Source: Gammaproteobacteria bacterium (GTDB lineage: Bacteria; Pseudomonadota; Gammaproteobacteria; Steroidobacterales; Woeseiaceae). Taken from it: DNA of 64,000 nt. The translations under genes were made by a program, and so were the position numbers. Under the pieces are notes generated by a model that ran no database searches, was not told the DNA's origin, and worked only from the letters and a program-made list of their open reading frames with translations. Location of the stretch: contig JAUIDP010000007.1 in the NCBI GenBank assembly GCA_030429005.1, forward strand, positions 1 through 64,000. Direction: 5' to 3'. Positions 1 to 64,000 of the stretch are shown here, one piece after another. Each line of letters opens with the position of its first letter. The stretch's first letter is position 1.

Positions 1-80
1 ACACCGAGATCGCTATGATGCGTACAGTGAAAGCGGCGCTGGACCCGCACAACACCTTGAATCCAGGCAAGGTAATTTGA
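1..80 (+). CDS. C-terminal end of an FAD-linked oxidase (partial)
   Basis: Only the last 25 codons and the stop (TGA at 78-80) are inside the window. The tail reads LDPHNTLNPGKVI, the typical C-terminus of the FAD-binding oxidase C-terminal domain found in D-lactate, glycolate and D-2-hydroxyglutarate dehydrogenases. Substrate cannot be told from this fragment. The rest of the gene lies upstream of the window. Confidence 0.75.
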   Translation, partial: TEIAMMRTVKAALDPHNTLNPGKVI

Positions 81-142
81 CGACCAGTTCCGCGTCCGGG
101 CTTGACCAAACCGTTAAACTACGGCCTGCTAGACCTCTGAGC

Positions 143-164
143 GCGGCCAGGTAGCCGCTTTTTT
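143..164 (+). terminator. Intrinsic terminator after the oxidase gene
   Basis: A 5-bp stem GCGGC/GCCGC (143-147 with 154-158) with a 6-base loop is followed directly by six T. It most likely ends the upstream oxidase transcript. It lies only 15 bases before the next start codon at 180, so it could also act as a leader terminator for that gene. Confidence 0.6.
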
Positions 165-179
165 GTACAGCACCGCAGC

Positions 180-2744
180 ATGAACGCCGAATCAAACAAA
201 ATTAGGGAGTCTCTTGTCGACCAGCTGTCCAGCTTCGAGCAACGCCTGGACGGCCAGATCGACGATGTGCGTTTGCTGGCGGACATCCAGGATGGTATCG
301 GCAACCTGATCGGCGCAAGTGGTGGCAACGAGGCGGAAATTCGGCGTGTCTTGCAAGAGCGCTACGATAGCGGACAGCTACGCAAGGAAACCTTTCAGCT
401 GGTCAAGTCGATGCTGGACCGGTTCGTCAGCGAGCACATTCCAACGGCGGGATCCGCAGTACCCAGGCCACCCGCGACGCCTCCGCGTCCGGTGGTGGAT
501 CCAGACGACGACGCTTACGTGCAGACCATCGCCGAGGCGGCCAGCGAACTCAACGATGACGATGCACCGCGGGCAAAGAAGCGGTCGCCGAGGAACAACG
601 TCGATGCTGCCGCAGCGGCTGACCAGCGTGTGCAGGTTGGTTCGGTTCTGCGCGACCGCTTCATGCTGCAGCAACGGATTGCCGGCGGCAGCATGGGGGT
701 CGTGTACAAGGCCCTCGATCGGCGCCTCGCCGAGGCCAACGCCAATGACCCGTACGTCGCCGTCAAGATCCTGTCGCCACAGTTGGCCGGCAATGCGCTG
801 GCGCTGCGGGCCTTGCAGCAGGAAGGAGCAAAAGGCCGTTGCCTGTCGCACCCAAACATTGTGCGCTTTATCGACCTCGACCGTGACGAAGACCTGTACT
901 TCATCGTCATGGAATGGCTGGAGGGGCGGACACTTGCTGAAATTCTTGACGACCCCGACGACGGCAAGGTCGATCCACAGCGCGCTTTTGAAATAGTCGA
1001 GGCGCTGGGCAAGGCATTGGCTTACGCGCATCGATGCGGGATTGTGCATGCCGACGTCAAGCCCGGCAACGTCATGATTACGCCGGAAGGCGATGTCAAA
1101 CTGCTCGATTTTGGCGTTGCCCGCGTGCGCCAGAAACAGCAGGAAGGACGCAAGGAATTCGACCCCGGCGTTCTCAAGCTGTTGACGCCGGCTTATTCGA
1201 GCATGCAGGTCCTGACCGGGGAAGACCCGACGCCCGCTGATGACGTGTTTTCGCTGGCGTGCCTGATGTACCGGCTGCTGGCGGGCTACCGGGTGTTCGG
1301 GCCGCGCAATGCCGCCGAGGCGGCCGAAGCCGGCATGAACCCGCAGCGTCCCAACGGGCTGGACGAAGGCCGCTGGCGGGTACTCAAGAAAGCATTGTCC
1401 TTTTCACGGGTCGCGCGCTACGAGACGATCCCGGATTTCATTGATGCGCTGAATATCAACAGCGGCGAAACCATTTCACTGGTCGTCCCGCCACGGCCGG
1501 ACTTCGAGTCGCACGATGACGGTCCCGGGGCGGGACGCTGGATCGCGGGGCTGGTGATCCTGCTCGGGCTGATGGGGTTTGCGGCGTACCAGCTCGGTTT
1601 CCTCGATGATCTGCGCGAGCAGTACTTCGGCGATGACAACACCATTGTCGATTTGGCGCCAGCCGAAGAACCCGTGATAGCGACTGTCGAGCCCGCAGCG
1701 TCTGCGACGACGGTCGATGAAGATCTGGCACCCGGAAACGCAGCACCTGCGGACGCGATTGCGGATGCCGACGCGACTGACACGGCAATTGCGCCTGCGG
1801 ATGAGGTTCAGACTGAAGTACCTTTGGTGAGCACAGACGATGCAGTCGAAGCAGAAGCTGCGACGGCACGCGACGACGTTCTCGATGAGGTTCTCGTCGA
1901 ACCATTCGAGCCGGGTACGCAGGCCAGCGAGGTCGCAGCGAATCCTGGCGATCAATCGGCTGCGGCAGCCGACCTGGTCGATTTCTCCGCATTGCCGCCG
2001 GCGACCGCTGAATTGCAGATCGACCTGGACCGTTCACGACCCGACAGTGTGGCCGTTACCTTGCGTGAGGATGGCGACCCGGTGACTGTCGACATCATTC
2101 GCGCCGACGCCAGTTTGCCGGCGGTGCTCAGGCTCGAGGAGGCCGGATTCAGCGGCAATCGTTCGCCGTGGGGCAGTGGCCAGTACACCATTTCCGATGA
2201 CGGCCGGGTTGCGTTCGAAGCCGGCCAGGCGAGGGCGCGGGTCACGCTGTCCATGACCTCCGATCCGTTACGCGAGGCTGACCAGCAATCCACGTTGCGC
2301 CTGCGGGAGGCCGGCGCGGCGACGACGGAGCTCGCAACCATTACCGTCGAATTGCAGGACGATGACCAGCGCGCATTCGAAGCCACGATGCCGGCGAATA
2401 TGGTTGCATTTGCAACCACGCAAATGACCGTACGCGAGCGTGACCCTGCCGTGCAGATCGATATCCTGCGTTTCAATCCGGACAACAGCCGGCTGGAAGT
2501 GCGCTACCGGCTGCGGGACATCACGGCGACCAAAGGTGAAGACTACTTCGCTCCCGGCAATGCCACGATCGTTTTCGGCCCCGGCCAGCGCAATGCGCGC
2601 CTGTTAATCCCGCTGGTACAGGATGTCGCATTTGAAGACAACGAAGCATTCCGTGTCGAGTTGCTACGCGAGTCGACAGAAGAAGGTGGCGAGCCCGAAG
2701 TCTTCGCAGATACCGCCATCATCATTCGCGACGACGACTCCTGA
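180..2744 (+). CDS. Membrane Ser/Thr protein kinase with Calx-beta-like C-terminal domains
   Basis: Predicted Hanks-type protein kinase of 854 residues. An N-terminal alpha-helical segment (about 1-90) and an acidic/proline linker precede the kinase domain (about 155-430): glycine loop GGSMGVVYKA, VAVKIL with the ATP-binding Lys near 196, catalytic loop HADVKPGN near 290 and DFG near 309. The usual HRD arginine is alanine, so this is a non-RD kinase. One transmembrane helix follows (about 453-473), then an acidic Ala/Asp-rich linker and two Calx-beta-like segments (about 605-710 and 730-850, with GEDYFAPGNATIVF and EDNEAFRVEL). The topology suggests a cytoplasmic kinase with an outer sensor or adhesion part. 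No Shine-Dalgarno is visible before ATG 180, yet the N-terminal helix looks genuine. Target unknown; the neighbouring ilvD is functionally unrelated. Confidence 0.85.
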   Translation: MNAESNKIRESLVDQLSSFEQRLDGQIDDVRLLADIQDGIGNLIGASGGNEAEIRRVLQERYDSGQLRKETFQLVKSMLDRFVSEHIPTAGSAVPRPPATPPRPVVDPDDDAYVQTIAEAASELNDDDAPRAKKRSPRNNVDAAAAADQRVQVGSVLRDRFMLQQRIAGGSMGVVYKALDRRLAEANANDPYVAVKILSPQLAGNALALRALQQEGAKGRCLSHPNIVRFIDLDRDEDLYFIVMEWLEGRTLAEILDDPDDGKVDPQRAFEIVEALGKALAYAHRCGIVHADVKPGNVMITPEGDVKLLDFGVARVRQKQQEGRKEFDPGVLKLLTPAYSSMQVLTGEDPTPADDVFSLACLMYRLLAGYRVFGPRNAAEAAEAGMNPQRPNGLDEGRWRVLKKALSFSRVARYETIPDFIDALNINSGETISLVVPPRPDFESHDDGPGAGRWIAGLVILLGLMGFAAYQLGFLDDLREQYFGDDNTIVDLAPAEEPVIATVEPAASATTVDEDLAPGNAAPADAIADADATDTAIAPADEVQTEVPLVSTDDAVEAEAATARDDVLDEVLVEPFEPGTQASEVAANPGDQSAAAADLVDFSALPPATAELQIDLDRSRPDSVAVTLREDGDPVTVDIIRADASLPAVLRLEEAGFSGNRSPWGSGQYTISDDGRVAFEAGQARARVTLSMTSDPLREADQQSTLRLREAGAATTELATITVELQDDDQRAFEATMPANMVAFATTQMTVRERDPAVQIDILRFNPDNSRLEVRYRLRDITATKGEDYFAPGNATIVFGPGQRNARLLIPLVQDVAFEDNEAFRVELLRESTEEGGEPEVFADTAIIIRDDDS

Positions 2745-2769
2745 CGGCGTTCTGATTCGTTGCTAGACT
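2741..2769 (+). promoter_or_regulatory. Candidate sigma-70 promoter for ilvD
   Basis: CTGACG (2741-2746), a 17-base spacer and TAGACT (2764-2769) match the consensus at four of six positions each. It overlaps the kinase stop codon and places a transcription start near 2776, about 30 bases before the ilvD ATG. Confidence 0.4.
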
Positions 2770-2806
2770 GCGGCGTTGCAAGTCAACCAGGCAACGAGGC
2801 AACAGC

Positions 2807-4492
2807 ATGGAAGAGAAGGAACTGCGGCGCTATTCGCGCGTCGTCGTGGACGGCGATGAACAGGCACCCAGTCGCGCAATGTTGCGCGCGGTCGGATTCA
2901 GCGAGGATGATTTCAAACGACCACAGGTCGGTGTCGCATCCACATGGAGCATGGTCACGCCATGCAATATGCACATTCGCGACCTTGCCGATGCGGCTGC
3001 CGCAAGCGCGGACGCAGCAGGCGGCAAGGGTGTTGTTTTCAACACGATCAGTGTCTCCGACGGCATTTCCATGGGCACCCCCGGCATGCGCTACTCGCTC
3101 GTGTCCCGGGAAATCATTGCCGATTCCATTGAGGCCGTAACGGCGGCGGAAGGATTCGACGGGCTGGTTACGATCGGCGGCTGTGACAAGAACATGCCGG
3201 CCTGCGTGATGGCGATGGCGCGTCTGAACCGGCCGTCGGTATTCGTTTATGGCGGCACCATTCGACCCGGCACCAACCGCCGCGACATCGTTTCGGTGTT
3301 TGAAGCGGTCGGCGCCAAATCCGCCGGCACAATCAGTGACAAGGAACTGCTCGAAGTTGAGCAGACAGCTATTCCCGGACCCGGCGCGTGCGGCGGCATG
3401 TACACAGCCAATACCATGGCATCCGCGATCGAGGCGCTGGGAATGAGTCTTGCAAACAGCTCCGCGCAGGAAGCCGTTTCTGCGGCGAAATTGCAGGACT
3501 GCCAGCGCGCTGCCGAAGCGGTGGTCAACCTGATCAAGCTCGACATCAAGCCGCTGGACATCATGACTTACAAGGCGTTCGAGAATGCAATCAGCGTCGT
3601 AATCGCCCTGGGCGGTTCGACCAACGCCGTCCTGCACCTGCTGGCCATGGCCAGGGAGGCGCAGGTTCCGCTGACGCTCGAGGACTTCACCCGGATCGGG
3701 GCAAGGGTTCCGGTGCTGGCGGACCTGAAACCCAGCGGCAAGTACCTGATGTCCGAACTGATTGAAATCGGCGGTATCCAGCCATTGATGAAACGCATGC
3801 TCGACGCAGGTTTTCTGCACGGTGATTGCCTGACGGTCACAGGCAAGACCCTGGCCGAGAACCTGGCCGATGTAGCGGACTACCCGGACGGACAGGATAT
3901 CGTGCAAGACTTCGCGCACCCGATTAAGCGGGACAGCCATCTCGCAATCCTGTACGGCAACGTCGCGCCGGACGGCGCCGTCGCCAAGATCTCGGGTAAG
4001 GAGGGGCTGCGCTTCGAAGGCACGGCACGCATCTACCATTCAGAAGAACTGGCGTTGCAGGCAATACTGGATGGCGAGGTCATCTCGGGTGACGTCATCG
4101 TCATCCGCTACGAGGGCCCGAAAGGTGCGCCGGGAATGCGCGAAATGCTCAGTCCCACCAGCGCAATCATGGGTAAGGGACTCGGTGCGGAGGTGGCACT
4201 GATCACCGACGGCCGGTTCTCCGGCGGTAGCCACGGTTTCGTTGTCGGGCATGTGTCACCGGAGGCTGCCGTAGGCGGCCCCATCGCCTTGCTGGAGGAC
4301 GGCGACAAGCTCGTTATTGACGCGGAACGTAAGCAAATCAACGCATTGGTGAGCGACGAGGTACTGGCGGAGCGCCGCAAACGCTGGCAGCGACCGAAGT
4401 CCTCGGTCACCGGCGGCACGCTGGCGAAGTATCGCTCACAGGTGTCTTCGGCCTCGGAGGGGGCGGTGACGGTACCCGATCCGTGGGATTAA
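2807..4492 (+). CDS. ilvD: Dihydroxy-acid dehydratase
   Basis: Dehydrates 2,3-dihydroxy-isovalerate and its methylvalerate homologue to the 2-keto acids, the third common step of valine/isoleucine synthesis. The 561-residue protein fits the IlvD/Edd family. Cysteines expected to bind the Fe-S cluster sit in VTPCNMH (near 53), [10 protein letters not shown] (near 125) and [13 protein letters not shown] (near 196); the C-terminal [15 protein letters not shown] motif is present. Start at ATG 2807 gives the usual N-terminus. It sits alone between a kinase gene and lysAC; the rest of the branched-chain pathway (ilvC, leuACDB) lies about 15 kb away on the other strand, and ilvBN/ilvA are not in the window. 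Confidence 0.97.
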
Positions 4493-4517
4493 GAAGCGCT
4501 CCCAAGGTGCTCAAAAC

Positions 4518-4546
4518 TTGACGTTTTGCAGCAGGTTCGCTCTACT
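4518..4546 (+). promoter_or_regulatory. Candidate promoter for the lysAC leader
   Basis: TTGACG (five of six) and TCTACT (four of six) are separated by exactly 17 bases. Transcription would start near 4553, producing a leader of about 210 bases before the lysAC start, with a terminator inside it. Confidence 0.5.
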
Positions 4547-4594
4547 TCCGGAATGCGATTTCTTGCCTCCCACGTAAAGTGCCAACGTACTGAC

Positions 4595-4672
4595 ATGCTC
4601 GGTATGAAAAAACACATAGAATATATGGCGCGCCAGAGGTGCGTGGGAGCGAATGGCAATCGTACCGACTAA
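4595..4672 (+). CDS. Possible 25-residue leader peptide upstream of lysAC
   Basis: A short frame starting at ATG 4595 (or ATG 4604) contains two adjacent Lys codons (AAA AAA at 4607-4612) and ends with TAA at 4670-4672, 28 bases before the terminator hairpin. A ribosome paused at the Lys codons would leave 4637-4647 free to pair with the 5' side of the terminator (4701-4717), whereas one finishing at the stop would cover that segment. No Shine-Dalgarno is visible before either ATG and only two Lys codons are present, so this is a hypothesis. Confidence 0.25.
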   Translation: MLGMKKHIEYMARQRCVGANGNRTD

Positions 4673-4700
4673 CCAATAAAGTCCGGACATTGTCATCGAG

Positions 4701-4732
4701 CCCGCGAGGACACACCTGGCGGGTTTTTTTTT
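4701..4732 (+). terminator. Intrinsic terminator / attenuator directly before lysAC
   Basis: CCCGC (4701-4705) pairs with GCGGG (4719-4723), extended past one mismatch by AGG/CCT, with an ACACA loop and a run of nine T. Its end is about 30 bases from the chosen lysAC start, leaving no room for a promoter in between. It is therefore either crossed conditionally by the lysAC transcript (attenuation) or is the ilvD terminator with an overlapping unrecognised promoter. Confidence 0.75.
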
Positions 4733-4763
4733 GGGCGTTTACAAACAGGTATTCGAAACGGTA

Positions 4764-7400
4764 ATGCAATCAGCGGTCATTGAAGCTCCATTCGAAACGG
4801 ATGCGGGCAACACGGCGATCGACTCTCCGTGGGTAGTGTTAAAGTTCGGTGGCACCAGCGTATCGACCGCTGAAAACTGGCACACCATTGCCGGGCTGAT
4901 TCGCAACAGACTGGACAGCGGACTCCAGCCGGTGATCGTCCATTCGGCGCTGAAGACGGTGTCGAATACACTCGTCAGCATCCTGCAACAGGCCGTCAAC
5001 GGTGACCCGGCCGAATTGTTAAGCGGCCTTCGGCAGCAGCACGAGCAGCTGGCCGAAGATCTTGGCTTGCCGAGTGGACCGCTGTTGCAGGACATCCTGC
5101 AGGAACTGGACCAGTTGATCGCCGGCATCCGACTGGTTCGCGAAGTCAGTGTCCGGGTCCGGGTTCGCGTGATGGCGCTCGGGGAAATCATGGCTACGCG
5201 TATTGGCGCTGAATTCCTGCGCAGCCAGGGGTTGCCGGTAACCTGGGTGGACGCTCGCGACTACCTGACCAGCGACAGCCGCGCGGGCGAACAACGTACC
5301 CGGGACTACCTGAACGCAACCTGCGATGCTGCGCCGGACCCGTCAATGCAGGCGGCGTTTGCAAAGATTGGCGGCGTGGTCCTGACACAGGGATTCATCG
5401 CCCGCAACAAGCTCGGCGACACGGTCCTGCTCGGTCGGGGTGGCTCGGATACCTCGGGAGCCTATTTTGCGGCTCGGCTGGAAGCGCAGCGTCTGGAGAT
5501 CTGGACCGACGTGCCCGGCATGTTCAGCGCAGACCCGCGCAAGGTTCCGTCAGCGAGGTTGCTGGTCGCATTGCACTACGACGAGGCGCAGGAACTGGCA
5601 TCGGCCGGTAGCGCTGTCTTGCACCCGCGTTGCCTGTCGCCGCTGCGGCGCAGCAGCATTCCTCTGTTTGTGCGTTGTACGACCGCGCCACAGATCAGCG
5701 GCACGATGGTGTCCGCAGTCACGGAAGAGATCGAGCCACAGGTCAAGGGTATCTGTAACCGCAACGGGCTGCTGTTGATATCGATGGATACGGTTGGCAT
5801 GTGGAACGAGGCGGGCTTTCTCGCCAAAGCGTTCGCCGTATTCGGCACGCACCGGGTCTCTGTTGACCTGATCTCCACATCCGAGACGAACGTGACGGTA
5901 TCGGTGGACCAGGTCGGCGGCGAAGTACCGGATGAGTTGCTTAGTGATCTCGTCAGTGACCTGGAAGCATTGTGCCGCGTGCGGGTCATTCCGGACTGTT
6001 CTGCCATCAGCCTGGTGGGTCGCAAAATTCGCACGATTCTGCCGCGCCTGGCGCCTGCGCTGGAAGTCTTCGAAGAGGAAAAGATTCACCTGATGTCACA
6101 GGCGGCGAACGACCTGAACCTGAGCTTCGTCGTCGATCGCAGCCAGGGCGACCGGCTGGTCAGGAAATTGCATTCCTCGATCATCCGGGAAACCGGCGGC
6201 AGCCCGGCTTTCGGCCAGAGCTGGGAGCAGTTGTTCCGGGAAGAAGAGGAACAGGCCGTCGCAGTTGCGCCCTGGTGGCTCGACAAGCGCCAGCAACTGC
6301 TCGAGCTTGCCGGGCGATCGCTCAACACCTACGTGTATGACCTGGCCAGTGTGCGCAGCGCTGCCAGGGATCTGCTGAACCTGGACAACGTCGATCGCAT
6401 TCTTTACGCGATGAAAGCGAACGACAATGCCGATGTACTCCGCACGCTGGCAGACCAGGGCGTGGATTTCGAATGCGTGTCTCCGGGCGAGGTTGAGTGG
6501 CTGCAGGCTTCGGTGCCGGACCTGGACCTCGGCCGCATATTATTTACCCCGAATTTCGCCCAGCGAGCTGAGTACGAATGGGCACTGGACAAGGGCCTGC
6601 AGGTCACCCTCGACAACCTGTACCCGCTCGAGGCCTGGCCCGACCTGTTCCGCGACCGGAAGCTGTTCGTACGGCTCGATCCCGGCCAGGGGAGGGGCCA
6701 TCACGAACACGTCAAGACGGCCGGCGTGCATTCGAAATTCGGCGTACCGCTGTTTGAAGTCGATGACCTCGTGCGACTGGTCGATGCGGCCGGGGCGACG
6801 GTTATCGGTATGCACGCCCATAGCGGCAGCGGCGTCCAGGACCCGAACAGCTGGCGAATCGTGGCCGGCACGCTGGCCCGGGTGGCCGAGCGATTCCCGG
6901 ATGTCGAAGTTATCGATCTTGGTGGCGGGCTGGGCATACCGGAGAAGCCCGGCGACAAGGATTTTGACCTGGCTCAGCTTGATGCGGCCCTCGCTGAAAT
7001 ACGCGAGGCCTACCCGCAGTACAAGCTGTGGCTCGAACCCGGCCGCTATCTCGTCGCACGCGCCGGTGTCCTGTTGACCCGGGTCACACAGACCAAGGGC
7101 AAAGGCGATATGCGCTATATCGGTGTCGGCACCGGCATGAACTCCCTGATACGCCCGGCTCTGTACGGTTCCTACCATGAAATCGTCAACCTGACCCGGG
7201 CCGGCGAGCCAGCGACTGAAACCGTGACGGTGGTCGGCCCGATCTGTGAAACGGGTGATCGACTTGGCAGCGACCGCCTGCTGCCGCCGTCGAGCGAAAA
7301 TGACGTGATCCTGATTGCGAATACCGGTGCCTATGGCTATGTCATGCGCTTGCATTACAATCGCCGTGCCGATGTAACCGAAGTCGTTATCCAGGAGTAG
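4764..7400 (+). CDS. lysAC: Bifunctional aspartate kinase / diaminopimelate decarboxylase
   Basis: Fusion of the first and last enzymes of lysine synthesis, as known from Xanthomonadales and relatives. Counting from ATG 4764 (878 residues), the aspartokinase part begins with KFGGTSV near 27, has the GRGGSDTSG substrate motif and C-terminal ACT-type regulatory sequence to about 450. The decarboxylase part, about 510-878, has the PLP lysine in YAMKAND near 551, the HAHSGSG phosphate-binding motif near 684, LEPGRY near 757 and CETGD near 828. An in-frame TTG at 4731 lies within the T-run of the upstream terminator, so ATG 4764 is preferred although its Shine-Dalgarno is weak. Fusion plus leader attenuation suggests lysine-responsive control; ACT domains would give feedback inhibition. 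Confidence 0.95.
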   Translation: MQSAVIEAPFETDAGNTAIDSPWVVLKFGGTSVSTAENWHTIAGLIRNRLDSGLQPVIVHSALKTVSNTLVSILQQAVNGDPAELLSGLRQQHEQLAEDLGLPSGPLLQDILQELDQLIAGIRLVREVSVRVRVRVMALGEIMATRIGAEFLRSQGLPVTWVDARDYLTSDSRAGEQRTRDYLNATCDAAPDPSMQAAFAKIGGVVLTQGFIARNKLGDTVLLGRGGSDTSGAYFAARLEAQRLEIWTDVPGMFSADPRKVPSARLLVALHYDEAQELASAGSAVLHPRCLSPLRRSSIPLFVRCTTAPQISGTMVSAVTEEIEPQVKGICNRNGLLLISMDTVGMWNEAGFLAKAFAVFGTHRVSVDLISTSETNVTVSVDQVGGEVPDELLSDLVSDLEALCRVRVIPDCSAISLVGRKIRTILPRLAPALEVFEEEKIHLMSQAANDLNLSFVVDRSQGDRLVRKLHSSIIRETGGSPAFGQSWEQLFREEEEQAVAVAPWWLDKRQQLLELAGRSLNTYVYDLASVRSAARDLLNLDNVDRILYAMKANDNADVLRTLADQGVDFECVSPGEVEWLQASVPDLDLGRILFTPNFAQRAEYEWALDKGLQVTLDNLYPLEAWPDLFRDRKLFVRLDPGQGRGHHEHVKTAGVHSKFGVPLFEVDDLVRLVDAAGATVIGMHAHSGSGVQDPNSWRIVAGTLARVAERFPDVEVIDLGGGLGIPEKPGDKDFDLAQLDAALAEIREAYPQYKLWLEPGRYLVARAGVLLTRVTQTKGKGDMRYIGVGTGMNSLIRPALYGSYHEIVNLTRAGEPATETVTVVGPICETGDRLGSDRLLPPSSENDVILIANTGAYGYVMRLHYNRRADVTEVVIQE

Positions 7401-7411
7401 AAAGAACCGTG

Positions 7412-8002
7412 ATGAAATTGTTCTGGGCGCCGCAAACGCGGTCCTCACGCGCTGTGTGGATGCTTGAAGAGGCGGGCGTCGAGTATGAGATCGAACACAT
7501 TGATATCCGCGACAGTTCGCAGCATGTCGATGTGGATTTTCGCGCGGCCAGCCCGATGCGCAAGGTACCTGCGTTGAAAGACCACGATGTGCAGATGGCC
7601 GAGTCTGCGGCAATCTGCCTGTACGTTGCGGACCGCTACGCCCCTGGACGACTGGCGCCGGCTATCGACCACGCCGATCGCGGCCGCTTCCTGTTCTGGT
7701 TGATGTATGCGCCCGCGGTTATCGAGCCGACCATGTCGGAAAAGCTGAACAAGATCGAGCCCAACCGGGCCAGCAATGGCTGGGGCGATTTCAAGACGAT
7801 GATCAGTACGCTGTCGACCGGGTTGGGCGGCAATCCGTGGATTCTGGGTGATCATTTTTCCGCCGCGGATGTGATGCTGGGCTCCAGCGTGCATTTCATG
7901 CAGTTGTTCAACCTGCTGGGCGATGAGCCCGAATTGACCGAGTATGTCGAACGCTGCCGCGAACGGCCGGCATTCCAGGCTGCGCAGAAAAAAGAAGGCT
8001 AG
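7412..8002 (+). CDS. Glutathione S-transferase family protein
   Basis: A 196-residue soluble protein with an N-terminal thioredoxin-fold GST domain (KLFWAPQTRSSRAVWMLEEA, then the cis-proline region RKVPALKD and the ESAAICLYVADRY glutathione-binding motif) and a helical C-terminal domain. The catalytic residue is probably Ser in TRSSR. The reaction is unknown. It starts 11 bases after the lysAC stop at ATG 7412, preceded in frame by GTG 7409, so co-transcription with lysAC is likely. It converges with hisE, with one base between the stop codons. Confidence 0.85.
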   Translation: MKLFWAPQTRSSRAVWMLEEAGVEYEIEHIDIRDSSQHVDVDFRAASPMRKVPALKDHDVQMAESAAICLYVADRYAPGRLAPAIDHADRGRFLFWLMYAPAVIEPTMSEKLNKIEPNRASNGWGDFKTMISTLSTGLGGNPWILGDHFSAADVMLGSSVHFMQLFNLLGDEPELTEYVERCRERPAFQAAQKKEG

Positions 8003-8003
8003 G

Positions 8004-8300
8004 TCAGCCGCTGTGGCGTGATTCGAGGGTCCGGACTACGTCGGCGAATCGGATATCTTTGTCTGCCAGTAACACCAGCAGGTGGTAGACCAGGTCCGCT
8101 GCCTCGTCCGTGATTTCATCGCTGTTCGAGCTGCACGCCGCCAGCGCCACCTCGACGGCTTCTTCGCCAACCTTTTGCGCGATTCGCTGTGTGCCGGCTG
8201 CAAACAATGACGAGGTATAACTCTTGCCAACCGGAGCGTTGCGACGCGCAACGATCAGGTCTTCGAGAGTCTGCAGGAATGCCAGGTTGTTCGTGGTCAT
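8004..8300 (-). CDS. hisE: Phosphoribosyl-ATP pyrophosphatase
   Basis: Hydrolyses PR-ATP to PR-AMP, step two of histidine synthesis. The 98-residue protein is a stand-alone MazG-like HisE with the metal-binding [11 protein letters not shown] motif and the [14 protein letters not shown] helix. In many gammaproteobacteria HisE is fused behind the PR-AMP cyclohydrolase HisI; here no HisI domain is attached or seen anywhere in the window. The ATG at 8300 overlaps the hisF stop by four bases (ATGA), so it is the translationally coupled last gene of the his operon. Confidence 0.95.
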
Positions 8301-9088
8301 CGGGAACTCCCAGAATTGACAGGCGGGCGAATCGCCATGGACTGCTCGCCGAGGTAGGCTTTCAGTTCGGCGATATGAATTGCGCCACTGTGAAAAACGC
8401 TGGCGGCCAGCGCAGCGTCGACATTGGCTGCACTGAACACTTCAGCAAAATGTTGCATTGTGCCGGCGCCGCCTGAAGCAATCAGCGGCACAGTGCAGAC
8501 CGAGCGAACGGTAGCCAGCTGCGCGCAGTCATATCCGGCGCGCACGCCGTCCTGGTTCATGCAGTTCAACACGACTTCGCCAGCACCGCGATCCTGGGCC
8601 TCGCGCACCCAGTCGACGGAGCGCCGCTCGGCGGCGATTGTCTTGTCCGGGTCGCCGGTGTTCCGAAAGACGAAATAGTCTCCGTCGGACTCACGGCTAT
8701 CGACCCCGAGCACGATGCATTGCGAGCCGAAACGTTTTACGAGGTCGTTGATCAGCGATGGGTTCTCAAGCGCCGGCGTATTGATCGATATCTTGTCTGC
8801 GCCCTGGCGCAGCACGGCTTCGGCCGTCGCCAGGTCGCGAATACCGCCAGCAACGCAAAACGGAATGTCGATGACAGCCGCGACGCGGCTGACCCAGCTG
8901 CGATCGACGGTGCGGCCGTCCGGGCTGGCGGTGATGTCGTAGAAAACGAGTTCGTCGGCACCTTCGTCACAGTAACGTTGCGCCAGTTCGACAATGTCGC
9001 CAACGACGCGGTGATTGCGGAACTGCACGCCTTTTACAACAACTCCGTCACGTACGTCGAGGCAGGGAACTATGCGTTTAGCAGGAAT
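8297..9088 (-). CDS. hisF: Imidazole glycerol phosphate synthase, cyclase subunit; ATT start
   Basis: Cyclase half of the HisHF complex, making imidazole glycerol phosphate and AICAR from PRFAR plus ammonia from HisH. A (beta/alpha)8 barrel with the catalytic Asp in [38 protein letters not shown] and PLIASGGAG. Family members begin M-x-AKRIIPCLDV. In this frame the only codon fitting that position is ATT (9088-9086), read as [13 protein letters not shown], with GGAG eight bases upstream inside hisA. No ATG, GTG or TTG occurs in frame for at least 16 codons upstream, and the first canonical starts downstream would delete the catalytic Asp. The gene therefore appears to use a rare ATT start, overlapping the hisA end by 19 bases. 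Length 263 residues. Confidence 0.92.
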
Positions 9089-9810
9089 GTCTCGATCTCC
9101 GCAGCCGTGATTTTGCCATCGAGTAGCGCGCGCCCGCTGATGGCGGCCGGTATGCCAATTCGACGGAGTTCCTCGAGGTCGGCGATGTCGCGAATGCCGC
9201 CCGATGCCTGCAATGCAAGTGACGGATATGCTGTTACCAGGCGCTCGTACAAGCTGAAATTCGGCCCGGTCATCGCACCATCGCGGCTGACGTCAGTACA
9301 CAGCACGTGTACCAGGCCGGCGTTGAGGAAATCCTCGATGCACTCGAACAATGTCAGGTTGCTGCTGCGCGTCCAGCCGTGAGTTGTCACGATCGGTTCG
9401 CCGGACGGGTCGAGTTTTACATCCAGCGCCAGGACAATGTGCTCGCCGCCGAAGCGGCTAAGCCACGACTTGACGATGTCGGGTTCCGTTACAGCGAGGC
9501 TGCCGACTACACAGCGTGTGACGCCCGAATCCAGCCAGGCGGCCACCGTTTCGCTGTCTCGAATTCCGCCGCCGAGTTGCACCGTCATTTCAGACTGCGC
9601 GGCTATTTCCGCCACGATGCCCTTGTTGAACTGTTGGCCGTAGCGGGCACCGTCGAGATCGACGATATGCAGCTCGCTCGCCTTCAGCTGCGCAAATCGA
9701 ATCGCGACGGCCGCCGGGTCCGAGCTGTATTCGGTAGTCTTGTCGAAATCACCCTGCCACAAGCGCACGCACTTGCCGTCCTTGAGGTCGATCGCCGGAA
9801 TCAGGCGCAT
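9070..9810 (-). CDS. hisA: ProFAR isomerase
   Basis: 1-(5-phosphoribosyl)-5-[(5-phosphoribosylamino)methylideneamino]imidazole-4-carboxamide isomerase, the Amadori rearrangement of histidine synthesis. The 246-residue barrel has the two expected catalytic Asp: one in [16 protein letters not shown] and one in [16 protein letters not shown], plus the phosphate-binding VQLGGGIRD and LQASGGIRD repeats. ATG 9810 gives the standard MRLIPAIDL start; an in-frame GTG at 9819 is possible but less likely. The start overlaps the hisH end by ten bases and the 3' end overlaps hisF. Confidence 0.97.
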
Positions 9811-10412
9811 GGCTGCCACCGCAGGAAATTAGCCAGCACCCGGGCGCCGGCGCCCGAAGAGCGTTCCGGATGAAACTGGGCGGCAACGAAATTGTTCCTG
9901 GCAATGACCGCTGAGAAAGGCGTCTTGTGCAAGGCGCATGCGATCGTATCGTTGCCGGGCGGAAGTGCATAGCTGTGTACAAAGTAAAACCAGTCGTTTT
10001 CGGTGATTCCGTCCAGCACCGGGTGTTCCTGCTGCACATCGATGGGCGACCAACCCATGTTCGGTACCGGCAGGTCGTGGCTGGCCGGTAGCCGCGTAAC
10101 GGTACCGGGCACGATGCCAAGGCAATCCGCTTCGTCTTCCTCGGAGTCTGTGCAGAGCAGTTGCATGCCGAGGCAGATACCCAGTACCGGCTGCTCGAGA
10201 CGGCCGACAAGTTCGACGAGACCGTGCCGGCGCAGTGTATCCATGGCGTTGCGTGCCGCGCCGACGCCCGGGAGGATGACACGGTCGGCATTGCGTATCA
10301 GGTCCGGGTCTGCGGTGATCGTCGAGTCCTGGTCGAGCCGTTGCAACGCAAATTGCAGCGACGCGAGATTGGCGCCGCCGCTGTCGATGATGATGACGGT
10401 CTGAGTCGCCAT
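9801..10412 (-). CDS. hisH: Imidazole glycerol phosphate synthase, glutaminase subunit
   Basis: Glutamine amidotransferase (class I) that supplies ammonia to HisF. The nucleophile Cys is in GICLGMQLL and the His/Glu pair in QFHPERSSG near the C-terminus; VILPGVGAA marks the oxyanion strand. ATG 10412 (203 residues) is one base after the hisB stop; an upstream in-frame TTG at 10421 is less likely because it would overlap hisB without a visible ribosome site. Confidence 0.96.
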   Translation of the reverse strand: MATQTVIIIDSGGANLASLQFALQRLDQDSTITADPDLIRNADRVILPGVGAARNAMDTLRRHGLVELVGRLEQPVLGICLGMQLLCTDSEEDEADCLGIVPGTVTRLPASHDLPVPNMGWSPIDVQQEHPVLDGITENDWFYFVHSYALPPGNDTIACALHKTPFSAVIARNNFVAAQFHPERSSGAGARVLANFLRWQPCA

Positions 10413-10413
10413 G

Positions 10414-11487
10414 TCAGGCAAGCAACCCCTTGGTCGATGGCAGCGTACTGCCGCTGCGCGCGATTGCCTGGCGCAATGCCCGCCCGACCGCTTTGAAGCA
10501 TGCCTCGATCATGTGGTGCGTGTTCTCGCCAGACACCTCGACATGCAAGGCGGCACCCAGGCTGTCCGCCAGCGACTGGAAACAGTGTTCGACCATTTCC
10601 GTCGACAACTCGCCGACACGGTCACGCGGGAACTGCCCGGTAAACCGGAACCGGGAACGGCCTGAGAGGTCCAGCGAGACGCGCGCTTCGCTTTCATCCA
10701 TCGGCACGACGAAGCCATACCGCCCGATACCCAGTTTGTTGCCCAGCGCTTCGCGCAGGCACGCCCCGAGTGTCAGGGCCGTATCTTCAATGGTGTGATG
10801 CTCGTCGATTTGCAGGTCACCAGCGCATGCCAGGACAAGACTGAAGCCGCCGTGCCGGGCAACCTGTTCCAGCATATGGTCATAGAAACCGATGCCGGTG
10901 CTGATCTGCACCGGATCCTGCCGGTCAAGGTTGACGGCGACCGAAATGTCGGTCTCGTTGGTCTTGCGCTGCAAACTCGCACGCCGGTCTGCATGGCACA
11001 ACTCGGCCACGACCGTCTGCCACGATGTCAGGGCACTGGCCGGATCGATCGTAAAGCTGCGAATCCCGATGCGCCCGGCCAGTTCCGCGTCGGTCGGGCG
11101 GTCACCGATGACAGCCGATTTCTGCAGGTCCAGCGAGTTTGCCGCGAGAAAAGCGGTGAGCAGGCCGGTGCGTGGCTTGCGACAATCGCAGCCGTCTGCC
11201 TCCGTGTGCGGGCAGATAAATATTTGCTCGAAGGTGATGCCTTGCGACGCGAACAGTTCGAGCACATGTTGCTGACAGCTAGCAAACTGCTGTTCAGGAA
11301 ATGCGTCAGTACCGAGACCGTCCTGGTTGCTGACCATGACGAACGCGAAACCGTGGGCCTTGAGCTCGAGCAGGGCGGGAATCACGCCGGCAACCAGGCG
11401 TACCTTCGCAAGATCGTCAACCTGGAAGTCCTCGGGCTCCTCGATCAGGGTGCCGTCACGGTCGATGAACAGGACTGGACGACTCAC
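10414..11487 (-). CDS. hisB: Bifunctional histidinol-phosphatase / imidazoleglycerol-phosphate dehydratase
   Basis: Catalyses two histidine steps: dehydration of imidazole glycerol phosphate and dephosphorylation of histidinol phosphate. The N-terminal HAD phosphatase has FIDRDGTLIEEP and the zinc-binding CPHTEADGCDCRKPRTG (Cys/His ligands). The C-terminal dehydratase has GIGFYDHMLEQVARHG, DEHHTIEDTALTLG and GENTHHMIEACFKA, the metal-binding histidine motifs. GTG 11487 gives 357 residues, like the E. coli enzyme, and overlaps the hisC stop by four bases (GTGA). A much longer frame upstream is non-coding shadow over hisC. Confidence 0.97.
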   Translation of the reverse strand: MSRPVLFIDRDGTLIEEPEDFQVDDLAKVRLVAGVIPALLELKAHGFAFVMVSNQDGLGTDAFPEQQFASCQQHVLELFASQGITFEQIFICPHTEADGCDCRKPRTGLLTAFLAANSLDLQKSAVIGDRPTDAELAGRIGIRSFTIDPASALTSWQTVVAELCHADRRASLQRKTNETDISVAVNLDRQDPVQISTGIGFYDHMLEQVARHGGFSLVLACAGDLQIDEHHTIEDTALTLGACLREALGNKLGIGRYGFVVPMDESEARVSLDLSGRSRFRFTGQFPRDRVGELSTEMVEHCFQSLADSLGAALHVEVSGENTHHMIEACFKAVGRALRQAIARSGSTLPSTKGLLA

Positions 11488-12551
11488 CGGAGACTCTCCG
11501 CGTAATCTGCCAGCACCTCGAGCAGGCGCCTGTTTTCGTCGCGGCTTCCAACCGTAATGCGGATGCAGTCGGCAAGGTCGTTCGTGAAGCTGCGTACCAG
11601 CACGCCGTGTGCGGCGCAATGTGCCATTACGGCACCCGCATTGTCGGCGCGGACCAGGAAGAAGTTTGCATCGCTTGGCCAGACCCGATCGACGAACGGG
11701 AACTCGGCCAGTCGGCGGGCGAGGTGCGTGCGTTCGGTCTTGATCCCGGCAATCCAGTCGCGGGCGTTGTCAAAGCCGCCATCGGCCAGCGCATTTTCGA
11801 CGCATTCGACGACAGGCGTCGAGAGCGCGTAGGGCGCCTGCACGGCCGCCAGGACCTGTGCCACCGGCTTTGCCGCGATGACACTCCCGCAACGCGCTCC
11901 GGCGCAGGCCAGTGCCTTGGAAAGCGTTCGCAAGACAACCAGGTTGTCGTATCGTTCGAGCAAGTCGACAACCGAAGGCTGGCTCGAAAATTCGATATAA
12001 GCTTCGTCAACAACGACCGCCGCGCGGTTTCGGCATCGTTCGAGAATCTCCTGCAGGTCGGCGCGCGCGAGCGAGTTGCCGGTCGGGTTGTTCGGTGAGC
12101 AAATAAAGACGATGCGGGTCGAGTCATCGCAACAGGCCAGCAAGCCATCGGGGTCGATCGCGAAATCATGTTCCGGTGCCGCCGGATGCTCGACAATACG
12201 CGCTCCCTGTACGCGGGCGTAGTGCCGGTACATGCTGAACGTCGGCGTCGTGGTTACAATGGAATCTTCTCCGGCGCGGCAAAAGATCCGGATCAGCAAA
12301 TCGATGCCTTCACTGGTGCCGCGCGTAATAACGAGGTTGTCCGGCGCGCAGCCGTAGATGCCGGCAAGCACCTCGCCAAGCCGCCCTGGCCTGACCTCGG
12401 GGTACCGGTTGAGCGGTCTGCGGTAAGCTGCACCGGCCGTCGTCCACGGTGCCTCGTTGGCGTTCAGTCGAATCGTGTCGTCGACCTGTTCCGCGGCCTG
12501 GTAAGGGCGCAGTGACTGCAGTTCCGGCCGGATGCATTGCAGGATGCTCAC
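11484..12551 (-). CDS. hisC: Histidinol-phosphate aminotransferase
   Basis: PLP-dependent class I/II aminotransferase converting imidazole acetol phosphate to histidinol phosphate. The 355-residue protein has LNANEAP near the N-terminus, SPNNPTGN, VVDEAYIEF (Asp contacting the pyridine nitrogen) and TLSKALACAGARCG with the PLP-binding Lys. The start is GTG 12551, overlapping the hisD stop by four bases, so translation is probably coupled. Confidence 0.96.
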   Translation of the reverse strand: MSILQCIRPELQSLRPYQAAEQVDDTIRLNANEAPWTTAGAAYRRPLNRYPEVRPGRLGEVLAGIYGCAPDNLVITRGTSEGIDLLIRIFCRAGEDSIVTTTPTFSMYRHYARVQGARIVEHPAAPEHDFAIDPDGLLACCDDSTRIVFICSPNNPTGNSLARADLQEILERCRNRAAVVVDEAYIEFSSQPSVVDLLERYDNLVVLRTLSKALACAGARCGSVIAAKPVAQVLAAVQAPYALSTPVVECVENALADGGFDNARDWIAGIKTERTHLARRLAEFPFVDRVWPSDANFFLVRADNAGAVMAHCAAHGVLVRSFTNDLADCIRITVGSRDENRRLLEVLADYAESLR

Positions 12552-13852
12552 GCGAGTGCCTCCAGCCTTTTCCGGACTGCCGCAGCGTGCGCGTCGAGGC
12601 CCTCGAGACCGGCCAGTTCCAGCACTGTGTCTGCGATTCCGGCCAGTCCATCCGGCGTCAGTTCCTGCACGCTCATCTGGCGCTGGAACTGGTCGATACC
12701 GAGGCCATTGTAAGACCGCGCGAAACCGTAGGTAGGCAGGACATGGTTGGTACCGCTGCAGTAATCGCCAACGGCTTCGGGTGCCCAGGCACCGACAAAA
12801 ATCGACCCGGCATTTCGAATCCCGGGCAGCAGCTTGCGCGCATCCTGCACCTGCAGGATCAGGTGTTCCGGTGCGTAACGATTGCTGAGCGAGACAGCCT
12901 GCTTTGTATCAGCGACGACGAACGCCCGCGACTGTTCGAGAGCAATGCGCGCAATGTCGGCTCGTGCAAGGCTCCCCAGCTGGGTATCGAGCGCTTCGTT
13001 CACGTTGGCGGCGAACTCCCGGCTCGTCGTAACGAGGATCACCTGCGAATCGGTTCCGTGCTCGGCCTGGGACAGCAGGTCGGCTGCCACGAATTCGGCT
13101 GACGCCTCTGCATCGGCAATCACCAGCACTTCGGACGGCCCGGCTGGCAAATCGATCGCCGCACCATCCGGATCCCCGGCCACGATGGTTTTCGCGGCTG
13201 TGACCCAGGCGTTGCCCGGGCCAAAGATGCGGGATACACGCGGCACCGATTCGGTGCCGTAGGCAAGCGCGGCAATTGCCTGCGCACCGCCGATCTTGTA
13301 GATGTTCCGGACACCGGCCCGGTTGGCAGCGGTAACGACCGCCGGGTCGGCCGTGCCATCGGTACGGGGCGGAGTGCACAGAACCCGGGTCGGACAGCCG
13401 GCGATTGCAGCAGGCACGGCCAGCATGATCGCCGCAGACGGCAGCGGGGCCGTCCCGGCCGGTACGTAGAGCCCGACGGCATCGAGTGGATGGGTAATAC
13501 GCTCGCAGCGGACACCGGGCATAGTCTCGACCTCGATGCGGGCGGGCAACTGCGCTTCGTGGAACCGGCGCACATTGCGGATGGCGAGATCAATCGCCGC
13601 CAGCGCAGTCGGCGCCAGGCTCGCTTCGGCGGCCGCTATTTCATCGTCACTGACGCTGAGTCCGGCCAGTTCCGCGCCGTCGAGTTCCAGCGTCAGGCTG
13701 CGTAATGCCGCATCGCCGTCGTCCTGTACACGACGAATAATCTTGCGGACAGTCGCGTAGATGGCCTCGTCGTTGGCCACCGCCGGGCGCCGTAACGCAA
13801 CCGTTTGCGCTTCGGCGTCCATTGCCTCCCAGTCCAGTATCGTGAGACTCAT
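12548..13852 (-). CDS. hisD: Histidinol dehydrogenase
   Basis: Zinc- and NAD-dependent oxidation of histidinol to histidine in two steps. The 434-residue protein has the family landmarks VPAGTAPLPSA, KIGGAQAIAALAYGT, FGPGNAWVTAAK, DLPAGPSEVLVIAD, LLSQAEHGTDSQ (catalytic Glu/His region) and, near the C-terminus, GTNHVLPTYG. The start ATG 13852 lies two bases after the hisG stop. Confidence 0.97.
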   Translation of the reverse strand: MSLTILDWEAMDAEAQTVALRRPAVANDEAIYATVRKIIRRVQDDGDAALRSLTLELDGAELAGLSVSDDEIAAAEASLAPTALAAIDLAIRNVRRFHEAQLPARIEVETMPGVRCERITHPLDAVGLYVPAGTAPLPSAAIMLAVPAAIAGCPTRVLCTPPRTDGTADPAVVTAANRAGVRNIYKIGGAQAIAALAYGTESVPRVSRIFGPGNAWVTAAKTIVAGDPDGAAIDLPAGPSEVLVIADAEASAEFVAADLLSQAEHGTDSQVILVTTSREFAANVNEALDTQLGSLARADIARIALEQSRAFVVADTKQAVSLSNRYAPEHLILQVQDARKLLPGIRNAGSIFVGAWAPEAVGDYCSGTNHVLPTYGFARSYNGLGIDQFQRQMSVQELTPDGLAGIADTVLELAGLEGLDAHAAAVRKRLEALA

Positions 13853-13854
13853 CG

Positions 13855-14757
13855 TCAGGCCAGCATTTTCTCAACGGGCAGGACCAACAGACTGCTGGCA
13901 CCGGCCGCTTTCAGGTTTTCCAGCGTTTCCCAGAATACGTTCTCCCGGCAGACCGCGTGGATCGCGACCTTCTCCGGCGTGCCTTCGAGCGGCACAACCG
14001 TTGGCGCCTCGGACCCCGGCAACAGGTCGCGAATTCTCGGCAGTGCCGAGCGCGGTGCGTGCAGCATGATGTACTTGCTCTCGCGGACCTGCAGGACCCC
14101 ATCCAGCCGCTGCAGCAGGCGAGAGACCAGTGCCTGTTTCTCATCGCTGAGCGGCGCGCGGGTCTGGATCACGACCGCCTCGCTTTCGAGCAGCACATCG
14201 TGCTGCTGCATCCCGTTTGCTTCCAGGGTCGAGCCGGTCGATACCAGGTCGCAGATATAGTCGGCCTTGCCGAGCTTGGGCGCGATTTCGACGGCACCGG
14301 AAAAATAGACTGTCTCGGCCCGGATCGAATTTGAGTTCAGAAAATTATTTAATAAATGCACATAACTCGTTGCAATTCTTTTATTTTCTAAGGAAGAAAT
14401 TCCACCGTATTCGGCATCGGCCGGTCCGGCCAGTGCCAGGCGGCAATGACCGAAATCCAGCGCAAATACCTGCTTGAACATGGCATTTTGCCCGGCGGCC
14501 TCCAGTTCAAGCCGCTTTTCCTCGACCACGTTGAGACCGACGATGCCGAGATCGCAAACGTCCTCGCTGACCAGCCCGGGGATGTCGTCATCCCGAACCA
14601 GCAGCAGGTCGATGGGCATGTTTTCGCCGTAGCAGAACAGCCGGTCCTTGCTGCGGGTCAGTTTCAGGCCGCAACGTTCGAGCATGTCCTGAGAATGTTC
14701 CGTCAGGCGGCCGGTTTTTTGCACCGCAATCTTGATGCGCTGCTGCGAAGATTCCAT
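13855..14757 (-). CDS. hisG: ATP phosphoribosyltransferase (long form)
   Basis: First, feedback-inhibited step of histidine synthesis: joins ATP and PRPP. At 300 residues it is the long, E. coli-type HisG with its own C-terminal regulatory domain (about 225-300), so no HisZ is needed. Motifs include KTGRLTEHS, DLGIVGLNVV, KRIATSY and the PRPP loop DLVSTGSTLEANG. The first structural gene of the his operon, nine bases after the TrpR-like gene. Codons for LENKRIATSYVHLLNNFLNS (within 14339-14400) are strikingly AT-rich (about 14 G/C of 62 by hand count), unlike the rest of the gene. Confidence 0.97.
   Translation of the reverse strand: MESSQQRIKIAVQKTGRLTEHSQDMLERCGLKLTRSKDRLFCYGENMPIDLLLVRDDDIPGLVSEDVCDLGIVGLNVVEEKRLELEAAGQNAMFKQVFALDFGHCRLALAGPADAEYGGISSLENKRIATSYVHLLNNFLNSNSIRAETVYFSGAVEIAPKLGKADYICDLVSTGSTLEANGMQQHDVLLESEAVVIQTRAPLSDEKQALVSRLLQRLDGVLQVRESKYIMLHAPRSALPRIRDLLPGSEAPTVVPLEGTPEKVAIHAVCRENVFWETLENLKAAGASSLLVLPVEKMLA
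14347..14375 (-). promoter_or_regulatory. Candidate internal promoter inside hisG
   Basis: On the minus strand TTGCAA (14375-14370), a 17-base spacer and TTAAAT (14352-14347) lie in the AT-rich patch of hisG. Internal promoters exist in enterobacterial his operons, but this one is a sequence match only and may be a by-product of the local base composition. Confidence 0.2.
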
Positions 14758-14766
14758 TGTTTATCC

Positions 14767-15102
14767 TTAGTGAGAAGAGGAGGGGCGCGCGCCGCCAGTA
14801 CGTTTGATCGCGGTGCGATAGCCGCCATAGCCATCAGCCAGGAAGCGCGCAACCCGGCCCACAGTTGTGACACTGACGCCGGTCAGGTCATTGATTTGTC
14901 GGTAGGTCAGGCCGTTCTCGAGATAGTTGACAACCTGCCAGCGGTCGACGAGAGCCTGCAACTCCGCCGGGGTGCACAGGTCGCGCAGGAAATTGCGGCA
15001 CTCGTCGGCGTTGCGCAAGGACACCAGGGCCTGGCACAGAGCCGCTTCTGCAGCGAGTTGCCGGTCCTCGGTATCGGATCGATTGGGTTTCATGGCGGGC
15101 AT
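14767..15102 (-). CDS. TrpR-family (YerC/YecD-type) regulator, probable his operon repressor
   Basis: A 111-residue protein with the TrpR fold: helices around FLRDLCTPAELQALVDRWQVV and a helix-turn-helix LTYRQINDLTGVSVTTVGRVARFL. It belongs to the YerC/YecD branch rather than true tryptophan repressor. In Xanthomonadales a TrpR-like gene at this place has been proposed to regulate histidine genes; that role is inferred here from its position nine bases upstream of hisG and from the palindromic site before its own start. ATG 15102 and ATG 15093 are both possible starts. It would autoregulate together with the his genes. Confidence 0.85.
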   Translation of the reverse strand: MPAMKPNRSDTEDRQLAAEAALCQALVSLRNADECRNFLRDLCTPAELQALVDRWQVVNYLENGLTYRQINDLTGVSVTTVGRVARFLADGYGGYRTAIKRTGGARPSSSH

Positions 15103-15119
15103 GCCCTGTTTGTCTCAAT

Positions 15120-15145
15120 GTATTAACACGCTAATACACTAATAC
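15120..15145 (-). promoter_or_regulatory. Probable operator of the TrpR-like/his transcription unit
   Basis: GTATTA (15120-15125) and TAATAC (15132-15137) form a perfect 6-bp inverted repeat with a 6-base spacer, followed by another TAATAC at 15140-15145. It sits 18 bases upstream of the TrpR-like start, in the 73-base gap after leuB. Symmetric sites of about 18 bases are typical of TrpR-family dimers. No terminator is visible in this gap. Confidence 0.5.
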
Positions 15146-15175
15146 AGTCGATGCAAGCCCTTATTGCACGAATTG

Positions 15176-16234
15176 CTACAGGAATTTCAGTATTGCGGCG
15201 GTCATCGCGTCGGTTGACAGCGGGGTGCTGCCAGGTGCGGCAAGGTCGGCGGTCCTGGCCCCGGATGCGACCGCCTTTTCGATCGCATCTTCCAGCGCGG
15301 CAGCCTCTTCGTCCAGACCAAGACTGTGGCGCAGCAGCAAGGCGCAACTGGCCAGCATGCCACAGGGATTCGCGATGCCGCGCCCGGCGATATCCGGAGC
15401 CGAGCCGTGGATGGGCTCAAACAGACCGCGAGTACTGTCGCCAAGGGATGCGGAGGGCAGCATGCCGAGAGAGCCCGCCAGCATGGACGCTTCGTCCGTC
15501 AGAATATCGCCGAACATGTTCTCGGTCACGATGACGTCGAAGTCTTTTGGGCGGCTCAGGAGGTGCATGGCCGCTGCGTCAACGAGCAGGGTTTCCAGTT
15601 CGACCGCCGGATACTCGTCCGCCATGACGCTGTTCACAACCTCACGCCACAATCTCGAGGTAGCGAGCACGTTCGCTTTGTCCACCGAACACAGCCTGCC
15701 GCGCCTTGCGCCAGCCAGTTTCGCTGCCACGCGTACGATCCGCTCGATCTCGCCGCGGGTATACGTGCACAGGTCCGATGCTGCATCCGGGGTCTGCGTC
15801 TTTTCGCCGAAATAGATTCCGCCGGTCAGTTCGCGAACGACCAGCATGTCGACGCCATCAAGCAACTCGCCCTTCAGCGGCGATGCATCACGCAGCGAGG
15901 CGCTGACCTTGACCGGACGCAGGTTCGCATAGACCTCCAGGGACTCGCGTAGCCGCAACAGCCCCTGTTCCGGTCGCACGCTGGCGTTGGGGTCCGACCA
16001 CTTCGGACCGCCGACGGCGCCGAGCAGAACAGCATCACAATCGCGCAGGCTCGCGAGCGTATTGTCCGGCAAGGGTGAGCCGGTGGCATCGATTGCCGCG
16101 CCGCCAATCAGCTGTTGGTCATAGTGGAAACTGTGACCATACCGATCAGCAATGGCATCAAGGGCGCGCTGGCCACTGGCCAGGACCTCGGGGCCGATAC
16201 CGTCGCCCGGCAGCGTTACGATCAGGGCGTCCAC
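15176..16234 (-). CDS. leuB: 3-isopropylmalate dehydrogenase
   Basis: NAD-dependent oxidation and decarboxylation of 3-isopropylmalate, third leucine-specific step. The 352-residue protein shows [10 protein letters not shown], the [18 protein letters not shown] substrate-binding helix, [17 protein letters not shown], and the metal-binding [14 protein letters not shown], plus [13 protein letters not shown]. The start is GTG 16234, overlapping the leuD end by 13 bases. Last gene of ilvC-leuACDB. Confidence 0.97.
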
Positions 16235-16812
16235 GGACGATCCCTTTCAAAACCGGAAATTCGTTCTTCCTGCTGCAGCAGGAAGCCCAACTGATCTATG
16301 CCCTCGACAAGGCAGTAGCGGGCGAAATCGTCGATCGGAAAATGCACGGTCCTGCCGTCCGGCAGGCGCAGCGAGGCCTCCGGCACCGACACCTCGACGG
16401 CCACGCCGGGATTGTCGAGCAACCAGTCATGTACGTCGGCGTTCACAACGACCGGAAGCAAGCCGTTCTTCAACGCGTTGTTGCGAAAAATATCGGCAAT
16501 CTCGGTACTGATGACAGCCTGGATTCCGTAGTCGAGCAGGGCCCAGGGAGCATGTTCCCTCGAGGAACCGCAACCGAAATTGTTTCCTGCCACCAGGATA
16601 CGGCAGTCCTGCGCTGTCGCCTGGTTCAACGGGAAAGCCGGATTCGGACTGCCGTCCGCCTGGTAGCGCAGGTCGTAAAAAAGGTGTTCACCAAAGCCTT
16701 CGCGAGACGTCGCGGTCAGGAAACGTGCCGGAATGATCTGGTCGGTATCGATGTCCCGAGTCGGCAAAACTACGGTTCGGGACGAAATAGTTGTAACAGC
16801 CTGCAAAGTCAT
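16222..16812 (-). CDS. leuD: 3-isopropylmalate dehydratase, small subunit
   Basis: Swivel-domain subunit that joins LeuC to isomerise 2- to 3-isopropylmalate. The 196-residue protein has [31 protein letters not shown] and the C-terminal FLLQQEERI region. ATG 16812 overlaps the leuC stop by four bases (ATGA). A longer open frame upstream is only shadow over leuC. Confidence 0.97.
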
Positions 16813-18215
16813 TCCCCTGACAAGTATTCGCGTGGATCGGCAACCTTGCCGCGGATAGCGGAGGCGGCGGCGGTCATCGGACTGGCCAGGACAGTACGTG
16901 CACCGACACCCTGGCGGCCTTCGAAATTGCGATTGCTGGTGCTGACGCTGAGCTTGCCGCTCGCCACCGTGTCGCCGTTCATGCCGAGGCACATCGAGCA
17001 ACCGGATTCACGCCATTCGGCACCGGCCGCCAGGAACACTTCATCCAGCCCCAGCGCCTCGGCCTGCGCCTTGATCTGTTGCGAACCCGGCACCACCAGC
17101 ATCTGTACGCCGGCTGCAACCCTGCGACCCTGCAGGATCGATGCAGCTTGCTGCAGGTCTGACAGTCGTGCGTTCGTGCAACTGCCAACAAACACGACAT
17201 CGACATCGGTATCAGTCAGCGGCTTGCCCGGTTGCAATTGCATGTAGTCCAGCGCCTTCCGGAAACTGGAATCGCCACTGTTTTCGGGCACGGGGTCCTG
17301 GATACCGACAACCATGCCGGGATTGGTGCCGAAGGTCACCATGGGTTGCAAGCGGCCGGCATCGATGCTGACCTCCTTGTCGAATTCTGCGCCGGGTTCG
17401 CTCTGCAGTTCCCGCCACCGCGCGACGGCTGTGTCCCAGTCGGCGCCCTTCGGCGCCCTGGGTTTGCCATGCAGGTAGTCGAAAGTGACGTCATCCGGAG
17501 CGATCATGCCGGCGCGTGCGCCCGCCTCGATGGACATGTTGCAAACCGTCATGCGGGCATCCATTGACAGCGCCGCAATGGTTTCGCCGCGGTACTCGAT
17601 GACATGGCCTGTGCCGCCGTCAACGCCGATCCGGCCGATGATCTGCAGTATCAGGTCCTTGGCCGATACGCCGGCCTGCAGATGGCCGCTGACATTGATC
17701 GCCAGCGTGCGCGGCTTTCTCTGTAACAGGCACTGTGTCGCGAGAACATGGCCCACCTCGGTTGTGCCAATACCGAAGGCGAGGGCACCAAAAGCGCCAT
17801 GCGTGCTCGTGTGGCTGTCACCGCAGACGATGGTCTTGCCGGGCTGCGTGGCGCCCAGCTCGGGACCGATGATATGGACGATACCCCGATCGTCACTATC
17901 CTGGTCGAGCAACTCGATGCCGAATTCAGCGCAGTTCTCCTGCATCTGCGCTATCTGCAGTGCGGCGCTGCTGCCGATAATACGCGCATCCCGGAAACTC
18001 GCGCCCGGCAGGGTCGGTGTCGAGTGGTCCATCGTCGCCAGCGTCAGGTCGGGCCGGCGTACGCCGAGCTGCCGTTCGCGCAATACAGCAAAGGCCTGCG
18101 GCGTCGTAACTTCGTGGATCAGGTGCAGGTCTATGTAAAGTACCGCTGGCGTATCTTTCGTCTCTGCCGCAACGACGTGCGCATCCCAGACTTTCTCGAA
18201 CAGCGTGCGCGCCAT
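16809..18215 (-). CDS. leuC: 3-isopropylmalate dehydratase, large subunit
   Basis: Aconitase-family subunit carrying the 4Fe-4S cluster. The 468-residue protein has [13 protein letters not shown], the first cluster Cys in [10 protein letters not shown] and the other two in [10 protein letters not shown], with [10 protein letters not shown] near the end. ATG 18215 shares its A with the leuA stop (TGATG); an in-frame TTG one codon earlier is also possible. Confidence 0.97.
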
Positions 18216-19780
18216 CAAATCGTCGCTCGCGACAATTTCTCGCGCGCCGGCTTGTCGTCGCCGTCGAGCTGTTGCCGGCGAAGTATCCGGTTTGTAACTT
18301 CGAGACAGGCACGCGCTGCCGCCTCGACGATGTCAACACTTGCGCCGGTCGCGCGATATGAATTGCCTTCGTACTCAACGGTGATCGTGACTTCGCCCTG
18401 TGCATCCTCGCCAACCGACGCACTGTGCAGGTCGAACTTGTGCAGCGTCACGTGAATTCCGGTGAGTTGGGCGAGCGCTGCGAACGCTGCGGCAACCGGG
18501 CCGTCACCTGTCGCCGTTGCCGCGACCGGTTCGCCGGATTCATTCTGCAATGTCACGGTTGCTGACGCCGGCGCATCCGAGTCCGTTTGCACTTCCATAC
18601 GGTGCAACGCCCATGGCCCGGTTGATTTGCCGTCCACGTTCATGATGATCGCTTCGATGTCACCGTCGTAGACATCTTTCTTCTTGTCAGCCAGTTTCTT
18701 GAATTCCTGGAAGGCCCGGTTGGTCTCGAACTCATCGAGCTCAAACCCCAGTTCGGCTACCCGATCACGGAATGCGTGCCGGCCGCTATGCTTGCCAAGC
18801 ACCAGGCTCGATCGTGCGAGCCCCACGTCTTCCGGGCGCATGATTTCGTAAGTCGAGCTGTGCTGCAGCATGCCGTGTTGATGAATACCGGCTTCGTGGG
18901 CAAACGCGTTCTCGCCGACAACGGCCTTGTTACGCGGTATCTGCATGCCGGTGATGCTGGCAACCAGGCGCGACGCCGGGTACAGGCGCGTCGAATCAAC
19001 ACCGGTTTCCAGGTTGAAGAACTCGGCGCGGGTCTTCAGCGCCATGACCACCTCTTCGAGACTGCAGTTGCCGGCGCGCTCACCAATGCCATTGATCGTA
19101 CATTCGACCTGGCGGGCGCCGGCACGGACCGCGGCCAGGCTGTTGGCGACCGCCATGCCGAGATCGTCATGGCAGTGCACGCTGAGTGTCACCGCATCAA
19201 TGCCGGCGACGTGCTGTTTCAGGTAGCGAAACAATTCGTCGAACTCGGCGGGCACCGTGTAACCGACCGTATCAGGAATATTGATCGTCGTGGCGCCGGC
19301 CTCGATGGCGGCGGAAACAACATCGGCCAGGTAGGGGAGTTCCGTGCGCGAGGCGTCCTCAGGCGAAAACTCGACATCGTCACAGAGCTCGCGGGCCATG
19401 CGTACGGCGCCCTGTGCGCTGCGGATAATCTCCTCCTTGGCCATGCGCAACTTGTGTTCACGATGTATTTCGCTCGTGGCAACGAAGACATGAATGCGAT
19501 GCCGTTCAGCGCCCTTGACAGCGGCATGCACTTTTTCGATGTCGCCGGGATTGCAGCGCGCAAGTCCACAAATAACCGGACCGAAGTTTTCGTCGGCGAT
19601 GGCTTTGACAGACTCGAAATCGCCCGGCGAAGCGGCCGGGAATCCCGCTTCGATAATATCGACGTTGAGCTCGGCAAGAAGCTTGGCAATGCGCAGTTTC
19701 TCACGCAGCGTCATGCTGCAGCCTGGCGCCTGTTCACCATCGCGTAACGTCGTGTCAAATATCCGAACGCGGTCACTCAT
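18215..19780 (-). CDS. leuA: 2-isopropylmalate synthase
   Basis: Condenses acetyl-CoA with 2-ketoisovalerate, committing carbon to leucine. The 521-residue protein has [16 protein letters not shown], the metal-binding [33 protein letters not shown] and [11 protein letters not shown], and a C-terminal LeuA dimer/regulatory domain (about 390-520) that normally mediates leucine feedback. The ATG at 19780 has AGGAG about nine bases upstream. It is 21 bases downstream of ilvC. Confidence 0.97.
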
Positions 19781-19801
19781 GTCCCATTGCTCCTGTTCCT
19801 G

Positions 19802-20788
19802 TTACTCCTGCAACCAGTCCATTCGCCCACGCAGGTCCGCACCCACCTTCTCGATCGGGTGCTCCAGGTCGGCGTTCATTTTCTTGCGGAACTCCGGCAT
19901 GCCAGCTTCATTCTCGGCTATCCAGTTGCGTGCGAAAGTTCCGTCCTGGATTTCTGCCAGGATCGACTTCATCGCCGCCCGGGCACGATCATCGACAACC
20001 CGCGGGCCGCTGACGAGGTCGCCCCAGGCGGCTGTATCGCTGATGAACTTGTGCATCTTGCGCAAGCCGCCCTCGTGCAGGAGGTCCACGATCAACTTCA
20101 ATTCGTGCATGACTTCGTAGTAGGCGACTTCCGGCTGGTAGCCGGCTTCGACCAGTGTCTCGAAACCCGCGACAATGAGTTCGGTGGTGCCACCACAGAG
20201 CACTGCCTGCTCGCCAAACAGGTCGGTCTCGGTTTCCTCGGCAAAGGTCGTTTCGATAACGCCGGCACGCGCGCCACCGATACCGGAAGCGTAGGCCAGC
20301 GCCATTTTCAGGGCGTTGCCCGTTACATCGGCGTGCACGGCGACCAGGCAGGGCACGCCATGGCCTTCCTCGTACTGGCGCCGGACCAGGCCGCCGGGTC
20401 CCTTCGGCGCGATCAGGGCGACGTCCAGGTCGGCACGCGGTTCGATTTGCTTGAAGTGCACAGCGAAACCGTGCGCGAACAGCAGCATGGCGCCTTCATC
20501 GATGGCGTCGATGACCGACGCATAAAGTGCTTTTTGAACCATATCCGGCGTCAGGAACGCGACGATTGCCGCGCCTCGCACCGCATCGACCGGCTCCATA
20601 ACCTTGAGGCCGTCGGCCTCCGCTTTGGCCCAGCTGGCGCCGTCGCGACGCAAGCCGACCACGACATCGAAGCCGCTGTCTTTCAAATTCAACGCATGCG
20701 CGCGGCCCTGGCTGCCGTAGCCGAGGATCGTGATCTGGCGATCGAGAAGAGTGGAGGTGTCAACATCTGATTCTGAGTACATCTGCAT
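19802..20788 (-). CDS. ilvC: Ketol-acid reductoisomerase (class I)
   Basis: NADPH-dependent conversion of acetolactate to dihydroxy-isovalerate. At 328 residues it is the short class I form. Motifs are the Rossmann [38 protein letters not shown], the metal site [18 protein letters not shown], and [18 protein letters not shown] 20788 is preceded by AAGGAA seven bases upstream. First structural gene of the ilvC-leuACDB operon, about 40 bases after the attenuator terminator, so pathway flux to valine and leucine is probably set by the leader. Confidence 0.98.
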
Positions 20789-20833
20789 ACCGTTTTTCCT
20801 TGGGTCTTATGCCAGTTTCGAATACAAAAAACT

Positions 20834-20869
20834 AAAAAAAACCCCGCTTGCCAAATGGGAAGCGGGGTT
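20834..20869 (-). terminator. Attenuator terminator of the ilvC-leuACDB operon
   Basis: On the minus strand a perfect 10-bp stem (20869-20860 with 20849-20840, core CCCCGCTT/AAGCGGGG) with a 10-base loop runs into a T-tract. It lies between the leader peptide stop (20896) and ilvC. Its 5' arm can alternatively pair with AGCGGG in the last leader codons (20904-20899), giving the antiterminator of a ribosome-controlled attenuator. Confidence 0.85.
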
Positions 20870-20895
20870 CGCGAATTCTTGTTCCAGGATACGCG

Positions 20896-20985
20896 CTACC
20901 CGCTCTTGCTCCGGAGAAGGAGAAGCAGTACAAGCGCAGAGCCCTGAGTCAGTGTTCCTGGCTGCTGTTTCTGTTCAGGTTTCAT
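20896..20985 (-). CDS. ilv-leu leader peptide (29 residues)
   Basis: A short frame from ATG 20985 to TAG 20896 contains ALVLLLLL at residues 17-24: CTT GTA CTG CTT CTC CTT CTC. A run of six Leu codons and one Val just before a terminator hairpin is the hallmark of leucine/valine attenuation leaders in proteobacteria. Stalling on Leu codons when charged leucine tRNA is scarce would leave AGCGGG (20904-20899) free to block the terminator. The start is about two bases from the predicted transcription start, so the peptide may be translated from a leaderless end; no Shine-Dalgarno is seen. Previously known systems of this type include E. coli leuL and ilvL; this one is not homologous in detail. 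Confidence 0.8.
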   Translation of the reverse strand: MKPEQKQQPGTLTQGSALVLLLLLRSKSG

Positions 20986-20993
20986 AGTGGCGC

Positions 20994-21022
20994 ATGATCT
21001 GGCAACGACCCGAGGATGTCAA
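20994..21022 (-). promoter_or_regulatory. Promoter of the ilvC-leuACDB leader
   Basis: Minus-strand TTGACA (21022-21017, perfect -35), 17-base spacer, GATCAT (20999-20994, four of six). Transcription should begin near 20987, just before the leader peptide ATG. Confidence 0.65.
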
Positions 21023-21164
21023 CCACTGCAAAATCAGTTACTTGTGTTACTAACCAGCTATACGCTGCCAATCTCGCCGGCAAACAAAAAAGTGACGCCA
21101 TTACCCGAATCTTATGTTGCTGACGGGCTAGTCAAACGCGAAGCATGTGTTATTCTCTGGGTCA

Positions 21165-21263
21165 GGTTATCGGGACCTAAAAATTATATTGTAAGAAATG
21201 GCGGGGAAGCCGGCGTCGCTGACACCGGTAAGCCAGAAACAAGAGAGAACTACCGACTGAACC
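21165..21263 (+). ncRNA. Possible structured leader RNA of the TonB operon
   Basis: GGTT and TCGG (21165-21168, 21170-21173) can pair with CCGA and AACC (21253-21256, 21260-21263), closing about 80 bases that contain a hairpin CCGGCGTC/GACACCGG (21210-21228, one mismatch) and an AGCCAG element at 21231-21236 faintly like the start of a B12 box. This is a riboswitch-like layout about 200 bases before the DUF3450 gene, but I could not match it to a known class; the invariant GCCACTG of cobalamin riboswitches is absent. Confidence 0.2.
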
Positions 21264-21459
21264 CATAGAAAAAATTTTTTCGCCGCGGCGACAGTGGAGA
21301 GGGTCGCGTGCAGAAGTGCAATTTGCCGTTCGGCAGATGCGCTTATCATTTTGTGCGTTTGTCGATTCGTGCAGTTTTTGAATGAATCGATGCCGCGCAT
21401 CCCTCTCCGCACAATAATTTTGACTACATAGTAATTTGACCTCGTTAGAAGGAGCGTTC
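21264..21459. other. Non-coding stretch between the ilvC and TonB operons
   Basis: With the leader elements before it, this forms a 474-base divergent region (20986-21459). It holds two adjacent perfect palindromes, A6T6 at 21269-21280 and TCGCCGCGGCGA at 21280-21291, and an inverted repeat TCGATT/AATCGA near 21362-21391. No confident promoter for the plus-strand operon was found, and the small open frames here look spurious. Confidence 0.4.
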
Positions 21460-22251
21460 ATGAAACGGTGCAAAAGCAGCAGTCGGCGCGCAAGCGTTGC
21501 AATTCTTGCAGCAAGCTTGTTAGCAGCATCCGGCAGCGTATTCGCCCAGAGTGTTGACCAGGTACTGCAAGCGCAGGACCGGCGTCTTTCCCTGGCACAA
21601 CAATCACAACAGCGAGTCAACGATATCGTTGAGGGTACGCGTTCGCTTGAAGACCAGTACCGGTCTATTAATAAGGAAATCGATGGCCTGAAGGTCTACA
21701 ACCGGCTGATGCTGGCGCAGACCAGTGGCCAGGATGCAGTGCTCGAAGATATTTCGCTGTCCATGGACCAGGTTGATGTCATCAACCGGCAGATCTTCCC
21801 GCTGATGGAGCGCATGATCGACGGCCTCGAGCAGTCCATCGCACTCGACGTGCCGTTCCTGATGGAAGAACGCACTGATCGCATCAACGCCCTGAAGGAC
21901 ATCATGGAACGCTCCGACGTCAGCGTTGCGGAAAAATTCCGCAAGGTGATGGAGGCGTACCAGATCGAGAATGATTACGGTACGTCCGTCGACGAGTACA
22001 CGGAGACGATCGAACTCGAAGACGGCTCGATCCGTGACTACACCATATTGCGCGTCGGTCGCGTCGGCCTGTATTTCCAGTCGGAAGACTCCGAGATTAC
22101 GGGTCGCTGGTCAATGGAAGAGGGTCGCTGGGTTATCGACAACTCTTCACGCAGCGAAATCCAGAAAGCGATTCGTATGGCGAAAGACCTGGTAGCTCCG
22201 GAATTGATCCTGATTCCGGTTTCTGGCCCGACCGCAGCGGAGGCATCGTAA
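21460..22251 (+). CDS. DUF3450 family periplasmic protein
   Basis: A 263-residue exported protein: signal peptide with ILAASLLAASGSVFAQS, then a helical, coiled-coil-like body (about 25-125) and a C-terminal beta-rich part (WSMEEGRWVIDNSS). DUF3450 proteins are regularly encoded at the head of TonB/ExbBD operons of the TonB2 type, and a role in that machine is inferred from this. ATG 21460 has a strong AGAAGGAG seven bases upstream; a longer frame to 21436 has none. The stop is directly followed by the next ATG. Confidence 0.85.
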   Translation: MKRCKSSSRRASVAILAASLLAASGSVFAQSVDQVLQAQDRRLSLAQQSQQRVNDIVEGTRSLEDQYRSINKEIDGLKVYNRLMLAQTSGQDAVLEDISLSMDQVDVINRQIFPLMERMIDGLEQSIALDVPFLMEERTDRINALKDIMERSDVSVAEKFRKVMEAYQIENDYGTSVDEYTETIELEDGSIRDYTILRVGRVGLYFQSEDSEITGRWSMEEGRWVIDNSSRSEIQKAIRMAKDLVAPELILIPVSGPTAAEAS

Positions 22252-23619
22252 ATGAAACGTCTAGTAATAATGATCGCCGCCGGCATGCTCGGCATGGCAA
22301 TGGGCCCGGTTTCCGCACAGGAAGACGCCGCGAGCATGGCTGAACTGCTGCGCATGATCGAGCAAGGCCAGGCGCGGGATAACCAGGAAGCGCGGGAACG
22401 CGAGGCGCGCTTCAACCAGCAGCGCAACCAGCAGCAGCAACTGCTGAACCAGGCGCGCGCGGAGCGCACCCGGCACGAGAATGAAAGTGCACGGCTTGAA
22501 CAGCTGTTTGAGGACAACCAGGCAGAGATCGTTGCAGCTCGCGCTGCACTCGATGAGCGCCTGGGTGCATTGAAAGAGCTGTTCGGTGTCTTGCAGACGG
22601 TTGCCGGCGACACGCAGGCACGATTCAACGACTCGCTGACCAACATCCAGTATCCGGACCGGTCGGAATTCCTCGTTGAACTCGGCAGCAAGATGGCAGG
22701 CGCAAATACGCTGGCCTCGATCGAAGACATCGAGCGCCTGTGGTTCGAACTGCAACGCGAGGTGACCGAGTCGGGCAAGATCGTCAAGTTCAATACGACG
22801 GTAACTCGTGCCAATGGTGACCAGGAAGAAAACGAAGTCGTACGCGTCGGTGCGTTCAACATCGTTTTCGATGACGGCTACCTGCGCTACAACTCCGACA
22901 CCAAATCGATCAGCGAACTTCAAAAACAACCGACGCAGGCTCGCTACACCAATTCCACGGGCGACCTGGTCGCAGCCGCTCCTGGTGAACTGGTTACGTT
23001 CGGCCTCGACGTCACACGCGGTGGCATCCTGGCCCTGTTGGTTGAATCGCCAACGGTCAAGGATCGCATCCAGCAGGGTGGCATCGTCGGTTACTGCATT
23101 ATCGGACTCGGCATCATCGGTCTGTTGATCGCGATCTGGCGCTTTATCGGACTCTCCAACGATAGTCGCAAGGTCACGGCACAGCTGAAGCGTGATACCG
23201 CGAGCACCGACAACCCGCTTGGTCGCGTCCTGGCTGCGTACGAAAGCAACCAGAATGCCGACACCGACACGCTCGAGCTCAAGCTCAGTGAGGCGGCGTT
23301 GAAGGAAATGCCGGGGCTGACGAAGGGATTGCTGTTCATCAAGGTGATCTCCGTGGTCGCTCCGCTTATGGGGCTGCTCGGTACTGTGACCGGCATGATC
23401 AAGACCTTCCAGGTCATCACGCTGTACGGTGCTGGCGATCCGAAGATGATGGCCGGCGGTATCTCGCAGGCGCTGATGACAACGGTACTCGGCCTGGTGG
23501 TCGCTATCCCGATGGTCCTGCTGCACACGGTTGTCAGTGGACAGAGCCGCAAAGTCATCAACATTCTCCAGTCGCAGAGTGCGGGCCTGGTTGCGCAACA
23601 CTCAGAACGCAGCCACTAA
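22252..23619 (+). CDS. Long ExbB/MotA-TolQ-family protein with periplasmic coiled coil (TtpC-like)
   Basis: A 455-residue inner-membrane protein. After a signal sequence (MIAAGMLGMAMGPVSAQ) comes a Gln/Glu/Arg-rich coiled coil (about 28-110) and a periplasmic domain, then a transmembrane helix (about 282-302) and the MotA/TolQ/ExbB channel domain (about 350-445) with LMGLLGTVTGMIKTFQVI. This arrangement matches TtpC of the Vibrio TonB2 system, which works with ExbB2, ExbD2 and TonB2. It begins at the base after the DUF3450 stop. Confidence 0.9.
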   Translation: MKRLVIMIAAGMLGMAMGPVSAQEDAASMAELLRMIEQGQARDNQEAREREARFNQQRNQQQQLLNQARAERTRHENESARLEQLFEDNQAEIVAARAALDERLGALKELFGVLQTVAGDTQARFNDSLTNIQYPDRSEFLVELGSKMAGANTLASIEDIERLWFELQREVTESGKIVKFNTTVTRANGDQEENEVVRVGAFNIVFDDGYLRYNSDTKSISELQKQPTQARYTNSTGDLVAAAPGELVTFGLDVTRGGILALLVESPTVKDRIQQGGIVGYCIIGLGIIGLLIAIWRFIGLSNDSRKVTAQLKRDTASTDNPLGRVLAAYESNQNADTDTLELKLSEAALKEMPGLTKGLLFIKVISVVAPLMGLLGTVTGMIKTFQVITLYGAGDPKMMAGGISQALMTTVLGLVVAIPMVLLHTVVSGQSRKVINILQSQSAGLVAQHSERSH

Positions 23620-23628
23620 GGAGTCGTT

Positions 23629-24156
23629 ATGATTTGGCTAACTGACAGTTTTGAAGCCATTCGTGACTTCATGGAGCTCGGTGGCCCGGTACTGCGGTGG
23701 ATAGCCCTCACCATCTTCCTGATGTGGGTTCTCATCGTCGAGCGGTTGATGTACTTCCGCTCGACGATGAAGAGCATGGCAAAGGAGATTCATGACAATT
23801 GGGAAAACCGCAGTGAGCGGCGCTCCTGGCACGCGCAGCAGATTCGCGAAATGATGATTTCGCAATTCAGCGTGGCGACCAACAAGGGGATCGCGATGAT
23901 CCAGACGCTGGTCGCGTTGTGTCCTTTGCTGGGGCTGCTGGGTACGGTTACCGGCATGATCAGCGTATTCCAGGTCATGGCAACGTCAGGGTCCGGCAAT
24001 GTCCGGGCCATGGCGGCCGGCGTGTCACAGGCAACCGTGCCGACGATGGCCGGCATGGTTGGGGCACTATCGGGCGTATTGTTTGTCACAATACTTACCA
24101 GGCGTGCGGCGCGCGAGGTGCACTTCCTAGAAGACACCTTGACCATGGACCACTAA
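23629..24156 (+). CDS. exbB: ExbB-type proton channel subunit
   Basis: A 175-residue MotA/TolQ/ExbB protein with three membrane helices: about 20-40 and two in the conserved core around LLGLLGTVTGMISVFQVMA and GMVGALSGVLFVTIL. Forms the proton channel with ExbD and energises TonB. A GGAGT ribosome site precedes ATG 23629. It is short, as expected for the ExbB2 partner of a TtpC-like protein. Confidence 0.93.
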   Translation: MIWLTDSFEAIRDFMELGGPVLRWIALTIFLMWVLIVERLMYFRSTMKSMAKEIHDNWENRSERRSWHAQQIREMMISQFSVATNKGIAMIQTLVALCPLLGLLGTVTGMISVFQVMATSGSGNVRAMAAGVSQATVPTMAGMVGALSGVLFVTILTRRAAREVHFLEDTLTMDH

Positions 24157-24166
24157 GGGGAAAATC

Positions 24167-24580
24167 ATGCGGAAGCACAATTTTAACCTGGGCGGGGAAG
24201 AGGAAGAGAATGAGATCAACCTCACGCCGATGCTCGACGTGGTGTTCATCATGCTGATCTTCTTCATCGTGACGGCTTCCTTCATCAAGGAAGCCGGTAT
24301 CGATGTCAATCGGCCGGATGCCCCGGTGACCGAGACACAACCCGAGGATGCCAATATTCTCGTGGTGATCGACGGGAACGACGACATCTTCATCGATCGA
24401 CGGCTGATCGACCCACGGGCCGTTCGGGCCAACATCGAACGCCTGCACGCCGAGAACCCACAGGGATCGGTCGTTATCCAGCCCAGCATTCGCTCGACCA
24501 ACAAGATGCTGGTCACGGTGATGGATGCATCACGGGAAGCCGGTGTTTACAGTATTTCGATCGCCGACAACCCCAATTAG
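24167..24580 (+). CDS. exbD: ExbD-type biopolymer transport protein (first copy)
   Basis: A 137-residue protein with an acidic N-terminus, one membrane helix MLDVVFIMLIFFIVTASFI (about 24-42) with the proton-carrying Asp in LTPMLDVVF, and a periplasmic domain. The N-terminal half is nearly identical in sequence to the ExbD encoded next, but the rest has diverged. AGGGGAAA precedes the ATG. Confidence 0.94.
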   Translation: MRKHNFNLGGEEEENEINLTPMLDVVFIMLIFFIVTASFIKEAGIDVNRPDAPVTETQPEDANILVVIDGNDDIFIDRRLIDPRAVRANIERLHAENPQGSVVIQPSIRSTNKMLVTVMDASREAGVYSISIADNPN

Positions 24581-24594
24581 GCAAGGATTGAACT

Positions 24595-24999
24595 ATGAAA
24601 AATCGTAGTCTCGTTGAAGAAGAGGAAGAGAATGAGATCAACCTGACGCCCATGCTCGACGTCGTGTTTATCATGTTGATCTTTTTTATCGTTACCGCTT
24701 CGTTCATCAAGGAAGCCGGCATCGAGGTTGAGCGACCCGAAGCAACCACCTGGAACAAGATGGAAGATGCCAACATCCTGATCGCTATCAGCCCTTCTGA
24801 CGAAATCTGGATCGACAAGAAAGTCATCGATCCGCGCGCCGTACGGCCGACGATTGAACGTCTGCGAGCTGAAAACCCGAAAGGGTCGCTGGTGATCCAG
24901 GCCGATGAGGAGTCGACTAATGAGGCCCTGACGATCGTAATGGAGGCGGCCAAGCAAGCTGGCGTTGCCAACGTTGCCATCTCAACTACCCAGGACTAG
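24595..24999 (+). CDS. exbD: ExbD-type biopolymer transport protein (second copy)
   Basis: A 134-residue ExbD with the same layout as its neighbour: NEINLTPMLDVVF with the functional Asp, one helix, then the periplasmic domain ending NVAISTTQD. Tandem ExbD genes indicate a duplication and possibly a hetero-dimeric ExbD stator. It is 14 bases downstream of the first copy. Confidence 0.94.
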   Translation: MKNRSLVEEEEENEINLTPMLDVVFIMLIFFIVTASFIKEAGIEVERPEATTWNKMEDANILIAISPSDEIWIDKKVIDPRAVRPTIERLRAENPKGSLVIQADEESTNEALTIVMEAAKQAGVANVAISTTQD

Positions 25000-25038
25000 A
25001 CAAGCGGTGCGAGACGTGCCGGCAAGAGGAATCGAAAC

Positions 25039-25644
25039 ATGATAGGTCGTTATGCTTTTTCAATCGTAATCGGTGTCGTCATAACACTCAGCCTGTTGTT
25101 CGTAATGCATCTGCTGATCGAATACGGCGAGTCCGCGGTGACCAAGGAGCGAACCCGGCATAACCTGGAATTCGTACGTGTCAAACGTAACGAGTCCCTG
25201 AACACCGAGGACTTTACTCCCGAGAAACCGCCGAAGCCGCCGGAGACCCCGCCTGAGACTCCACCTCAGGACATGGACAACGTCGATCCGAATGCGCCTT
25301 CGATCAATGTGGCGGCGCCGACGATGGACGTTTCATCGGACATAGGTGGCCCGGGCGGCATGAACATTGCCGAAGGTGACTACCTGCCCATCGTGCGCGT
25401 GGCTCCGGTTTACCCGGCGCGCGCTCTGTCACGCGGTCTGGAAGGGCATGTCGACCTGTCATTCACCGTGACGACGGCTGGCACGGTTCGAGACCCGGTA
25501 GTGATCTTTTCGACCAGCAGTATGTTCGAACGGGCGGCAACCCGCGCGGTGCTGAAGTTCAAGTACAAGCCTCGCGTTGTTGACGGTGTCCCGGTCGACG
25601 TACCAAACGTCAAGACGCGCATTACCTTCAAGATCGAGAAATAA
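25039..25644 (+). CDS. tonB: TonB family energy transducer
   Basis: A 201-residue protein with an N-terminal membrane helix (about 7-30), a Pro/Glu-rich periplasmic spacer (EKPPKPPETPPETPP, about 55-75) and a C-terminal TonB domain (about 115-200) with YPARALSRGLEGHVDLSF and the final VPNVKTRITFKIEK. The short spacer is typical of TonB2-type transducers. It would contact TonB-dependent receptors encoded elsewhere; none is in the window. Confidence 0.95.
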   Translation: MIGRYAFSIVIGVVITLSLLFVMHLLIEYGESAVTKERTRHNLEFVRVKRNESLNTEDFTPEKPPKPPETPPETPPQDMDNVDPNAPSINVAAPTMDVSSDIGGPGGMNIAEGDYLPIVRVAPVYPARALSRGLEGHVDLSFTVTTAGTVRDPVVIFSTSSMFERAATRAVLKFKYKPRVVDGVPVDVPNVKTRITFKIEK

Positions 25645-25687
25645 GTTTCCCGGCGGGAATAACTGATCGCAAAGGATATATTTCGAT

Positions 25688-27049
25688 ATGTTTACCAAAA
25701 CCCGGATATCGCTAAGAATCGGCGCACTGATAGTTGGTAGCGTACTCGCCGCAGGCGGTGCTGTTGCGCAAACCGACGAAGACGAGGCAGAGCGCCAGTC
25801 AAACGCCCAGGAAACCAAGCAGGCCCAGGCTGTCAGCAAGGCGGTCTACGACAAGATCCAGAAAGCACAGGAGTTGGTCGACGCCAAGGACTATAGAGGG
25901 GCCCTGAGTATTCTGAACGCACTGTATGACCCCGATAAGCTGACAGAGTACGAGCAGGCCAACGTCCTCAACTACATCGGCTTCGTCTACTACAACATGG
26001 AAGACGTGCCGAATGCGATTCGAACCTACGAAAGAATGGTGGCCATTCCGACGCTCGAACCGCAGATGAAAAAGCAGACGACCTACACCCTGGCGCAGCT
26101 GCACACGATGCAGGAAGACTACGCCAAAGCCCTGCGGGCCCTGGACCAGTATTTCGTCATGGAAACCAACCCCGCGCCCGAGGCCTATATTCTCAAGGCG
26201 CAGAACCTCTACCAGGAGCAGCGTTACGCAGACATGGTCCAGCCGATAGAAACGGCTATGGAGGTGGCGAAACGCCGTGAACTCGAAGTCAAGGAAGACT
26301 GGTATGTTCTTTTGAACTTTGCCTATTTCCAGCAAGAGAACTACGGCAAGGTTCGGGACATCCAGAAGATCCTGCTGGCATCCTGGCCGAAGAAAAACTA
26401 CTGGTTCTCACTGGCCGGCGCCTACACCGAGCTGGGCCAGGACAACGACGTAATCAAGACCTATGCGTCGGCACACGACCAGGGTATGTTGGAAAAAGAA
26501 TCTGAACTCGTGACGATGGCGCAACTTTATATGCAGCGGGAAGTTCCCTACAAGGCCGCAATGCTGCTTGAAAAGGAAATGGAAGCCGGCCGGGTCGAGA
26601 AGTCCGGCAGGAACTACCGTCTGTTGTCGCAGGCCTACCAGCTTTCCATGGAAGATGAGAAAGCGATTCCGGCTTTGCAGGAGGCGGCACGCCTAAGCAC
26701 GGATGGCGAACTGGACGTTCGACTCGGTAATGCATACCTGAACACGGGCAACTATGAGGCCTGTGTCAACGCTGTGCAGGCGGGCATTCGCAAGGGCGGA
26801 CTCAAGAGCGCCGACAATGCGCATATTTCGCTGGGCATGTGCCTGTACAACGAACGCAAGTACCAGGCCGCTATTGACGCTTTCCGCGTAGCCGCAAGAA
26901 CCGATCGTTCTCGCCGGGTCGCCAACCAGTGGATCAACGTGATCAATGCGGACGTTGAACGCAACGAGGCAATTCGCGAGGCGGAGCAGGCAGCGCGCAA
27001 GAAGCGGGCGGAAATCGAGCAGCGGCGGAAATCGAGCGGTCGCGCCTAG
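25688..27049 (+). CDS. Exported TPR-repeat protein of the TonB operon
   Basis: A 453-residue protein with a signal peptide (IVGSVLAAGGAVAQT) and tetratricopeptide-like helix pairs through most of the chain, for example ANVLNYIGFVYYNMEDVPNA and AHISLGMCLYNERKYQAAID, ending in a Lys/Arg/Glu-rich helix. Such TPR genes commonly close TonB2-type operons; the periplasmic partner is not known. Last gene before a strong hairpin. Confidence 0.88.
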   Translation: MFTKTRISLRIGALIVGSVLAAGGAVAQTDEDEAERQSNAQETKQAQAVSKAVYDKIQKAQELVDAKDYRGALSILNALYDPDKLTEYEQANVLNYIGFVYYNMEDVPNAIRTYERMVAIPTLEPQMKKQTTYTLAQLHTMQEDYAKALRALDQYFVMETNPAPEAYILKAQNLYQEQRYADMVQPIETAMEVAKRRELEVKEDWYVLLNFAYFQQENYGKVRDIQKILLASWPKKNYWFSLAGAYTELGQDNDVIKTYASAHDQGMLEKESELVTMAQLYMQREVPYKAAMLLEKEMEAGRVEKSGRNYRLLSQAYQLSMEDEKAIPALQEAARLSTDGELDVRLGNAYLNTGNYEACVNAVQAGIRKGGLKSADNAHISLGMCLYNERKYQAAIDAFRVAARTDRSRRVANQWINVINADVERNEAIREAEQAARKKRAEIEQRRKSSGRA

Positions 27050-27086
27050 AACCCGCCGATCAGAACAGTCAATCGAAGCCAGACCG

Positions 27087-27119
27087 GGGCGTTGACGGGC
27101 CACCGTCAACGCCCTTATA
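27087..27119 (+). terminator. Hairpin terminator after the TonB operon
   Basis: GGGCGTTGACGG (27087-27098) and CCGTCAACGCCC (27103-27114) form a perfect 12-bp stem with a GCCA loop. The T-run is poor (TTAT), so termination may be partial, but the stem is very stable. Confidence 0.65.
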
Positions 27120-27146
27120 GTTCGCGCGGATCAAGTCGGAAGCAAC

Positions 27147-27467
27147 ATGCCAAAAGTTATTTTCATCACGCAAGACGGCGCACGACACGAAGTCGAAGTC
27201 GAGAACGGCTATTCGGTCATGGAAGGCGCCATCAATAATGATATCGATGGTATCGTCGCCGAGTGCGGCGGCGCCTGCGCCTGCGCTACCTGTCACAGCT
27301 ACGTCGATGAGGCCTGGCTGGACAAGATTCCACCGATGGATGATATGGAAGACAGCATGCTGGATGCAGCCTACGAGCGCAAAGACAACAGCCGCCTGAC
27401 GTGCCAGATCGAAATGAATGACTCGCTCGACGGCCTCGTCATTCATGTAGGTGACAACGAATACTAG
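27147..27467 (+). CDS. 2Fe-2S ferredoxin (adrenodoxin/putidaredoxin type)
   Basis: A 106-residue electron carrier. Cluster ligands are in CGGACACATC (C-x5-C-x2-C, about 40-49), with the fourth Cys in RLTCQIEM near 86. The HSYVDEAWLDKIPP and MLDAAYERKDNSRL segments are typical of the vertebrate-type ferredoxins that serve hydroxylases and Fe-S biogenesis. Redox partner unknown. CGGAAG precedes ATG 27147; next gene is 29 bases downstream. Confidence 0.93.
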   Translation: MPKVIFITQDGARHEVEVENGYSVMEGAINNDIDGIVAECGGACACATCHSYVDEAWLDKIPPMDDMEDSMLDAAYERKDNSRLTCQIEMNDSLDGLVIHVGDNEY

Positions 27468-27496
27468 AACGGGGCAGCACCCCGGGGAGAACGACT

Positions 27497-27979
27497 ATGA
27501 CGATTGCGGTTGGCGACAAGATGCCTGCGGGCAGTTTCTCAGTAATGGGCGAATCCGGCCCGGAACAGTTGTCCAGTGAAGAACTGTTTGCCGGCAAAAA
27601 GGTGGTCCTGGTTTCGGTACCCGGCGCGTTCACGCCGACCTGCTCGAAAGGTCATTTGCCCGGTTACATTTCCAACGCTGACGAACTCGTCGGCAAGGGC
27701 GTCGACACGATTGCCTGCATGGCGGTAAACGACGTATTCGTCATGGACGCATGGGGCAAGGACCGTGGCGTCGGTGACAAGGTCTTGATGCTCGCCGACG
27801 GCAACGGCGAATACACCGCCGCGCTGGGCCTCGAACTCGATGCCAGCGGCTTCGGCATGGGGCAACGCGGCCAGCGCTTTGCCATCGTTGTCGAGGACGG
27901 CACGGCAACGCACGTTGCCGTGGAAGAACCGGGTGCTTTCGAAGTCAGTAAAGCCGAGGCTATCCTAGCGAGCTTGTAA
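27497..27979 (+). CDS. Peroxiredoxin of the Prx5 type
   Basis: A 160-residue thiol peroxidase reducing hydrogen and organic peroxides. The peroxidatic Cys is in [17 protein letters not shown] (near 49); there is another Cys in [10 protein letters not shown] that may act as a structural or resolving residue. No glutaredoxin domain is fused. A GGGGAG ribosome site precedes ATG 27497. Its last 20 bases overlap the end of etfA on the other strand. Confidence 0.93.
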
Positions 27980-28901
27980 GCTCCGGCACGATATCGAACA
28001 GGTCTCCGACCAGGCCGATATCGGCCACCTCGAAGATCGGCGCTTCGGCATCCTTGTTGATCGCAACAATCGTGCCGGCATCCTTGATGCCGGTCAGGTG
28101 CTGGATCGCACCCGAAATACCAATGGCGACGTAGAGGTCCGGCGCAATGATCTTGCCGGTCTGACCCACCTGCATTTCATTCGGCACGTAACCCGCGTCA
28201 ACCGCGGCCCTTGAGGCGCCGACCCCGGCACCCATCTTGTCCGCGAGCGCGTAGATGATGTCGAAGTTTTCGGCACTGCCGAGTGCGCGGCCACCAGAAA
28301 CGACTTTTGCCGCAGTTTGCAGGTCCGGCCGATCCGACTTGCCGGCTTGCAACTCGATGTAGCGTGTATGCGCCGGAATGTCGGCATCGCAGGCGGCTGC
28401 CTCAACCGGTGCCGTATTGCCGTTACCGACGGCCTTGTACGAGGCCGTGCGCACCGTGGCGACGACCGGGTGCCCGGAAGGAGCTGCGACGGTTATGACG
28501 ACATTGCCGGCGTAAATGGGGCGCTGAAACTCGTGCGCGCCCAGAACGCCCATGACATCGCTGATCTGGTTGACCCCGAGGAGCGCAGCGACGCGCGGCA
28601 TCAGGTCTTTACCAAAGGTAGTTGATGGCCCGAAGACGTGCGAATAGTCTGCCGCCAGTGCAGCAACCTGGGGTGCCAGCACTGCCGCCAGCGCCTTTGC
28701 ATTCGCCGGGTTCTCGACCGTCAACACCCGGCTGACCGAGTCCAGTTGCGCAACTTGTGCCGCTACCGTGGCGGCCGAGTCAGCGAATACCACCACGTCG
28801 ATCGTTGCGCCATCCAGTTCCGCTGCACAGGCGACGGTCTTCGCCGTGCTCGGATTCAACTCTTGGCCGTCGTGTTCGGCAATTACCAGGATCTTCGTCA
28901 T
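27960..28901 (-). CDS. etfA: Electron transfer flavoprotein, alpha subunit
   Basis: FAD-binding subunit that collects electrons from acyl-CoA dehydrogenases and passes them to ETF-quinone oxidoreductase. The 313-residue protein has the C-terminal FAD domain motifs [52 protein letters not shown] and the final [16 protein letters not shown]. The ATG at 28901 overlaps the etfB stop (TGATG). The operon supports fatty acid oxidation, and a FadJ-type gene lies elsewhere in the window. Confidence 0.97.
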
Positions 28902-29650
28902 CAGAGCAGTCCTTTGTCTTTCAACGCGGCTACCAGGCCGCTTACATCGTCAACCATTATCCCCCTGGCGCGCTCGGCGGGCGGAGCATACGCAGTCGCC
29001 TTGATCTGTGGGCTTTCTGCGATGCCGAGGTCGGCAAATGCCAATTCTTCGAGGGGCTTTTTCTTCGCCTTCATGATGTCTGGCAGTTTGACGTAGCGTG
29101 GTTCGTTCAACCGCAGATCGCTGGTGATCACTGCCGGCAGATCAATCTCGATGGTCTCGAGGCCAACGTCCACTTCGCGGGTCACCCGGGCAGTTTCGCC
29201 GCTGATGACCACTTCCGACGCAAACGTGGCCTGCGGCCGCTCCCAGAGAGCTGCCAGCATCTGGCCGGTCTGGTTGTTGTCATCATCAATTGCCTGTTTG
29301 CCGAGAATGACGAGCCCGGGCTGTTCCCGCCTGACGATCTCCAGTAACGTGCGCGCCCGGCTCAGCGCGTCCAGATCAGCGTCGGCTTCGACGAGAATGG
29401 CGCGATCCGCACCCATGGCAAGACCGGTACGCAGCTGCTGCTGCGCGTCGCTCGTGCCTATCGATACGACGACCACTTCGGTTGCCTCACCGCGCTCTTT
29501 GAGACGCAGGGCTTCCTCCAGTGCAATTTCGTCAAACGGATTGATGCTCATCTTGACGCCATCCGTTTCGACCCCGGTGCCATCGTTCCTGACTCTGACA
29601 CGTACGTTGTAATCTACGACCCGTTTCAGGCCGACCAGGATTTTATCCAC
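28901..29650 (-). CDS. etfB: Electron transfer flavoprotein, beta subunit
   Basis: AMP-binding partner of EtfA. The 249-residue protein starts KILVGLKRVVDYNVRVRVR and has NPFDEIALEEALRLKE, GADRAILVEAD, GKQAIDDDNNQTGQMLAAL (ETF beta signature region) and a C-terminal PPAERARGIMVDDV arm. The start codon is GTG 29650. Its promoter must be in the 326-base gap shared with the lipoprotein gene. Confidence 0.96.
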   Translation of the reverse strand: MDKILVGLKRVVDYNVRVRVRNDGTGVETDGVKMSINPFDEIALEEALRLKERGEATEVVVVSIGTSDAQQQLRTGLAMGADRAILVEADADLDALSRARTLLEIVRREQPGLVILGKQAIDDDNNQTGQMLAALWERPQATFASEVVISGETARVTREVDVGLETIEIDLPAVITSDLRLNEPRYVKLPDIMKAKKKPLEELAFADLGIAESPQIKATAYAPPAERARGIMVDDVSGLVAALKDKGLL

Positions 29651-29976
29651 GTAAAGATTTCCCGATTTTTGCGAATGAATTCATGGGGCAGGGTGACCCT
29701 GCGACCGGTTATTGTCTCCGACGCGATCAGCACACACAAGGCCCGCAGTTGTTCCGGCAGCGCTTTCGGCTGTTCGGTGCAATTTGCAAACTGAGATCCA
29801 CCGGGCGGCAGGCCAGGACGGCGTTCGCAGCGCCTCGCGGCCCGGAAAAAGGTAGAATTGCGCCCCCCGGTTCGCGGAAGGCCCGTGAACTTAATGCGGA
29901 ATTTGGCATTTCGATTGATTTATCCTTTTGCGGAACAATATCTGGACAATGGCAAAATCGAGGCCGTATGTGAATC
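29651..29976. other. Divergent intergenic region between etfB and the lipoprotein gene
   Basis: 326 bases with no supported gene or RNA. A weak plus-strand promoter-like match is TTGATT (29915-29920) with ATATCT 17 bases later. A small plus-strand open frame at 29683-29973 lacks a ribosome site and recognisable protein features. Confidence 0.4.
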
Positions 29977-30450
29977 ATGAAAACACCATATAAACAATAC
30001 TTTATGATTCTTTCTTTAAGCGTAATATTAGGTTGTGCGGGCAGCCGGGAGGCCGGATCGGAGCCCGCGGAGCAGCCGGTTTCGCGTCGCTCGGATTGCA
30101 TCTCGAAGGGCTCTATCCGAGACTACAAGATACTGGACGAGCAAAACCTGATCGTCACCGAAGGGGTCTCGCGAAAGTACCATGTTGAACTCAGTCGACG
30201 GGCTTTCGGATTGAAGTCGTCCTTCGCGATCGGGTTCCAGTCGCGATCAGAGCGTGTGTGCGGTGGCTTTGACAGCCTCGTCTACGACGACTCGCTGCGT
30301 GCGGATTCAATCCGTATCGCGTCAATCCGGCGGCTGACGCCGGAACAGGAAGACAACTTGCTGGTTCGCTTTGGTTTGCGCGAGCCGGAATTACAAGAAC
30401 CGCGGCAGCCCGAAGCCGTTGAGGGCGCCGAGGTAGAAGAGCTGGACTAG
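29977..30450 (+). CDS. Putative lipoprotein, DUF6491-like
   Basis: A 157-residue protein with a lipoprotein signal peptide: Lys near the start, hydrophobic core and lipobox VILGC with the lipidated Cys at 20. The mature part contains CISKGSIRDYKILDEQNLIVTEG and a second Cys pair partner in RVCGGFDSLVYDD, resembling DUF6491 proteins, then an acidic C-terminal tail. Probably periplasm-facing. The first 60 bases are AT-rich. Function unknown; a strong terminator follows. Confidence 0.7.
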   Translation: MKTPYKQYFMILSLSVILGCAGSREAGSEPAEQPVSRRSDCISKGSIRDYKILDEQNLIVTEGVSRKYHVELSRRAFGLKSSFAIGFQSRSERVCGGFDSLVYDDSLRADSIRIASIRRLTPEQEDNLLVRFGLREPELQEPRQPEAVEGAEVEELD

Positions 30451-30512
30451 GTTGCAACCGGTTCCCGGTAGTTCGACCCAGTCACGCAATCCGCAATCTC
30501 CGTGCGGACCCG

Positions 30513-30544
30513 CCCGGCCAACCACGAGGTTGGCCGGGTTTTAT
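30513..30544 (+). terminator. Strong intrinsic terminator after the lipoprotein gene
   Basis: CCCGGCCAACC (30513-30523) and GGTTGGCCGGG (30528-30538) make a perfect 11-bp stem with an ACGA loop, followed by TTTTAT. It ends 34 bases before the next start codon, leaving little room for a promoter of that gene. Confidence 0.9.
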
Positions 30545-30577
30545 TTGTGGCGTGGTGATTGAGCATCCTGTAGTGAT

Positions 30578-33166
30578 ATGTACGACTGGCTAGTCGCCAA
30601 CAACGATGCCCGGCAGGTGCTCACCGCAAGTCGCCGGCTTGCGCGAACGCTGCGCGTCACGTTTGCGGACCGGCAGGTGCAGGCGGGACGAATGGCCTGG
30701 CCGACACCGGCAATCGACGAATGGCGCGACTGGGCGTATTCCTACGCGACGACCGAGCTCCCTCAAGGCTCACTGCCGATCGTGATTTCTGCCTACCAGA
30801 GCAAACTGTTGTGGGAACGCTGTCTGCGACGCGAAATCAGCGACCCGCTGCTGAACGTCGGCATGCTGGCGCGACAGGCGCGCGATACCTGGCTGCGCAT
30901 GCGCGAATGGTGTGTGCCGATCGACGAGTGCCAGCGGCGGTCTGGTAACAGGGACCAGTGGCTGTTTGCACAAGCTGCCGCCAGCTACGATTCGATCCTC
31001 GCGCGCGAAGGCTGGATCGACGACAGTGGTGTACCGGCGCTGGTGATCGAGCACCTGCTGTCTGCAGAAAAGCCGGCAACGCCACCCCTGGTACTGACCG
31101 GATTCGACCGTATCTCGCCAATCCTGACGCGTTTCATCGGCGCCTACCGGGAGGCCGGCGGCACTGTGGACGTCAGGGACCAGCCGGTCGCGACTGGCGA
31201 CGACCCGGCTGCGGCACTCGTGGCAGCCGAAAGCGCGGACGCCGAACTGCGGAGCGCCGGGCGCTGGGCCCGGCAGGTATTGTCACACGAGCCGGGTGCC
31301 CGCCTCGGAATTGTCGTCACGCAGCTCGAAAGTAATGCGCAGCGTAGCCTGCGTCTCGTCAAGGAAGGCCTGGTGCCGGGCTGGCAGAATGCCGGCGACC
31401 AGCAACGATTGGTCGTAGACATGTCTTACGGCCGGAAACTGGTCGAGTATCCGGTGGTTGCGACGGCTATCGAGCTTCTCAGCTGGTTAAGCAGGGACCT
31501 GTCCACAACCGACGTCGGGCGCCTGTTTCGGTCAAGCCTCCTCGCCGACACGGCAGACGACGAGCGCATTCGCGCAGAACTCGAGCTCCGCGGCCGACCC
31601 GAACAGCACTGGTCACCCGCCAAGGTCCTGAGTGTGCTGCAAGCGCGGGCGGAGTCTCACGACGGGCTGCGCTTTGTCAGCGTTATTGCTGAGCATCGCA
31701 CTCGGCTGCCGAAACGAGAGTCACCGGCCGGCTGGGTGACACGATTCAGCGAGCTGCTGCAAGAGCTTGGCTGGCCCGGAGACGCTGCGCTGACCAGCCC
31801 GCAGTTCCAGACGGTCAATCGCTGGCGTGAACTCCTCAACGAGGTGGCCCGGCTGGAACTGGTCGGTGAATCCATGACATTGGCCGAAATCCTGGCACAC
31901 CTGACGTCGCTGGCGAGCGAGACCCTGTTTCAGCCGGAAGGGCAGGACACGGCAGTCAGCGTCATGGGCCCGCTCGAGGCGGCCGGGATGGAATTCGACG
32001 GAATCTGGGTTACCGGCGCAAGCAACAACAACTGGCCACCGCATGGCAGCCCGTTGCCGTTGTTGTCGCGTGACCTGCAGCGGGATTTCGGTATGCCGGA
32101 TGCAGTACCGGCGGACACGATCCAGTACGCACAGCGCGTTATCAACCGCCTGGCCTGCAGTGCACCGAATGTCGTTTTCAGCTATGCGAAGTCGGTCGGC
32201 GGTGCCGAGCAGGCCGCCAGCGCCCTGTTGCAATCGCTCAGCCTGTCTGTGGGTGACCGTTACCCCGACCCGGGCTGGCATGCGCATGCGCTCGCCGGCG
32301 GCGAGCAGGTCGCAACGCTGGCCGACGACCCGGTACCGCCGGTTGCAGTTGGCGAAAAAATTCACGGCGGCGCAGCAACGATTCAACGCCAGTTCAGCGA
32401 ACCGTTTGCGGCATTTGCCCACGGCCGCCTGGGAATCGACCCGCTATGGCCCATCGAGACGGGACTGCCTGCAAATATCCGCGGCAGCCTGATACATGCA
32501 GCCCTGTACCGCTTGTACCTGGACTGCCCATCGCAGCAGCAAATCATGAGCTGGCGGGAAAGCGAGGTGGCTGACCGCATCGGGCAGGCCGTGGATTTCG
32601 TGTTTGCGCCGCATGAACGCATTGCCGACAGCACTCTCGCTCAGCTGTTGCGTCTCGAAAAACAGCGCGTGGCGCGGCTGCTCCAAGGCGTTATCGAGCA
32701 TGACCGGCAACGGGAGGTCTTCGCAATTGCCCAGGTCGAACAGGGCATCGATGCACGTATCGAGGGGCTGCAACTGCACTTGCGGATCGACCGGGTGGAC
32801 CATGTCGGTGACAACGAGTCGTTCGTCATCGACTACAAGACCGGTAGCGAGAAACGACTACTGGATCGCGACAAGCATCCGAAGGATATGCAGTTGATTG
32901 TCTATGCCTGCGCCCTGGGTGGTGACGTTGCCGGAGTCGGCTTGCTGAATGTCGATTCCAGGCGGATCTTCCTGGATGCAGCGGGCCGGAACCATTCAGA
33001 GAAACTGGACTGGGCCACGGCGCTGCCCGCGTGGCTTGATGAGGTCCGTGTCGCTGCGCGCCAGATCGCTTTCGGCGACGTGCGGGTAAACATTGCCCAG
33101 GCGGCAAGCCAGGCGCGGGCGCTGGGCCTGCTAAGCCGCGTTCGGGAGCTGCAGCATGACGACTGA
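30578..33166 (+). CDS. AddB-like PD-(D/E)XK nuclease / DNA repair protein
   Basis: An 862-residue protein of the AddB/RexB class (also annotated as probable DNA repair protein). The C-terminal nuclease domain has RIDRVDHV and FVIDYKTGSEKR (near 748-760), the PD-(D/E)XK active site, and the earlier GSLIHAALYRLYLDCP helix. The N-terminal part is a degenerate helicase fold without an intact Walker A motif; SVMGPLEAAGMEFDGIWVTG corresponds to an inactive helicase motif. It overlaps the following helicase gene by 11 bases, so the two form a dimeric helicase-nuclease for double-strand break end processing, replacing RecBCD. ATG 30578 has no clear Shine-Dalgarno. Confidence 0.87.
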   Translation: MYDWLVANNDARQVLTASRRLARTLRVTFADRQVQAGRMAWPTPAIDEWRDWAYSYATTELPQGSLPIVISAYQSKLLWERCLRREISDPLLNVGMLARQARDTWLRMREWCVPIDECQRRSGNRDQWLFAQAAASYDSILAREGWIDDSGVPALVIEHLLSAEKPATPPLVLTGFDRISPILTRFIGAYREAGGTVDVRDQPVATGDDPAAALVAAESADAELRSAGRWARQVLSHEPGARLGIVVTQLESNAQRSLRLVKEGLVPGWQNAGDQQRLVVDMSYGRKLVEYPVVATAIELLSWLSRDLSTTDVGRLFRSSLLADTADDERIRAELELRGRPEQHWSPAKVLSVLQARAESHDGLRFVSVIAEHRTRLPKRESPAGWVTRFSELLQELGWPGDAALTSPQFQTVNRWRELLNEVARLELVGESMTLAEILAHLTSLASETLFQPEGQDTAVSVMGPLEAAGMEFDGIWVTGASNNNWPPHGSPLPLLSRDLQRDFGMPDAVPADTIQYAQRVINRLACSAPNVVFSYAKSVGGAEQAASALLQSLSLSVGDRYPDPGWHAHALAGGEQVATLADDPVPPVAVGEKIHGGAATIQRQFSEPFAAFAHGRLGIDPLWPIETGLPANIRGSLIHAALYRLYLDCPSQQQIMSWRESEVADRIGQAVDFVFAPHERIADSTLAQLLRLEKQRVARLLQGVIEHDRQREVFAIAQVEQGIDARIEGLQLHLRIDRVDHVGDNESFVIDYKTGSEKRLLDRDKHPKDMQLIVYACALGGDVAGVGLLNVDSRRIFLDAAGRNHSEKLDWATALPAWLDEVRVAARQIAFGDVRVNIAQAASQARALGLLSRVRELQHDD

Positions 33167-36100
33167 TGCAGAGCTCCGCGGCGACGATACGGCTGCCCGC
33201 AGCGCAGCGCTGGACGTGCAACGCTCCTTCATCGTGCAGGCCCCGGCCGGCTCGGGCAAGACCGAGTTGCTGATCCAGCGCTACCTCCGGTTGCTGGCGA
33301 CGGTCAACGAACCCGAGGAAATCCTGGCAATCACGTTTACGCGTAAAGCGGCGGCAGAAATGCAGCTACGAGTATTGCAGGCGCTGCAGGCGGCCGACCG
33401 CGACGAACAACCGCAGGAGACGCACCGACAGCTGACACACCAGGCGGCCATCGACGTACTTGCTCGAGACAGGAAGCTCGGTTGGCAACTGGTCGCCAAC
33501 TCAGGCCGTATGCGGATCCAGACACTCGACTCGCTGAACGCCGCGATCTCGAGGATGCAACCGATTTCGTCCGGCAGCGGAACGACTAACAGCAGCATCG
33601 TTTCCGATCATGAGTTGCAGGCACTGTATGACCGCGCTGCGTACCTGACGCTGGACCAGCTGGCAGAACAGGGCGATTTGCAGGCGGCAACGTCCACCGT
33701 TCTGCGGCACCTTGATAACAACACCGGTCTTTATTGCAGCTATGTTGCGAGGATGCTGGCAACGCGCGACCAGTGGCTGCCATTCATCGCCAGTGGCAGG
33801 CTCGGCCCGCAGGAAGCGGAGCAGTTGCGGCAGCGACTGGAGCATAACCTCGAGACTGTCGTGCTGGCGCGCGTCCGGGAACTGCATGCGGCGCTGCCGC
33901 CAGGCATCGAGCAACGTTTACTCGACAGTGCACGGTATGCCGCCGGACAGCTACTGCTGCAAGGCCGTGACGGCCATCGTGTCGTGGATTTGCAGGATGC
34001 ACGATCACTGTCGGCAAACAGGCCTGGCGACGTCACGACCTGGCAGGGTATTGCGGACTTGCTGCTGACGGATGCCGGGGACTGGCGCAAACGGGTCACG
34101 GTTACCCAGGGCTTCCCGCCAAAGGACGGTGGCGAAAAACAGGCGTTCATGGAGCTGGTCGGGGAACTCGGTGATAACTCCCGGTTTCGTGTGCTGCTGC
34201 ACGCAGCGAGGGACCTGCCACCTACGCAGTACAGCGACGACCAGTGGCGTGTGTTGCTGGCCGTCTTCCGGCTGTTGCCATTAGCGGTCATCGAGTTACA
34301 GCGGCTGTTCGCGGAACGCGGTGTTACCGACTATATCGAGATTGCACTCAGCGCCGCTGCCGCGCTCGGCAGCAGCGAGGATCCTGGCGATATCGCGATG
34401 TTGCTCGACTACCAGCTACGCCACATCCTGGTCGATGAAATGCAGGACACGGCGAGTGCGCAATACCGCATTCTCGAAGCATTGACGGCAGGCTGGCAGG
34501 ACGGCGACGGTCGGACGATGTTCTGTGTTGGCGACCCGATGCAGTCGATTTACCGCTTTCGCAATGCCGAAGTCGGGCAGTTCCTGGTGGCCCAGGCACA
34601 TGGAATTGGCAGTGTCCGGCTGGAACCGATTACGTTGCGGCAAAATTTTCGGTCCGGTGAAAACCTGGTGCACTGGTTCAATACGGTGTTTCCCGGCGTG
34701 CTGGCTTCGGCCGACGATCCGATGTACAGCGCGGTGTCCTACGAGCCGTCAGCATCGGTCCCGGCACTCGAAGGTATCGGCACCTGCGTTACACACCCGC
34801 TGTTTGGCAACGATGTCGAGCGGGAGGCCGAGTGTGGTTTCGCCGTGATCCGCAGGACGCTGGAAGAGCATCCGGATGACAGCATGGCTGTCCTCGTGCG
34901 CAGCAGGACGCGCTTGCGCGAGCTGCTGCAGAAATTGCGGCTAGGCGGCATTCCGTACAATGCCATCAAAATCGACCGCCTGACGGACTTGCCGGAAATC
35001 ATCGACGCACTTGCCCTGGCACGCGCGCTGGCGCATCCGGGAGACCGGCTCGCCTGGCTTGCGTTGCTACGCTCGCCCTTTGCGGGCCTCGACTGGTCCG
35101 ACCTGCATGCGCTGGTTGCGGGCGCATCCCGCCAGGCGACAGTCCGCGAATTGCTCTGCGACGACGAGCGCCTGGGCCGGCTAAGCCGTCACGGCCGGGG
35201 CGCAGCGGAAAACCTGCGCGACGTGCTGGCCCGCGAAATGCGTGCCAATCGCATCGAAACTTTGCGCGATCGGGTTGAGCGGCTGTGGTTACAGCTCGGC
35301 GGACCTGCAATATTGAGTGCAGAGCAAGCGGTCGACAACGTGTACCGATTCCTGGATGTGCTTGAACGGCTGGAGCAGTGCGGTACGCTCGCCGACGTGG
35401 CCCGTCTCGAAGCGGCGCTGGACCAGGAACATGTATCCAGCGAAGGCAATGCCCGACTGCACGTCATGACGATGCACAAGGCCAAGGGGCTGGAGTTTGA
35501 CCACGTGCTGCTTTATGGCCTCGGGCATACGCCGGCACAGCAGACACGCTCGGTGTTGAGCTGGTTCGATATTCCGGGCGAACAGGATTTCGAGGAAAAG
35601 GTACTGAGCCCGGTGGGTCCCCGCGCCGAGGTTGACAATGACCCGGTGCATCGTTTCATCGAACGCACGGAAAACATCAAGTACGAACACGAGCTCGGCC
35701 GGCTCCTGTATGTCGCCTGTACCCGCGCCAGGCGGTCGTTGCATCTCGTCGGTCATGTCGAAGTCGCAGGGGACCCTGTCGAGATCAGGTCGCCGAGAAA
35801 CAACACGCTGTTGCAACTGCTGTGGCCGCAGGTGCGAAATGATTTCGAACGCGCATTTGCGTCTGCCGGAGAGATTGCGGCACCAACAAAGGAAGCAGTC
35901 TGGCGTATGCCGAAGCTGCAACGATTCACGCAAGGCTGGAAGCTGCCGGATTTTGACGGCGTGCCGGGAACGGCGCCGTCGCGGACACCGCCTGCCGAGG
36001 ATTCCGAGGTCGAGTTCTACTGGGTTGGCAGTTCGGCGCGCATTGCCGGTACGCTGGTGCATCGTTGGCTACACCTGTTGGCAACGGGGCGGCAGCGCAG

Positions 36101-36542
36101 TTTCAAGCAAACCGGGCCGGAAATACGCGAGGTTACGCAACACTGGCTGCGCGGCATGGGCATCCGCCACGCCGCCGCCGCCGAGATCTCTGCACGTGTC
36201 GGCGACGCGCTGGCAAACATGCTTGCCGATGCTCGCGGGCGCTGGTTGCTGGACGGTCCGGGTGCTGCCGAACTTGGCCTGAGCGGCGTGCTCGACGGTG
36301 AGCTGACCTCGGTCGTGCTCGACAGGGTGCGCATCGACGACGATGGCACGCACTGGATTGTCGACTACAAGACAAGCTCGCACGAAGGCGGGAACCTGGA
36401 TGCCTTCATCGATGCCGAGGTCGCGCGATACATGCCGCAGTTACAGAAATATCGCCAGCTCTACGCGGCATATGCCGGCGTCGATGCACAATGTGCCCTG
36501 TACTTTCCGTTATTGCGGAAGTTCGTCGAGCTGCCGCTATAA
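33156..36542 (+). CDS. addA: AddA-like UvrD-family helicase/nuclease
   Basis: A 1128-residue superfamily 1A helicase with a C-terminal nuclease. Motifs in order: QAPAGSGKTELL (Walker A, near 28), ITFTRKAAAEM (Ia), ILVDEMQDTASAQ (Walker B, near 425), CVGDPMQSIYRFRNAE (III), LRQNFRS (IV), MTMHKAKGLEFDHVLLYG (V, near 770), LLYVACTRARRSLHLVG (VI), then a nuclease site WIVDYKTSSHEG (near 1067). This is the layout of AddA rather than RecB in partnership with the preceding AddB-like gene. Its stop overlaps the gspN stop on the opposite strand by six bases. Confidence 0.92.
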   Translation: MTTDAELRGDDTAARSAALDVQRSFIVQAPAGSGKTELLIQRYLRLLATVNEPEEILAITFTRKAAAEMQLRVLQALQAADRDEQPQETHRQLTHQAAIDVLARDRKLGWQLVANSGRMRIQTLDSLNAAISRMQPISSGSGTTNSSIVSDHELQALYDRAAYLTLDQLAEQGDLQAATSTVLRHLDNNTGLYCSYVARMLATRDQWLPFIASGRLGPQEAEQLRQRLEHNLETVVLARVRELHAALPPGIEQRLLDSARYAAGQLLLQGRDGHRVVDLQDARSLSANRPGDVTTWQGIADLLLTDAGDWRKRVTVTQGFPPKDGGEKQAFMELVGELGDNSRFRVLLHAARDLPPTQYSDDQWRVLLAVFRLLPLAVIELQRLFAERGVTDYIEIALSAAAALGSSEDPGDIAMLLDYQLRHILVDEMQDTASAQYRILEALTAGWQDGDGRTMFCVGDPMQSIYRFRNAEVGQFLVAQAHGIGSVRLEPITLRQNFRSGENLVHWFNTVFPGVLASADDPMYSAVSYEPSASVPALEGIGTCVTHPLFGNDVEREAECGFAVIRRTLEEHPDDSMAVLVRSRTRLRELLQKLRLGGIPYNAIKIDRLTDLPEIIDALALARALAHPGDRLAWLALLRSPFAGLDWSDLHALVAGASRQATVRELLCDDERLGRLSRHGRGAAENLRDVLAREMRANRIETLRDRVERLWLQLGGPAILSAEQAVDNVYRFLDVLERLEQCGTLADVARLEAALDQEHVSSEGNARLHVMTMHKAKGLEFDHVLLYGLGHTPAQQTRSVLSWFDIPGEQDFEEKVLSPVGPRAEVDNDPVHRFIERTENIKYEHELGRLLYVACTRARRSLHLVGHVEVAGDPVEIRSPRNNTLLQLLWPQVRNDFERAFASAGEIAAPTKEAVWRMPKLQRFTQGWKLPDFDGVPGTAPSRTPPAEDSEVEFYWVGSSARIAGTLVHRWLHLLATGRQRSFKQTGPEIREVTQHWLRGMGIRHAAAAEISARVGDALANMLADARGRWLLDGPGAAELGLSGVLDGELTSVVLDRVRIDDDGTHWIVDYKTSSHEGGNLDAFIDAEVARYMPQLQKYRQLYAAYAGVDAQCALYFPLLRKFVELPL

Positions 36543-37271
36543 CTGGCCTTCAAGTCGTAGTTGGTGTTGTCCGCGCTCGTTGGCCGAACCGAGAAAACGC
36601 AGTTGTTCGCGTATCGACGGCGGCGTTGTTTCGAGCGGGCTGATTTGGGCCAGGAACTCGTAGGCGCCATCAGTGCCGAGTTGCAGGCTGCCCGCCAGGT
36701 CGATGATCGCGGCCGTGTCTTCGATGCTGGCCGTCACACCGGACTCCTGCGTGAAGAACTCGGCGCGAAATCCGCCAACAGGGTCACGATGTAACAGTGG
36801 ATTCATCAGCCCGGCGATCTCAATCTTGCCGTCGGCCACGACGGGCAGGCCGTCGCTGAGTTGCACCTGCGAAAAATCCGCCGATAGCATGCCCCTGGAC
36901 CCGGCAACGAATGGAACCGACTGCAAATTCTCGAGCGGCAGTGCACATCGCAGGTCCCTCGCGTAGACGTTACCGAGGAAGCCGAGGGCCAGCTCGCCCT
37001 CGAGAAAACCGGACGCGAAGCGGGACTCGACGGCATAGCCGAGCTTGCCTGTGACGAGGCGCAACGGCTGGAATTCCCAGCTGAGATCGCGCAGGTAAAA
37101 GCCGTTCGCGGACGCTTCCTGGGCACTGCCGTTCCAGATCGTGCCGCTGATCCCGCTGGCCAGGAATGCCGGTGGCGCAAACCAGTGGTACGCAACGCGT
37201 GCGGGGAACACGGCAACCAGCCCGATGACGGCGACCAGCAGGCCGATCTTCAAGAGTCGCTTGCGGTTCAT
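36537..37271 (-). CDS. gspN: Type II secretion system protein N
   Basis: A 244-residue inner-membrane protein with one N-terminal helix (KIGLLVAVIGLVAVFPARVAYHWF) and a beta-rich periplasmic region (GISGTIWNGSAQEA, NGFYLRDLSWEF). GspN is an accessory component at the end of many gsp operons, related to AsmA-like domains. It is three bases downstream of gspM and is the last gene of this operon. Confidence 0.9.
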   Translation of the reverse strand: MNRKRLLKIGLLVAVIGLVAVFPARVAYHWFAPPAFLASGISGTIWNGSAQEASANGFYLRDLSWEFQPLRLVTGKLGYAVESRFASGFLEGELALGFLGNVYARDLRCALPLENLQSVPFVAGSRGMLSADFSQVQLSDGLPVVADGKIEIAGLMNPLLHRDPVGGFRAEFFTQESGVTASIEDTAAIIDLAGSLQLGTDGAYEFLAQISPLETTPPSIREQLRFLGSANERGQHQLRLEGQL

Positions 37272-37274
37272 GCG

Positions 37275-37763
37275 TCAGCTGCGTTCAAGCGTAAAAGTTG
37301 CATTGATCCGGCCGGGGCCCGATTGCGAGGTTTGCGACATGCTGACAGCGCTGACCTGCATGCCGTGCTGGCTGCTCAGGTCGCCAAGCCACAACACCAG
37401 TTCATCGAAAGCCACGTTGTCGAACTCGACACGAATGCCGTTACTGGTGGTCGGCTGACTGCGCTGCAGGGCACGGTCCAGTCCGCGAGCGCGCAGGGTC
37501 TGGTCCACAATGACGAGCGGCTCGCGCGAATCGGTTCCTGGCGATGTCGGGTTGCCACCAGCCTGCAGCGCCTGCAGGCCTTTGAACGGCTTCAGGTCGG
37601 CCAGCGACTTCTGCCAGCGAGCGACGTCCTCGGCCAGCGCCTGCTGGCCACTGTCGAGCGGGGCCCAGACCAGCGTATGAAACAGGACAATGATCACGAT
37701 CACGGCACCGCCGCCGACAAAAATCTGCTCGCGCTTGGCTAACCCGAGGAACCAGTTCTTCAT
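37275..37763 (-). CDS. gspM: Type II secretion system protein M
   Basis: A 162-residue inner-membrane assembly-platform protein: KREQIFVGGGAVIVIIVLFHTLVWAPL contains the single membrane helix, followed by a short coiled segment and a ferredoxin-like periplasmic domain (FDNVAFDELVLWLGDLSSQHG). It partners with GspL. The start overlaps the gspL stop by four bases. Confidence 0.92.
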   Translation of the reverse strand: MKNWFLGLAKREQIFVGGGAVIVIIVLFHTLVWAPLDSGQQALAEDVARWQKSLADLKPFKGLQALQAGGNPTSPGTDSREPLVIVDQTLRARGLDRALQRSQPTTSNGIRVEFDNVAFDELVLWLGDLSSQHGMQVSAVSMSQTSQSGPGRINATFTLERS

Positions 37764-39028
37764 GCGCCGGCCTCCCGGATCTGGATGCGGCTGCTGACCT
37801 TGTCGCCGACCTGGTCGGTCGACTGGATGGAGGCGGCAAAGCGTCCGGACGTGCTGACCAGTTTCTGGATACTGTCCAGCGTCGCAACGTCCGGCGCTGT
37901 CAGGCGCACATCAATAATGCCGGCGCGGTAACTGATGGCCTCGATTTTGGCACCGTCATTCGCTTGCAGGGCCTCGCTCAATTGCTGCAGGCTCGGCAGG
38001 AAAACGCCGCTTGATACCGTGGTGCCCGTGTCCCGCCGCAGTTCTTCAATGATCCGCCCGGGGTCCGTGATCTCACGATTGTCGCGCGGCCGTATCTCGC
38101 GGTAGGTCTGCGTGAATTGTTCGCGCAATGCTTCCTGCTCGGAACTGAGGCGGCTATAGTCCACGAGCTTGCCGGCAAAGCCGAGTAGCAACAGACCGAC
38201 CAGCAAAGCGGCAGCGGTGCGCCACGGGCGTAGCAGAGGCATATAGTCGACCTTGGCGCTGAACTCGCCCTGTAACAGGTTGATGCCGCGACTGGCCCCG
38301 ACTGTCACTGCCAGCCGCGGCAGGATGCCATCCGGCAACAAGTTGATATCGACACTGTCGAGTTCATGCCGCAAGACGTTCCAGTCCTGCTCGAAGCGCG
38401 TCTCGTCGCTCGGTTCGCAGTAGACGAGCAAGTGCCCGCTGGTACGCGCCTCTTCATTATCGAGAACACCTGCGACATTATCGAGAACACCTGCGACTGC
38501 GATCGCATCGCTCGGACTGACGCCCTGCATCGCGAATTCGCTGGCCGCGCCGTCGTTGAACATGACCTGGTCTTCGGCAACCAGCATGCTCATCGTGCCG
38601 GGTATCCTGGCCAGTCCGTGGTTTTCCGGTATGAGCCGGTCCGGCCTGATGCCAGCCTCTGCCAGCAAGTCGAGCCATTCCCGCATTTGTGACCGCGCCA
38701 CGACGGCAACCGGCAGCAAGCCGTCATCGCCACGCTTGCCGGACGCAAAATGCAGGTTCTCCACATCGTCGGCGAGTTGTTCCTCGAGCGCGAACGGCAG
38801 TGCCGCACGCAGCCGTGCAGCCGACTTAATCGGCAAGTCGACGCTGGTGGTCAGGACCGAGAAAGCGGGTACCAGGACGATAATCGACTTGTCGCCGGCA
38901 TCTTTTGCCGCCTCGGCCAGCGGTCCGGTCATCGGCGGCGAACGGCGGGTGCCGTTTTCGTCGACTGCAATCCAGTGCGCCGCCTGTAGCGGGTTGTTGC
39001 CGAGCCGGATGACGAGATGTTCTGCCAT
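37760..39028 (-). CDS. gspL: Type II secretion system protein L
   Basis: A 422-residue platform protein linking the cytoplasmic ATPase GspE to GspM. It has an actin-like cytoplasmic domain (about 1-255, VLVPAFSVLTTSVDLP, LPFALEEQLADDVENLHFA), a membrane helix around LLRPWRTAAALLVGLLLLGFAG and a periplasmic ferredoxin-like domain. Odd point: a perfect 21-base tandem duplication makes VAGVLDNVAGVLDN in the cytoplasmic domain. Two bases separate it from gspK. Confidence 0.94.
   Translation of the reverse strand: MAEHLVIRLGNNPLQAAHWIAVDENGTRRSPPMTGPLAEAAKDAGDKSIIVLVPAFSVLTTSVDLPIKSAARLRAALPFALEEQLADDVENLHFASGKRGDDGLLPVAVVARSQMREWLDLLAEAGIRPDRLIPENHGLARIPGTMSMLVAEDQVMFNDGAASEFAMQGVSPSDAIAVAGVLDNVAGVLDNEEARTSGHLLVYCEPSDETRFEQDWNVLRHELDSVDINLLPDGILPRLAVTVGASRGINLLQGEFSAKVDYMPLLRPWRTAAALLVGLLLLGFAGKLVDYSRLSSEQEALREQFTQTYREIRPRDNREITDPGRIIEELRRDTGTTVSSGVFLPSLQQLSEALQANDGAKIEAISYRAGIIDVRLTAPDVATLDSIQKLVSTSGRFAASIQSTDQVGDKVSSRIQIREAGA
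38455..38496 (-). repeat. Perfect 21-base tandem duplication within gspL
   Basis: Unit 38455-38475 is repeated exactly at 38476-38496. The reading frame is preserved and seven residues (VAGVLDN) occur twice. The exact identity suggests a recent slippage event or a reversible in-frame length variant. Confidence 0.95.
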
Positions 39029-39030
39029 TG

Positions 39031-39957
39031 TCAGGTGGTCCCCAGCGAACGCAGGATCGGGGTGACATCGCCCCTCGGTCCGCGCTCGAGAATGCTGTAA
39101 TACGTGATGCGCACCGTATCAACCCGCACCGTCACTCGCAATTGAAAAAACTCGGTGGTTTCGACCAGCCGCCGGCTTATGTCATCCGGTTCCATCAATC
39201 CGCCGAAGGACTGCGCAATTTCAGCAAACCCGGACTCGGCACGCTCGGCGATCAGGCGCTCCGCGTCCGCTGCGGATATGCGTTCGTCCAGCGACTGCAG
39301 GACCGCGCCTGTCGCCGTGTTGACATTGATCTCGGTGTGACCCGGCAGCGCCACGATATGCGGCAACAGGACGTCCATGGTCGCCTTGTCCATGCCTTCC
39401 AGCGCCGCCAGTTCGGCCGCATTGCTGATGAGCTGGTTCGCGGCCCGGTAGGGCGGGGTAATGCCGGTGTAGATCGCGTCTTCGGCACCGTCCGGAAACG
39501 AGGCATCCTGGTCCGCATCGATCCAGTCGGCGGCAATCCCGGCAAAGCGCGGATCCAGCCCGAGAGCAGTGAGCAACCGCTGAAACTGTTCCAGCGCTTC
39601 CTCGTCAACATTGCCATCGTCACCGACCAGGTTGTTGATATTGAAACGGCCCTGCAGGTCCTGGATCTCACCGTAGACCTCGCCGCCATCGATCGGCAGT
39701 GCCGGCAGGTCTGATGCCCAGATTTCGCCGAGGTGATCCGTGTCCGACTCCTCGAGATCCTGGCGCAGGATCGTCTGCATCCAGCTTTCGGCGCCCACGG
39801 CGATCTGCACTGCCTGGTCCCGGTTCAGCATGACACCGGTACGGCGGATATCCAGCGAATTATTCCACTTCAGTGTGTACGTCATCGATGCGATCAGCGC
39901 CATGATCAGCAACGCTGTAATCAGTGCAACGCCGCGGCTCGAACGCATCGAATTCAT
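39031..39957 (-). CDS. gspK: Type II secretion minor pseudopilin K
   Basis: A 308-residue minor pseudopilin capping the pseudopilus tip. The short leader RSSRG precedes VALITALLIMALIASMTY; as usual for GspK the Glu at +5 is missing. LQGRFNINNLVG and the helix-hairpin-helix-like INVNTATGAVLQSL are family landmarks, with the Asp-rich WIDADQDASFPDGAED loop probably binding calcium. Start ATG 39957 overlaps gspJ by four bases. Confidence 0.95.
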   Translation of the reverse strand: MNSMRSSRGVALITALLIMALIASMTYTLKWNNSLDIRRTGVMLNRDQAVQIAVGAESWMQTILRQDLEESDTDHLGEIWASDLPALPIDGGEVYGEIQDLQGRFNINNLVGDDGNVDEEALEQFQRLLTALGLDPRFAGIAADWIDADQDASFPDGAEDAIYTGITPPYRAANQLISNAAELAALEGMDKATMDVLLPHIVALPGHTEINVNTATGAVLQSLDERISAADAERLIAERAESGFAEIAQSFGGLMEPDDISRRLVETTEFFQLRVTVRVDTVRITYYSILERGPRGDVTPILRSLGTT

Positions 39958-40562
39958 GGCGCCACCTCGATCAGTCGCGTGATCTCACCGCTATCGCCGA
40001 GCGACAGCACGATCTCGACAGCGCGCGGACGCGCCCGCAACGGGTTCGTCGCGCTTTGCGGCGGCCAGACTTCGGTCGGCTCACCGGTGTCAGCGTAGAA
40101 ACGAAAGAACAGGCTCTGGACATCGTCGAGCAGCACGGTTGCGACCGGCTCATTCGAAAAGGTCCGGTCTAGGACATTCCAGTGATAACGGACCAGCTGG
40201 TCCTCTTCCAACCGGTAGGCACTGCGCTGTTGCGTGCCGCGCGGCAAGCCTGCCGGGTTGCCCCAGCCTCCGTGCGTGACCTCGAGCGCGAAATCGCCTG
40301 ACAGGCTGCTCAGGATGGCGGGTAATTGCGTGTCGCCGATCTCGTTGCGCACTGAGCGCGGCGCCGCGAGCGCCAGGTCCGTTGTGATCAGGCGCACCGC
40401 GCGCTGGATCGCCTGCAGCCGGTCCATGCGATCGGTCAGCATTTCCGCATCGTCGAGCGCATTGCTGAGCGCTCCCCACGCAATCACCGACATCAGCGAA
40501 AAAATCGCGACAGCGACCATGATCTCGATCAACGTGAATCCACGCTGCGGTCGCCGCATCAT
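39954..40562 (-). CDS. gspJ: Type II secretion minor pseudopilin J
   Basis: A 202-residue minor pseudopilin with leader MMRRPQRG and N-terminus FTLIEIMVAVAIFSLMSVIAW, carrying Glu at +5. The rest matches GspJ in size and in the GGWGNPAGLPRGTQQRSAYRL region. It forms the tip complex with GspI and GspK. The start overlaps gspI by four bases. Confidence 0.95.
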   Translation of the reverse strand: MMRRPQRGFTLIEIMVAVAIFSLMSVIAWGALSNALDDAEMLTDRMDRLQAIQRAVRLITTDLALAAPRSVRNEIGDTQLPAILSSLSGDFALEVTHGGWGNPAGLPRGTQQRSAYRLEEDQLVRYHWNVLDRTFSNEPVATVLLDDVQSLFFRFYADTGEPTEVWPPQSATNPLRARPRAVEIVLSLGDSGEITRLIEVAP

Positions 40563-41002
40563 TGTGTCGCTCCCGGCGGGTTCGCGGACCCGGGTGTCCG
40601 GTTCCAGGCGCGATTACTTTGCCCGGGCGGCACGGGCTCGCCGATAAACCCCGTCACCGGGCGCATGATCGGCTCACCACCGGGAAATGACACGGTCACG
40701 TCGACGCGATACAGGTTGGTTACACCGGTTTCGGAAACGACAGCGCGCCAGGCCCATTCCCTGCCGGCATAATCGACCTCGCCACTGGACGCGCTGACGT
40801 CAGGAATGACATTGGCCAGCCGCATTTCGGCGATCTTGTTGTGCGCGATCCAGCTGGCGTAAGTGCGGTTCTGCATCGTCGTCGCGGCGTCGATCATTTG
40901 CACCATTTCGCTGGCGATCGCCGCCAGGGAAACAGCAACGACCATCAGCGCCACCAGCACCTCGAGCAGCGTGAACCCGGCGTTCCTAGCGGAGCAGCGC
41001 AT
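40559..41002 (-). CDS. gspI: Type II secretion minor pseudopilin I
   Basis: A 147-residue minor pseudopilin with leader MRCSARNAG and FTLLEVLVALMVVAVSLAAI (Glu at +5), then the GspI-typical TYASWIAHNKIAEMRL. The C-terminal 25 residues are Pro/Gly/Asn-rich. The gene begins 17 bases inside the end of gspH. Confidence 0.94.
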   Translation of the reverse strand: MRCSARNAGFTLLEVLVALMVVAVSLAAIASEMVQMIDAATTMQNRTYASWIAHNKIAEMRLANVIPDVSASSGEVDYAGREWAWRAVVSETGVTNLYRVDVTVSFPGGEPIMRPVTGFIGEPVPPGQSNRAWNRTPGSANPPGATQ

Positions 41003-41567
41003 CGCGCTCCTCGCTCTCGGTCAGCACGTTGACTTCACCGGTAACGTCGCCGGCGAGGATGACGACATGCTCCTGCGTCGCATCGACCAGCCGCAATTCA
41101 AAGGGTGTCGTATCGCCGCTGGAAAAAATCAGGATGTGCGGTGCGTAGTCCCTGCGCTCGCCGCGATCGCGCTCGTTCTCGGGCTCGGCAAGATCCGCAG
41201 CCTCGAGGTCGAGCTGGATGCTCTTGTTCTCGAGAAGCAGGTCGAATTCGATTGGTTCGGGCAGCTGCCGCGACCGAAAAACGTTTTCTGTCGGAATGTC
41301 CGTCCACAGCCGTTGCAACGGGTCGTACTCCACGAACCGGTACGAGTCGCGCATGATCTCGAGGCCGAACTCACGGCCCTGCATTATGGCTTCGTCCTGT
41401 GCTACCTCTAGCAGCGAACCGATTCGATAGGCTTCGCGGCGCAACTGCCGCTCATCTCCGAGCACGCCCAGCGACAACAGCCCGATAGAGACGATGATGG
41501 CTATGACCACGACGACAACCAGCAACTCGATAAGCGTGAAGCCGGACTGGAGACTGCGAGCACGCAT
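40986..41567 (-). CDS. gspH: Type II secretion minor pseudopilin H
   Basis: A 193-residue minor pseudopilin: leader MRARSLQSG and FTLIELLVVVVVIAIIVSIG (Glu at +5), followed by RREAYRIGSLLEVAQDEAIMQGREFGLEI, the conserved GspH/FimT helix. It joins the tip to the major pseudopilin GspG. Eleven bases separate it from gspG. Confidence 0.95.
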   Translation of the reverse strand: MRARSLQSGFTLIELLVVVVVIAIIVSIGLLSLGVLGDERQLRREAYRIGSLLEVAQDEAIMQGREFGLEIMRDSYRFVEYDPLQRLWTDIPTENVFRSRQLPEPIEFDLLLENKSIQLDLEAADLAEPENERDRGERRDYAPHILIFSSGDTTPFELRLVDATQEHVVILAGDVTGEVNVLTESEERDALLR

Positions 41568-41578
41568 GCGACTCGGGA

Positions 41579-42031
41579 TTATTCGAGATCCCAGTTGCCG
41601 ATGTCAGCATTGTTGCCGTCGCCGCCCTCGACGCCGTCGGCGCCGAAGGTCAGGATGTCGATCTCACCGTGCGTGCCCGGGTTGCGGTAGACATAGGGAT
41701 TGCCCCACGGATCGACCGGCATGCGTTCGAGATAGCCGCCAGGATTCCAGTTCTTGATATTCGGATCATTGGGCTTGTTGACCAGCGCATCGATGCCTTG
41801 CTCGGCCGTCGGATAGGCAAAGTTGTCGAGGCGATAGAATTTCATGGCGTTCTCGATTGTCGAGATCTCGGATCGTGCCGCCTCCTTGCGGGCCCGGTCG
41901 ACCTGGCCAAACAGTTTCGGGCCGACCAGTGCGGCGAGGATGCCGATGATTACGACCACGACCATGATTTCGATCAGCGTAAAGCCGCTTTGCCGCGGCA
42001 AAGCTACAGAATTCGGGGGATGAGCGTACAA
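41579..42031 (-). CDS. gspG: Type II secretion major pseudopilin G
   Basis: Main subunit of the secretion pseudopilus, processed by prepilin peptidase before F of FTLIEIMVVVVIIGILAALVG. PTAEQGIDALV, DPWGNPYVYRNPG and the C-terminal calcium loop region TFGADGVEGGDG are typical. Start choice: the open frame reaches ATG 42082, but a promoter-like TATACT lies at 42074-42069 and TTG 42031 has CGGAG seven bases upstream, giving a 16-residue leader and 150 residues in all; TTG 42001 (6-residue leader) is another option. First gene of gspGHIJKLMN; GspC, D, E and F are not in the window. Confidence 0.93.
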   Translation of the reverse strand: MYAHPPNSVALPRQSGFTLIEIMVVVVIIGILAALVGPKLFGQVDRARKEAARSEISTIENAMKFYRLDNFAYPTAEQGIDALVNKPNDPNIKNWNPGGYLERMPVDPWGNPYVYRNPGTHGEIDILTFGADGVEGGDGNNADIGNWDLE

Positions 42032-42043
42032 GTGAGCACTCCG

Positions 42044-42095
42044 TTGACTCGGTATTCGTATAAACGTCAGTATATCAAACATGGGGTTAATCCAA
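42044..42095. promoter_or_regulatory. Overlapping divergent promoters of gspG and rhombosortase
   Basis: Minus strand: TTGGAT (42095-42090) and TATACT (42074-42069), spacer 15, reading to gspG. Plus strand: TTGACT (42044-42049) and CAGTAT (42068-42073), spacer 18, with a start close to the rhombosortase ATG at 42081. The two -10 elements overlap, so the promoters would exclude each other if both are real. Confidence 0.35.
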
Positions 42096-42698
42096 GGTGA
42101 TGCAGATCACCGTAAATTCAACAAATTTCGCGACTGGTGGTTGCCGGGCACACTGGTGTTGCTGGCCACCATTGTCTTTCTCTGCGGCGATGCCGGCCGG
42201 GAAGTCCTGCGTTACGACCGCACCGCGATTGGCAGCGGTGAGGCCTGGCGGCTCGTAACCGGTCATTTCGCGCACCTCGGGCTCTCGCATTTCGTCCTGA
42301 ACGCGCTCGGCATGGCATTGATCGCCTACCTCGTCATTGCACTGTTCACGCCAATGCAGTGGCTGCTGATCACCGGGTTCGTCATTGCCGGCATCGACCT
42401 CGGCTTCTGGGTTCTCGAGCCGCAACTGCACTGGTATGTCGGCTTGTCGGGGCTGTTGCATGGCATCTGGGCTGCCGGCGCCGTTGGCGGCCTGCGCACC
42501 GGCCTCGTCGACCACCGGCTGCTGTTCGCTGTGCTGGTCGGCAAACTGGTGTATGAACAGTGGCTGGGGCCATTGCCCGGCTCGGAAGACACAACCGGCG
42601 GACAGGTTATCGTCGCCGCGCACCTGTATGGCGCGATCAGCGGTGCGTTGATCGCTGCATGGTTCAGCCTTAGGCAAGCGCGCCCGGCGCCGATATAA
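42081..42698 (+). CDS. rrtA: Rhombosortase (rhomboid-family intramembrane protease)
   Basis: A 205-residue rhomboid with about five to six membrane helices. The catalytic Ser lies in YVGLSGLLHGIWAAGA (GxSxxxHG form) and the His in AAHLYGAISGAL; HFAHLGLSHFVLNALGMAL is the conserved rhomboid loop/helix. The short size fits rhombosortase, which cleaves the GlyGly-CTERM tail of proteins exported by type II secretion. Its position head-to-head with gspG supports this. ATG 42081 has no Shine-Dalgarno and may be leaderless. Confidence 0.85.
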   Translation: MGLIQGDADHRKFNKFRDWWLPGTLVLLATIVFLCGDAGREVLRYDRTAIGSGEAWRLVTGHFAHLGLSHFVLNALGMALIAYLVIALFTPMQWLLITGFVIAGIDLGFWVLEPQLHWYVGLSGLLHGIWAAGAVGGLRTGLVDHRLLFAVLVGKLVYEQWLGPLPGSEDTTGGQVIVAAHLYGAISGALIAAWFSLRQARPAPI

Positions 42699-42699
42699 T
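42671..42699 (+). promoter_or_regulatory. Promoter of the fabD operon
   Basis: TAGGCA (42671-42676), spacer of 17, perfect TATAAT (42694-42699). It sits on the rhombosortase stop codon and would start transcription near 42706, about 29 bases before the fabD start. Confidence 0.65.
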
Positions 42700-42734
42700 G
42701 CGCGCCAAGTGACATTCAGCAGGTGGAGACGAAT

Positions 42735-43661
42735 TTGAGTATCGCAATGGTTTTTCCTGGGCAGGGATCGCAATCGCAGGGCATGCAGGCCGATCTCGGC
42801 AGCCAGCATATCGAAGCACGCGAAGTCTATGTCGAAGCGTCCGATATCCTGGGCTATGACCTGTGGCAACTGGTACAGGATGGTCCTGCTGAACGGCTCG
42901 GCGAGACCACTGTCACGCAGCCGGCGATGCTCACGGCCGGCGTCGCAGCCTGGAAGGTGTGGCGCGCCTCAGGTGGCGCGATCCCGACCCATATGGCGGG
43001 GCACAGCCTGGGTGAATACTCCGCTCTCGTCTGCGCCGGCAGCGTCAGCTTTGGCGATGCACTCAGGGTTGTAAAACGCCGTTCCGAGCTGATGCAGGAT
43101 GCCGTGCCCGCCGGTGCCGGCGCGATGGCGGCAATTCTCGGTCTGGACGATGACGCCATTGTCGCTGTCTGCGCCGAAGCCGCCGGCGACGGGGTCGCCG
43201 ATGCCGTCAATTTCAATGCGCCGGGGCAGGTCGTCATTGCCGGCGACACGGCGGCAGTCCAGCGAGCAATTGAGCTGGCAAAGTCAAAAGGCGCCAAGCG
43301 GGCGATCCTGTTGCCGGTCAGCGTGCCGGCGCACTCGGCCCTGATGCAGGGAGCCGGGGAGGCGCTCGCCGAGTCGCTGGCAGGTGCCGGGTTCGTCAAA
43401 CCGGACATCACTGTCATCGCGGCTTCGGATGCCAGGCCGTACGAAGACGGCGACGATATTCGCGCACGACTGTCACGGCAGGTCTATGCGCCCGTTCGCT
43501 GGGTCGATACCGTCAATGCAATGATCGCCGGTGGCGCGACGACGTTTGTCGAGTGCGGCCCGGGCAAGGTGCTCGCGGGACTTATGCGGCGCATCGACAG
43601 AAACATGACCTGTCACTACATCGACAATGTCGAAAGTTTGGAAACCGCCTTGCAGGGCTGA
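42735..43661 (+). CDS. fabD: Malonyl-CoA:ACP transacylase
   Basis: Loads malonyl groups from CoA onto acyl carrier protein for fatty acid synthesis. The 308-residue protein has FPGQGSQSQGM, the catalytic Ser in GHSLGEYSAL, and the His in PVSVPAHSALM. TTG 42735 is chosen because AGGTGGAG lies six bases before it and it gives the family N-terminus MSIA-VFPGQGSQ; an in-frame GTG at 42723 has no ribosome site. Upstream genes usual in this cluster (rpmF, plsX, fabH) are absent, replaced by the rhombosortase gene. Confidence 0.96.
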   Translation: MSIAMVFPGQGSQSQGMQADLGSQHIEAREVYVEASDILGYDLWQLVQDGPAERLGETTVTQPAMLTAGVAAWKVWRASGGAIPTHMAGHSLGEYSALVCAGSVSFGDALRVVKRRSELMQDAVPAGAGAMAAILGLDDDAIVAVCAEAAGDGVADAVNFNAPGQVVIAGDTAAVQRAIELAKSKGAKRAILLPVSVPAHSALMQGAGEALAESLAGAGFVKPDITVIAASDARPYEDGDDIRARLSRQVYAPVRWVDTVNAMIAGGATTFVECGPGKVLAGLMRRIDRNMTCHYIDNVESLETALQG

Positions 43662-43688
43662 TGCCGCTGCACAAACAAGGGAACTGCT

Positions 43689-44444
43689 ATGACACACTCT
43701 TTCAGTAATGATGCATTGGACGGCGAAATCGCGCTGGTCACTGGCGCATCCCGGGGTATCGGCGCCGCCATCGCCCGGGCACTCGCAGAAGCCGGCGCAA
43801 CCGTCGTCGGCACGGCAACCAGCGCAGCCGGTGCCGAAGGAATTACCGAATCGCTCGGCAAGGGCGGGCGGGGCATCGTGCTGAACATTGCCGACGACGA
43901 ATCGGTCAAAGTGGCCATCAAGGACCTGCAGGGTGCGGAAGGCAGCCCGACCATCCTGGTCAACAATGCCGGGATTACCCGCGACAACCTGCTGATGCGC
44001 ATGAAGGACGACGAGTGGGACGATGTTATCTCGACCAACCTGAGCGGCGCCTATAAGGTCAGCAAGGCCTGCCTGCGCGGCATGATGAAAGCCAGGCATG
44101 GCCGGATCATCAATATTGCATCGGTAATCGGCGTCATGGGCAATGCCGGCCAGGCCAACTACGCCGCCGCCAAGGCCGGCATTATCGGCTTTTCCAAGTC
44201 GCTGGCACGCGAGATCGGGTCGAGGAATATCACGGTAAACGTTGTCGCACCGGGCTTTATCGACACCGACATGACCCGGGTTTTGCCCGAAGAGCAGAAA
44301 ACCGCAATGCTGGGCCAGATTCCGCTGGACCGGCTGGGACAGAGCGAGGAAATCGCCGCGGCCGTCGTATTTCTGGCATCGCCGGCAGCGGCCTATATTA
44401 CCGGCGAAACGCTGCACGTGAATGGCGGCATGTTGATGGATTAA
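43689..44444 (+). CDS. fabG: 3-oxoacyl-ACP reductase
   Basis: NADPH-dependent short-chain dehydrogenase of the elongation cycle. The 251-residue protein has VTGASRGIGAAIA (cofactor loop), NNAGITRDNLLMRMKDDEWD, catalytic Ser in IINIASVIGVMG, Tyr/Lys in YAAAKAGIIGFSKSLA and a C-terminal YITGETLHVNGGMLM. GGGAA lies before ATG 43689, 27 bases after fabD. Confidence 0.97.
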   Translation: MTHSFSNDALDGEIALVTGASRGIGAAIARALAEAGATVVGTATSAAGAEGITESLGKGGRGIVLNIADDESVKVAIKDLQGAEGSPTILVNNAGITRDNLLMRMKDDEWDDVISTNLSGAYKVSKACLRGMMKARHGRIINIASVIGVMGNAGQANYAAAKAGIIGFSKSLAREIGSRNITVNVVAPGFIDTDMTRVLPEEQKTAMLGQIPLDRLGQSEEIAAAVVFLASPAAAYITGETLHVNGGMLMD

Positions 44445-44460
44445 GCCCGGGAAATTGTCA

Positions 44461-44500
44461 GTGGCACGGCCTGTTCGATTCACTTACAATACCGTGCCAC
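44461..44500. repeat. 9-bp perfect inverted repeat upstream of acpP
   Basis: GTGGCACGG (44461-44469) and CCGTGCCAC (44492-44500) are exact inverse complements separated by 22 bases. TACAAT at 44485-44490, a good -10, lies in the spacer. It may be a regulator site on an acpP promoter, or a weak hairpin at the end of fabG; there is no T-run. Confidence 0.55.
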
Positions 44501-44582
44501 GGGCGGTACGTACCTTGAAATATCAATAACTTACACCGCCGCGACATATTTTTTGAGGAATCTTCCAGGAGAAGAGATCGCT

Positions 44583-44828
44583 ATGAGCAGTATCGAACAA
44601 CAAGTTAAGGGCATCGTTGCCGAACAACTCGGAGTCAAAGAAGACGAGGTAACGAACGATGCTTCCTTCGTCGATGATCTGGGTGCCGATTCACTCGACA
44701 CCGTCGAGTTGGTCATGGCCCTGGAGGAAGAATTCGAGACCGAAATTCCGGACGAAGACGCCGAGAAAATCACCACGGTCCAGCAAGCAATTGACTTTGT
44801 GACCGCTCGCGCTTCCAGCGACGACTAA
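44583..44828 (+). CDS. acpP: Acyl carrier protein
   Basis: An 81-residue acidic four-helix protein carrying acyl chains. The phosphopantetheine attachment Ser is in [29 protein letters not shown] lies before ATG 44583; a longer frame from 44553 is not supported. A stable hairpin follows the stop, allowing a separate abundant transcript as in other bacteria. Confidence 0.98.
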
Positions 44829-44835
44829 GTAAAGC

Positions 44836-44866
44836 GGTGCGGCGCATCGTGCGCCGCACCTGATTT
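44836..44866 (+). terminator. Stable hairpin after acpP
   Basis: GGTGCGGCGCA (44836-44846) and TGCGCCGCACC (44850-44860) form a perfect 11-bp stem with a 3-base loop, followed by TGATTT. The poor T-run suggests partial termination or 3'-end protection of the acpP message, lowering fabF expression relative to acpP. Confidence 0.65.
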
Positions 44867-44910
44867 CCCCAAATCCTATTGGCAGTTCTGCCACGACAAG
44901 CGGACCAACC

Positions 44911-46152
44911 TTGAAACAACGACGCGTTGTGATTACCGGCATGGGAATCATTTCTCCTGTCGGGCACCAGCTGGATGAAGCCTGGGACAACGTTTGCGAA
45001 GGAAACTCGGGTATCCGCCTGCTTGACGACTTCGACACCAGCGCGCTGCCAACGCGCATCGGCGGCACCGTTGAAAATTTCGATATCGGTGACTACCTGT
45101 CGCCCAAAGATGCCCGCAAGATGGATCCGTTCGTGCACTACGGCATCGCCGCGGCAGTCAATTCAATCAGGGATGCCGACCTGGAAATCAGCGATGACAA
45201 TCGTCACCGGATCGGTGTGGCCATGGGTGCCGGCATGGGCGGCATCAAGACCATCGAGGAAACCCACGACAAGATGTTGCAGGGCGGGGCGCGCAAGGTC
45301 TCACCGTTCTTCATCCCCAGCAGCATCATCAACATCACGTCGGGCTACGTCAGCATTCTGCAGAAGATCACCGGCCCGAACGTATCGATAGTGACGGCCT
45401 GCGCGACGTCGGCGCACTGCATCGGCTTTGCCGGCCGCATGATTGCGCACGGCGATGCCGACGTGATGCTGGCGGGGGGATCCGAATATGCAACCACGCC
45501 ACTGTCGATGGCCGGCTTTTGCTCGGCACGCGCCATGTCCACACGCAATGACGATCCACAGCGGGCGAGCCGACCTTACGATGTCGATCGTGACGGGTTT
45601 GTCCTGAGCAATGGCGCCGGCTGCGTTGTGCTAGAAGAGCTCGAACATGCCGAGGCGCGCGGCGCACGCATCTATGCGGAATTGATCGGTTTTGGCATGA
45701 GTGGCGATGCGCACCATATCACGCTGCCACCAGCCGACGGCGACGGTGCCCGACGCTCGATGCTGGCTGCCATCAACGATGCCGGCATCGAACCGTCCGA
45801 CATCGATTACCTGAATACGCACGGCACGTCGACACCGGCCGGCGACGTGGGCGAGTCGATCGGCATCCGGCGTGCCTTTGGCGATGCCGCCGACAAGTTG
45901 CTGGTCAGTTCAACCAAGTCGACGACCGGGCACCTGCTGGGTGCCGCCGGTGTCGTCGAAGGTATTTTCTGCGTGCAGGCGATCAACCGGCAGGTCGCAC
46001 CACCGACTACCAACCTGGAAAACCAGGACCCGGCCTGCGACCTCGACTACGTGCCGAACGAGCCGCGAGCGGCGCGCATCCGCACGGCCATGTCGAACTC
46101 TTTTGGCTTCGGCGGCACCAACGGCACACTGATCTTTCGAGAATTTGGATGA
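44911..46152 (+). CDS. fabF: 3-oxoacyl-ACP synthase II
   Basis: Condensing enzyme (KAS II) extending acyl-ACP by two carbons. The 413-residue protein has the nucleophile in VTACATSAHCIGFA, the first His in NTHGTSTPAGD, STKSTTGHLLGAAG with the second His, and NSFGFGGTNGTLIF. The start is TTG 44911, giving MKQRRVVITGMG; the ribosome site is weak. The gene ends in a four-base overlap with pabB. Confidence 0.97.
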   Translation: MKQRRVVITGMGIISPVGHQLDEAWDNVCEGNSGIRLLDDFDTSALPTRIGGTVENFDIGDYLSPKDARKMDPFVHYGIAAAVNSIRDADLEISDDNRHRIGVAMGAGMGGIKTIEETHDKMLQGGARKVSPFFIPSSIINITSGYVSILQKITGPNVSIVTACATSAHCIGFAGRMIAHGDADVMLAGGSEYATTPLSMAGFCSARAMSTRNDDPQRASRPYDVDRDGFVLSNGAGCVVLEELEHAEARGARIYAELIGFGMSGDAHHITLPPADGDGARRSMLAAINDAGIEPSDIDYLNTHGTSTPAGDVGESIGIRRAFGDAADKLLVSSTKSTTGHLLGAAGVVEGIFCVQAINRQVAPPTTNLENQDPACDLDYVPNEPRAARIRTAMSNSFGFGGTNGTLIFREFG

Positions 46153-47486
46153 TCCCGGCCCTGCTGCCCGCAGGTGCTGACTTCCACGCTTTGCATCAAC
46201 TCGATCCGGAGCGCTACGCTTTCCTGTTGCAGAGCACCGCGCCCGCCGAAAAAACCGGCAGCTTCGATATCCTGTTGCTGAGCACCGGCAAAGCACTGCA
46301 GCTCGACGCTGACGGCGTTGTCAGCGGTCCGCACGCGACGGGGCACGACGGCTTCCTCCCGGCCCTGGACGCGTGGTGGCGTGCCGAAGCGGACGTTCAA
46401 CACAGCGAGTGGCCGTTCAGCGGCGGCTGGTTTCTCTTCCTGGGCTACGAACTGGCGGCGGAGATCGAACCGAGCCTGCAGCTGCAAAGCGACCCGTTGT
46501 TGCCCGCAGCATTGGCTGTACGCTGCGACGCGGCCCTGGTTCACGACCACCGCAACGGCCGGTGTTACTTCCTCGCCGAGGACGATGCCGACACCCGGCT
46601 GGAGACTGTCCAGGCAGATATCGCGCGTACGACACCGACAACACAGGGCCGCAATGCCAGCGTGCACCTCGACGTCACGGAGGAGCCCGCAGACGCATTT
46701 CTCGACGCGGTTGCGAAGGCCAAGGCCTATATCGCGGCCGGCGACATTTACCAGGCCAACCTGTCCCGCGGGTGGTCAGCAAGCTGCGAAAACCCGGACC
46801 CGGGCGCCATATACCGGGCATTGTCCGCCGCCAACCCTGGGCCGTTTGCCGGGCTTGTGCACTGGCAGGGCACGTCGGTCGTTTCATCGTCCCCGGAACG
46901 GTTGCTCAGTGTTCGCGACGGTATCGCCGCTACCCGGCCCATTGCAGGTACACGGCCCCGGTCGGACGACCCTGAGCACGACGAACGCCTGTTGCAGGAA
47001 CTGATCAACGACCCGAAAGAACGGGCCGAACACGTCATGCTGATCGATCTCGAGCGCAATGACCTGGGCCGCATTTGCGAGGCCGGCAGCGTCGAGGTCG
47101 ACGAAATGATGATTGTCGAGAGTTACGCGCACGTTCACCACATCGTTTCGAATGTGCGCGGGCGGCTACGCGAGGGAACAAGCCCGGGTGAAGCCATCGC
47201 TGCCGTCTTTCCCGGGGGCACGATTACGGGCTGCCCGAAGGTGCGCTGCATGGAAATCATCAGCGACCTGGAAACCGGCGCGCGCGGTGCCTACACCGGC
47301 TCATTCGGCTACCTGGATCGCAACGGCAGCCTCGACCTGAACATCCTGATTCGCACGATGGTGGTCCAGGGCGACTCGATTACGTTTCGCGCCGGATCCG
47401 GTATCGTTGCCGACTCGCAGCCCGAAGCCGAGCTGCAGGAAACCCGTGCCAAGGCGAAGGGACTGATTCGAGCATTGTCCGGATGA
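46149..47486 (+). CDS. pabB: Aminodeoxychorismate synthase component I
   Basis: Converts chorismate with ammonia to 4-amino-4-deoxychorismate for folate. The 445-residue chorismate-binding enzyme has AAGDIYQANLSRG, SSSPERLLSV, PIAGTRPRSDD, LIDLERNDLGRIC, ESYAHVHHIVSNVRG, FPGGTITGCPKVR and AGSGIVADSQPEAE. In E. coli PabB the PIAGT position is PIKGT with a catalytic Lys; here it is Ala, as in TrpE. Assignment to PabB rests on the adjacent, overlapping pabC and the fab cluster context. The glutaminase subunit PabA is elsewhere. Confidence 0.9.
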   Translation: MIPALLPAGADFHALHQLDPERYAFLLQSTAPAEKTGSFDILLLSTGKALQLDADGVVSGPHATGHDGFLPALDAWWRAEADVQHSEWPFSGGWFLFLGYELAAEIEPSLQLQSDPLLPAALAVRCDAALVHDHRNGRCYFLAEDDADTRLETVQADIARTTPTTQGRNASVHLDVTEEPADAFLDAVAKAKAYIAAGDIYQANLSRGWSASCENPDPGAIYRALSAANPGPFAGLVHWQGTSVVSSSPERLLSVRDGIAATRPIAGTRPRSDDPEHDERLLQELINDPKERAEHVMLIDLERNDLGRICEAGSVEVDEMMIVESYAHVHHIVSNVRGRLREGTSPGEAIAAVFPGGTITGCPKVRCMEIISDLETGARGAYTGSFGYLDRNGSLDLNILIRTMVVQGDSITFRAGSGIVADSQPEAELQETRAKAKGLIRALSG

Positions 47487-48304
47487 GCACCGCTCCACAG
47501 AACACGATTGACCGTGCCCGTGCATATGGCGATGGCCTGTTCGAAACAATTGCCATTCGCCGGGGCAGGCCACGTTTCTGGCATGCACACCTGGAACGCC
47601 TGCAGACAGGCTGCGAGCGGCTGGGCCTGCCGTGCCCGAGTGTCTCCGAACTGGAGCGGGCGCTGGCAGCGGCGTTGCAAAACAGCACCGCAGACACAGA
47701 ATTTGCGACGTGCAGGCTGGTCGTTGCTGCCGCCGATTCCAAACGTGGCTACCGACGTGCGGATGGAACTCCCGCCAAAGTCGAGCTTACTGTCTATCCG
47801 GCAACGCAACTGCCGCGAGACTGCTACGCCAAAGGGGTCGCCGTTCGAAGTTGCAACCTGCGCCTGGCAACGCAGCCGGCGCTGGCGGGTATCAAGTCTC
47901 TGAATCGCCTCGAGCAGGTGCTGGCCCGGGCCGAGTGGCAGGACCCGGACGTGTTCGAAGGTTTGCTTTGCGACACCGACGGTCGCCTGATCTGCGGTAC
48001 CATGAGCAACGTGTTTGTCGCCCTGGGTTCTGCATTGATCACTCCCGCTATCACGCGTTGCGGCGTTGCCGGTGTCATGCGCGCGGAGATTCTGCGCATG
48101 CTGGACAGCGCCGGCATCCAGTGCACCGTTCGCGATGTCGACTTCGGCGAGCTGGCCCGGGCCAGCGAATGCTTCCTGACCAACAGCCAGTTTGGCGTAG
48201 TGCCGGTGCGGCGAATCGACGCGGCTGACCGGGCCGTCGGCCCTCTCAGCCGGCAAGTCCAGGCGCTGGCGGGCGCGGGCGGCGTACCGGAGTGCCTGCC
48301 TTGA
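47483..48304 (+). CDS. pabC: 4-amino-4-deoxychorismate lyase
   Basis: PLP-dependent fold-type IV lyase releasing p-aminobenzoate and pyruvate. The 273-residue protein has YGDGLFETIAIR, the Lys of GIKSLNRLEQVLARAE, CDTDGRLICGTMSNVF and the PLP phosphate loop ITRCGVAGVMR. ATG 47483 overlaps the pabB stop by four bases. Confidence 0.95.
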   Translation: MSTAPQNTIDRARAYGDGLFETIAIRRGRPRFWHAHLERLQTGCERLGLPCPSVSELERALAAALQNSTADTEFATCRLVVAAADSKRGYRRADGTPAKVELTVYPATQLPRDCYAKGVAVRSCNLRLATQPALAGIKSLNRLEQVLARAEWQDPDVFEGLLCDTDGRLICGTMSNVFVALGSALITPAITRCGVAGVMRAEILRMLDSAGIQCTVRDVDFGELARASECFLTNSQFGVVPVRRIDAADRAVGPLSRQVQALAGAGGVPECLP

Positions 48305-49332
48305 GAAAGGTTTTTGTCGCCGTTGCCACCCTGGCGATTCTTTTCGCCGTGGGCGCGACGTATGCGGTATCGCAACTGCACCGGTACCTGGACACCCCGG
48401 CGGCGCCAACCGGCGATACAGCCTTCAAGATCGAAGCAGGCGCTTCGTTCGGGTCGGTCGCAACGCGGCTCGAATCATTGGGAGTCATCAACCATTCGAA
48501 CTGGCTGCGAGCGTATGCGCGCTGGACGGACGAGGCCGGCAGGATCCATGCCGGCGACTACCTGATCAAAACGGGGTCGACGCCGCGCGAAATCCTGCAA
48601 CAGTTCGTCAGCGGCGCCGTACAGCTGTATTCGTTCACGATTATCGAGGGATGGAATCGCTGGGACCTGCTCAATGCACTGCACGCCGACCCGAACCTGC
48701 AAGCGAGCCTGACCGACGAAGACTGGCCGGCATTCCTCGACGAACTGGATGCCGGCACCAACCATCCGGAAGGGCTGTTTCTTCCGGAAACGTATCGGTT
48801 TCCGCTCGCGAGTACAGACCGGGACGTGCTGCGACAGGCCTTTGCGCTGCAACAGCAGGCACTGGCAGAGGAATGGGCGGCTCGCAGCGAAGCCGCCATC
48901 GTCGACACACCTTACGAAGCACTGATCCTCGCGTCCATTATCGAGAAAGAGACTGCGAGGGCCGACGAACGACAACGCATCTCCGGCGTGTTCACTCGAC
49001 GCCTCCAAAAGCGGATGCGCCTGCAGACCGACCCCACAGTGATCTATGGCATAGGCCGTGACTTCAATGGCAACCTGACGCGTAAGGACCTGCAGACGCC
49101 GACGCCATACAACACCTACACAATGCACGGTCTGCCGCCAACACCGATCGCCATGCCGGGACGCGATGCCATTCGCGCGGCCTTGCATCCGGCCGACGGC
49201 GAAGAGTTGTATTTCGTGGCCACAGGTCTCGGCGACGGCAGCCACAAGTTCTCGGTAACCAAGGAACAGCATGACGCGGCTGTAGCCGAATACCTGCGTC
49301 GACTGCGCAGCAATCGAGCCGGAGGCCGCTAG
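48301..49332 (+). CDS. mltG: Endolytic peptidoglycan transglycosylase
   Basis: Inner-membrane lytic transglycosylase that cleaves nascent glycan strands and ends their growth. The 343-residue protein has an N-terminal helix (VAVATLAILFAVGATYAVS), a LysM-like region and the YceG catalytic domain with EGLFLPETYRF, ILASIIEKETA (catalytic Glu), LQTDPTVIYGIG and PYNTYTMHGLPPTPIAMPG. TTG 48301 overlaps the pabC stop (TTGA) and has CGGAG eight bases upstream; a GTG at 48292 lacks a ribosome site. Confidence 0.95.
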   Translation: MRKVFVAVATLAILFAVGATYAVSQLHRYLDTPAAPTGDTAFKIEAGASFGSVATRLESLGVINHSNWLRAYARWTDEAGRIHAGDYLIKTGSTPREILQQFVSGAVQLYSFTIIEGWNRWDLLNALHADPNLQASLTDEDWPAFLDELDAGTNHPEGLFLPETYRFPLASTDRDVLRQAFALQQQALAEEWAARSEAAIVDTPYEALILASIIEKETARADERQRISGVFTRRLQKRMRLQTDPTVIYGIGRDFNGNLTRKDLQTPTPYNTYTMHGLPPTPIAMPGRDAIRAALHPADGEELYFVATGLGDGSHKFSVTKEQHDAAVAEYLRRLRSNRAGGR

Positions 49333-49336
49333 AGCA

Positions 49337-49969
49337 ATGCGTGGCAAGTTCATCACCGTCGAGGGCATCGAAGGCGTCGGCAAATCAACCAACATCGACG
49401 TCATGCGCACAGCGATAGAGGCGCGCGGACTCAGGGTCCTGACAAGCCGGGAGCCTGGCGGCACGCCGATGGCCGAACAAATCCGCGCGTTGTTGCTGGA
49501 ACACGGTGACGAGCCGGTGCCGGACATCGCTGAGCTGTTGCTGATTTTTGCGGCGCGATCACTGCATGTGAATAACGTGCTGCGGCCGGCACTGGAGCAG
49601 GGCACCTGGGTAATTTGTGATCGATTCACCGACACCAGCCGGGCCTACCAGGGGGCGGGCCGCGGCTTTCCGCTGGCAGAAATCGACCGCCTGGCAGGCT
49701 GGGTGCACCCCGACCTGCAGCCGGACCTGACCGTGCTGCTGGATGCGCCGGTGGAAACCGGCATGCAACGGGCCGGCAAGCGCAGCCAGCCGGATCGGAT
49801 CGAGACGGCAAAAGGTGGCTTTTTCACACGGGCCCGCGAGTGTTACCTGCAGCTGGCCGCACAGGAGCCGGACCGATTTGCCGTCATCGATGCGAGCCGG
49901 GATATCGACGCCGTGCGGGCCTCGGTCAGGAGCGAAGTCGAGCGACTTTTAGATAAGAATAAGGGTTAG
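49337..49969 (+). CDS. tmk: Thymidylate kinase
   Basis: Phosphorylates dTMP to dTDP. The 210-residue P-loop kinase has FITVEGIEGVGKSTN, SREPGGTPMAEQIR, CDRFTDTSRAYQGAGRG and the LID-region DRIETAKGGFFTRARE. ATG 49337 follows the mltG stop by four bases. Gene order mltG-tmk-holB is widely conserved. Confidence 0.97.
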   Translation: MRGKFITVEGIEGVGKSTNIDVMRTAIEARGLRVLTSREPGGTPMAEQIRALLLEHGDEPVPDIAELLLIFAARSLHVNNVLRPALEQGTWVICDRFTDTSRAYQGAGRGFPLAEIDRLAGWVHPDLQPDLTVLLDAPVETGMQRAGKRSQPDRIETAKGGFFTRARECYLQLAAQEPDRFAVIDASRDIDAVRASVRSEVERLLDKNKG

Positions 49970-49982
49970 ATATTCATCTTAA

Positions 49983-50972
49983 ATGTCTAATTTAAAGGAA
50001 ATTAATTGGTTGGCCAGCATTGCTGAGAACTGGCGGGAGCGGGTCTCGCTCGGTCGCCAGCCACATGCCGTGCTGCTGACAGGTCCGGCCGGCGTCGGCA
50101 AGCGGGCGATGGCAACCTGGCTCGTACAGCAGCATCTCGGCATCGATAGCCCGGCCACGCCGCAGTACCCGGTCGTTGCACTGGAGCACGCCGACTTGCG
50201 CTGGGTGCGCACACCCGAAGACAAGCAGGCGATCGGAATCGACCAGGTTCGCGAACTGGTGGCGGGGATGGCCATGACCAGCTACGAGGGCAACGGCAAG
50301 GCGGCTGTCATCGATCCGGCGGACGCGATGACCAATAACGCGGCCAACAGCCTCTTGAAGACCCTGGAGGAACCCAGCGGTAACGCGCTGCTGGTCCTGG
50401 TGGCCGACCGCAAGGGGCATTTGCCGGCGACCATATTCAGCCGCTGCCAGCGGATCGACATCGTGCCCCCGCCCGAAGACCAGGCGCTCAAATGGCTGGA
50501 CCAGCTACACCCTGGCAGCAGCTGGCCTGAAGCCCTCAGGTTGGCCGGCAAGGCGCCGCTCGCGGCCATCGCCGCACTCGAGCAACTCGAAACGCATGCG
50601 GCAATGGGCCGCGACTTTGCCGGCGTTGCAAGCGGTCGGGTTTCGCCGATCGACGTGGCGTCCCGGTGGCAGAAGCTGGATACCGCATTCGTACTCGACT
50701 GGCTTGCGCGGACCGTACAGTACGCCATCGTCCGCTCAAGCAACGGCGGCAAATATGGCAATACAGCGGAAATTGACGATTCTGTGCTCAAGCGCATGGA
50801 CAGGCGAAATCTCTTCTGCTATCTAGACACCATCAACCGCCTGCGAGGGCAGCCGGGCGGCTCTTTCAATGTCCAGTTGATGCTGGAGGGGCTGTTGATC
50901 GACCTCGCCGACGGGCTTGCGAACTGTTATCGAAGCTCACCGGGCGGCGAGCTCCCGGAACTGATGGTGTGA
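49983..50972 (+). CDS. holB: DNA polymerase III subunit delta prime
   Basis: Clamp-loader subunit of the replicative polymerase. The 329-residue protein has HAVLLTGPAGVGKRAMATWL, GIDQVRELV, KAAVIDPADAMTNNAANSLLKTLEEPS and LPATIFSRCQRIDI (SRC motif). The zinc module that in E. coli delta prime carries four Cys between the P-loop and the GVDAVRE segment is missing: the stretch after LVQQHLGI contains no Cys. The start region 49949-50010 is AT-rich and has no clear ribosome site. Confidence 0.93.
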   Translation: MSNLKEINWLASIAENWRERVSLGRQPHAVLLTGPAGVGKRAMATWLVQQHLGIDSPATPQYPVVALEHADLRWVRTPEDKQAIGIDQVRELVAGMAMTSYEGNGKAAVIDPADAMTNNAANSLLKTLEEPSGNALLVLVADRKGHLPATIFSRCQRIDIVPPPEDQALKWLDQLHPGSSWPEALRLAGKAPLAAIAALEQLETHAAMGRDFAGVASGRVSPIDVASRWQKLDTAFVLDWLARTVQYAIVRSSNGGKYGNTAEIDDSVLKRMDRRNLFCYLDTINRLRGQPGGSFNVQLMLEGLLIDLADGLANCYRSSPGGELPELMV

Positions 50973-50982
50973 AGGAACGAGA

Positions 50983-51321
50983 ATGAGCAAACCAGGACTG
51001 CTGACATTGACGATCAAGGACAAGAGCGCCCTGTACCTCGCGTACATGCCGTTCGTCGTCAACGGCGGCCTGTTTATCCCGACCAACAGCTCGTACCGGC
51101 TCGGCGATGAAGTCTTCATGCTACTCAACCTGATGGGCGAAGAAGAGAAAATACCCGTTGCCGGCACCGTCATCTGGATGACGCCGAAAGGCGCCCAGGG
51201 CAAGCGAACTGCGGGCATCGGCGTACAGTTCAGCGACCAGGACCAGGGTAATACGCAGAAAAAGATCGAGAACTACCTGGCCGGCGCGCTGGGCGGCGAC
51301 AAACCCACGCACACGATGTAA
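50983..51321 (+). CDS. pilZ: PilZ domain protein (PA2960 type)
   Basis: A 112-residue PilZ-fold protein with LYLAYMPFVVNGGLFIPTNSSYRLGDEVFM and AGIGVQFSDQD. It lacks the RxxxR arginines needed for cyclic di-GMP, as in Pseudomonas PilZ (PA2960), which acts in type IV pilus assembly through protein contacts. AAGGAAC lies before ATG 50983; it is the last gene of the fabD operon in this window. Confidence 0.93.
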   Translation: MSKPGLLTLTIKDKSALYLAYMPFVVNGGLFIPTNSSYRLGDEVFMLLNLMGEEEKIPVAGTVIWMTPKGAQGKRTAGIGVQFSDQDQGNTQKKIENYLAGALGGDKPTHTM

Positions 51322-51380
51322 TTCCGTTTTCTGTTCCGGAACAATGCGCAGAGCCAAGCGGATGTGCGTGGTGTTCCGGC

Positions 51381-52427
51381 CTAGTTCTGCTCTTTGTTGA
51401 TGCCGCCCTGCAGTACGTAGGCCTGGAAGCCGCGGCCGCTGAGGATGTAGGCGCCGGCTGAACTGCGACGGCCTGTGTCGCAGCAAACAACGTACTTCGT
51501 GGCCGGGTCCAGTGTGCTCATCTTCAGCCGAATGAAGTACAGCGGGATATTGATAGCCTTGTCCAGGTGATGGTTCTCGTACTCGCTTGGCAAGCGGACG
51601 TCCAGCCAGACACCGCCGTTGGCGATGATTTTCTGTGCGTCGTCATAGCTTACCCAGTCGAGCATTGGCTCGTTCAGCAACTTCTTGAAGTCATCCTTGC
51701 CGAGTCGCATCACCGAACCGTCGGATGTCATCGTCACCGTGGCATTGCGCTTGGCATCAGAAATCAGCGCTTCCTCGCCAAAGGTGTCACCAACCACGAG
51801 CTCGGCAAGTTTGATGCCGTCTTTCGACAACGGCGTCTCGCGAGTGACAATGGCCGAACCGTTCGTCAGGACATAGAAATAGTCGCCTTCGGTGCCTTGC
51901 TTCAGGATGACATCGCCGGAGCGATAGTTGATCTGTTGCATGCGCATGAAGATCGCCTGGATGTTGGCGGGCGGAATCTTGTGAAATGCCTTGGTCTGTA
52001 ACAGCATCGTCATCCAGTCGTCGCCGCCCGTGTCCGGCTTGCCCTGCAGTTCCGAAACCTCGTAGGTGCCGGTCTGGTCCCACGTCAGCATGACATCCAG
52101 CAGGTCGCTGTCGATTGAAATAAACTGCACCCGGTCCCGGGCCCGGGCCGAGACCCGTCGCGGAAACACCGGCGCAATCGGGTTGCGCGCGAGTTCGCTG
52201 CCGCCCTCAACGGTGCCGACAACCTTGCCCTGGTCGACCAGTTCCAGGATGCCGGTCGCAATGTAGAACGTTCTTTTTTCGGTGTCGCCTTCCTTGAACA
52301 GGACCTGGCCGGGCGAAAGCTCGCGAAGCTGTACTTTTCTCGCCAGCGCAGCCAGGTTGTCACGTTTGAGACCGTCCAAAGGGGAGAAGCCCTTCAGCAG
52401 GTTGATGTTCTGGTCCTCAGTCGACAT
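51381..52427 (-). CDS. Cyclic nucleotide-binding/rhodanese fusion protein
   Basis: A 348-residue soluble protein: an N-terminal cNMP-binding-like domain (about 8-120), a second one (about 145-250, with YRSGDVILKQGTEGDYFYVL and GDTFGEEALISDAKRNATV), and a C-terminal rhodanese domain (about 265-348) with WLDVRLPSEYENHHLDKAINIPL and the active-site loop VCCDTGRRS. The second domain has the FGEEAL phosphate-cassette form but RNAT where ligand-binding proteins have RxAT. It may couple a nucleotide signal to sulfur transfer or redox sensing; the exact role is unknown. Transcribed alone, convergent with pilZ. Confidence 0.88.
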   Translation of the reverse strand: MSTEDQNINLLKGFSPLDGLKRDNLAALARKVQLRELSPGQVLFKEGDTEKRTFYIATGILELVDQGKVVGTVEGGSELARNPIAPVFPRRVSARARDRVQFISIDSDLLDVMLTWDQTGTYEVSELQGKPDTGGDDWMTMLLQTKAFHKIPPANIQAIFMRMQQINYRSGDVILKQGTEGDYFYVLTNGSAIVTRETPLSKDGIKLAELVVGDTFGEEALISDAKRNATVTMTSDGSVMRLGKDDFKKLLNEPMLDWVSYDDAQKIIANGGVWLDVRLPSEYENHHLDKAINIPLYFIRLKMSTLDPATKYVVCCDTGRRSSAGAYILSGRGFQAYVLQGGINKEQN

Positions 52428-52556
52428 TCATGTTCCAGTTATTCAAGGCCGATTCGGTGATCGAATTTCGCGGTATTCTACCTTTAATTCAACAACTTCC
52501 GATACTGCGGCGCGCTCGCATCGTGAAGCGGCGCACAGTTTGGCCGGAATCGCGTC

Positions 52557-54584
52557 TCAGTTTCCCTCGCCGAGGTCGGACCAGCCGGGGTGTGGCGCAA
52601 ACCGGGGGCCATGCGCTTCGGCAAGTTCGCGAAGCCTTGCGACAACCTTGTCCACTCCTCGGTATCGCGCGTAGTTGATCGGCCCGCCCCTGAACGGCGC
52701 AAACCCGGTACCAAAGATGACCCCGGCATCCAGCAGGTCGGCGTCGGTCACAACGCGGTCTGCGAGGCAGGCCACGGCTTCATTGACCATGCTTAACACG
52801 AGGCGGTCTTCGGCATCCGCAGGCGGTTTGTCTCCACCTGCCGGCTTCTGTGCCTTGCCATCTACCCACTCGTAAAAACCACGTCCGGTTTTTCGCCCCA
52901 GGTGTTTTTGTTCGATCAACCCGGCAATGCGTTCGGCCGCGGGTCCTTGCATCTCTGTGCCGAGCACTTTCGAGACATGTGATACGACGTCGAGGCCAAC
53001 GCTATCGACGAGTTCAATCGGCCCCATCGGCATACCGAAATCTTCGGCGATCCTGTCGATCTCTGGCAGGCTTACACCGGCGCCGACCAGGTGCATGGCT
53101 TCGGTCATATACGGCGCCAGGATCCGGTTGACAACAAAACCCGGCGCACTGGCGCATTCGAGTGGGAACTTCTTGATCTGCTTGACGAAGCCCAGGCCGA
53201 CATCCACGGCTTCCTGCTGCGTGTCCTCACAGCGCACGATCTCGACCAGCGGCATCTGCGCGACCGGGTTGAAGAAATGCACACCGATAAAGCGCTCCGG
53301 ATTCTTCAGGTCCACGCGCAGCTCCTGCAACGGTATGCTTGATGTATTCGTCGCGATGATGGCGCCGTCACGCAGGTCCTTCTCGACTCTTGCGTACAAC
53401 TCTTTCTTTGCCTCGAGGTTCTCGAAAATCGCCTCGATCACGAGGTCTGCCCGTGCAATACCGGCACCGTCCACATCCGATTGCAGCCTGCCAATCGCTG
53501 CCCGCCGGTCGCCATCATCGCGAATGCGCTTCGCGTACATCTTGTGCGCGCGCTCGATCGCGGGCGTGATGTATTTTTCCTCGCGATCCTGCAGCGTGAC
53601 GTTGATGCCGCGCAACGCGCAATAAGCGGCGATATCGCCACCCATGACACCGGCACCGATTACGTGTACATGTTCGATTTTCGAGGCCAGCTTGTTGCCC
53701 TGGCCCTTGAGTTTATTTTGCAGGAAAAAGACCCGCACCAGGTTGCGCGACGTGTCCGTGCACATCAGGTCGGCAAACGATCGGGCTTCCGCTTCGTAGC
53801 CTGTCGCCGGCGACGCGCCATGCTCCGCCCACAGGTCGATCATGGCGTACGGAGCCGGGTAGTGGTCCTTGCGAGCCTTCGATGCGACCTGCTTGATCAG
53901 CGCCGGCTTGATGAATGGACGAAGCAGCGAGAGATTCAGCAGTCGCTCCATGAACGGCGGCTTTTGCGTTGCCGGTTTGGTCTTGACCAGCTCGCGCGCA
54001 GTGTCGCGCCAGTTGTTTGCGTCCGCAATCCGGTCGACAAGTCCGATGCGCCGTGCTTTCTCCACGGTGACCGGCTTGCCCGTCAGCATCAGTTGCATGC
54101 CGGGCCGCACACCACACAACTGGATTGCGCGCACGGTGCCACCGAAGCCCGGGTGCAATCCCAGCTGCACTTCCGGCAGGCCGAGAATCGGTTTCTTGTT
54201 CGGCAGCGCAATCCGGTAGTCGGTGGACATTGCCATTTCGAGTCCACCGCCGAGACAGAAGCCGTCGATCGCGCTGATTGTCGGGCAGGGCATTTGCTCG
54301 ATGCGATCGAACAGTTGCTGGCCGCGGCGGGTCACCTCGTAGGCAAGCTCGGGTGTCGTTACCGACGAAAATTCCGAAATATCCGCGCCCATGATGAAGC
54401 CACTGGACTTGCCGGAATAGATTACGAGGCCTGTAGGCGGCTGCGCCTCCAGCGCCTGCAGCTTTGCTTCCAGTTCCAGCATGACTTCCGTCGACAACAC
54501 GTTGACCGCGCTCTCGGCCTTGTCGAAACACAGCCAGGCAATACCGTCTTGATCCGTTTCTGTTTTCCAATGCTTGTCGTTCAT
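52557..54584 (-). CDS. fadJ: Multifunctional fatty acid oxidation enzyme (FadJ/FadB-like)
   Basis: A 675-residue fusion of enoyl-CoA hydratase/isomerase (about 1-190, DGFCLGGGLEMAMSTDYRIA, LPEVQLGLHPGFGG with a catalytic Glu) and 3-hydroxyacyl-CoA dehydrogenase (about 300-660: HVIGAGVMGGDIAAYCAL, IEAIFENLEAKKELYARVE, GVHFFNPVAQMPLVEIVR with the catalytic His, GFVVNRILAPY). It hydrates and oxidises acyl-CoA intermediates in beta-oxidation. The thiolase partner is not adjacent. FadB or FadJ cannot be separated by sequence alone. Confidence 0.92.
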   Translation of the reverse strand: MNDKHWKTETDQDGIAWLCFDKAESAVNVLSTEVMLELEAKLQALEAQPPTGLVIYSGKSSGFIMGADISEFSSVTTPELAYEVTRRGQQLFDRIEQMPCPTISAIDGFCLGGGLEMAMSTDYRIALPNKKPILGLPEVQLGLHPGFGGTVRAIQLCGVRPGMQLMLTGKPVTVEKARRIGLVDRIADANNWRDTARELVKTKPATQKPPFMERLLNLSLLRPFIKPALIKQVASKARKDHYPAPYAMIDLWAEHGASPATGYEAEARSFADLMCTDTSRNLVRVFFLQNKLKGQGNKLASKIEHVHVIGAGVMGGDIAAYCALRGINVTLQDREEKYITPAIERAHKMYAKRIRDDGDRRAAIGRLQSDVDGAGIARADLVIEAIFENLEAKKELYARVEKDLRDGAIIATNTSSIPLQELRVDLKNPERFIGVHFFNPVAQMPLVEIVRCEDTQQEAVDVGLGFVKQIKKFPLECASAPGFVVNRILAPYMTEAMHLVGAGVSLPEIDRIAEDFGMPMGPIELVDSVGLDVVSHVSKVLGTEMQGPAAERIAGLIEQKHLGRKTGRGFYEWVDGKAQKPAGGDKPPADAEDRLVLSMVNEAVACLADRVVTDADLLDAGVIFGTGFAPFRGGPINYARYRGVDKVVARLRELAEAHGPRFAPHPGWSDLGEGN

Positions 54585-54610
54585 CGCAATTCTCTGTGTG
54601 ATCGCCCCGG

Positions 54611-55345
54611 TCAGGCGATGTCGAAGTCGAAGACCAGCGGCAGGTGGTCCGAATGCTTGACGTTAGGTACGTCAAAATCGAGCATGCGGATACCGTCCTG
54701 GTAGAGGACGAAATCCAGTTCCTTCCGCGGAGAGCGGCTGGGGTAGGTCGGCACACTGCCGGTATTCGCCGACGTCAGGCCGGCCGCTTTCATGAACAGG
54801 TAGATCTCATTTTCACCCCAGAACGTATTGAAATCACCCGCAACGATAACCGGTTTGTCGGTCGCGTTGATGAGATCGTAAAGGTGCCGCAGTTGCAGGT
54901 GCCGATGCCGGTATTTCAGCGACAGGTGCACAAGGAAAACGGCAAAGTCCTGCATTTCCAGCTCGATGATCAGCCGCTTGATGCCGGTGTCGAAGTAGTG
55001 AAACGACTCTCCGTGCACGCGTGCGGCAGCCATGAACGCGTTGCCCTGTTTGCGCACGATCGGCAGCATGTGGTTCAGCGACCTAGAGCCGTACTTGGTT
55101 TCGTAGGATGTGTTCATGCCCAGATCACTGGCAATTTTCTCGGCCTGGTTGACCTTGCGGCTGCGAATGGAACCGGTATCGACTTCGATCAGACCCACGA
55201 TATCCGGATCGACTGACTTGATGAAGCGGGTGATGTCCGGCAGCACCGTTTGATTGCCGAGCACATAGCCCGCGCCTGGCAGCGGCATATGCATGCTCGC
55301 GCCGCCGCCGACGGCGTAGCGTATGTTGTACAGGAGGAGACGCAT
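54611..55345 (-). CDS. Endonuclease/exonuclease/phosphatase family protein
   Basis: A 244-residue EEP-fold hydrolase: LLYNIRYAVG, GLIEVDTGS (metal-binding Glu), VHLSLKYRHRHLQ, PVIVAGDFNTFWGENE (catalytic Asp/Asn) and the final HSDHLPLVFDF. No signal peptide. Substrate may be a phosphodiester of nucleic acid or lipid; members of this size and type are often called metal-dependent hydrolases. It is 26 bases upstream of fadJ on the same strand. Confidence 0.88.
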   Translation of the reverse strand: MRLLLYNIRYAVGGGASMHMPLPGAGYVLGNQTVLPDITRFIKSVDPDIVGLIEVDTGSIRSRKVNQAEKIASDLGMNTSYETKYGSRSLNHMLPIVRKQGNAFMAAARVHGESFHYFDTGIKRLIIELEMQDFAVFLVHLSLKYRHRHLQLRHLYDLINATDKPVIVAGDFNTFWGENEIYLFMKAAGLTSANTGSVPTYPSRSPRKELDFVLYQDGIRMLDFDVPNVKHSDHLPLVFDFDIA

Positions 55346-55370
55346 CGGGGGCTACGATACCGAATCAACA

Positions 55371-55400
55371 TAGGCATGGGAACTGCCGGGAGACTATAAT
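55371..55400 (+). promoter_or_regulatory. Promoter of the TIR-like gene
   Basis: TAGGCA (55371-55376), spacer of 18, perfect TATAAT (55395-55400). Transcription would begin near 55407, leaving a leader of about 20 bases with AAAGGGAG before the GTG start. The -35 is identical to that of the fabD promoter. Confidence 0.6.
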
Positions 55401-55427
55401 GCGCAGCACAATGAAAGGGAGTTGAGT

Positions 55428-55913
55428 GTGTCTGAAGAAAATCCAATTCGCGTGTTCGTCTCGCATGTTTTCGAGGAAACCCATGACTACTTGCGAGTAT
55501 TCGAGTTCCTGGAAAGCGACGATCGATTCTACTACCTGAACGTCAGCAAGCCGGAGAATATTCCGGTGCAGGGCGGTGTCGAGGCCATCAAGGAGGAACT
55601 CATCAGCCAGATCAAGGCAGCCGAAGCATTGATCATCCTTCCCGCCATCTACGAAGAGAAGCCAGACCTCGCGAACTACATGATCGATGTCGCCGAGGCC
55701 AACGATATGGGGGTCTTCTGCATCCGGCCTTTCGGCGGGCTCCTGGAGACACCCAAAGACCTCGAGGAGCGCATTGGTGCCGCCGTCGAGTGGAATGCCC
55801 GTCAGATCATTGATCGACTCAAGCTGGAAGCGCGCGGCGAGGATACCCAGCGCTGGGAAGTCATTGACTTTCCTGGCCTGGAGGATAATGGCGAGTCCAA
55901 TGAAAACACATAA
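55428..55913 (+). CDS. TIR-like (DUF1863/ThsB-type) domain protein
   Basis: A 161-residue single-domain protein. The start RVFVSHVFEETHDYLRVFEFLE, the FYYLNVSKPEN segment, EELISQIKAAEALIILPAIYEEKPDLANYMI and GVFCIRPFGG match the flavodoxin-like TIR-like fold seen in DUF1863 and ThsB proteins, some of which act in phage defence. Here no partner such as ThsA, an NADase effector or a mobile element is adjacent, so a housekeeping or solitary role is equally possible. GTG 55428 is chosen because AGGGAG is six bases upstream; TTG 55422 is too close to it. Acidic C-terminal tail. Confidence 0.7.
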   Translation: MSEENPIRVFVSHVFEETHDYLRVFEFLESDDRFYYLNVSKPENIPVQGGVEAIKEELISQIKAAEALIILPAIYEEKPDLANYMIDVAEANDMGVFCIRPFGGLLETPKDLEERIGAAVEWNARQIIDRLKLEARGEDTQRWEVIDFPGLEDNGESNENT

Positions 55914-55954
55914 TATTCCTCTAGTTATGCAGCTTTCTTAATAGGACTTGAAAG

Positions 55955-56908
55955 ATGAGGCCGGTCGTAATCGCGCACCGTGGGGCTTCCGGGTACCTGC
56001 CGGAACACACGCGTCCGGCCAAAGTGCTGGCGCACATTATGGGCGCCGATTTTCTCGAGCAGGACATCGTCGCGACCCGTGACGACGAACTCATTGTTGC
56101 GCACGACATCTATATCGACACGGTGACCGACGTTGCGGACAAATTTCCGGGGCGGCAGCGCGAGGACGGCCGTTTCTATGCGCGCGACTTCGACCTGGAG
56201 GAAATCCGCTCGCTGCGGGCCTGGGAGCGCATGCGCCTCGACGGCACAGCCGTCTATCCAGGCCGTTACCCATTGCGGACCGGGCATTACAGCCTGCAGA
56301 CGTTCCGGGAGGAATTGCAGCTGGCGAACCGACTGAACGCGGCGACGGGCAGGCGCGTCGGTATTTACCCGGAAATCAAACATCCGGCATGGCACCTCGA
56401 AGAGGGCATCGACATGAGCCCGCTGGTGCTCGAACAGATCCACGAGTTCAATGGCGCAACGGAGCGGGATCTCGTCTACGTGCAGTGTTTCGACGATGCA
56501 GAGGTGCGCCGAATCCGTAGCGAGCTGGCATGCCCATGGCCGCTCGTGCAGCTGATCGGCAAGAACGAATGGCACGAAGCGGCAACGGACTACGACGCAA
56601 TGCGCCAGCGCGACGGCCTCACCCGCGTGGCGGAGGTTGCTGATGGCATCGGCCCGAACCTCGACCACCTCTACACGATTTCCGGCGGCGAACCGGTGTC
56701 CACCGGGCTGGTCGAAACCGCGCACGAGCTCGGGCTCGTCGTGCACCCCTATACGTATCGGGCAGATGACCTGCCGGCAGGCTTCGACAGCCTCGAAGCG
56801 CTGGTCGATTTCTGCGTCTCGACGCTGTCCATCGACGGCCTGTTCACGGATTTCCCGGACCAGGTAGTGGCAATGCTCGAGCAGTATGACAACAACCATA
56901 ACGCTTGA
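55955..56908 (+). CDS. Glycerophosphodiester phosphodiesterase
   Basis: A 317-residue GDPD-family enzyme of the GlpQ length class but without a signal peptide, so cytoplasmic. VIAHRGASGYLPEHT (catalytic His, Arg, Glu), FLEQDIVATRDDELIVAHD (second His and metal Asp/Glu), YPEIKHPAWH (Glu/Lys) and TDFPDQVVAML are conserved. It hydrolyses glycerophosphodiesters from phospholipid turnover to glycerol-3-phosphate and the alcohol. 41 bases downstream of the TIR-like gene with AGGA before the ATG. Confidence 0.94.
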   Translation: MRPVVIAHRGASGYLPEHTRPAKVLAHIMGADFLEQDIVATRDDELIVAHDIYIDTVTDVADKFPGRQREDGRFYARDFDLEEIRSLRAWERMRLDGTAVYPGRYPLRTGHYSLQTFREELQLANRLNAATGRRVGIYPEIKHPAWHLEEGIDMSPLVLEQIHEFNGATERDLVYVQCFDDAEVRRIRSELACPWPLVQLIGKNEWHEAATDYDAMRQRDGLTRVAEVADGIGPNLDHLYTISGGEPVSTGLVETAHELGLVVHPYTYRADDLPAGFDSLEALVDFCVSTLSIDGLFTDFPDQVVAMLEQYDNNHNA

Positions 56909-56909
56909 T

Positions 56910-56948
56910 GTATTTTCACGTAAAATGATTGTAACTTACTGAAAATAC
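56910..56948. repeat. AT-rich inverted repeat after the phosphodiesterase gene
   Basis: GTATTTTC (56910-56917) and GAAAATAC (56941-56948) are exact inverse complements 23 bases apart in a 164-base AT-rich gap. No T-run follows, so it is not a standard terminator; it might be a regulator site for the next gene. Confidence 0.4.
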
Positions 56949-57072
56949 TGTAATTGATAATTCCATTTTTGATCAGGCCAACATCACGTGCCGGCAAGAA
57001 TGCGAACTGTGCCACTTGCCGGATTGAGACTTCTGTCCTTTTCTCACCTGCAAAAGCGAATAATCTAGGCCG

Positions 57073-57609
57073 ATGTTTCTGGATCTGCCCAAAGAACAAC
57101 TGCTGTACATCGCAGGCGCCTTCCTGATCGGCTGGATACTGTCAGCGATCCAGGCGCGGTTGTCGTCGAGCGTGCAGGCAAAGAAACGCGACCCGCGGGA
57201 CGACCGGATCCGTTCACTGGAAGCGGAGGCGCGCATCGCCCGGTCCGACGTTGCCAAGCTGAACGAACGGGACGAGGTGCAGCAAAAAGCGCTGAACGAC
57301 GCCCACGCCGGTATCGAAAAACGCGACAACGTGATCACGCACCAGCAGGAACGCATCGAGACGCTGACGGCCGACCTGAAAGCTTCTGTCAAGAAAACCC
57401 GGGAACTCCGTGCCGAATTGTCGGAGCGGGCGACCGAGAACATGCGCTCCGAAGCCAAGATTCGGGAAGTCGAGACAGAACTCGAGGTCGCGCAGGCATC
57501 CACCGACATGCTCGCGACCGGGGTGCTCGACTACTCACTGGCACCGCAGGGCGACGACGAACCGGCCAGCGAGGCCAACGACCCGAACTACAGCAAGACG
57601 GCGAGCTGA
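57073..57609 (+). CDS. Membrane-anchored coiled-coil protein of unknown function
   Basis: A 178-residue protein with one N-terminal membrane helix (LLYIAGAFLIGWILSAI) followed by a long Glu/Arg/Lys-rich coiled coil (about 40-150, for example RSLEAEARIARSDVAKLNE and QERIETLTADLKASVKKTRELRAEL) and an acidic tail. I do not recognise the family. The layout recalls single-helix coiled-coil division or envelope proteins such as ZapG/YhcB, but no specific motif supports that. Transcribed in the same direction as the neighbours. Confidence 0.65.
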   Translation: MFLDLPKEQLLYIAGAFLIGWILSAIQARLSSSVQAKKRDPRDDRIRSLEAEARIARSDVAKLNERDEVQQKALNDAHAGIEKRDNVITHQQERIETLTADLKASVKKTRELRAELSERATENMRSEAKIREVETELEVAQASTDMLATGVLDYSLAPQGDDEPASEANDPNYSKTAS

Positions 57610-57622
57610 ATTGGCGCTAGAA

Positions 57623-57663
57623 TAAGCCCTGCCAGCAAAAACACTAATAGTGACAGGGGCTTA
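57623..57663 (+). promoter_or_regulatory. Hairpin covering the ribosome site of the next gene
   Basis: TAAGCCC (57623-57629) can pair with GGGCTTA (57657-57663); the latter contains part of the AGGGG Shine-Dalgarno of the gene starting at 57666. A TAGAAT -10-like element is at 57618-57623. The arrangement could limit translation unless opened. Confidence 0.4.
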
Positions 57664-57665
57664 TC

Positions 57666-58211
57666 ATGAGTATTCTGGACTTATGGCTGCCGATCGTTGC
57701 GGCCACGCTTGCCTGCTTCTTTATGAGCTTTGTTATCTGGGCTCTGCTCAAATACCACAACACTGACTACAAAGCGGCCGACCGCGAAGACGACGTAAGA
57801 GCGGCGCTGAAGGGCGCAGCACCGGGCTATTACATGGTGCCGTACTGCACCGACCAGGCCGATCTCGCCCGGGAAGACATGCAGCAAAAGTTCGTTGACG
57901 GACCGGTAGCCTATGTGACGGTTGCCAGGAGCGGCCTGCCGGCGATGGGCTCGAAGATGATCAGCATGGTCCTGTATTTCCTGCTGATCGCCGTCATCTG
58001 CGCGTACATGGTGACGCGCACGCTGGCGCCGGACGCGGATTACCTGGCGGTATTCCGGGTCGCCGGCACGGTCGCTTTCATCGCGAACGGGCTCGCCGTG
58101 ATTCCGGAGAGTATCTGGTTCAGCAGGCCATGGTCGATGACAATCAAAAACCTGCTTGACGCACTGATTTACGCCCTGATCACGGCTGGCATTTTCGGCT
58201 GGCTGGCCTGA
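57666..58211 (+). CDS. Conserved-looking four-helix membrane protein, unknown function
   Basis: A 181-residue inner-membrane protein with about four helices: LWLPIVAATLACFFMSFVIW, MISMVLYFLLIAVICAYMV, a third around VAGTVAFIANGLAVI and a C-terminal LLDALIYALITAGIFGW. Between helices 1 and 2 is a soluble loop with PGYYMVPYCTDQADL. No known family was recognised. AGGGG lies seven bases before ATG 57666, inside a possible hairpin. Confidence 0.7.
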   Translation: MSILDLWLPIVAATLACFFMSFVIWALLKYHNTDYKAADREDDVRAALKGAAPGYYMVPYCTDQADLAREDMQQKFVDGPVAYVTVARSGLPAMGSKMISMVLYFLLIAVICAYMVTRTLAPDADYLAVFRVAGTVAFIANGLAVIPESIWFSRPWSMTIKNLLDALIYALITAGIFGWLA

Positions 58212-58236
58212 GTTCCTGCACGGAGTACGCCAGTCG

Positions 58237-58569
58237 GTGTTGCACCTGCATTCGAGCTTCAACCTGGCGGACGGCGTCAGCCTTGACGACTATCGCGAGG
58301 CCCTGCGGGAGTTCACCCGGCAACTGCAGTCTCTTGGGCTGCTCGTCGATACAGGGCCGGTGCTTGAGCGCTGCCGCCACCCGGTCATGGACACGGATGA
58401 CGAGCGGGATCAGCAGTACTTTTTCGCCATGACTTTTGCCGATCGGGAGCAGTGCGATGCTGCTGTTCGACATATTCAGTCTGCCGATCCAGGCACGGAT
58501 CGCGCTCACCGCGCGATCTATCAAGACATAATCAGGCCGATTTTCAGCTGCTGGGCTGATTCAGGCTAG
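58237..58569 (+). CDS. Small soluble protein of unknown function
   Basis: A 110-residue protein, starting at GTG 58237 or TTG 58240, with an alternating beta/alpha pattern (HLHSSFNL, DDYREALREFTRQLQSLGLL, YFFAMTFADREQCDAAVRHI) suggesting a ferredoxin-like or dimeric alpha/beta barrel fold. No function assigned. It begins 25 bases after the membrane protein gene, so the two are probably co-transcribed. CGGAG is 11 bases upstream of the GTG. Confidence 0.6.
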   Translation: MLHLHSSFNLADGVSLDDYREALREFTRQLQSLGLLVDTGPVLERCRHPVMDTDDERDQQYFFAMTFADREQCDAAVRHIQSADPGTDRAHRAIYQDIIRPIFSCWADSG

Positions 58570-58871
58570 ATTCGGACCGCTCGTCGGAAAATCAACGCCG
58601 CTCGTCGATCAACCACAGGAACCCTCCGGTCTGGGTGTAGGATCGATTTCGCCCGCAGAAAAAGGGCAAGGAGCGGGTCCGCGACAACCGCTGTACATCG
58701 TTTGAACATAACGTATCGGGTTCCGGCAAAGTGGGTTAGAATCAATACGTTAGCAAGCGACTCGTGACGCAAGACGCGGACCTTTATGTGAACAGGAACA
58801 CGGAGCAATTGGTCATAAACCCGTACAGTCGTCAGTTGGGAAAAAGCCTATTTGCCAGCAGGGAGCAGTCG
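58570..58871 (+). promoter_or_regulatory. Regulatory region upstream of the minor pilin operon with AlgR-like direct repeats
   Basis: CCGCTCGTCG occurs at 58577-58586 and again at 58598-58607, exactly 21 bases apart and so on the same helix face. Each copy matches the Pseudomonas AlgR core CCGTTCGTC at eight of nine positions; with the preceding A the first reads ACCGCTCGTC. A TAGAAT -10 element lies at 58737-58742 with a poor -35, as for activator-dependent promoters. An open frame reaching back to 58764 is not supported as coding. Confidence 0.5.
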
Positions 58872-59486
58872 ATGCGCATCCAGCGCGCAGCACAGTGCGA
58901 ATTCAGCCTCATTGGCAGCCGCCCGCGGATGCACGGATGGTCCGGGTGTGCCGCGCAGCGAGGCTTCAACCTGTTCGAGCTGTTAACGGCGATCGCGATC
59001 CTCGGCATCGTGACTGCGCTCGCCGTACCGTCTTTTCAAAGCATTTCGATCAACAGCAGCCTGTCGACGCAAACCAATGAACTGGTTTCCTCCTTGCGGC
59101 TGGCTCGTTCCGAGGCCGCCAAGCAGGGTCTGAACGTGACGGTCTGCTCGGCGAACGCCGGCCTGACGGCGTGTTCCGATTCTGCCGACTGGAGCACCGG
59201 CTGGCTGGTCGTGGATAACGGCGGCACCGTACTGAACGTCCGCGAAGCGCTGCCTGCCACCACGGCGACGGAAATGACCGTCGTTGGTGCAACAGGTCGC
59301 ATCGTTTTCAATCGCAATGGCTTCACCGGCAGCGCCCGGACGATCAAGCTCTGCGGCCCGACCAATTCCGCGCAACGCGCGCGCGGCGTGATTATTTCGG
59401 TTGACGGGCGCGTCAGGCTGGCAACCGATTCGAACAACAACTCGATCAATGAAGATCGATCGGGTAACGACCTGGGCTGCCCATAA
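58872..59486 (+). CDS. fimT: FimT/FimU-type minor pilin
   Basis: A type IV minor pilin of the GspH/FimT family. The mature N-terminus after RG is FNLFELLTAIAILGIVTALAV with Glu at +5, though the usual FTL is FNL. The LRLARSEAAKQGLNVTVCSA helix, Cys residues (CSANAGLTAC) and a C-terminal Cys are typical. ATG 58872 has AGGGAG six bases upstream and would give an unusually long 31-residue leader; ATG 58929 would give a standard 12-residue leader but has no ribosome site. First gene of fimT-pilV-pilW-pilX-pilY1. Confidence 0.88.
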   Translation: MRIQRAAQCEFSLIGSRPRMHGWSGCAAQRGFNLFELLTAIAILGIVTALAVPSFQSISINSSLSTQTNELVSSLRLARSEAAKQGLNVTVCSANAGLTACSDSADWSTGWLVVDNGGTVLNVREALPATTATEMTVVGATGRIVFNRNGFTGSARTIKLCGPTNSAQRARGVIISVDGRVRLATDSNNNSINEDRSGNDLGCP

Positions 59487-59493
59487 GGATCCC

Positions 59494-60096
59494 ATGATGA
59501 AGTTGAAGAACAAACAATCCGGCGTAGCGATGCTCGAGTCCCTGATCGCATTCCTGATCATCGTCTTTGGCTTGCTGGGAATTGGCGCGCTGCAATCCAT
59601 AGCGATCGGCAGCACCAAGGTAGCCGCGGATCGAAGTCTTGCGTCGATCCAGACGTCGGCGCTGCTGTCACGTATCAACAGCAACGACCTGTTCTGGCAG
59701 ACGATCTCGCCGGATTTCGATGTTGAGATCAGTGCCGCGGGCGTCATTACTGACCTCGGCGGAACGGGCGAGGGCGATGCCCTCGAGGCGCTGGGAACCG
59801 ATTGCTCGGCCAATGTCTGTACACCGCAGGAGACTGCGGCATACAACATCAAGAGCTGGGCCACGAACGGTGGCTCATTCGGCGGCGCCGGCGGCATCCA
59901 GGACCGCCTGCCGGCGGCGAGCGCACGTATCCAGCGGGTCGGTGTCGACTTCCCGGTCATGCTGGAAGTGTCCGTGACCTGGAATGAAAACAAGGCGACT
60001 TCCGGCCTGGACATGGCCAGTACCTACTACACCGGTACCGGTACGGCCGCCAACGCGCAACGTGACTTCACCTACACCGTGAGGGCGAGGCCATGA
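59494..60096 (+). CDS. pilV: Minor pilin PilV
   Basis: Leader MMKLKNKQSG is followed by VAMLESLIAFLIIVFGLLGIGALQ with Glu at +5; the +1 residue is Val rather than Phe, as in some PilV. The globular part has paired Cys (DCSANVCTPQ) and ends FTYTVRARP. About 200 residues. AAGGAT precedes ATG 59494 (or ATG 59497). Part of the pilus-initiating tip complex with PilW, PilX and PilY1. Confidence 0.92.
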   Translation: MMKLKNKQSGVAMLESLIAFLIIVFGLLGIGALQSIAIGSTKVAADRSLASIQTSALLSRINSNDLFWQTISPDFDVEISAAGVITDLGGTGEGDALEALGTDCSANVCTPQETAAYNIKSWATNGGSFGGAGGIQDRLPAASARIQRVGVDFPVMLEVSVTWNENKATSGLDMASTYYTGTGTAANAQRDFTYTVRARP

Positions 60097-60830
60097 TGCG
60101 CCAGCACCGACAACGCGGTTTCAGTCTCGTCGAGTTGCTGATCGGCATGGCGATCGGCTTGTTCCTGCTTGCGGGGCTGCTGTCGTTCTTCGGCCAGAAC
60201 CGGCTGGCGTACACCTATCAGCAGTCTCAGTCCGGGCAACAAGGCAGTGAACGGCTCGCAAACATCATGTTCACCAACGTCCTGCAACAGGCCGGCTACT
60301 CGGACATGACCAACCAGCGCATCCTGAACAGGGCAGCACTGTTTCCGGCAGGCGGTCTGTTTGCCGATGGCCAGGCCGTTGTCGGAACACAGGCGACCGC
60401 GACCGTTGCGCTGATTGGCGGCGGCACCCAGACCGTGCCGAACGATTCCATCGCGCTGCGCTTCTGGGACGGCGCCGGCATCATCGACTGCATCGGCAAT
60501 CCTGCACCGGCAGGCGCGATGTCGGTCGTCCAGCTGTCTGTTGACGGCGTCAACCTGAATTGCAATACCGACGGCGGTGCCGCGCAGCCTTTGATGGGCG
60601 ACGACCAGGGGCCGCTGGCCCAGCAGGTTCGCTTCTTGGGCATGGCGGTCGCTTACGGGCTCGACACCAACGGTGATGAGTCCATCGATACGTTCCAGCG
60701 CGCCGGCGGCGTGGCGGACTGGAACCAGGTGCGGGTCGCCGAGATCCAGCTCGTTATCCAGTCGGGAACACGACCGCCGGAATCACTGAGTTTCGCCGTG
60801 GCGCTTGAAAACATGCGGGGAGTCATCTGA
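60093..60830 (+). CDS. pilW: Minor pilin PilW
   Basis: A 245-residue minor pilin: leader MMRQHRQRG, then FSLVELLIGMAIGLFLLAGLLSFF with Glu at +5. The body has ERLANIMFTNVLQQAGYSDMT, two Cys (IIDCIGNP and VNLNCNTD) and a C-terminal FAVALENMRGVI. The ATG overlaps the pilV stop by four bases. Confidence 0.94.
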   Translation: MMRQHRQRGFSLVELLIGMAIGLFLLAGLLSFFGQNRLAYTYQQSQSGQQGSERLANIMFTNVLQQAGYSDMTNQRILNRAALFPAGGLFADGQAVVGTQATATVALIGGGTQTVPNDSIALRFWDGAGIIDCIGNPAPAGAMSVVQLSVDGVNLNCNTDGGAAQPLMGDDQGPLAQQVRFLGMAVAYGLDTNGDESIDTFQRAGGVADWNQVRVAEIQLVIQSGTRPPESLSFAVALENMRGVI

Positions 60831-61333
60831 TGCGGCTGGCACATTTCAAATCGAGTCGCCTGCAGAACGGTGCCGTGCTGATTGCGTCGCTGGTCTTGCT
60901 GCTTATCGTCACGATCGTCAGCACCGCGATGTTCCGCGATGTCGGATCGCAGGAAGTGATGGCCAGCAACCACCGCATCAAGAGCCGCACGCAGCACGTG
61001 GCCAACTCGGCGTTGCGCGAGCAATGGGCCAACCTGTTGAACCTGAATGCAGGCGAGCAGGCCACCGATGCCCGGACCCGCTCCAAACACACGGAGTATG
61101 ACCAGGACCTCGACGGCGATACGTCAACGCAGGAAGTCGACATGACGGTTGACCTGTCTGTCTGTTTTGACGGCACGACAATCGCGCCGGGCACCGACAG
61201 CGAGTTCCGGGCCTACAAATTCATTATTCAATCAACTGCGTCGGACAACACGAATGCAACGACGCGCTTGGAGCAGGGCGGCTATATCGTCGCACCCGCG
61301 CCGGCAACGGCGCTAGCGGGGAACTGTCCTTAA
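60830..61333 (+). CDS. pilX: Minor pilin PilX
   Basis: A 167-residue minor pilin. RLQNG is followed by AVLIASLVLLLIVTIVSTAM; Glu at +5 is absent, as is common in PilX and GspK tip subunits. EVMASNHRIKSRTQHVANSALREQW resembles PilX. Two Cys (SVCFDG, terminal NCP) probably form a disulfide. The ATG shares its A with the pilW stop (TGATG). Confidence 0.92.
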   Translation: MRLAHFKSSRLQNGAVLIASLVLLLIVTIVSTAMFRDVGSQEVMASNHRIKSRTQHVANSALREQWANLLNLNAGEQATDARTRSKHTEYDQDLDGDTSTQEVDMTVDLSVCFDGTTIAPGTDSEFRAYKFIIQSTASDNTNATTRLEQGGYIVAPAPATALAGNCP

Positions 61334-61372
61334 CCGGTACCAGGACGTACCATTTTTGTTGGATTAGTCATT

Positions 61373-64000
61373 ATGGATATCAAAGCAAAGGGAATTAAGA
61401 AGTTGGGACTGGGAGCATTCGCTGCCCTGGTGACGTTCGTGTCACCGATGGCGCAGGCGGATGACCTCGAGGTGTTTATCAACCCGGGACTCGCCAGTGT
61501 CACACCAAACCTGATCTTCGTACTGGACCTGTCGGGCAGCATGAACAAGACGCCCGAGAACCAGGACCCGAGTGCCGGCGACCCGTCGCGGCTCGATATC
61601 ATGAAGAATGCTATCCAGAGCATCCTGACTGATCCGAACCTGCCGGACATCAATGTCGGCTACACGTCGTTTCGCGATCACAGCGGCAGTGGCATCAAGT
61701 TCCCGGCAACGCTGCACAGCAGTGACGCGAGCCTGATCGACAACACGATTCCTGCCGGCATGCAGGTCAAGGATGTCATCGACCGCATGGTGCAGGTTGC
61801 GTCGGCAAGCCAGAAAACGCCAACGGTTCCCTCGCTGCTCGAAGTGGCCACGTATCTGCGCGGCGAAGTGCCGATCTACGGCAAGACCGACAACTTCGGC
61901 TCCTGGGACACCGGCAACAACCGTTACAACGACGGCTGGCGCGCAGCACATCCGGCCAGTATGTCGGGGATGCAGGCAGGCGGAACGTTCTACGTGCCGC
62001 TGAATCACCCGACCGGCTGGAACAGCACCTGTAAAGACTATTCTGCGTTTCCAGGCGGCTCGAACTCCAACGGTTGCAGCGGCCCCCAAAACGCGGGTGC
62101 CGAGATGTCCTGTGTGATCCGGACGCAATACACGCCGGCCAGAACCTGTACAGCGACGCAATGCGATTCCGGCTGTGGCCAGGTCTGTAATGGCGGCACT
62201 GTTACGACCTACAACTCCACGCCGCCATCCTCGTGTATCACCAATTCCAGCGGCAACATCTGGAATACGAGCTGGTCCGGTGGTGTACCGACGCGCTGCT
62301 GCACATCCTCGGATGCGGCCAAGACGGAATGTCTGTCGACGACGGCCTACGGATCGACGACCTCCTGTCCGGGCGGCTATTCCTGTAACACAAACCGGGA
62401 TCGGCCGGCGAGCTCAGATACTTACAATGAGTGTACGTTCCGCCGCGACAACAACGCGACGGATACGCGGCAGTACATTTCGCCGATCACGCAGCAATGC
62501 CAGAAGACCGGCATCGTGCTGCTGACCGACGGTGACCCAACGTCCAACGACATGGACTACGGCCGCACCAGCGGCGGCAATGCTGCAACGCCGTACCGAA
62601 TTCGTGAGCTGATCGCGAGCGACGACCCGGGCATTACGCGCGACGACGTGAGCTGCGACGACTACAGTGCGTCGTTCGGCCACAGCGCCATGGCCCATCC
62701 GCACGCCAACTGCGGCAAGGAGCTGGTGCAGTTCCTGCACGAAAATGACCAGGTCTCTACAATCGCCGGCTCGACGGTGGACACTTATACGATCGGATTC
62801 GGCCTCGCCGGTCCGGCCGCAACGGCAACGTGGGGTTATCTGAACGATCTCGCAACCGCCGGTGGCGGCGCTGCTTATGAAGCGAACGACGTAAACACGC
62901 TGGTTGACGCGTTCCGCACGATTATTTCGCAGGTATCGAGCAACAACCAGCGCTTTACCGGCTTTGCGGCAAGCTTCGACACGACGACGCTGCAAACCGA
63001 AGGCAAGGCATACCTGACGCTGTTCGACCCCAAGCAGGAACGAGTCTGGGACGGCAACATCAAGGGTTATTTCGTCGAGGATGGCGTGATCAAGGACGTT
63101 ACCGGTGCGCCGGCAACGGAAATCGATCCCAACACCGGACGTGTAGTGTTCAAGTCGACGTCGCAGAGTTTCTGGAGCGGCAGCCCGGACGGCAACCAGT
63201 CGACCTCCGGTGGTGTCGTTGAGAATCTCAATCCGGCATCGCGCAACATCTATGTGATTACGGATCCGAACGAGGCGGCCAACGTCGACCTCAACGACGG
63301 CAATCACAACCTGGATACCAACAACAACAACCTGACCGGTGCCGTGATGGGCATGACCGGTGCGCCGACGGCGGCTGAGGTGGATAACCTGATTGACTGG
63401 GCGCGTAGCCAGCGCATCGGTGATCCGCTGCACACGCAGCCGAAGACGATCAAGTATGCCGGCGGCACAGGCGAGGTGTTGTTCGTGACGACGAACCAGG
63501 GCTACCTGCACGCGATCGACGTCAACAGCCCGACCGGAGTGAACGACACCGGCGGTGGCGGTGAGTTGTTCGCCTTCATGCCGTACCAGATGGTTGGCAC
63601 ACTGCAGTCACAGATCGCAGGTGCCGTAGCCGGTCCGCACATCTATGGCCTGGACGGCTCGATGACAACCTACCTGGACGACGTCAACGGCGACGGACTG
63701 ATCGATGGCTCAACGGACACGGCGATCCTGTACTTCGGTATGCGCCGGGGCGGCAACAGCTATTTTGCCGTCGACGTATCCAGCCCGAACGACCCGCAAC
63801 TGCTGTGGCAGATCAACGGCGGCACACCGGGCTACGAGCGACTGGGGCAGTCCTGGTCGAGCATGACGCCTGCACGCATCCTGGACGGGTCGACAGCACG
63901 CTCGGTACTTATCTTTGGCGGCGGCTACGACGCTGCGAAGCAGGACGTCCTTGACCAGCCGCGCGACGCGAACGGTGACAGCATCGGCATGGGTATCTAC
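61373..64000 (+). CDS. pilY1: PilY1-type pilus tip adhesin (partial, runs off the window)
   Basis: 876 codons are visible from ATG 61373, in frame to the last base. A signal peptide (LGAFAALVTFVSPMAQAD) precedes a von Willebrand A domain with the MIDAS motif DLSGSM at 52-57 and its later TDGDP part near 384. Between them lies a region with 15 Cys at residues 220-377. The C-terminal visible part starts the beta-propeller: VLFVTTNQGYLHAID, ILYFGMRRGGNSYFAVDVSSP and VLIFGGGYDAAKQD, with DDVNGDGLIDGSTD as a calcium-binding loop. PilY1 sits at the pilus tip for adhesion, surface sensing and retraction control. The end and any pilE downstream are outside the window. Confidence 0.95.
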   Translation, partial: MDIKAKGIKKLGLGAFAALVTFVSPMAQADDLEVFINPGLASVTPNLIFVLDLSGSMNKTPENQDPSAGDPSRLDIMKNAIQSILTDPNLPDINVGYTSFRDHSGSGIKFPATLHSSDASLIDNTIPAGMQVKDVIDRMVQVASASQKTPTVPSLLEVATYLRGEVPIYGKTDNFGSWDTGNNRYNDGWRAAHPASMSGMQAGGTFYVPLNHPTGWNSTCKDYSAFPGGSNSNGCSGPQNAGAEMSCVIRTQYTPARTCTATQCDSGCGQVCNGGTVTTYNSTPPSSCITNSSGNIWNTSWSGGVPTRCCTSSDAAKTECLSTTAYGSTTSCPGGYSCNTNRDRPASSDTYNECTFRRDNNATDTRQYISPITQQCQKTGIVLLTDGDPTSNDMDYGRTSGGNAATPYRIRELIASDDPGITRDDVSCDDYSASFGHSAMAHPHANCGKELVQFLHENDQVSTIAGSTVDTYTIGFGLAGPAATATWGYLNDLATAGGGAAYEANDVNTLVDAFRTIISQVSSNNQRFTGFAASFDTTTLQTEGKAYLTLFDPKQERVWDGNIKGYFVEDGVIKDVTGAPATEIDPNTGRVVFKSTSQSFWSGSPDGNQSTSGGVVENLNPASRNIYVITDPNEAANVDLNDGNHNLDTNNNNLTGAVMGMTGAPTAAEVDNLIDWARSQRIGDPLHTQPKTIKYAGGTGEVLFVTTNQGYLHAIDVNSPTGVNDTGGGGELFAFMPYQMVGTLQSQIAGAVAGPHIYGLDGSMTTYLDDVNGDGLIDGSTDTAILYFGMRRGGNSYFAVDVSSPNDPQLLWQINGGTPGYERLGQSWSSMTPARILDGSTARSVLIFGGGYDAAKQDVLDQPRDANGDSIGMGIY

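Follow-up and report, generated by a model that had tools for sequence, protein, structure and literature searches.

Leader-peptide attenuators of the leuL type control the leucine operons of enterobacteria, in which the control codon is the rare CTA. A survey of proteobacterial attenuators published in 2004 by Vitreschak and colleagues reportedly covers the ilvC operons of Xanthomonas. In Sinorhizobium meliloti, the trpL attenuator RNA (rnTrpL) begins directly with the AUG of its leader ORF, translation has been observed by ribosome profiling, and trans functions of both the RNA and the peptide are known (PMC7298713, PMC10117765). Leaderless leader peptides for leucine or the branched-chain amino acids, with mapped start sites, are described in Streptomyces lividans (leuL1, leuL2 and ilvL; PMC8079986), and Streptomyces trpL is a leaderless attenuator leader as well. 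Zheng and colleagues recognize leaderless genes by a -10-like signal lying about 10-12 bp ahead of the start codon, and report that in Gammaproteobacteria such genes are mostly found in Xanthomonadales and Legionellales (PMC3160421). Our literature search, which mostly excluded subscription papers, yielded no description of leaderless attenuator leaders in Gammaproteobacteria; it returned nothing on Woeseia combined with leaderless, and nothing useful on mapped Xanthomonas start sites.

We analyzed a stretch of 64,000 nucleotides of a Woeseiaceae contig (the window), on the minus strand of which a promoter, a leader ORF of 29 codons, a terminator made of a 10-bp stem and a T run, and the genes ilvC-leuACDB follow one another. 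The promoter (20994-21022) consists of TTGACA (21022-21017) and GATCAT (20999-20994), separated by 17 nt, a spacing that is the same in 35 aligned promoters, and it is the only promoter-like site in 1.1 kb. The leader ORF (20896-20985), which encodes MKPEQKQQPGTLTQGSALVLLLLLRSKSG, has its ATG at 20985, 8 nt past the -10 hexamer and without a Shine-Dalgarno sequence; its end reads ALVLLLLLRSKSG, followed by the stop codon TAG (20898-20896). The terminator comprises a 5' arm, AACCCCGCTT (20860-20869), and a 3' arm, AAGCGGGGTT (20849-20840), which with the T run occupies 20834-20849. When the minus strand was read again, the coordinates of the initial annotation proved correct. Since the terminator lies between the sole predicted promoter and ilvC, and the gene upstream of the leader (at 21436) is divergent, there is no other transcript that it would serve to end. 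The leader RNA folded better than 198 of 200 shuffled sequences (z -2.3).

All five genes downstream were identified by curated family matches on the minus strand: ilvC (ketol-acid reductoisomerase, 19802-20788, with its ATG at 20788 and a Shine-Dalgarno site), leuA (2-isopropylmalate synthase, 18215-19780), leuC and leuD (large and small subunits of 3-isopropylmalate dehydratase, 16809-18218 and 16222-16812) and leuB (3-isopropylmalate dehydrogenase, 15176-16234). No minus-strand terminator-like site was found at the junctions between these genes, and the order ilvC-leuACDB is kept in Woeseiaceae and in most of the Steroidobacteraceae examined. Beyond leuB, the interval leading to a YerC/TrpR-like gene and then hisG (15102-15176) contains a palindrome, TGTATTAGCGTGTTAATACA, a possible operator, and the his genes apparently begin there under their own control.

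Rfam returned no match in the window at the gathering score, hence no known leader or riboswitch, and none of its permissive matches was a leucine leader. IlvC was present in 56 of 60 related genomes and in 80 named loci, and the upstream region could be aligned in 36 Woeseiaceae loci, the window included. The start codon, the run of Leu codons, GCGGGTA and the terminator were present in all 36; the promoter was present in 35, namely wherever the contig extends that far. An RNA model built from these 36 loci matched every one of the 16 genomes sampled from the genus, and among genomes from other Woeseiaceae genera it matched 6 of 8. Inspection of ten new Woeseiaceae sequences revealed an identical layout, so that with the aligned loci all parts of the attenuator recur in 45 other Woeseiaceae sequences. 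The conservation of the Leu-codon run and terminator in close relatives, on which the initial annotation had made its proposal depend, is thus observed. Matches outside Woeseiaceae were weak. One of the loci picked up by the model, in a genome from another family of the same order (G040), is a separate Leu-rich leader with a CCCCGC terminator, located directly before leuA (L146 116-280, G040:C1).

Two layers of selection can be distinguished in the leader ORF. Codon -8 (counting the stop as -1; seven before the stop) encodes Leu in all 35 frames, as CTT, CTC or CTA, with an entropy of 1.18 bits at the third base and none at the first two, and the two codons preceding it encode Leu in 30 and 31 of the 35 frames. 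Such third-base variation with a fixed amino acid reflects selection on the peptide code. The end of the leader behaves differently: GCGGGTAG hardly varies and its synonymous sites have drifted very little, the last codon is GGG in 35/35 frames (this codon makes up 8% of Gly codons in the window genes) and the stop is TAG in 33/35. This near-invariance would be expected if GCGGGTAG acted as RNA and was thus under selection at that level. In one locus (L011), a frame shift, possibly a sequencing error in a G run, leads to an earlier stop, yet GCGGGTAG is kept. Elsewhere the leaders drift in length (20 to 36 codons) and in N-terminal sequence.

Leucine accounts for 26% of leader residues, compared with 10% in nine window proteins, and this enrichment, together with the conserved Leu codon, makes the leader a short ORF rich in codons for the amino acid that the operon produces. 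The idea that valine is sensed too is not supported, as Val is not enriched (5.3% vs 7.8% in the same proteins). The codon CTT represents 43% of leader Leu codons vs 8% in the nine window genes. This preference for CTT/CTC could be explained by RNA pairing as well as by tRNA choice, because in most sequences a pause hairpin (segments 1:2, 20892-20937) is predicted between the Leu codons and GGGAGGCAG, which lies immediately downstream of them; this hairpin involves the stretch just before and around AGCGGG and was absent from the initial annotation. In this hairpin 76% of cells are paired, and its covariation score is weak, being equalled by 28 of 500 shuffles.

Pairing in the terminator stem is kept in 97.7% of cells vs 96.3% in shuffles, none of which (0/500) scored as high; there are 5 double-change cells, and the compensatory changes exceed those of all or nearly all shuffles. 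The competing structure involves segment 2, GAGCGGG (20899-20905), which overlaps the last leader codons and contains the AGCGGG at 20904-20899, and the 5' arm of the terminator, which doubles as the 3' strand of the antiterminator. When the 3' arm of the terminator was withheld, the GCGGG:CCCGC pairing had a probability of about 1 in 36/36 sequences, and the mean energies were -15.7 kcal/mol for the antiterminator and -18.8 kcal/mol for the terminator. The alternative pairing of AGCGGG with the terminator arm had been described as a 6-bp helix; the predicted pairing is longer, usually including an inner GCG/CGC helix (CGCG/CGCG) and a small UCC/GGA helix. The GCGGG:CCCGC pairing is possible in all 36 sequences and would exclude the terminator. 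Its outer pairs are invariant, which leaves covariation uninformative, and covariation in the inner helices was not above that of shuffles. When the middle was shuffled, the outer pairing mostly survived, so the two conserved blocks are by themselves enough to produce it. The case for the antiterminator is thus one of conservation and energetics. Judging from usual footprints, a ribosome on the Leu codons would leave GCGGG just clear, and one at the stop codon would cover it.

The start codon is 6-8 nt past the -10 hexamer in 35/35 aligned Woeseiaceae promoters and, on visual inspection, in the ten further genomes too, giving 45/45. A distance of this size (6-9 nt) is accepted in silico as a signature of leaderless genes (PMC3160421). 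Two leader ORFs (L024 and L137) apparently begin with GTG at this same leaderless position. No Shine-Dalgarno pairing was found at the leader starts, whereas ilvC has one: the mean anti-SD energy was -0.6 kcal/mol for the leaders vs -5.3 kcal/mol for ilvC in the same genomes. The message thus appears to start on the start codon or only a few bases away from it, and the constant distance strengthens the suggestion that the leader peptide may be translated without a ribosome site. That this would be unusual for an attenuator needs to be qualified in view of the cases in Sinorhizobium (PMC7298713, PMC10117765) and Streptomyces (PMC8079986). Outside Woeseiaceae the short distance is not universal, since it is shared by some Steroidobacteraceae leaders, while in others 20-45 nt separate the -10 from the ATG.

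A second case is provided by the trpE operons of Woeseiaceae, which are located on other contigs and preceded by Trp-rich leaders (e.g. MNAQTINNWWWLSLNEGAAG) and terminators (L159-L164 and L171-L197; in the window's own genome, G000:C35 upstream of 22808). In all 27 of these leaders that were scored, the window's own genome included, the start codon is 6-8 nt past the -10; three trpE loci had no leader or no start recognized by the script and two had no promoter score. As two unlinked attenuators, for leucine and for tryptophan, share this apparently leaderless arrangement, a coincidence is unlikely. No attenuator was found ahead of ilvB in the six loci inspected (L147-L152); the region upstream of this gene contains a conserved GAGTATTGCAATGCA block, and no leader peptide was found there.

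Upstream of the -35 hexamer lies another conserved element, TTAGTAACACAAGTAACTGAT (21033-21053, minus strand), a direct repeat GTAAC-N4-GTAAC that precedes the -35 of ilvC leaders by about 14 nt. Nearly all relatives have it at the ilvC leader promoter, and the window contains a single match. It is a possible activator or repressor site specific to the ilvC operon. We considered it as a marker of a wider regulon, and rejected this as there is mostly one match per genome, at the ilvC leader promoter. An extra match upstream of trpE in one genome (G010) lies within the apparent last codons (YQL and stop) of the preceding gene, which are similar in L161 and L164, and was taken as due to chance.

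From the anatomy of the locus, its conservation, the coding and RNA constraints, the fold energetics, the order of the operon, the fixed distance between promoter and start codon and the absence of a Shine-Dalgarno sequence, we infer the start site, termination, the response to leucine and initiation on the 5' end. RNA polymerase would start on the leader ATG itself or no more than about three bases away, and a ribosome would load on the 5' end. With plentiful leucine, it would reach the UAG and cover GCGGG, so that CCCCGC and the downstream GCGGGG would form the terminator. If charged leucyl-tRNA were short, the ribosome would stall on the Leu codons and open the pause hairpin; the freed GCGGG would then pair with CCCGC, with the help of the inner CGCG helix, blocking the terminator and allowing transcription of ilvC-leuACDB. 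In the absence of a ribosome, segment 2 would be hidden by the pause hairpin and the terminator would form.

We put at about 0.9 the probability that ilvC-leuACDB is governed by a leucine attenuator under ribosome control, with a leader peptide made from a leaderless or near-leaderless message; the conserved Leu run and terminator and the preserved gene order support the attenuator reading that was proposed initially. The transcript of an otherwise ordinary leucine attenuator might start further upstream and have a 5' untranslated region, the proximity of ATG and -10 being incidental. Several Steroidobacteraceae relatives do have 20-45 nt between the two, and the start site of the leader is placed from sequence. 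Yet the constant distance in 45/45 Woeseiaceae and 27/27 trp leaders, the lack of a Shine-Dalgarno sequence where ilvC has one, and the fact that no second promoter is predicted near the leader make an upstream start improbable.

Still less probable is control of the terminator by a factor other than the ribosome, such as a protein or a tRNA binding the leader RNA. The conserved 5' box, the strongly conserved RNA blocks and the failure of Rfam to find anything known would fit with such a factor, but Rfam also gave no T-box or riboswitch match, and in-frame Leu codons vary synonymously while the flanking peptide drifts in length and content. Finally, neither short ORFs nor terminator-like sites are rare (a simple scan expects 1.4 of the latter in this region), so that a chance ORF before a constitutive partial terminator could be envisaged; that the frame, the codons, the position of the stop and the terminator are all conserved in more than 40 genomes reduces its likelihood to almost nil.

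The probably leaderless, ribosome-controlled attenuator of ilvC-leuACDB represents a clean, deeply conserved case in Gammaproteobacteria, in which leaderless initiation and transcription attenuation appear to be combined in two operons of one family. It opens to testing the question whether attenuators owe the necessary timing between ribosome and polymerase to leaderless loading, and the RNA model is available to annotate a leucine switch missed by Rfam. We are somewhat inclined to think that the Woeseiaceae attenuators of unlinked leu and trp operons form a class without 5' untranslated region, so that loading of the first ribosome has to take place at the extreme 5' end behind RNA polymerase and leaderless initiation belongs by design to the timing of the switch.

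The leaderless attenuator layout is known from a few other bacteria but, as far as we found, not from this group, of which the present case is a well-supported example. The S. meliloti trpL leader belongs to an alphaproteobacterium and senses Trp, whereas the Woeseiaceae leader would sense Leu. Those of S. lividans are from Actinobacteria, have 12-15 residues and lie upstream of leuA, leuS or ilvBHC, and leuL1 lacks a typical terminator (PMC8079986). The ilvC leaders of Steroidobacteraceae and Stenotrophomonas (L043-L066, L099 and L101) are rich in Leu, Val and Ile, and resemble the Woeseiaceae leader in having GCGGG near their end and a CCCCGC terminator; several are also near-leaderless and some have 20-45 nt before the ATG, their sequence outside the core differs from that of the Woeseiaceae leaders, and in Stenotrophomonas leuA is further from ilvC. 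With the enterobacterial leuL attenuators, the Woeseiaceae leader shares a Leu-rich ORF, a terminator stem, predicted pause and antiterminator stems and the proposed logic of ribosome stalling; it differs from them by its sequence, by an operon in which ilvC comes first, by control codons that are mostly CTT or CTC and by the absence of a Shine-Dalgarno sequence and, apparently, of a 5' untranslated region.
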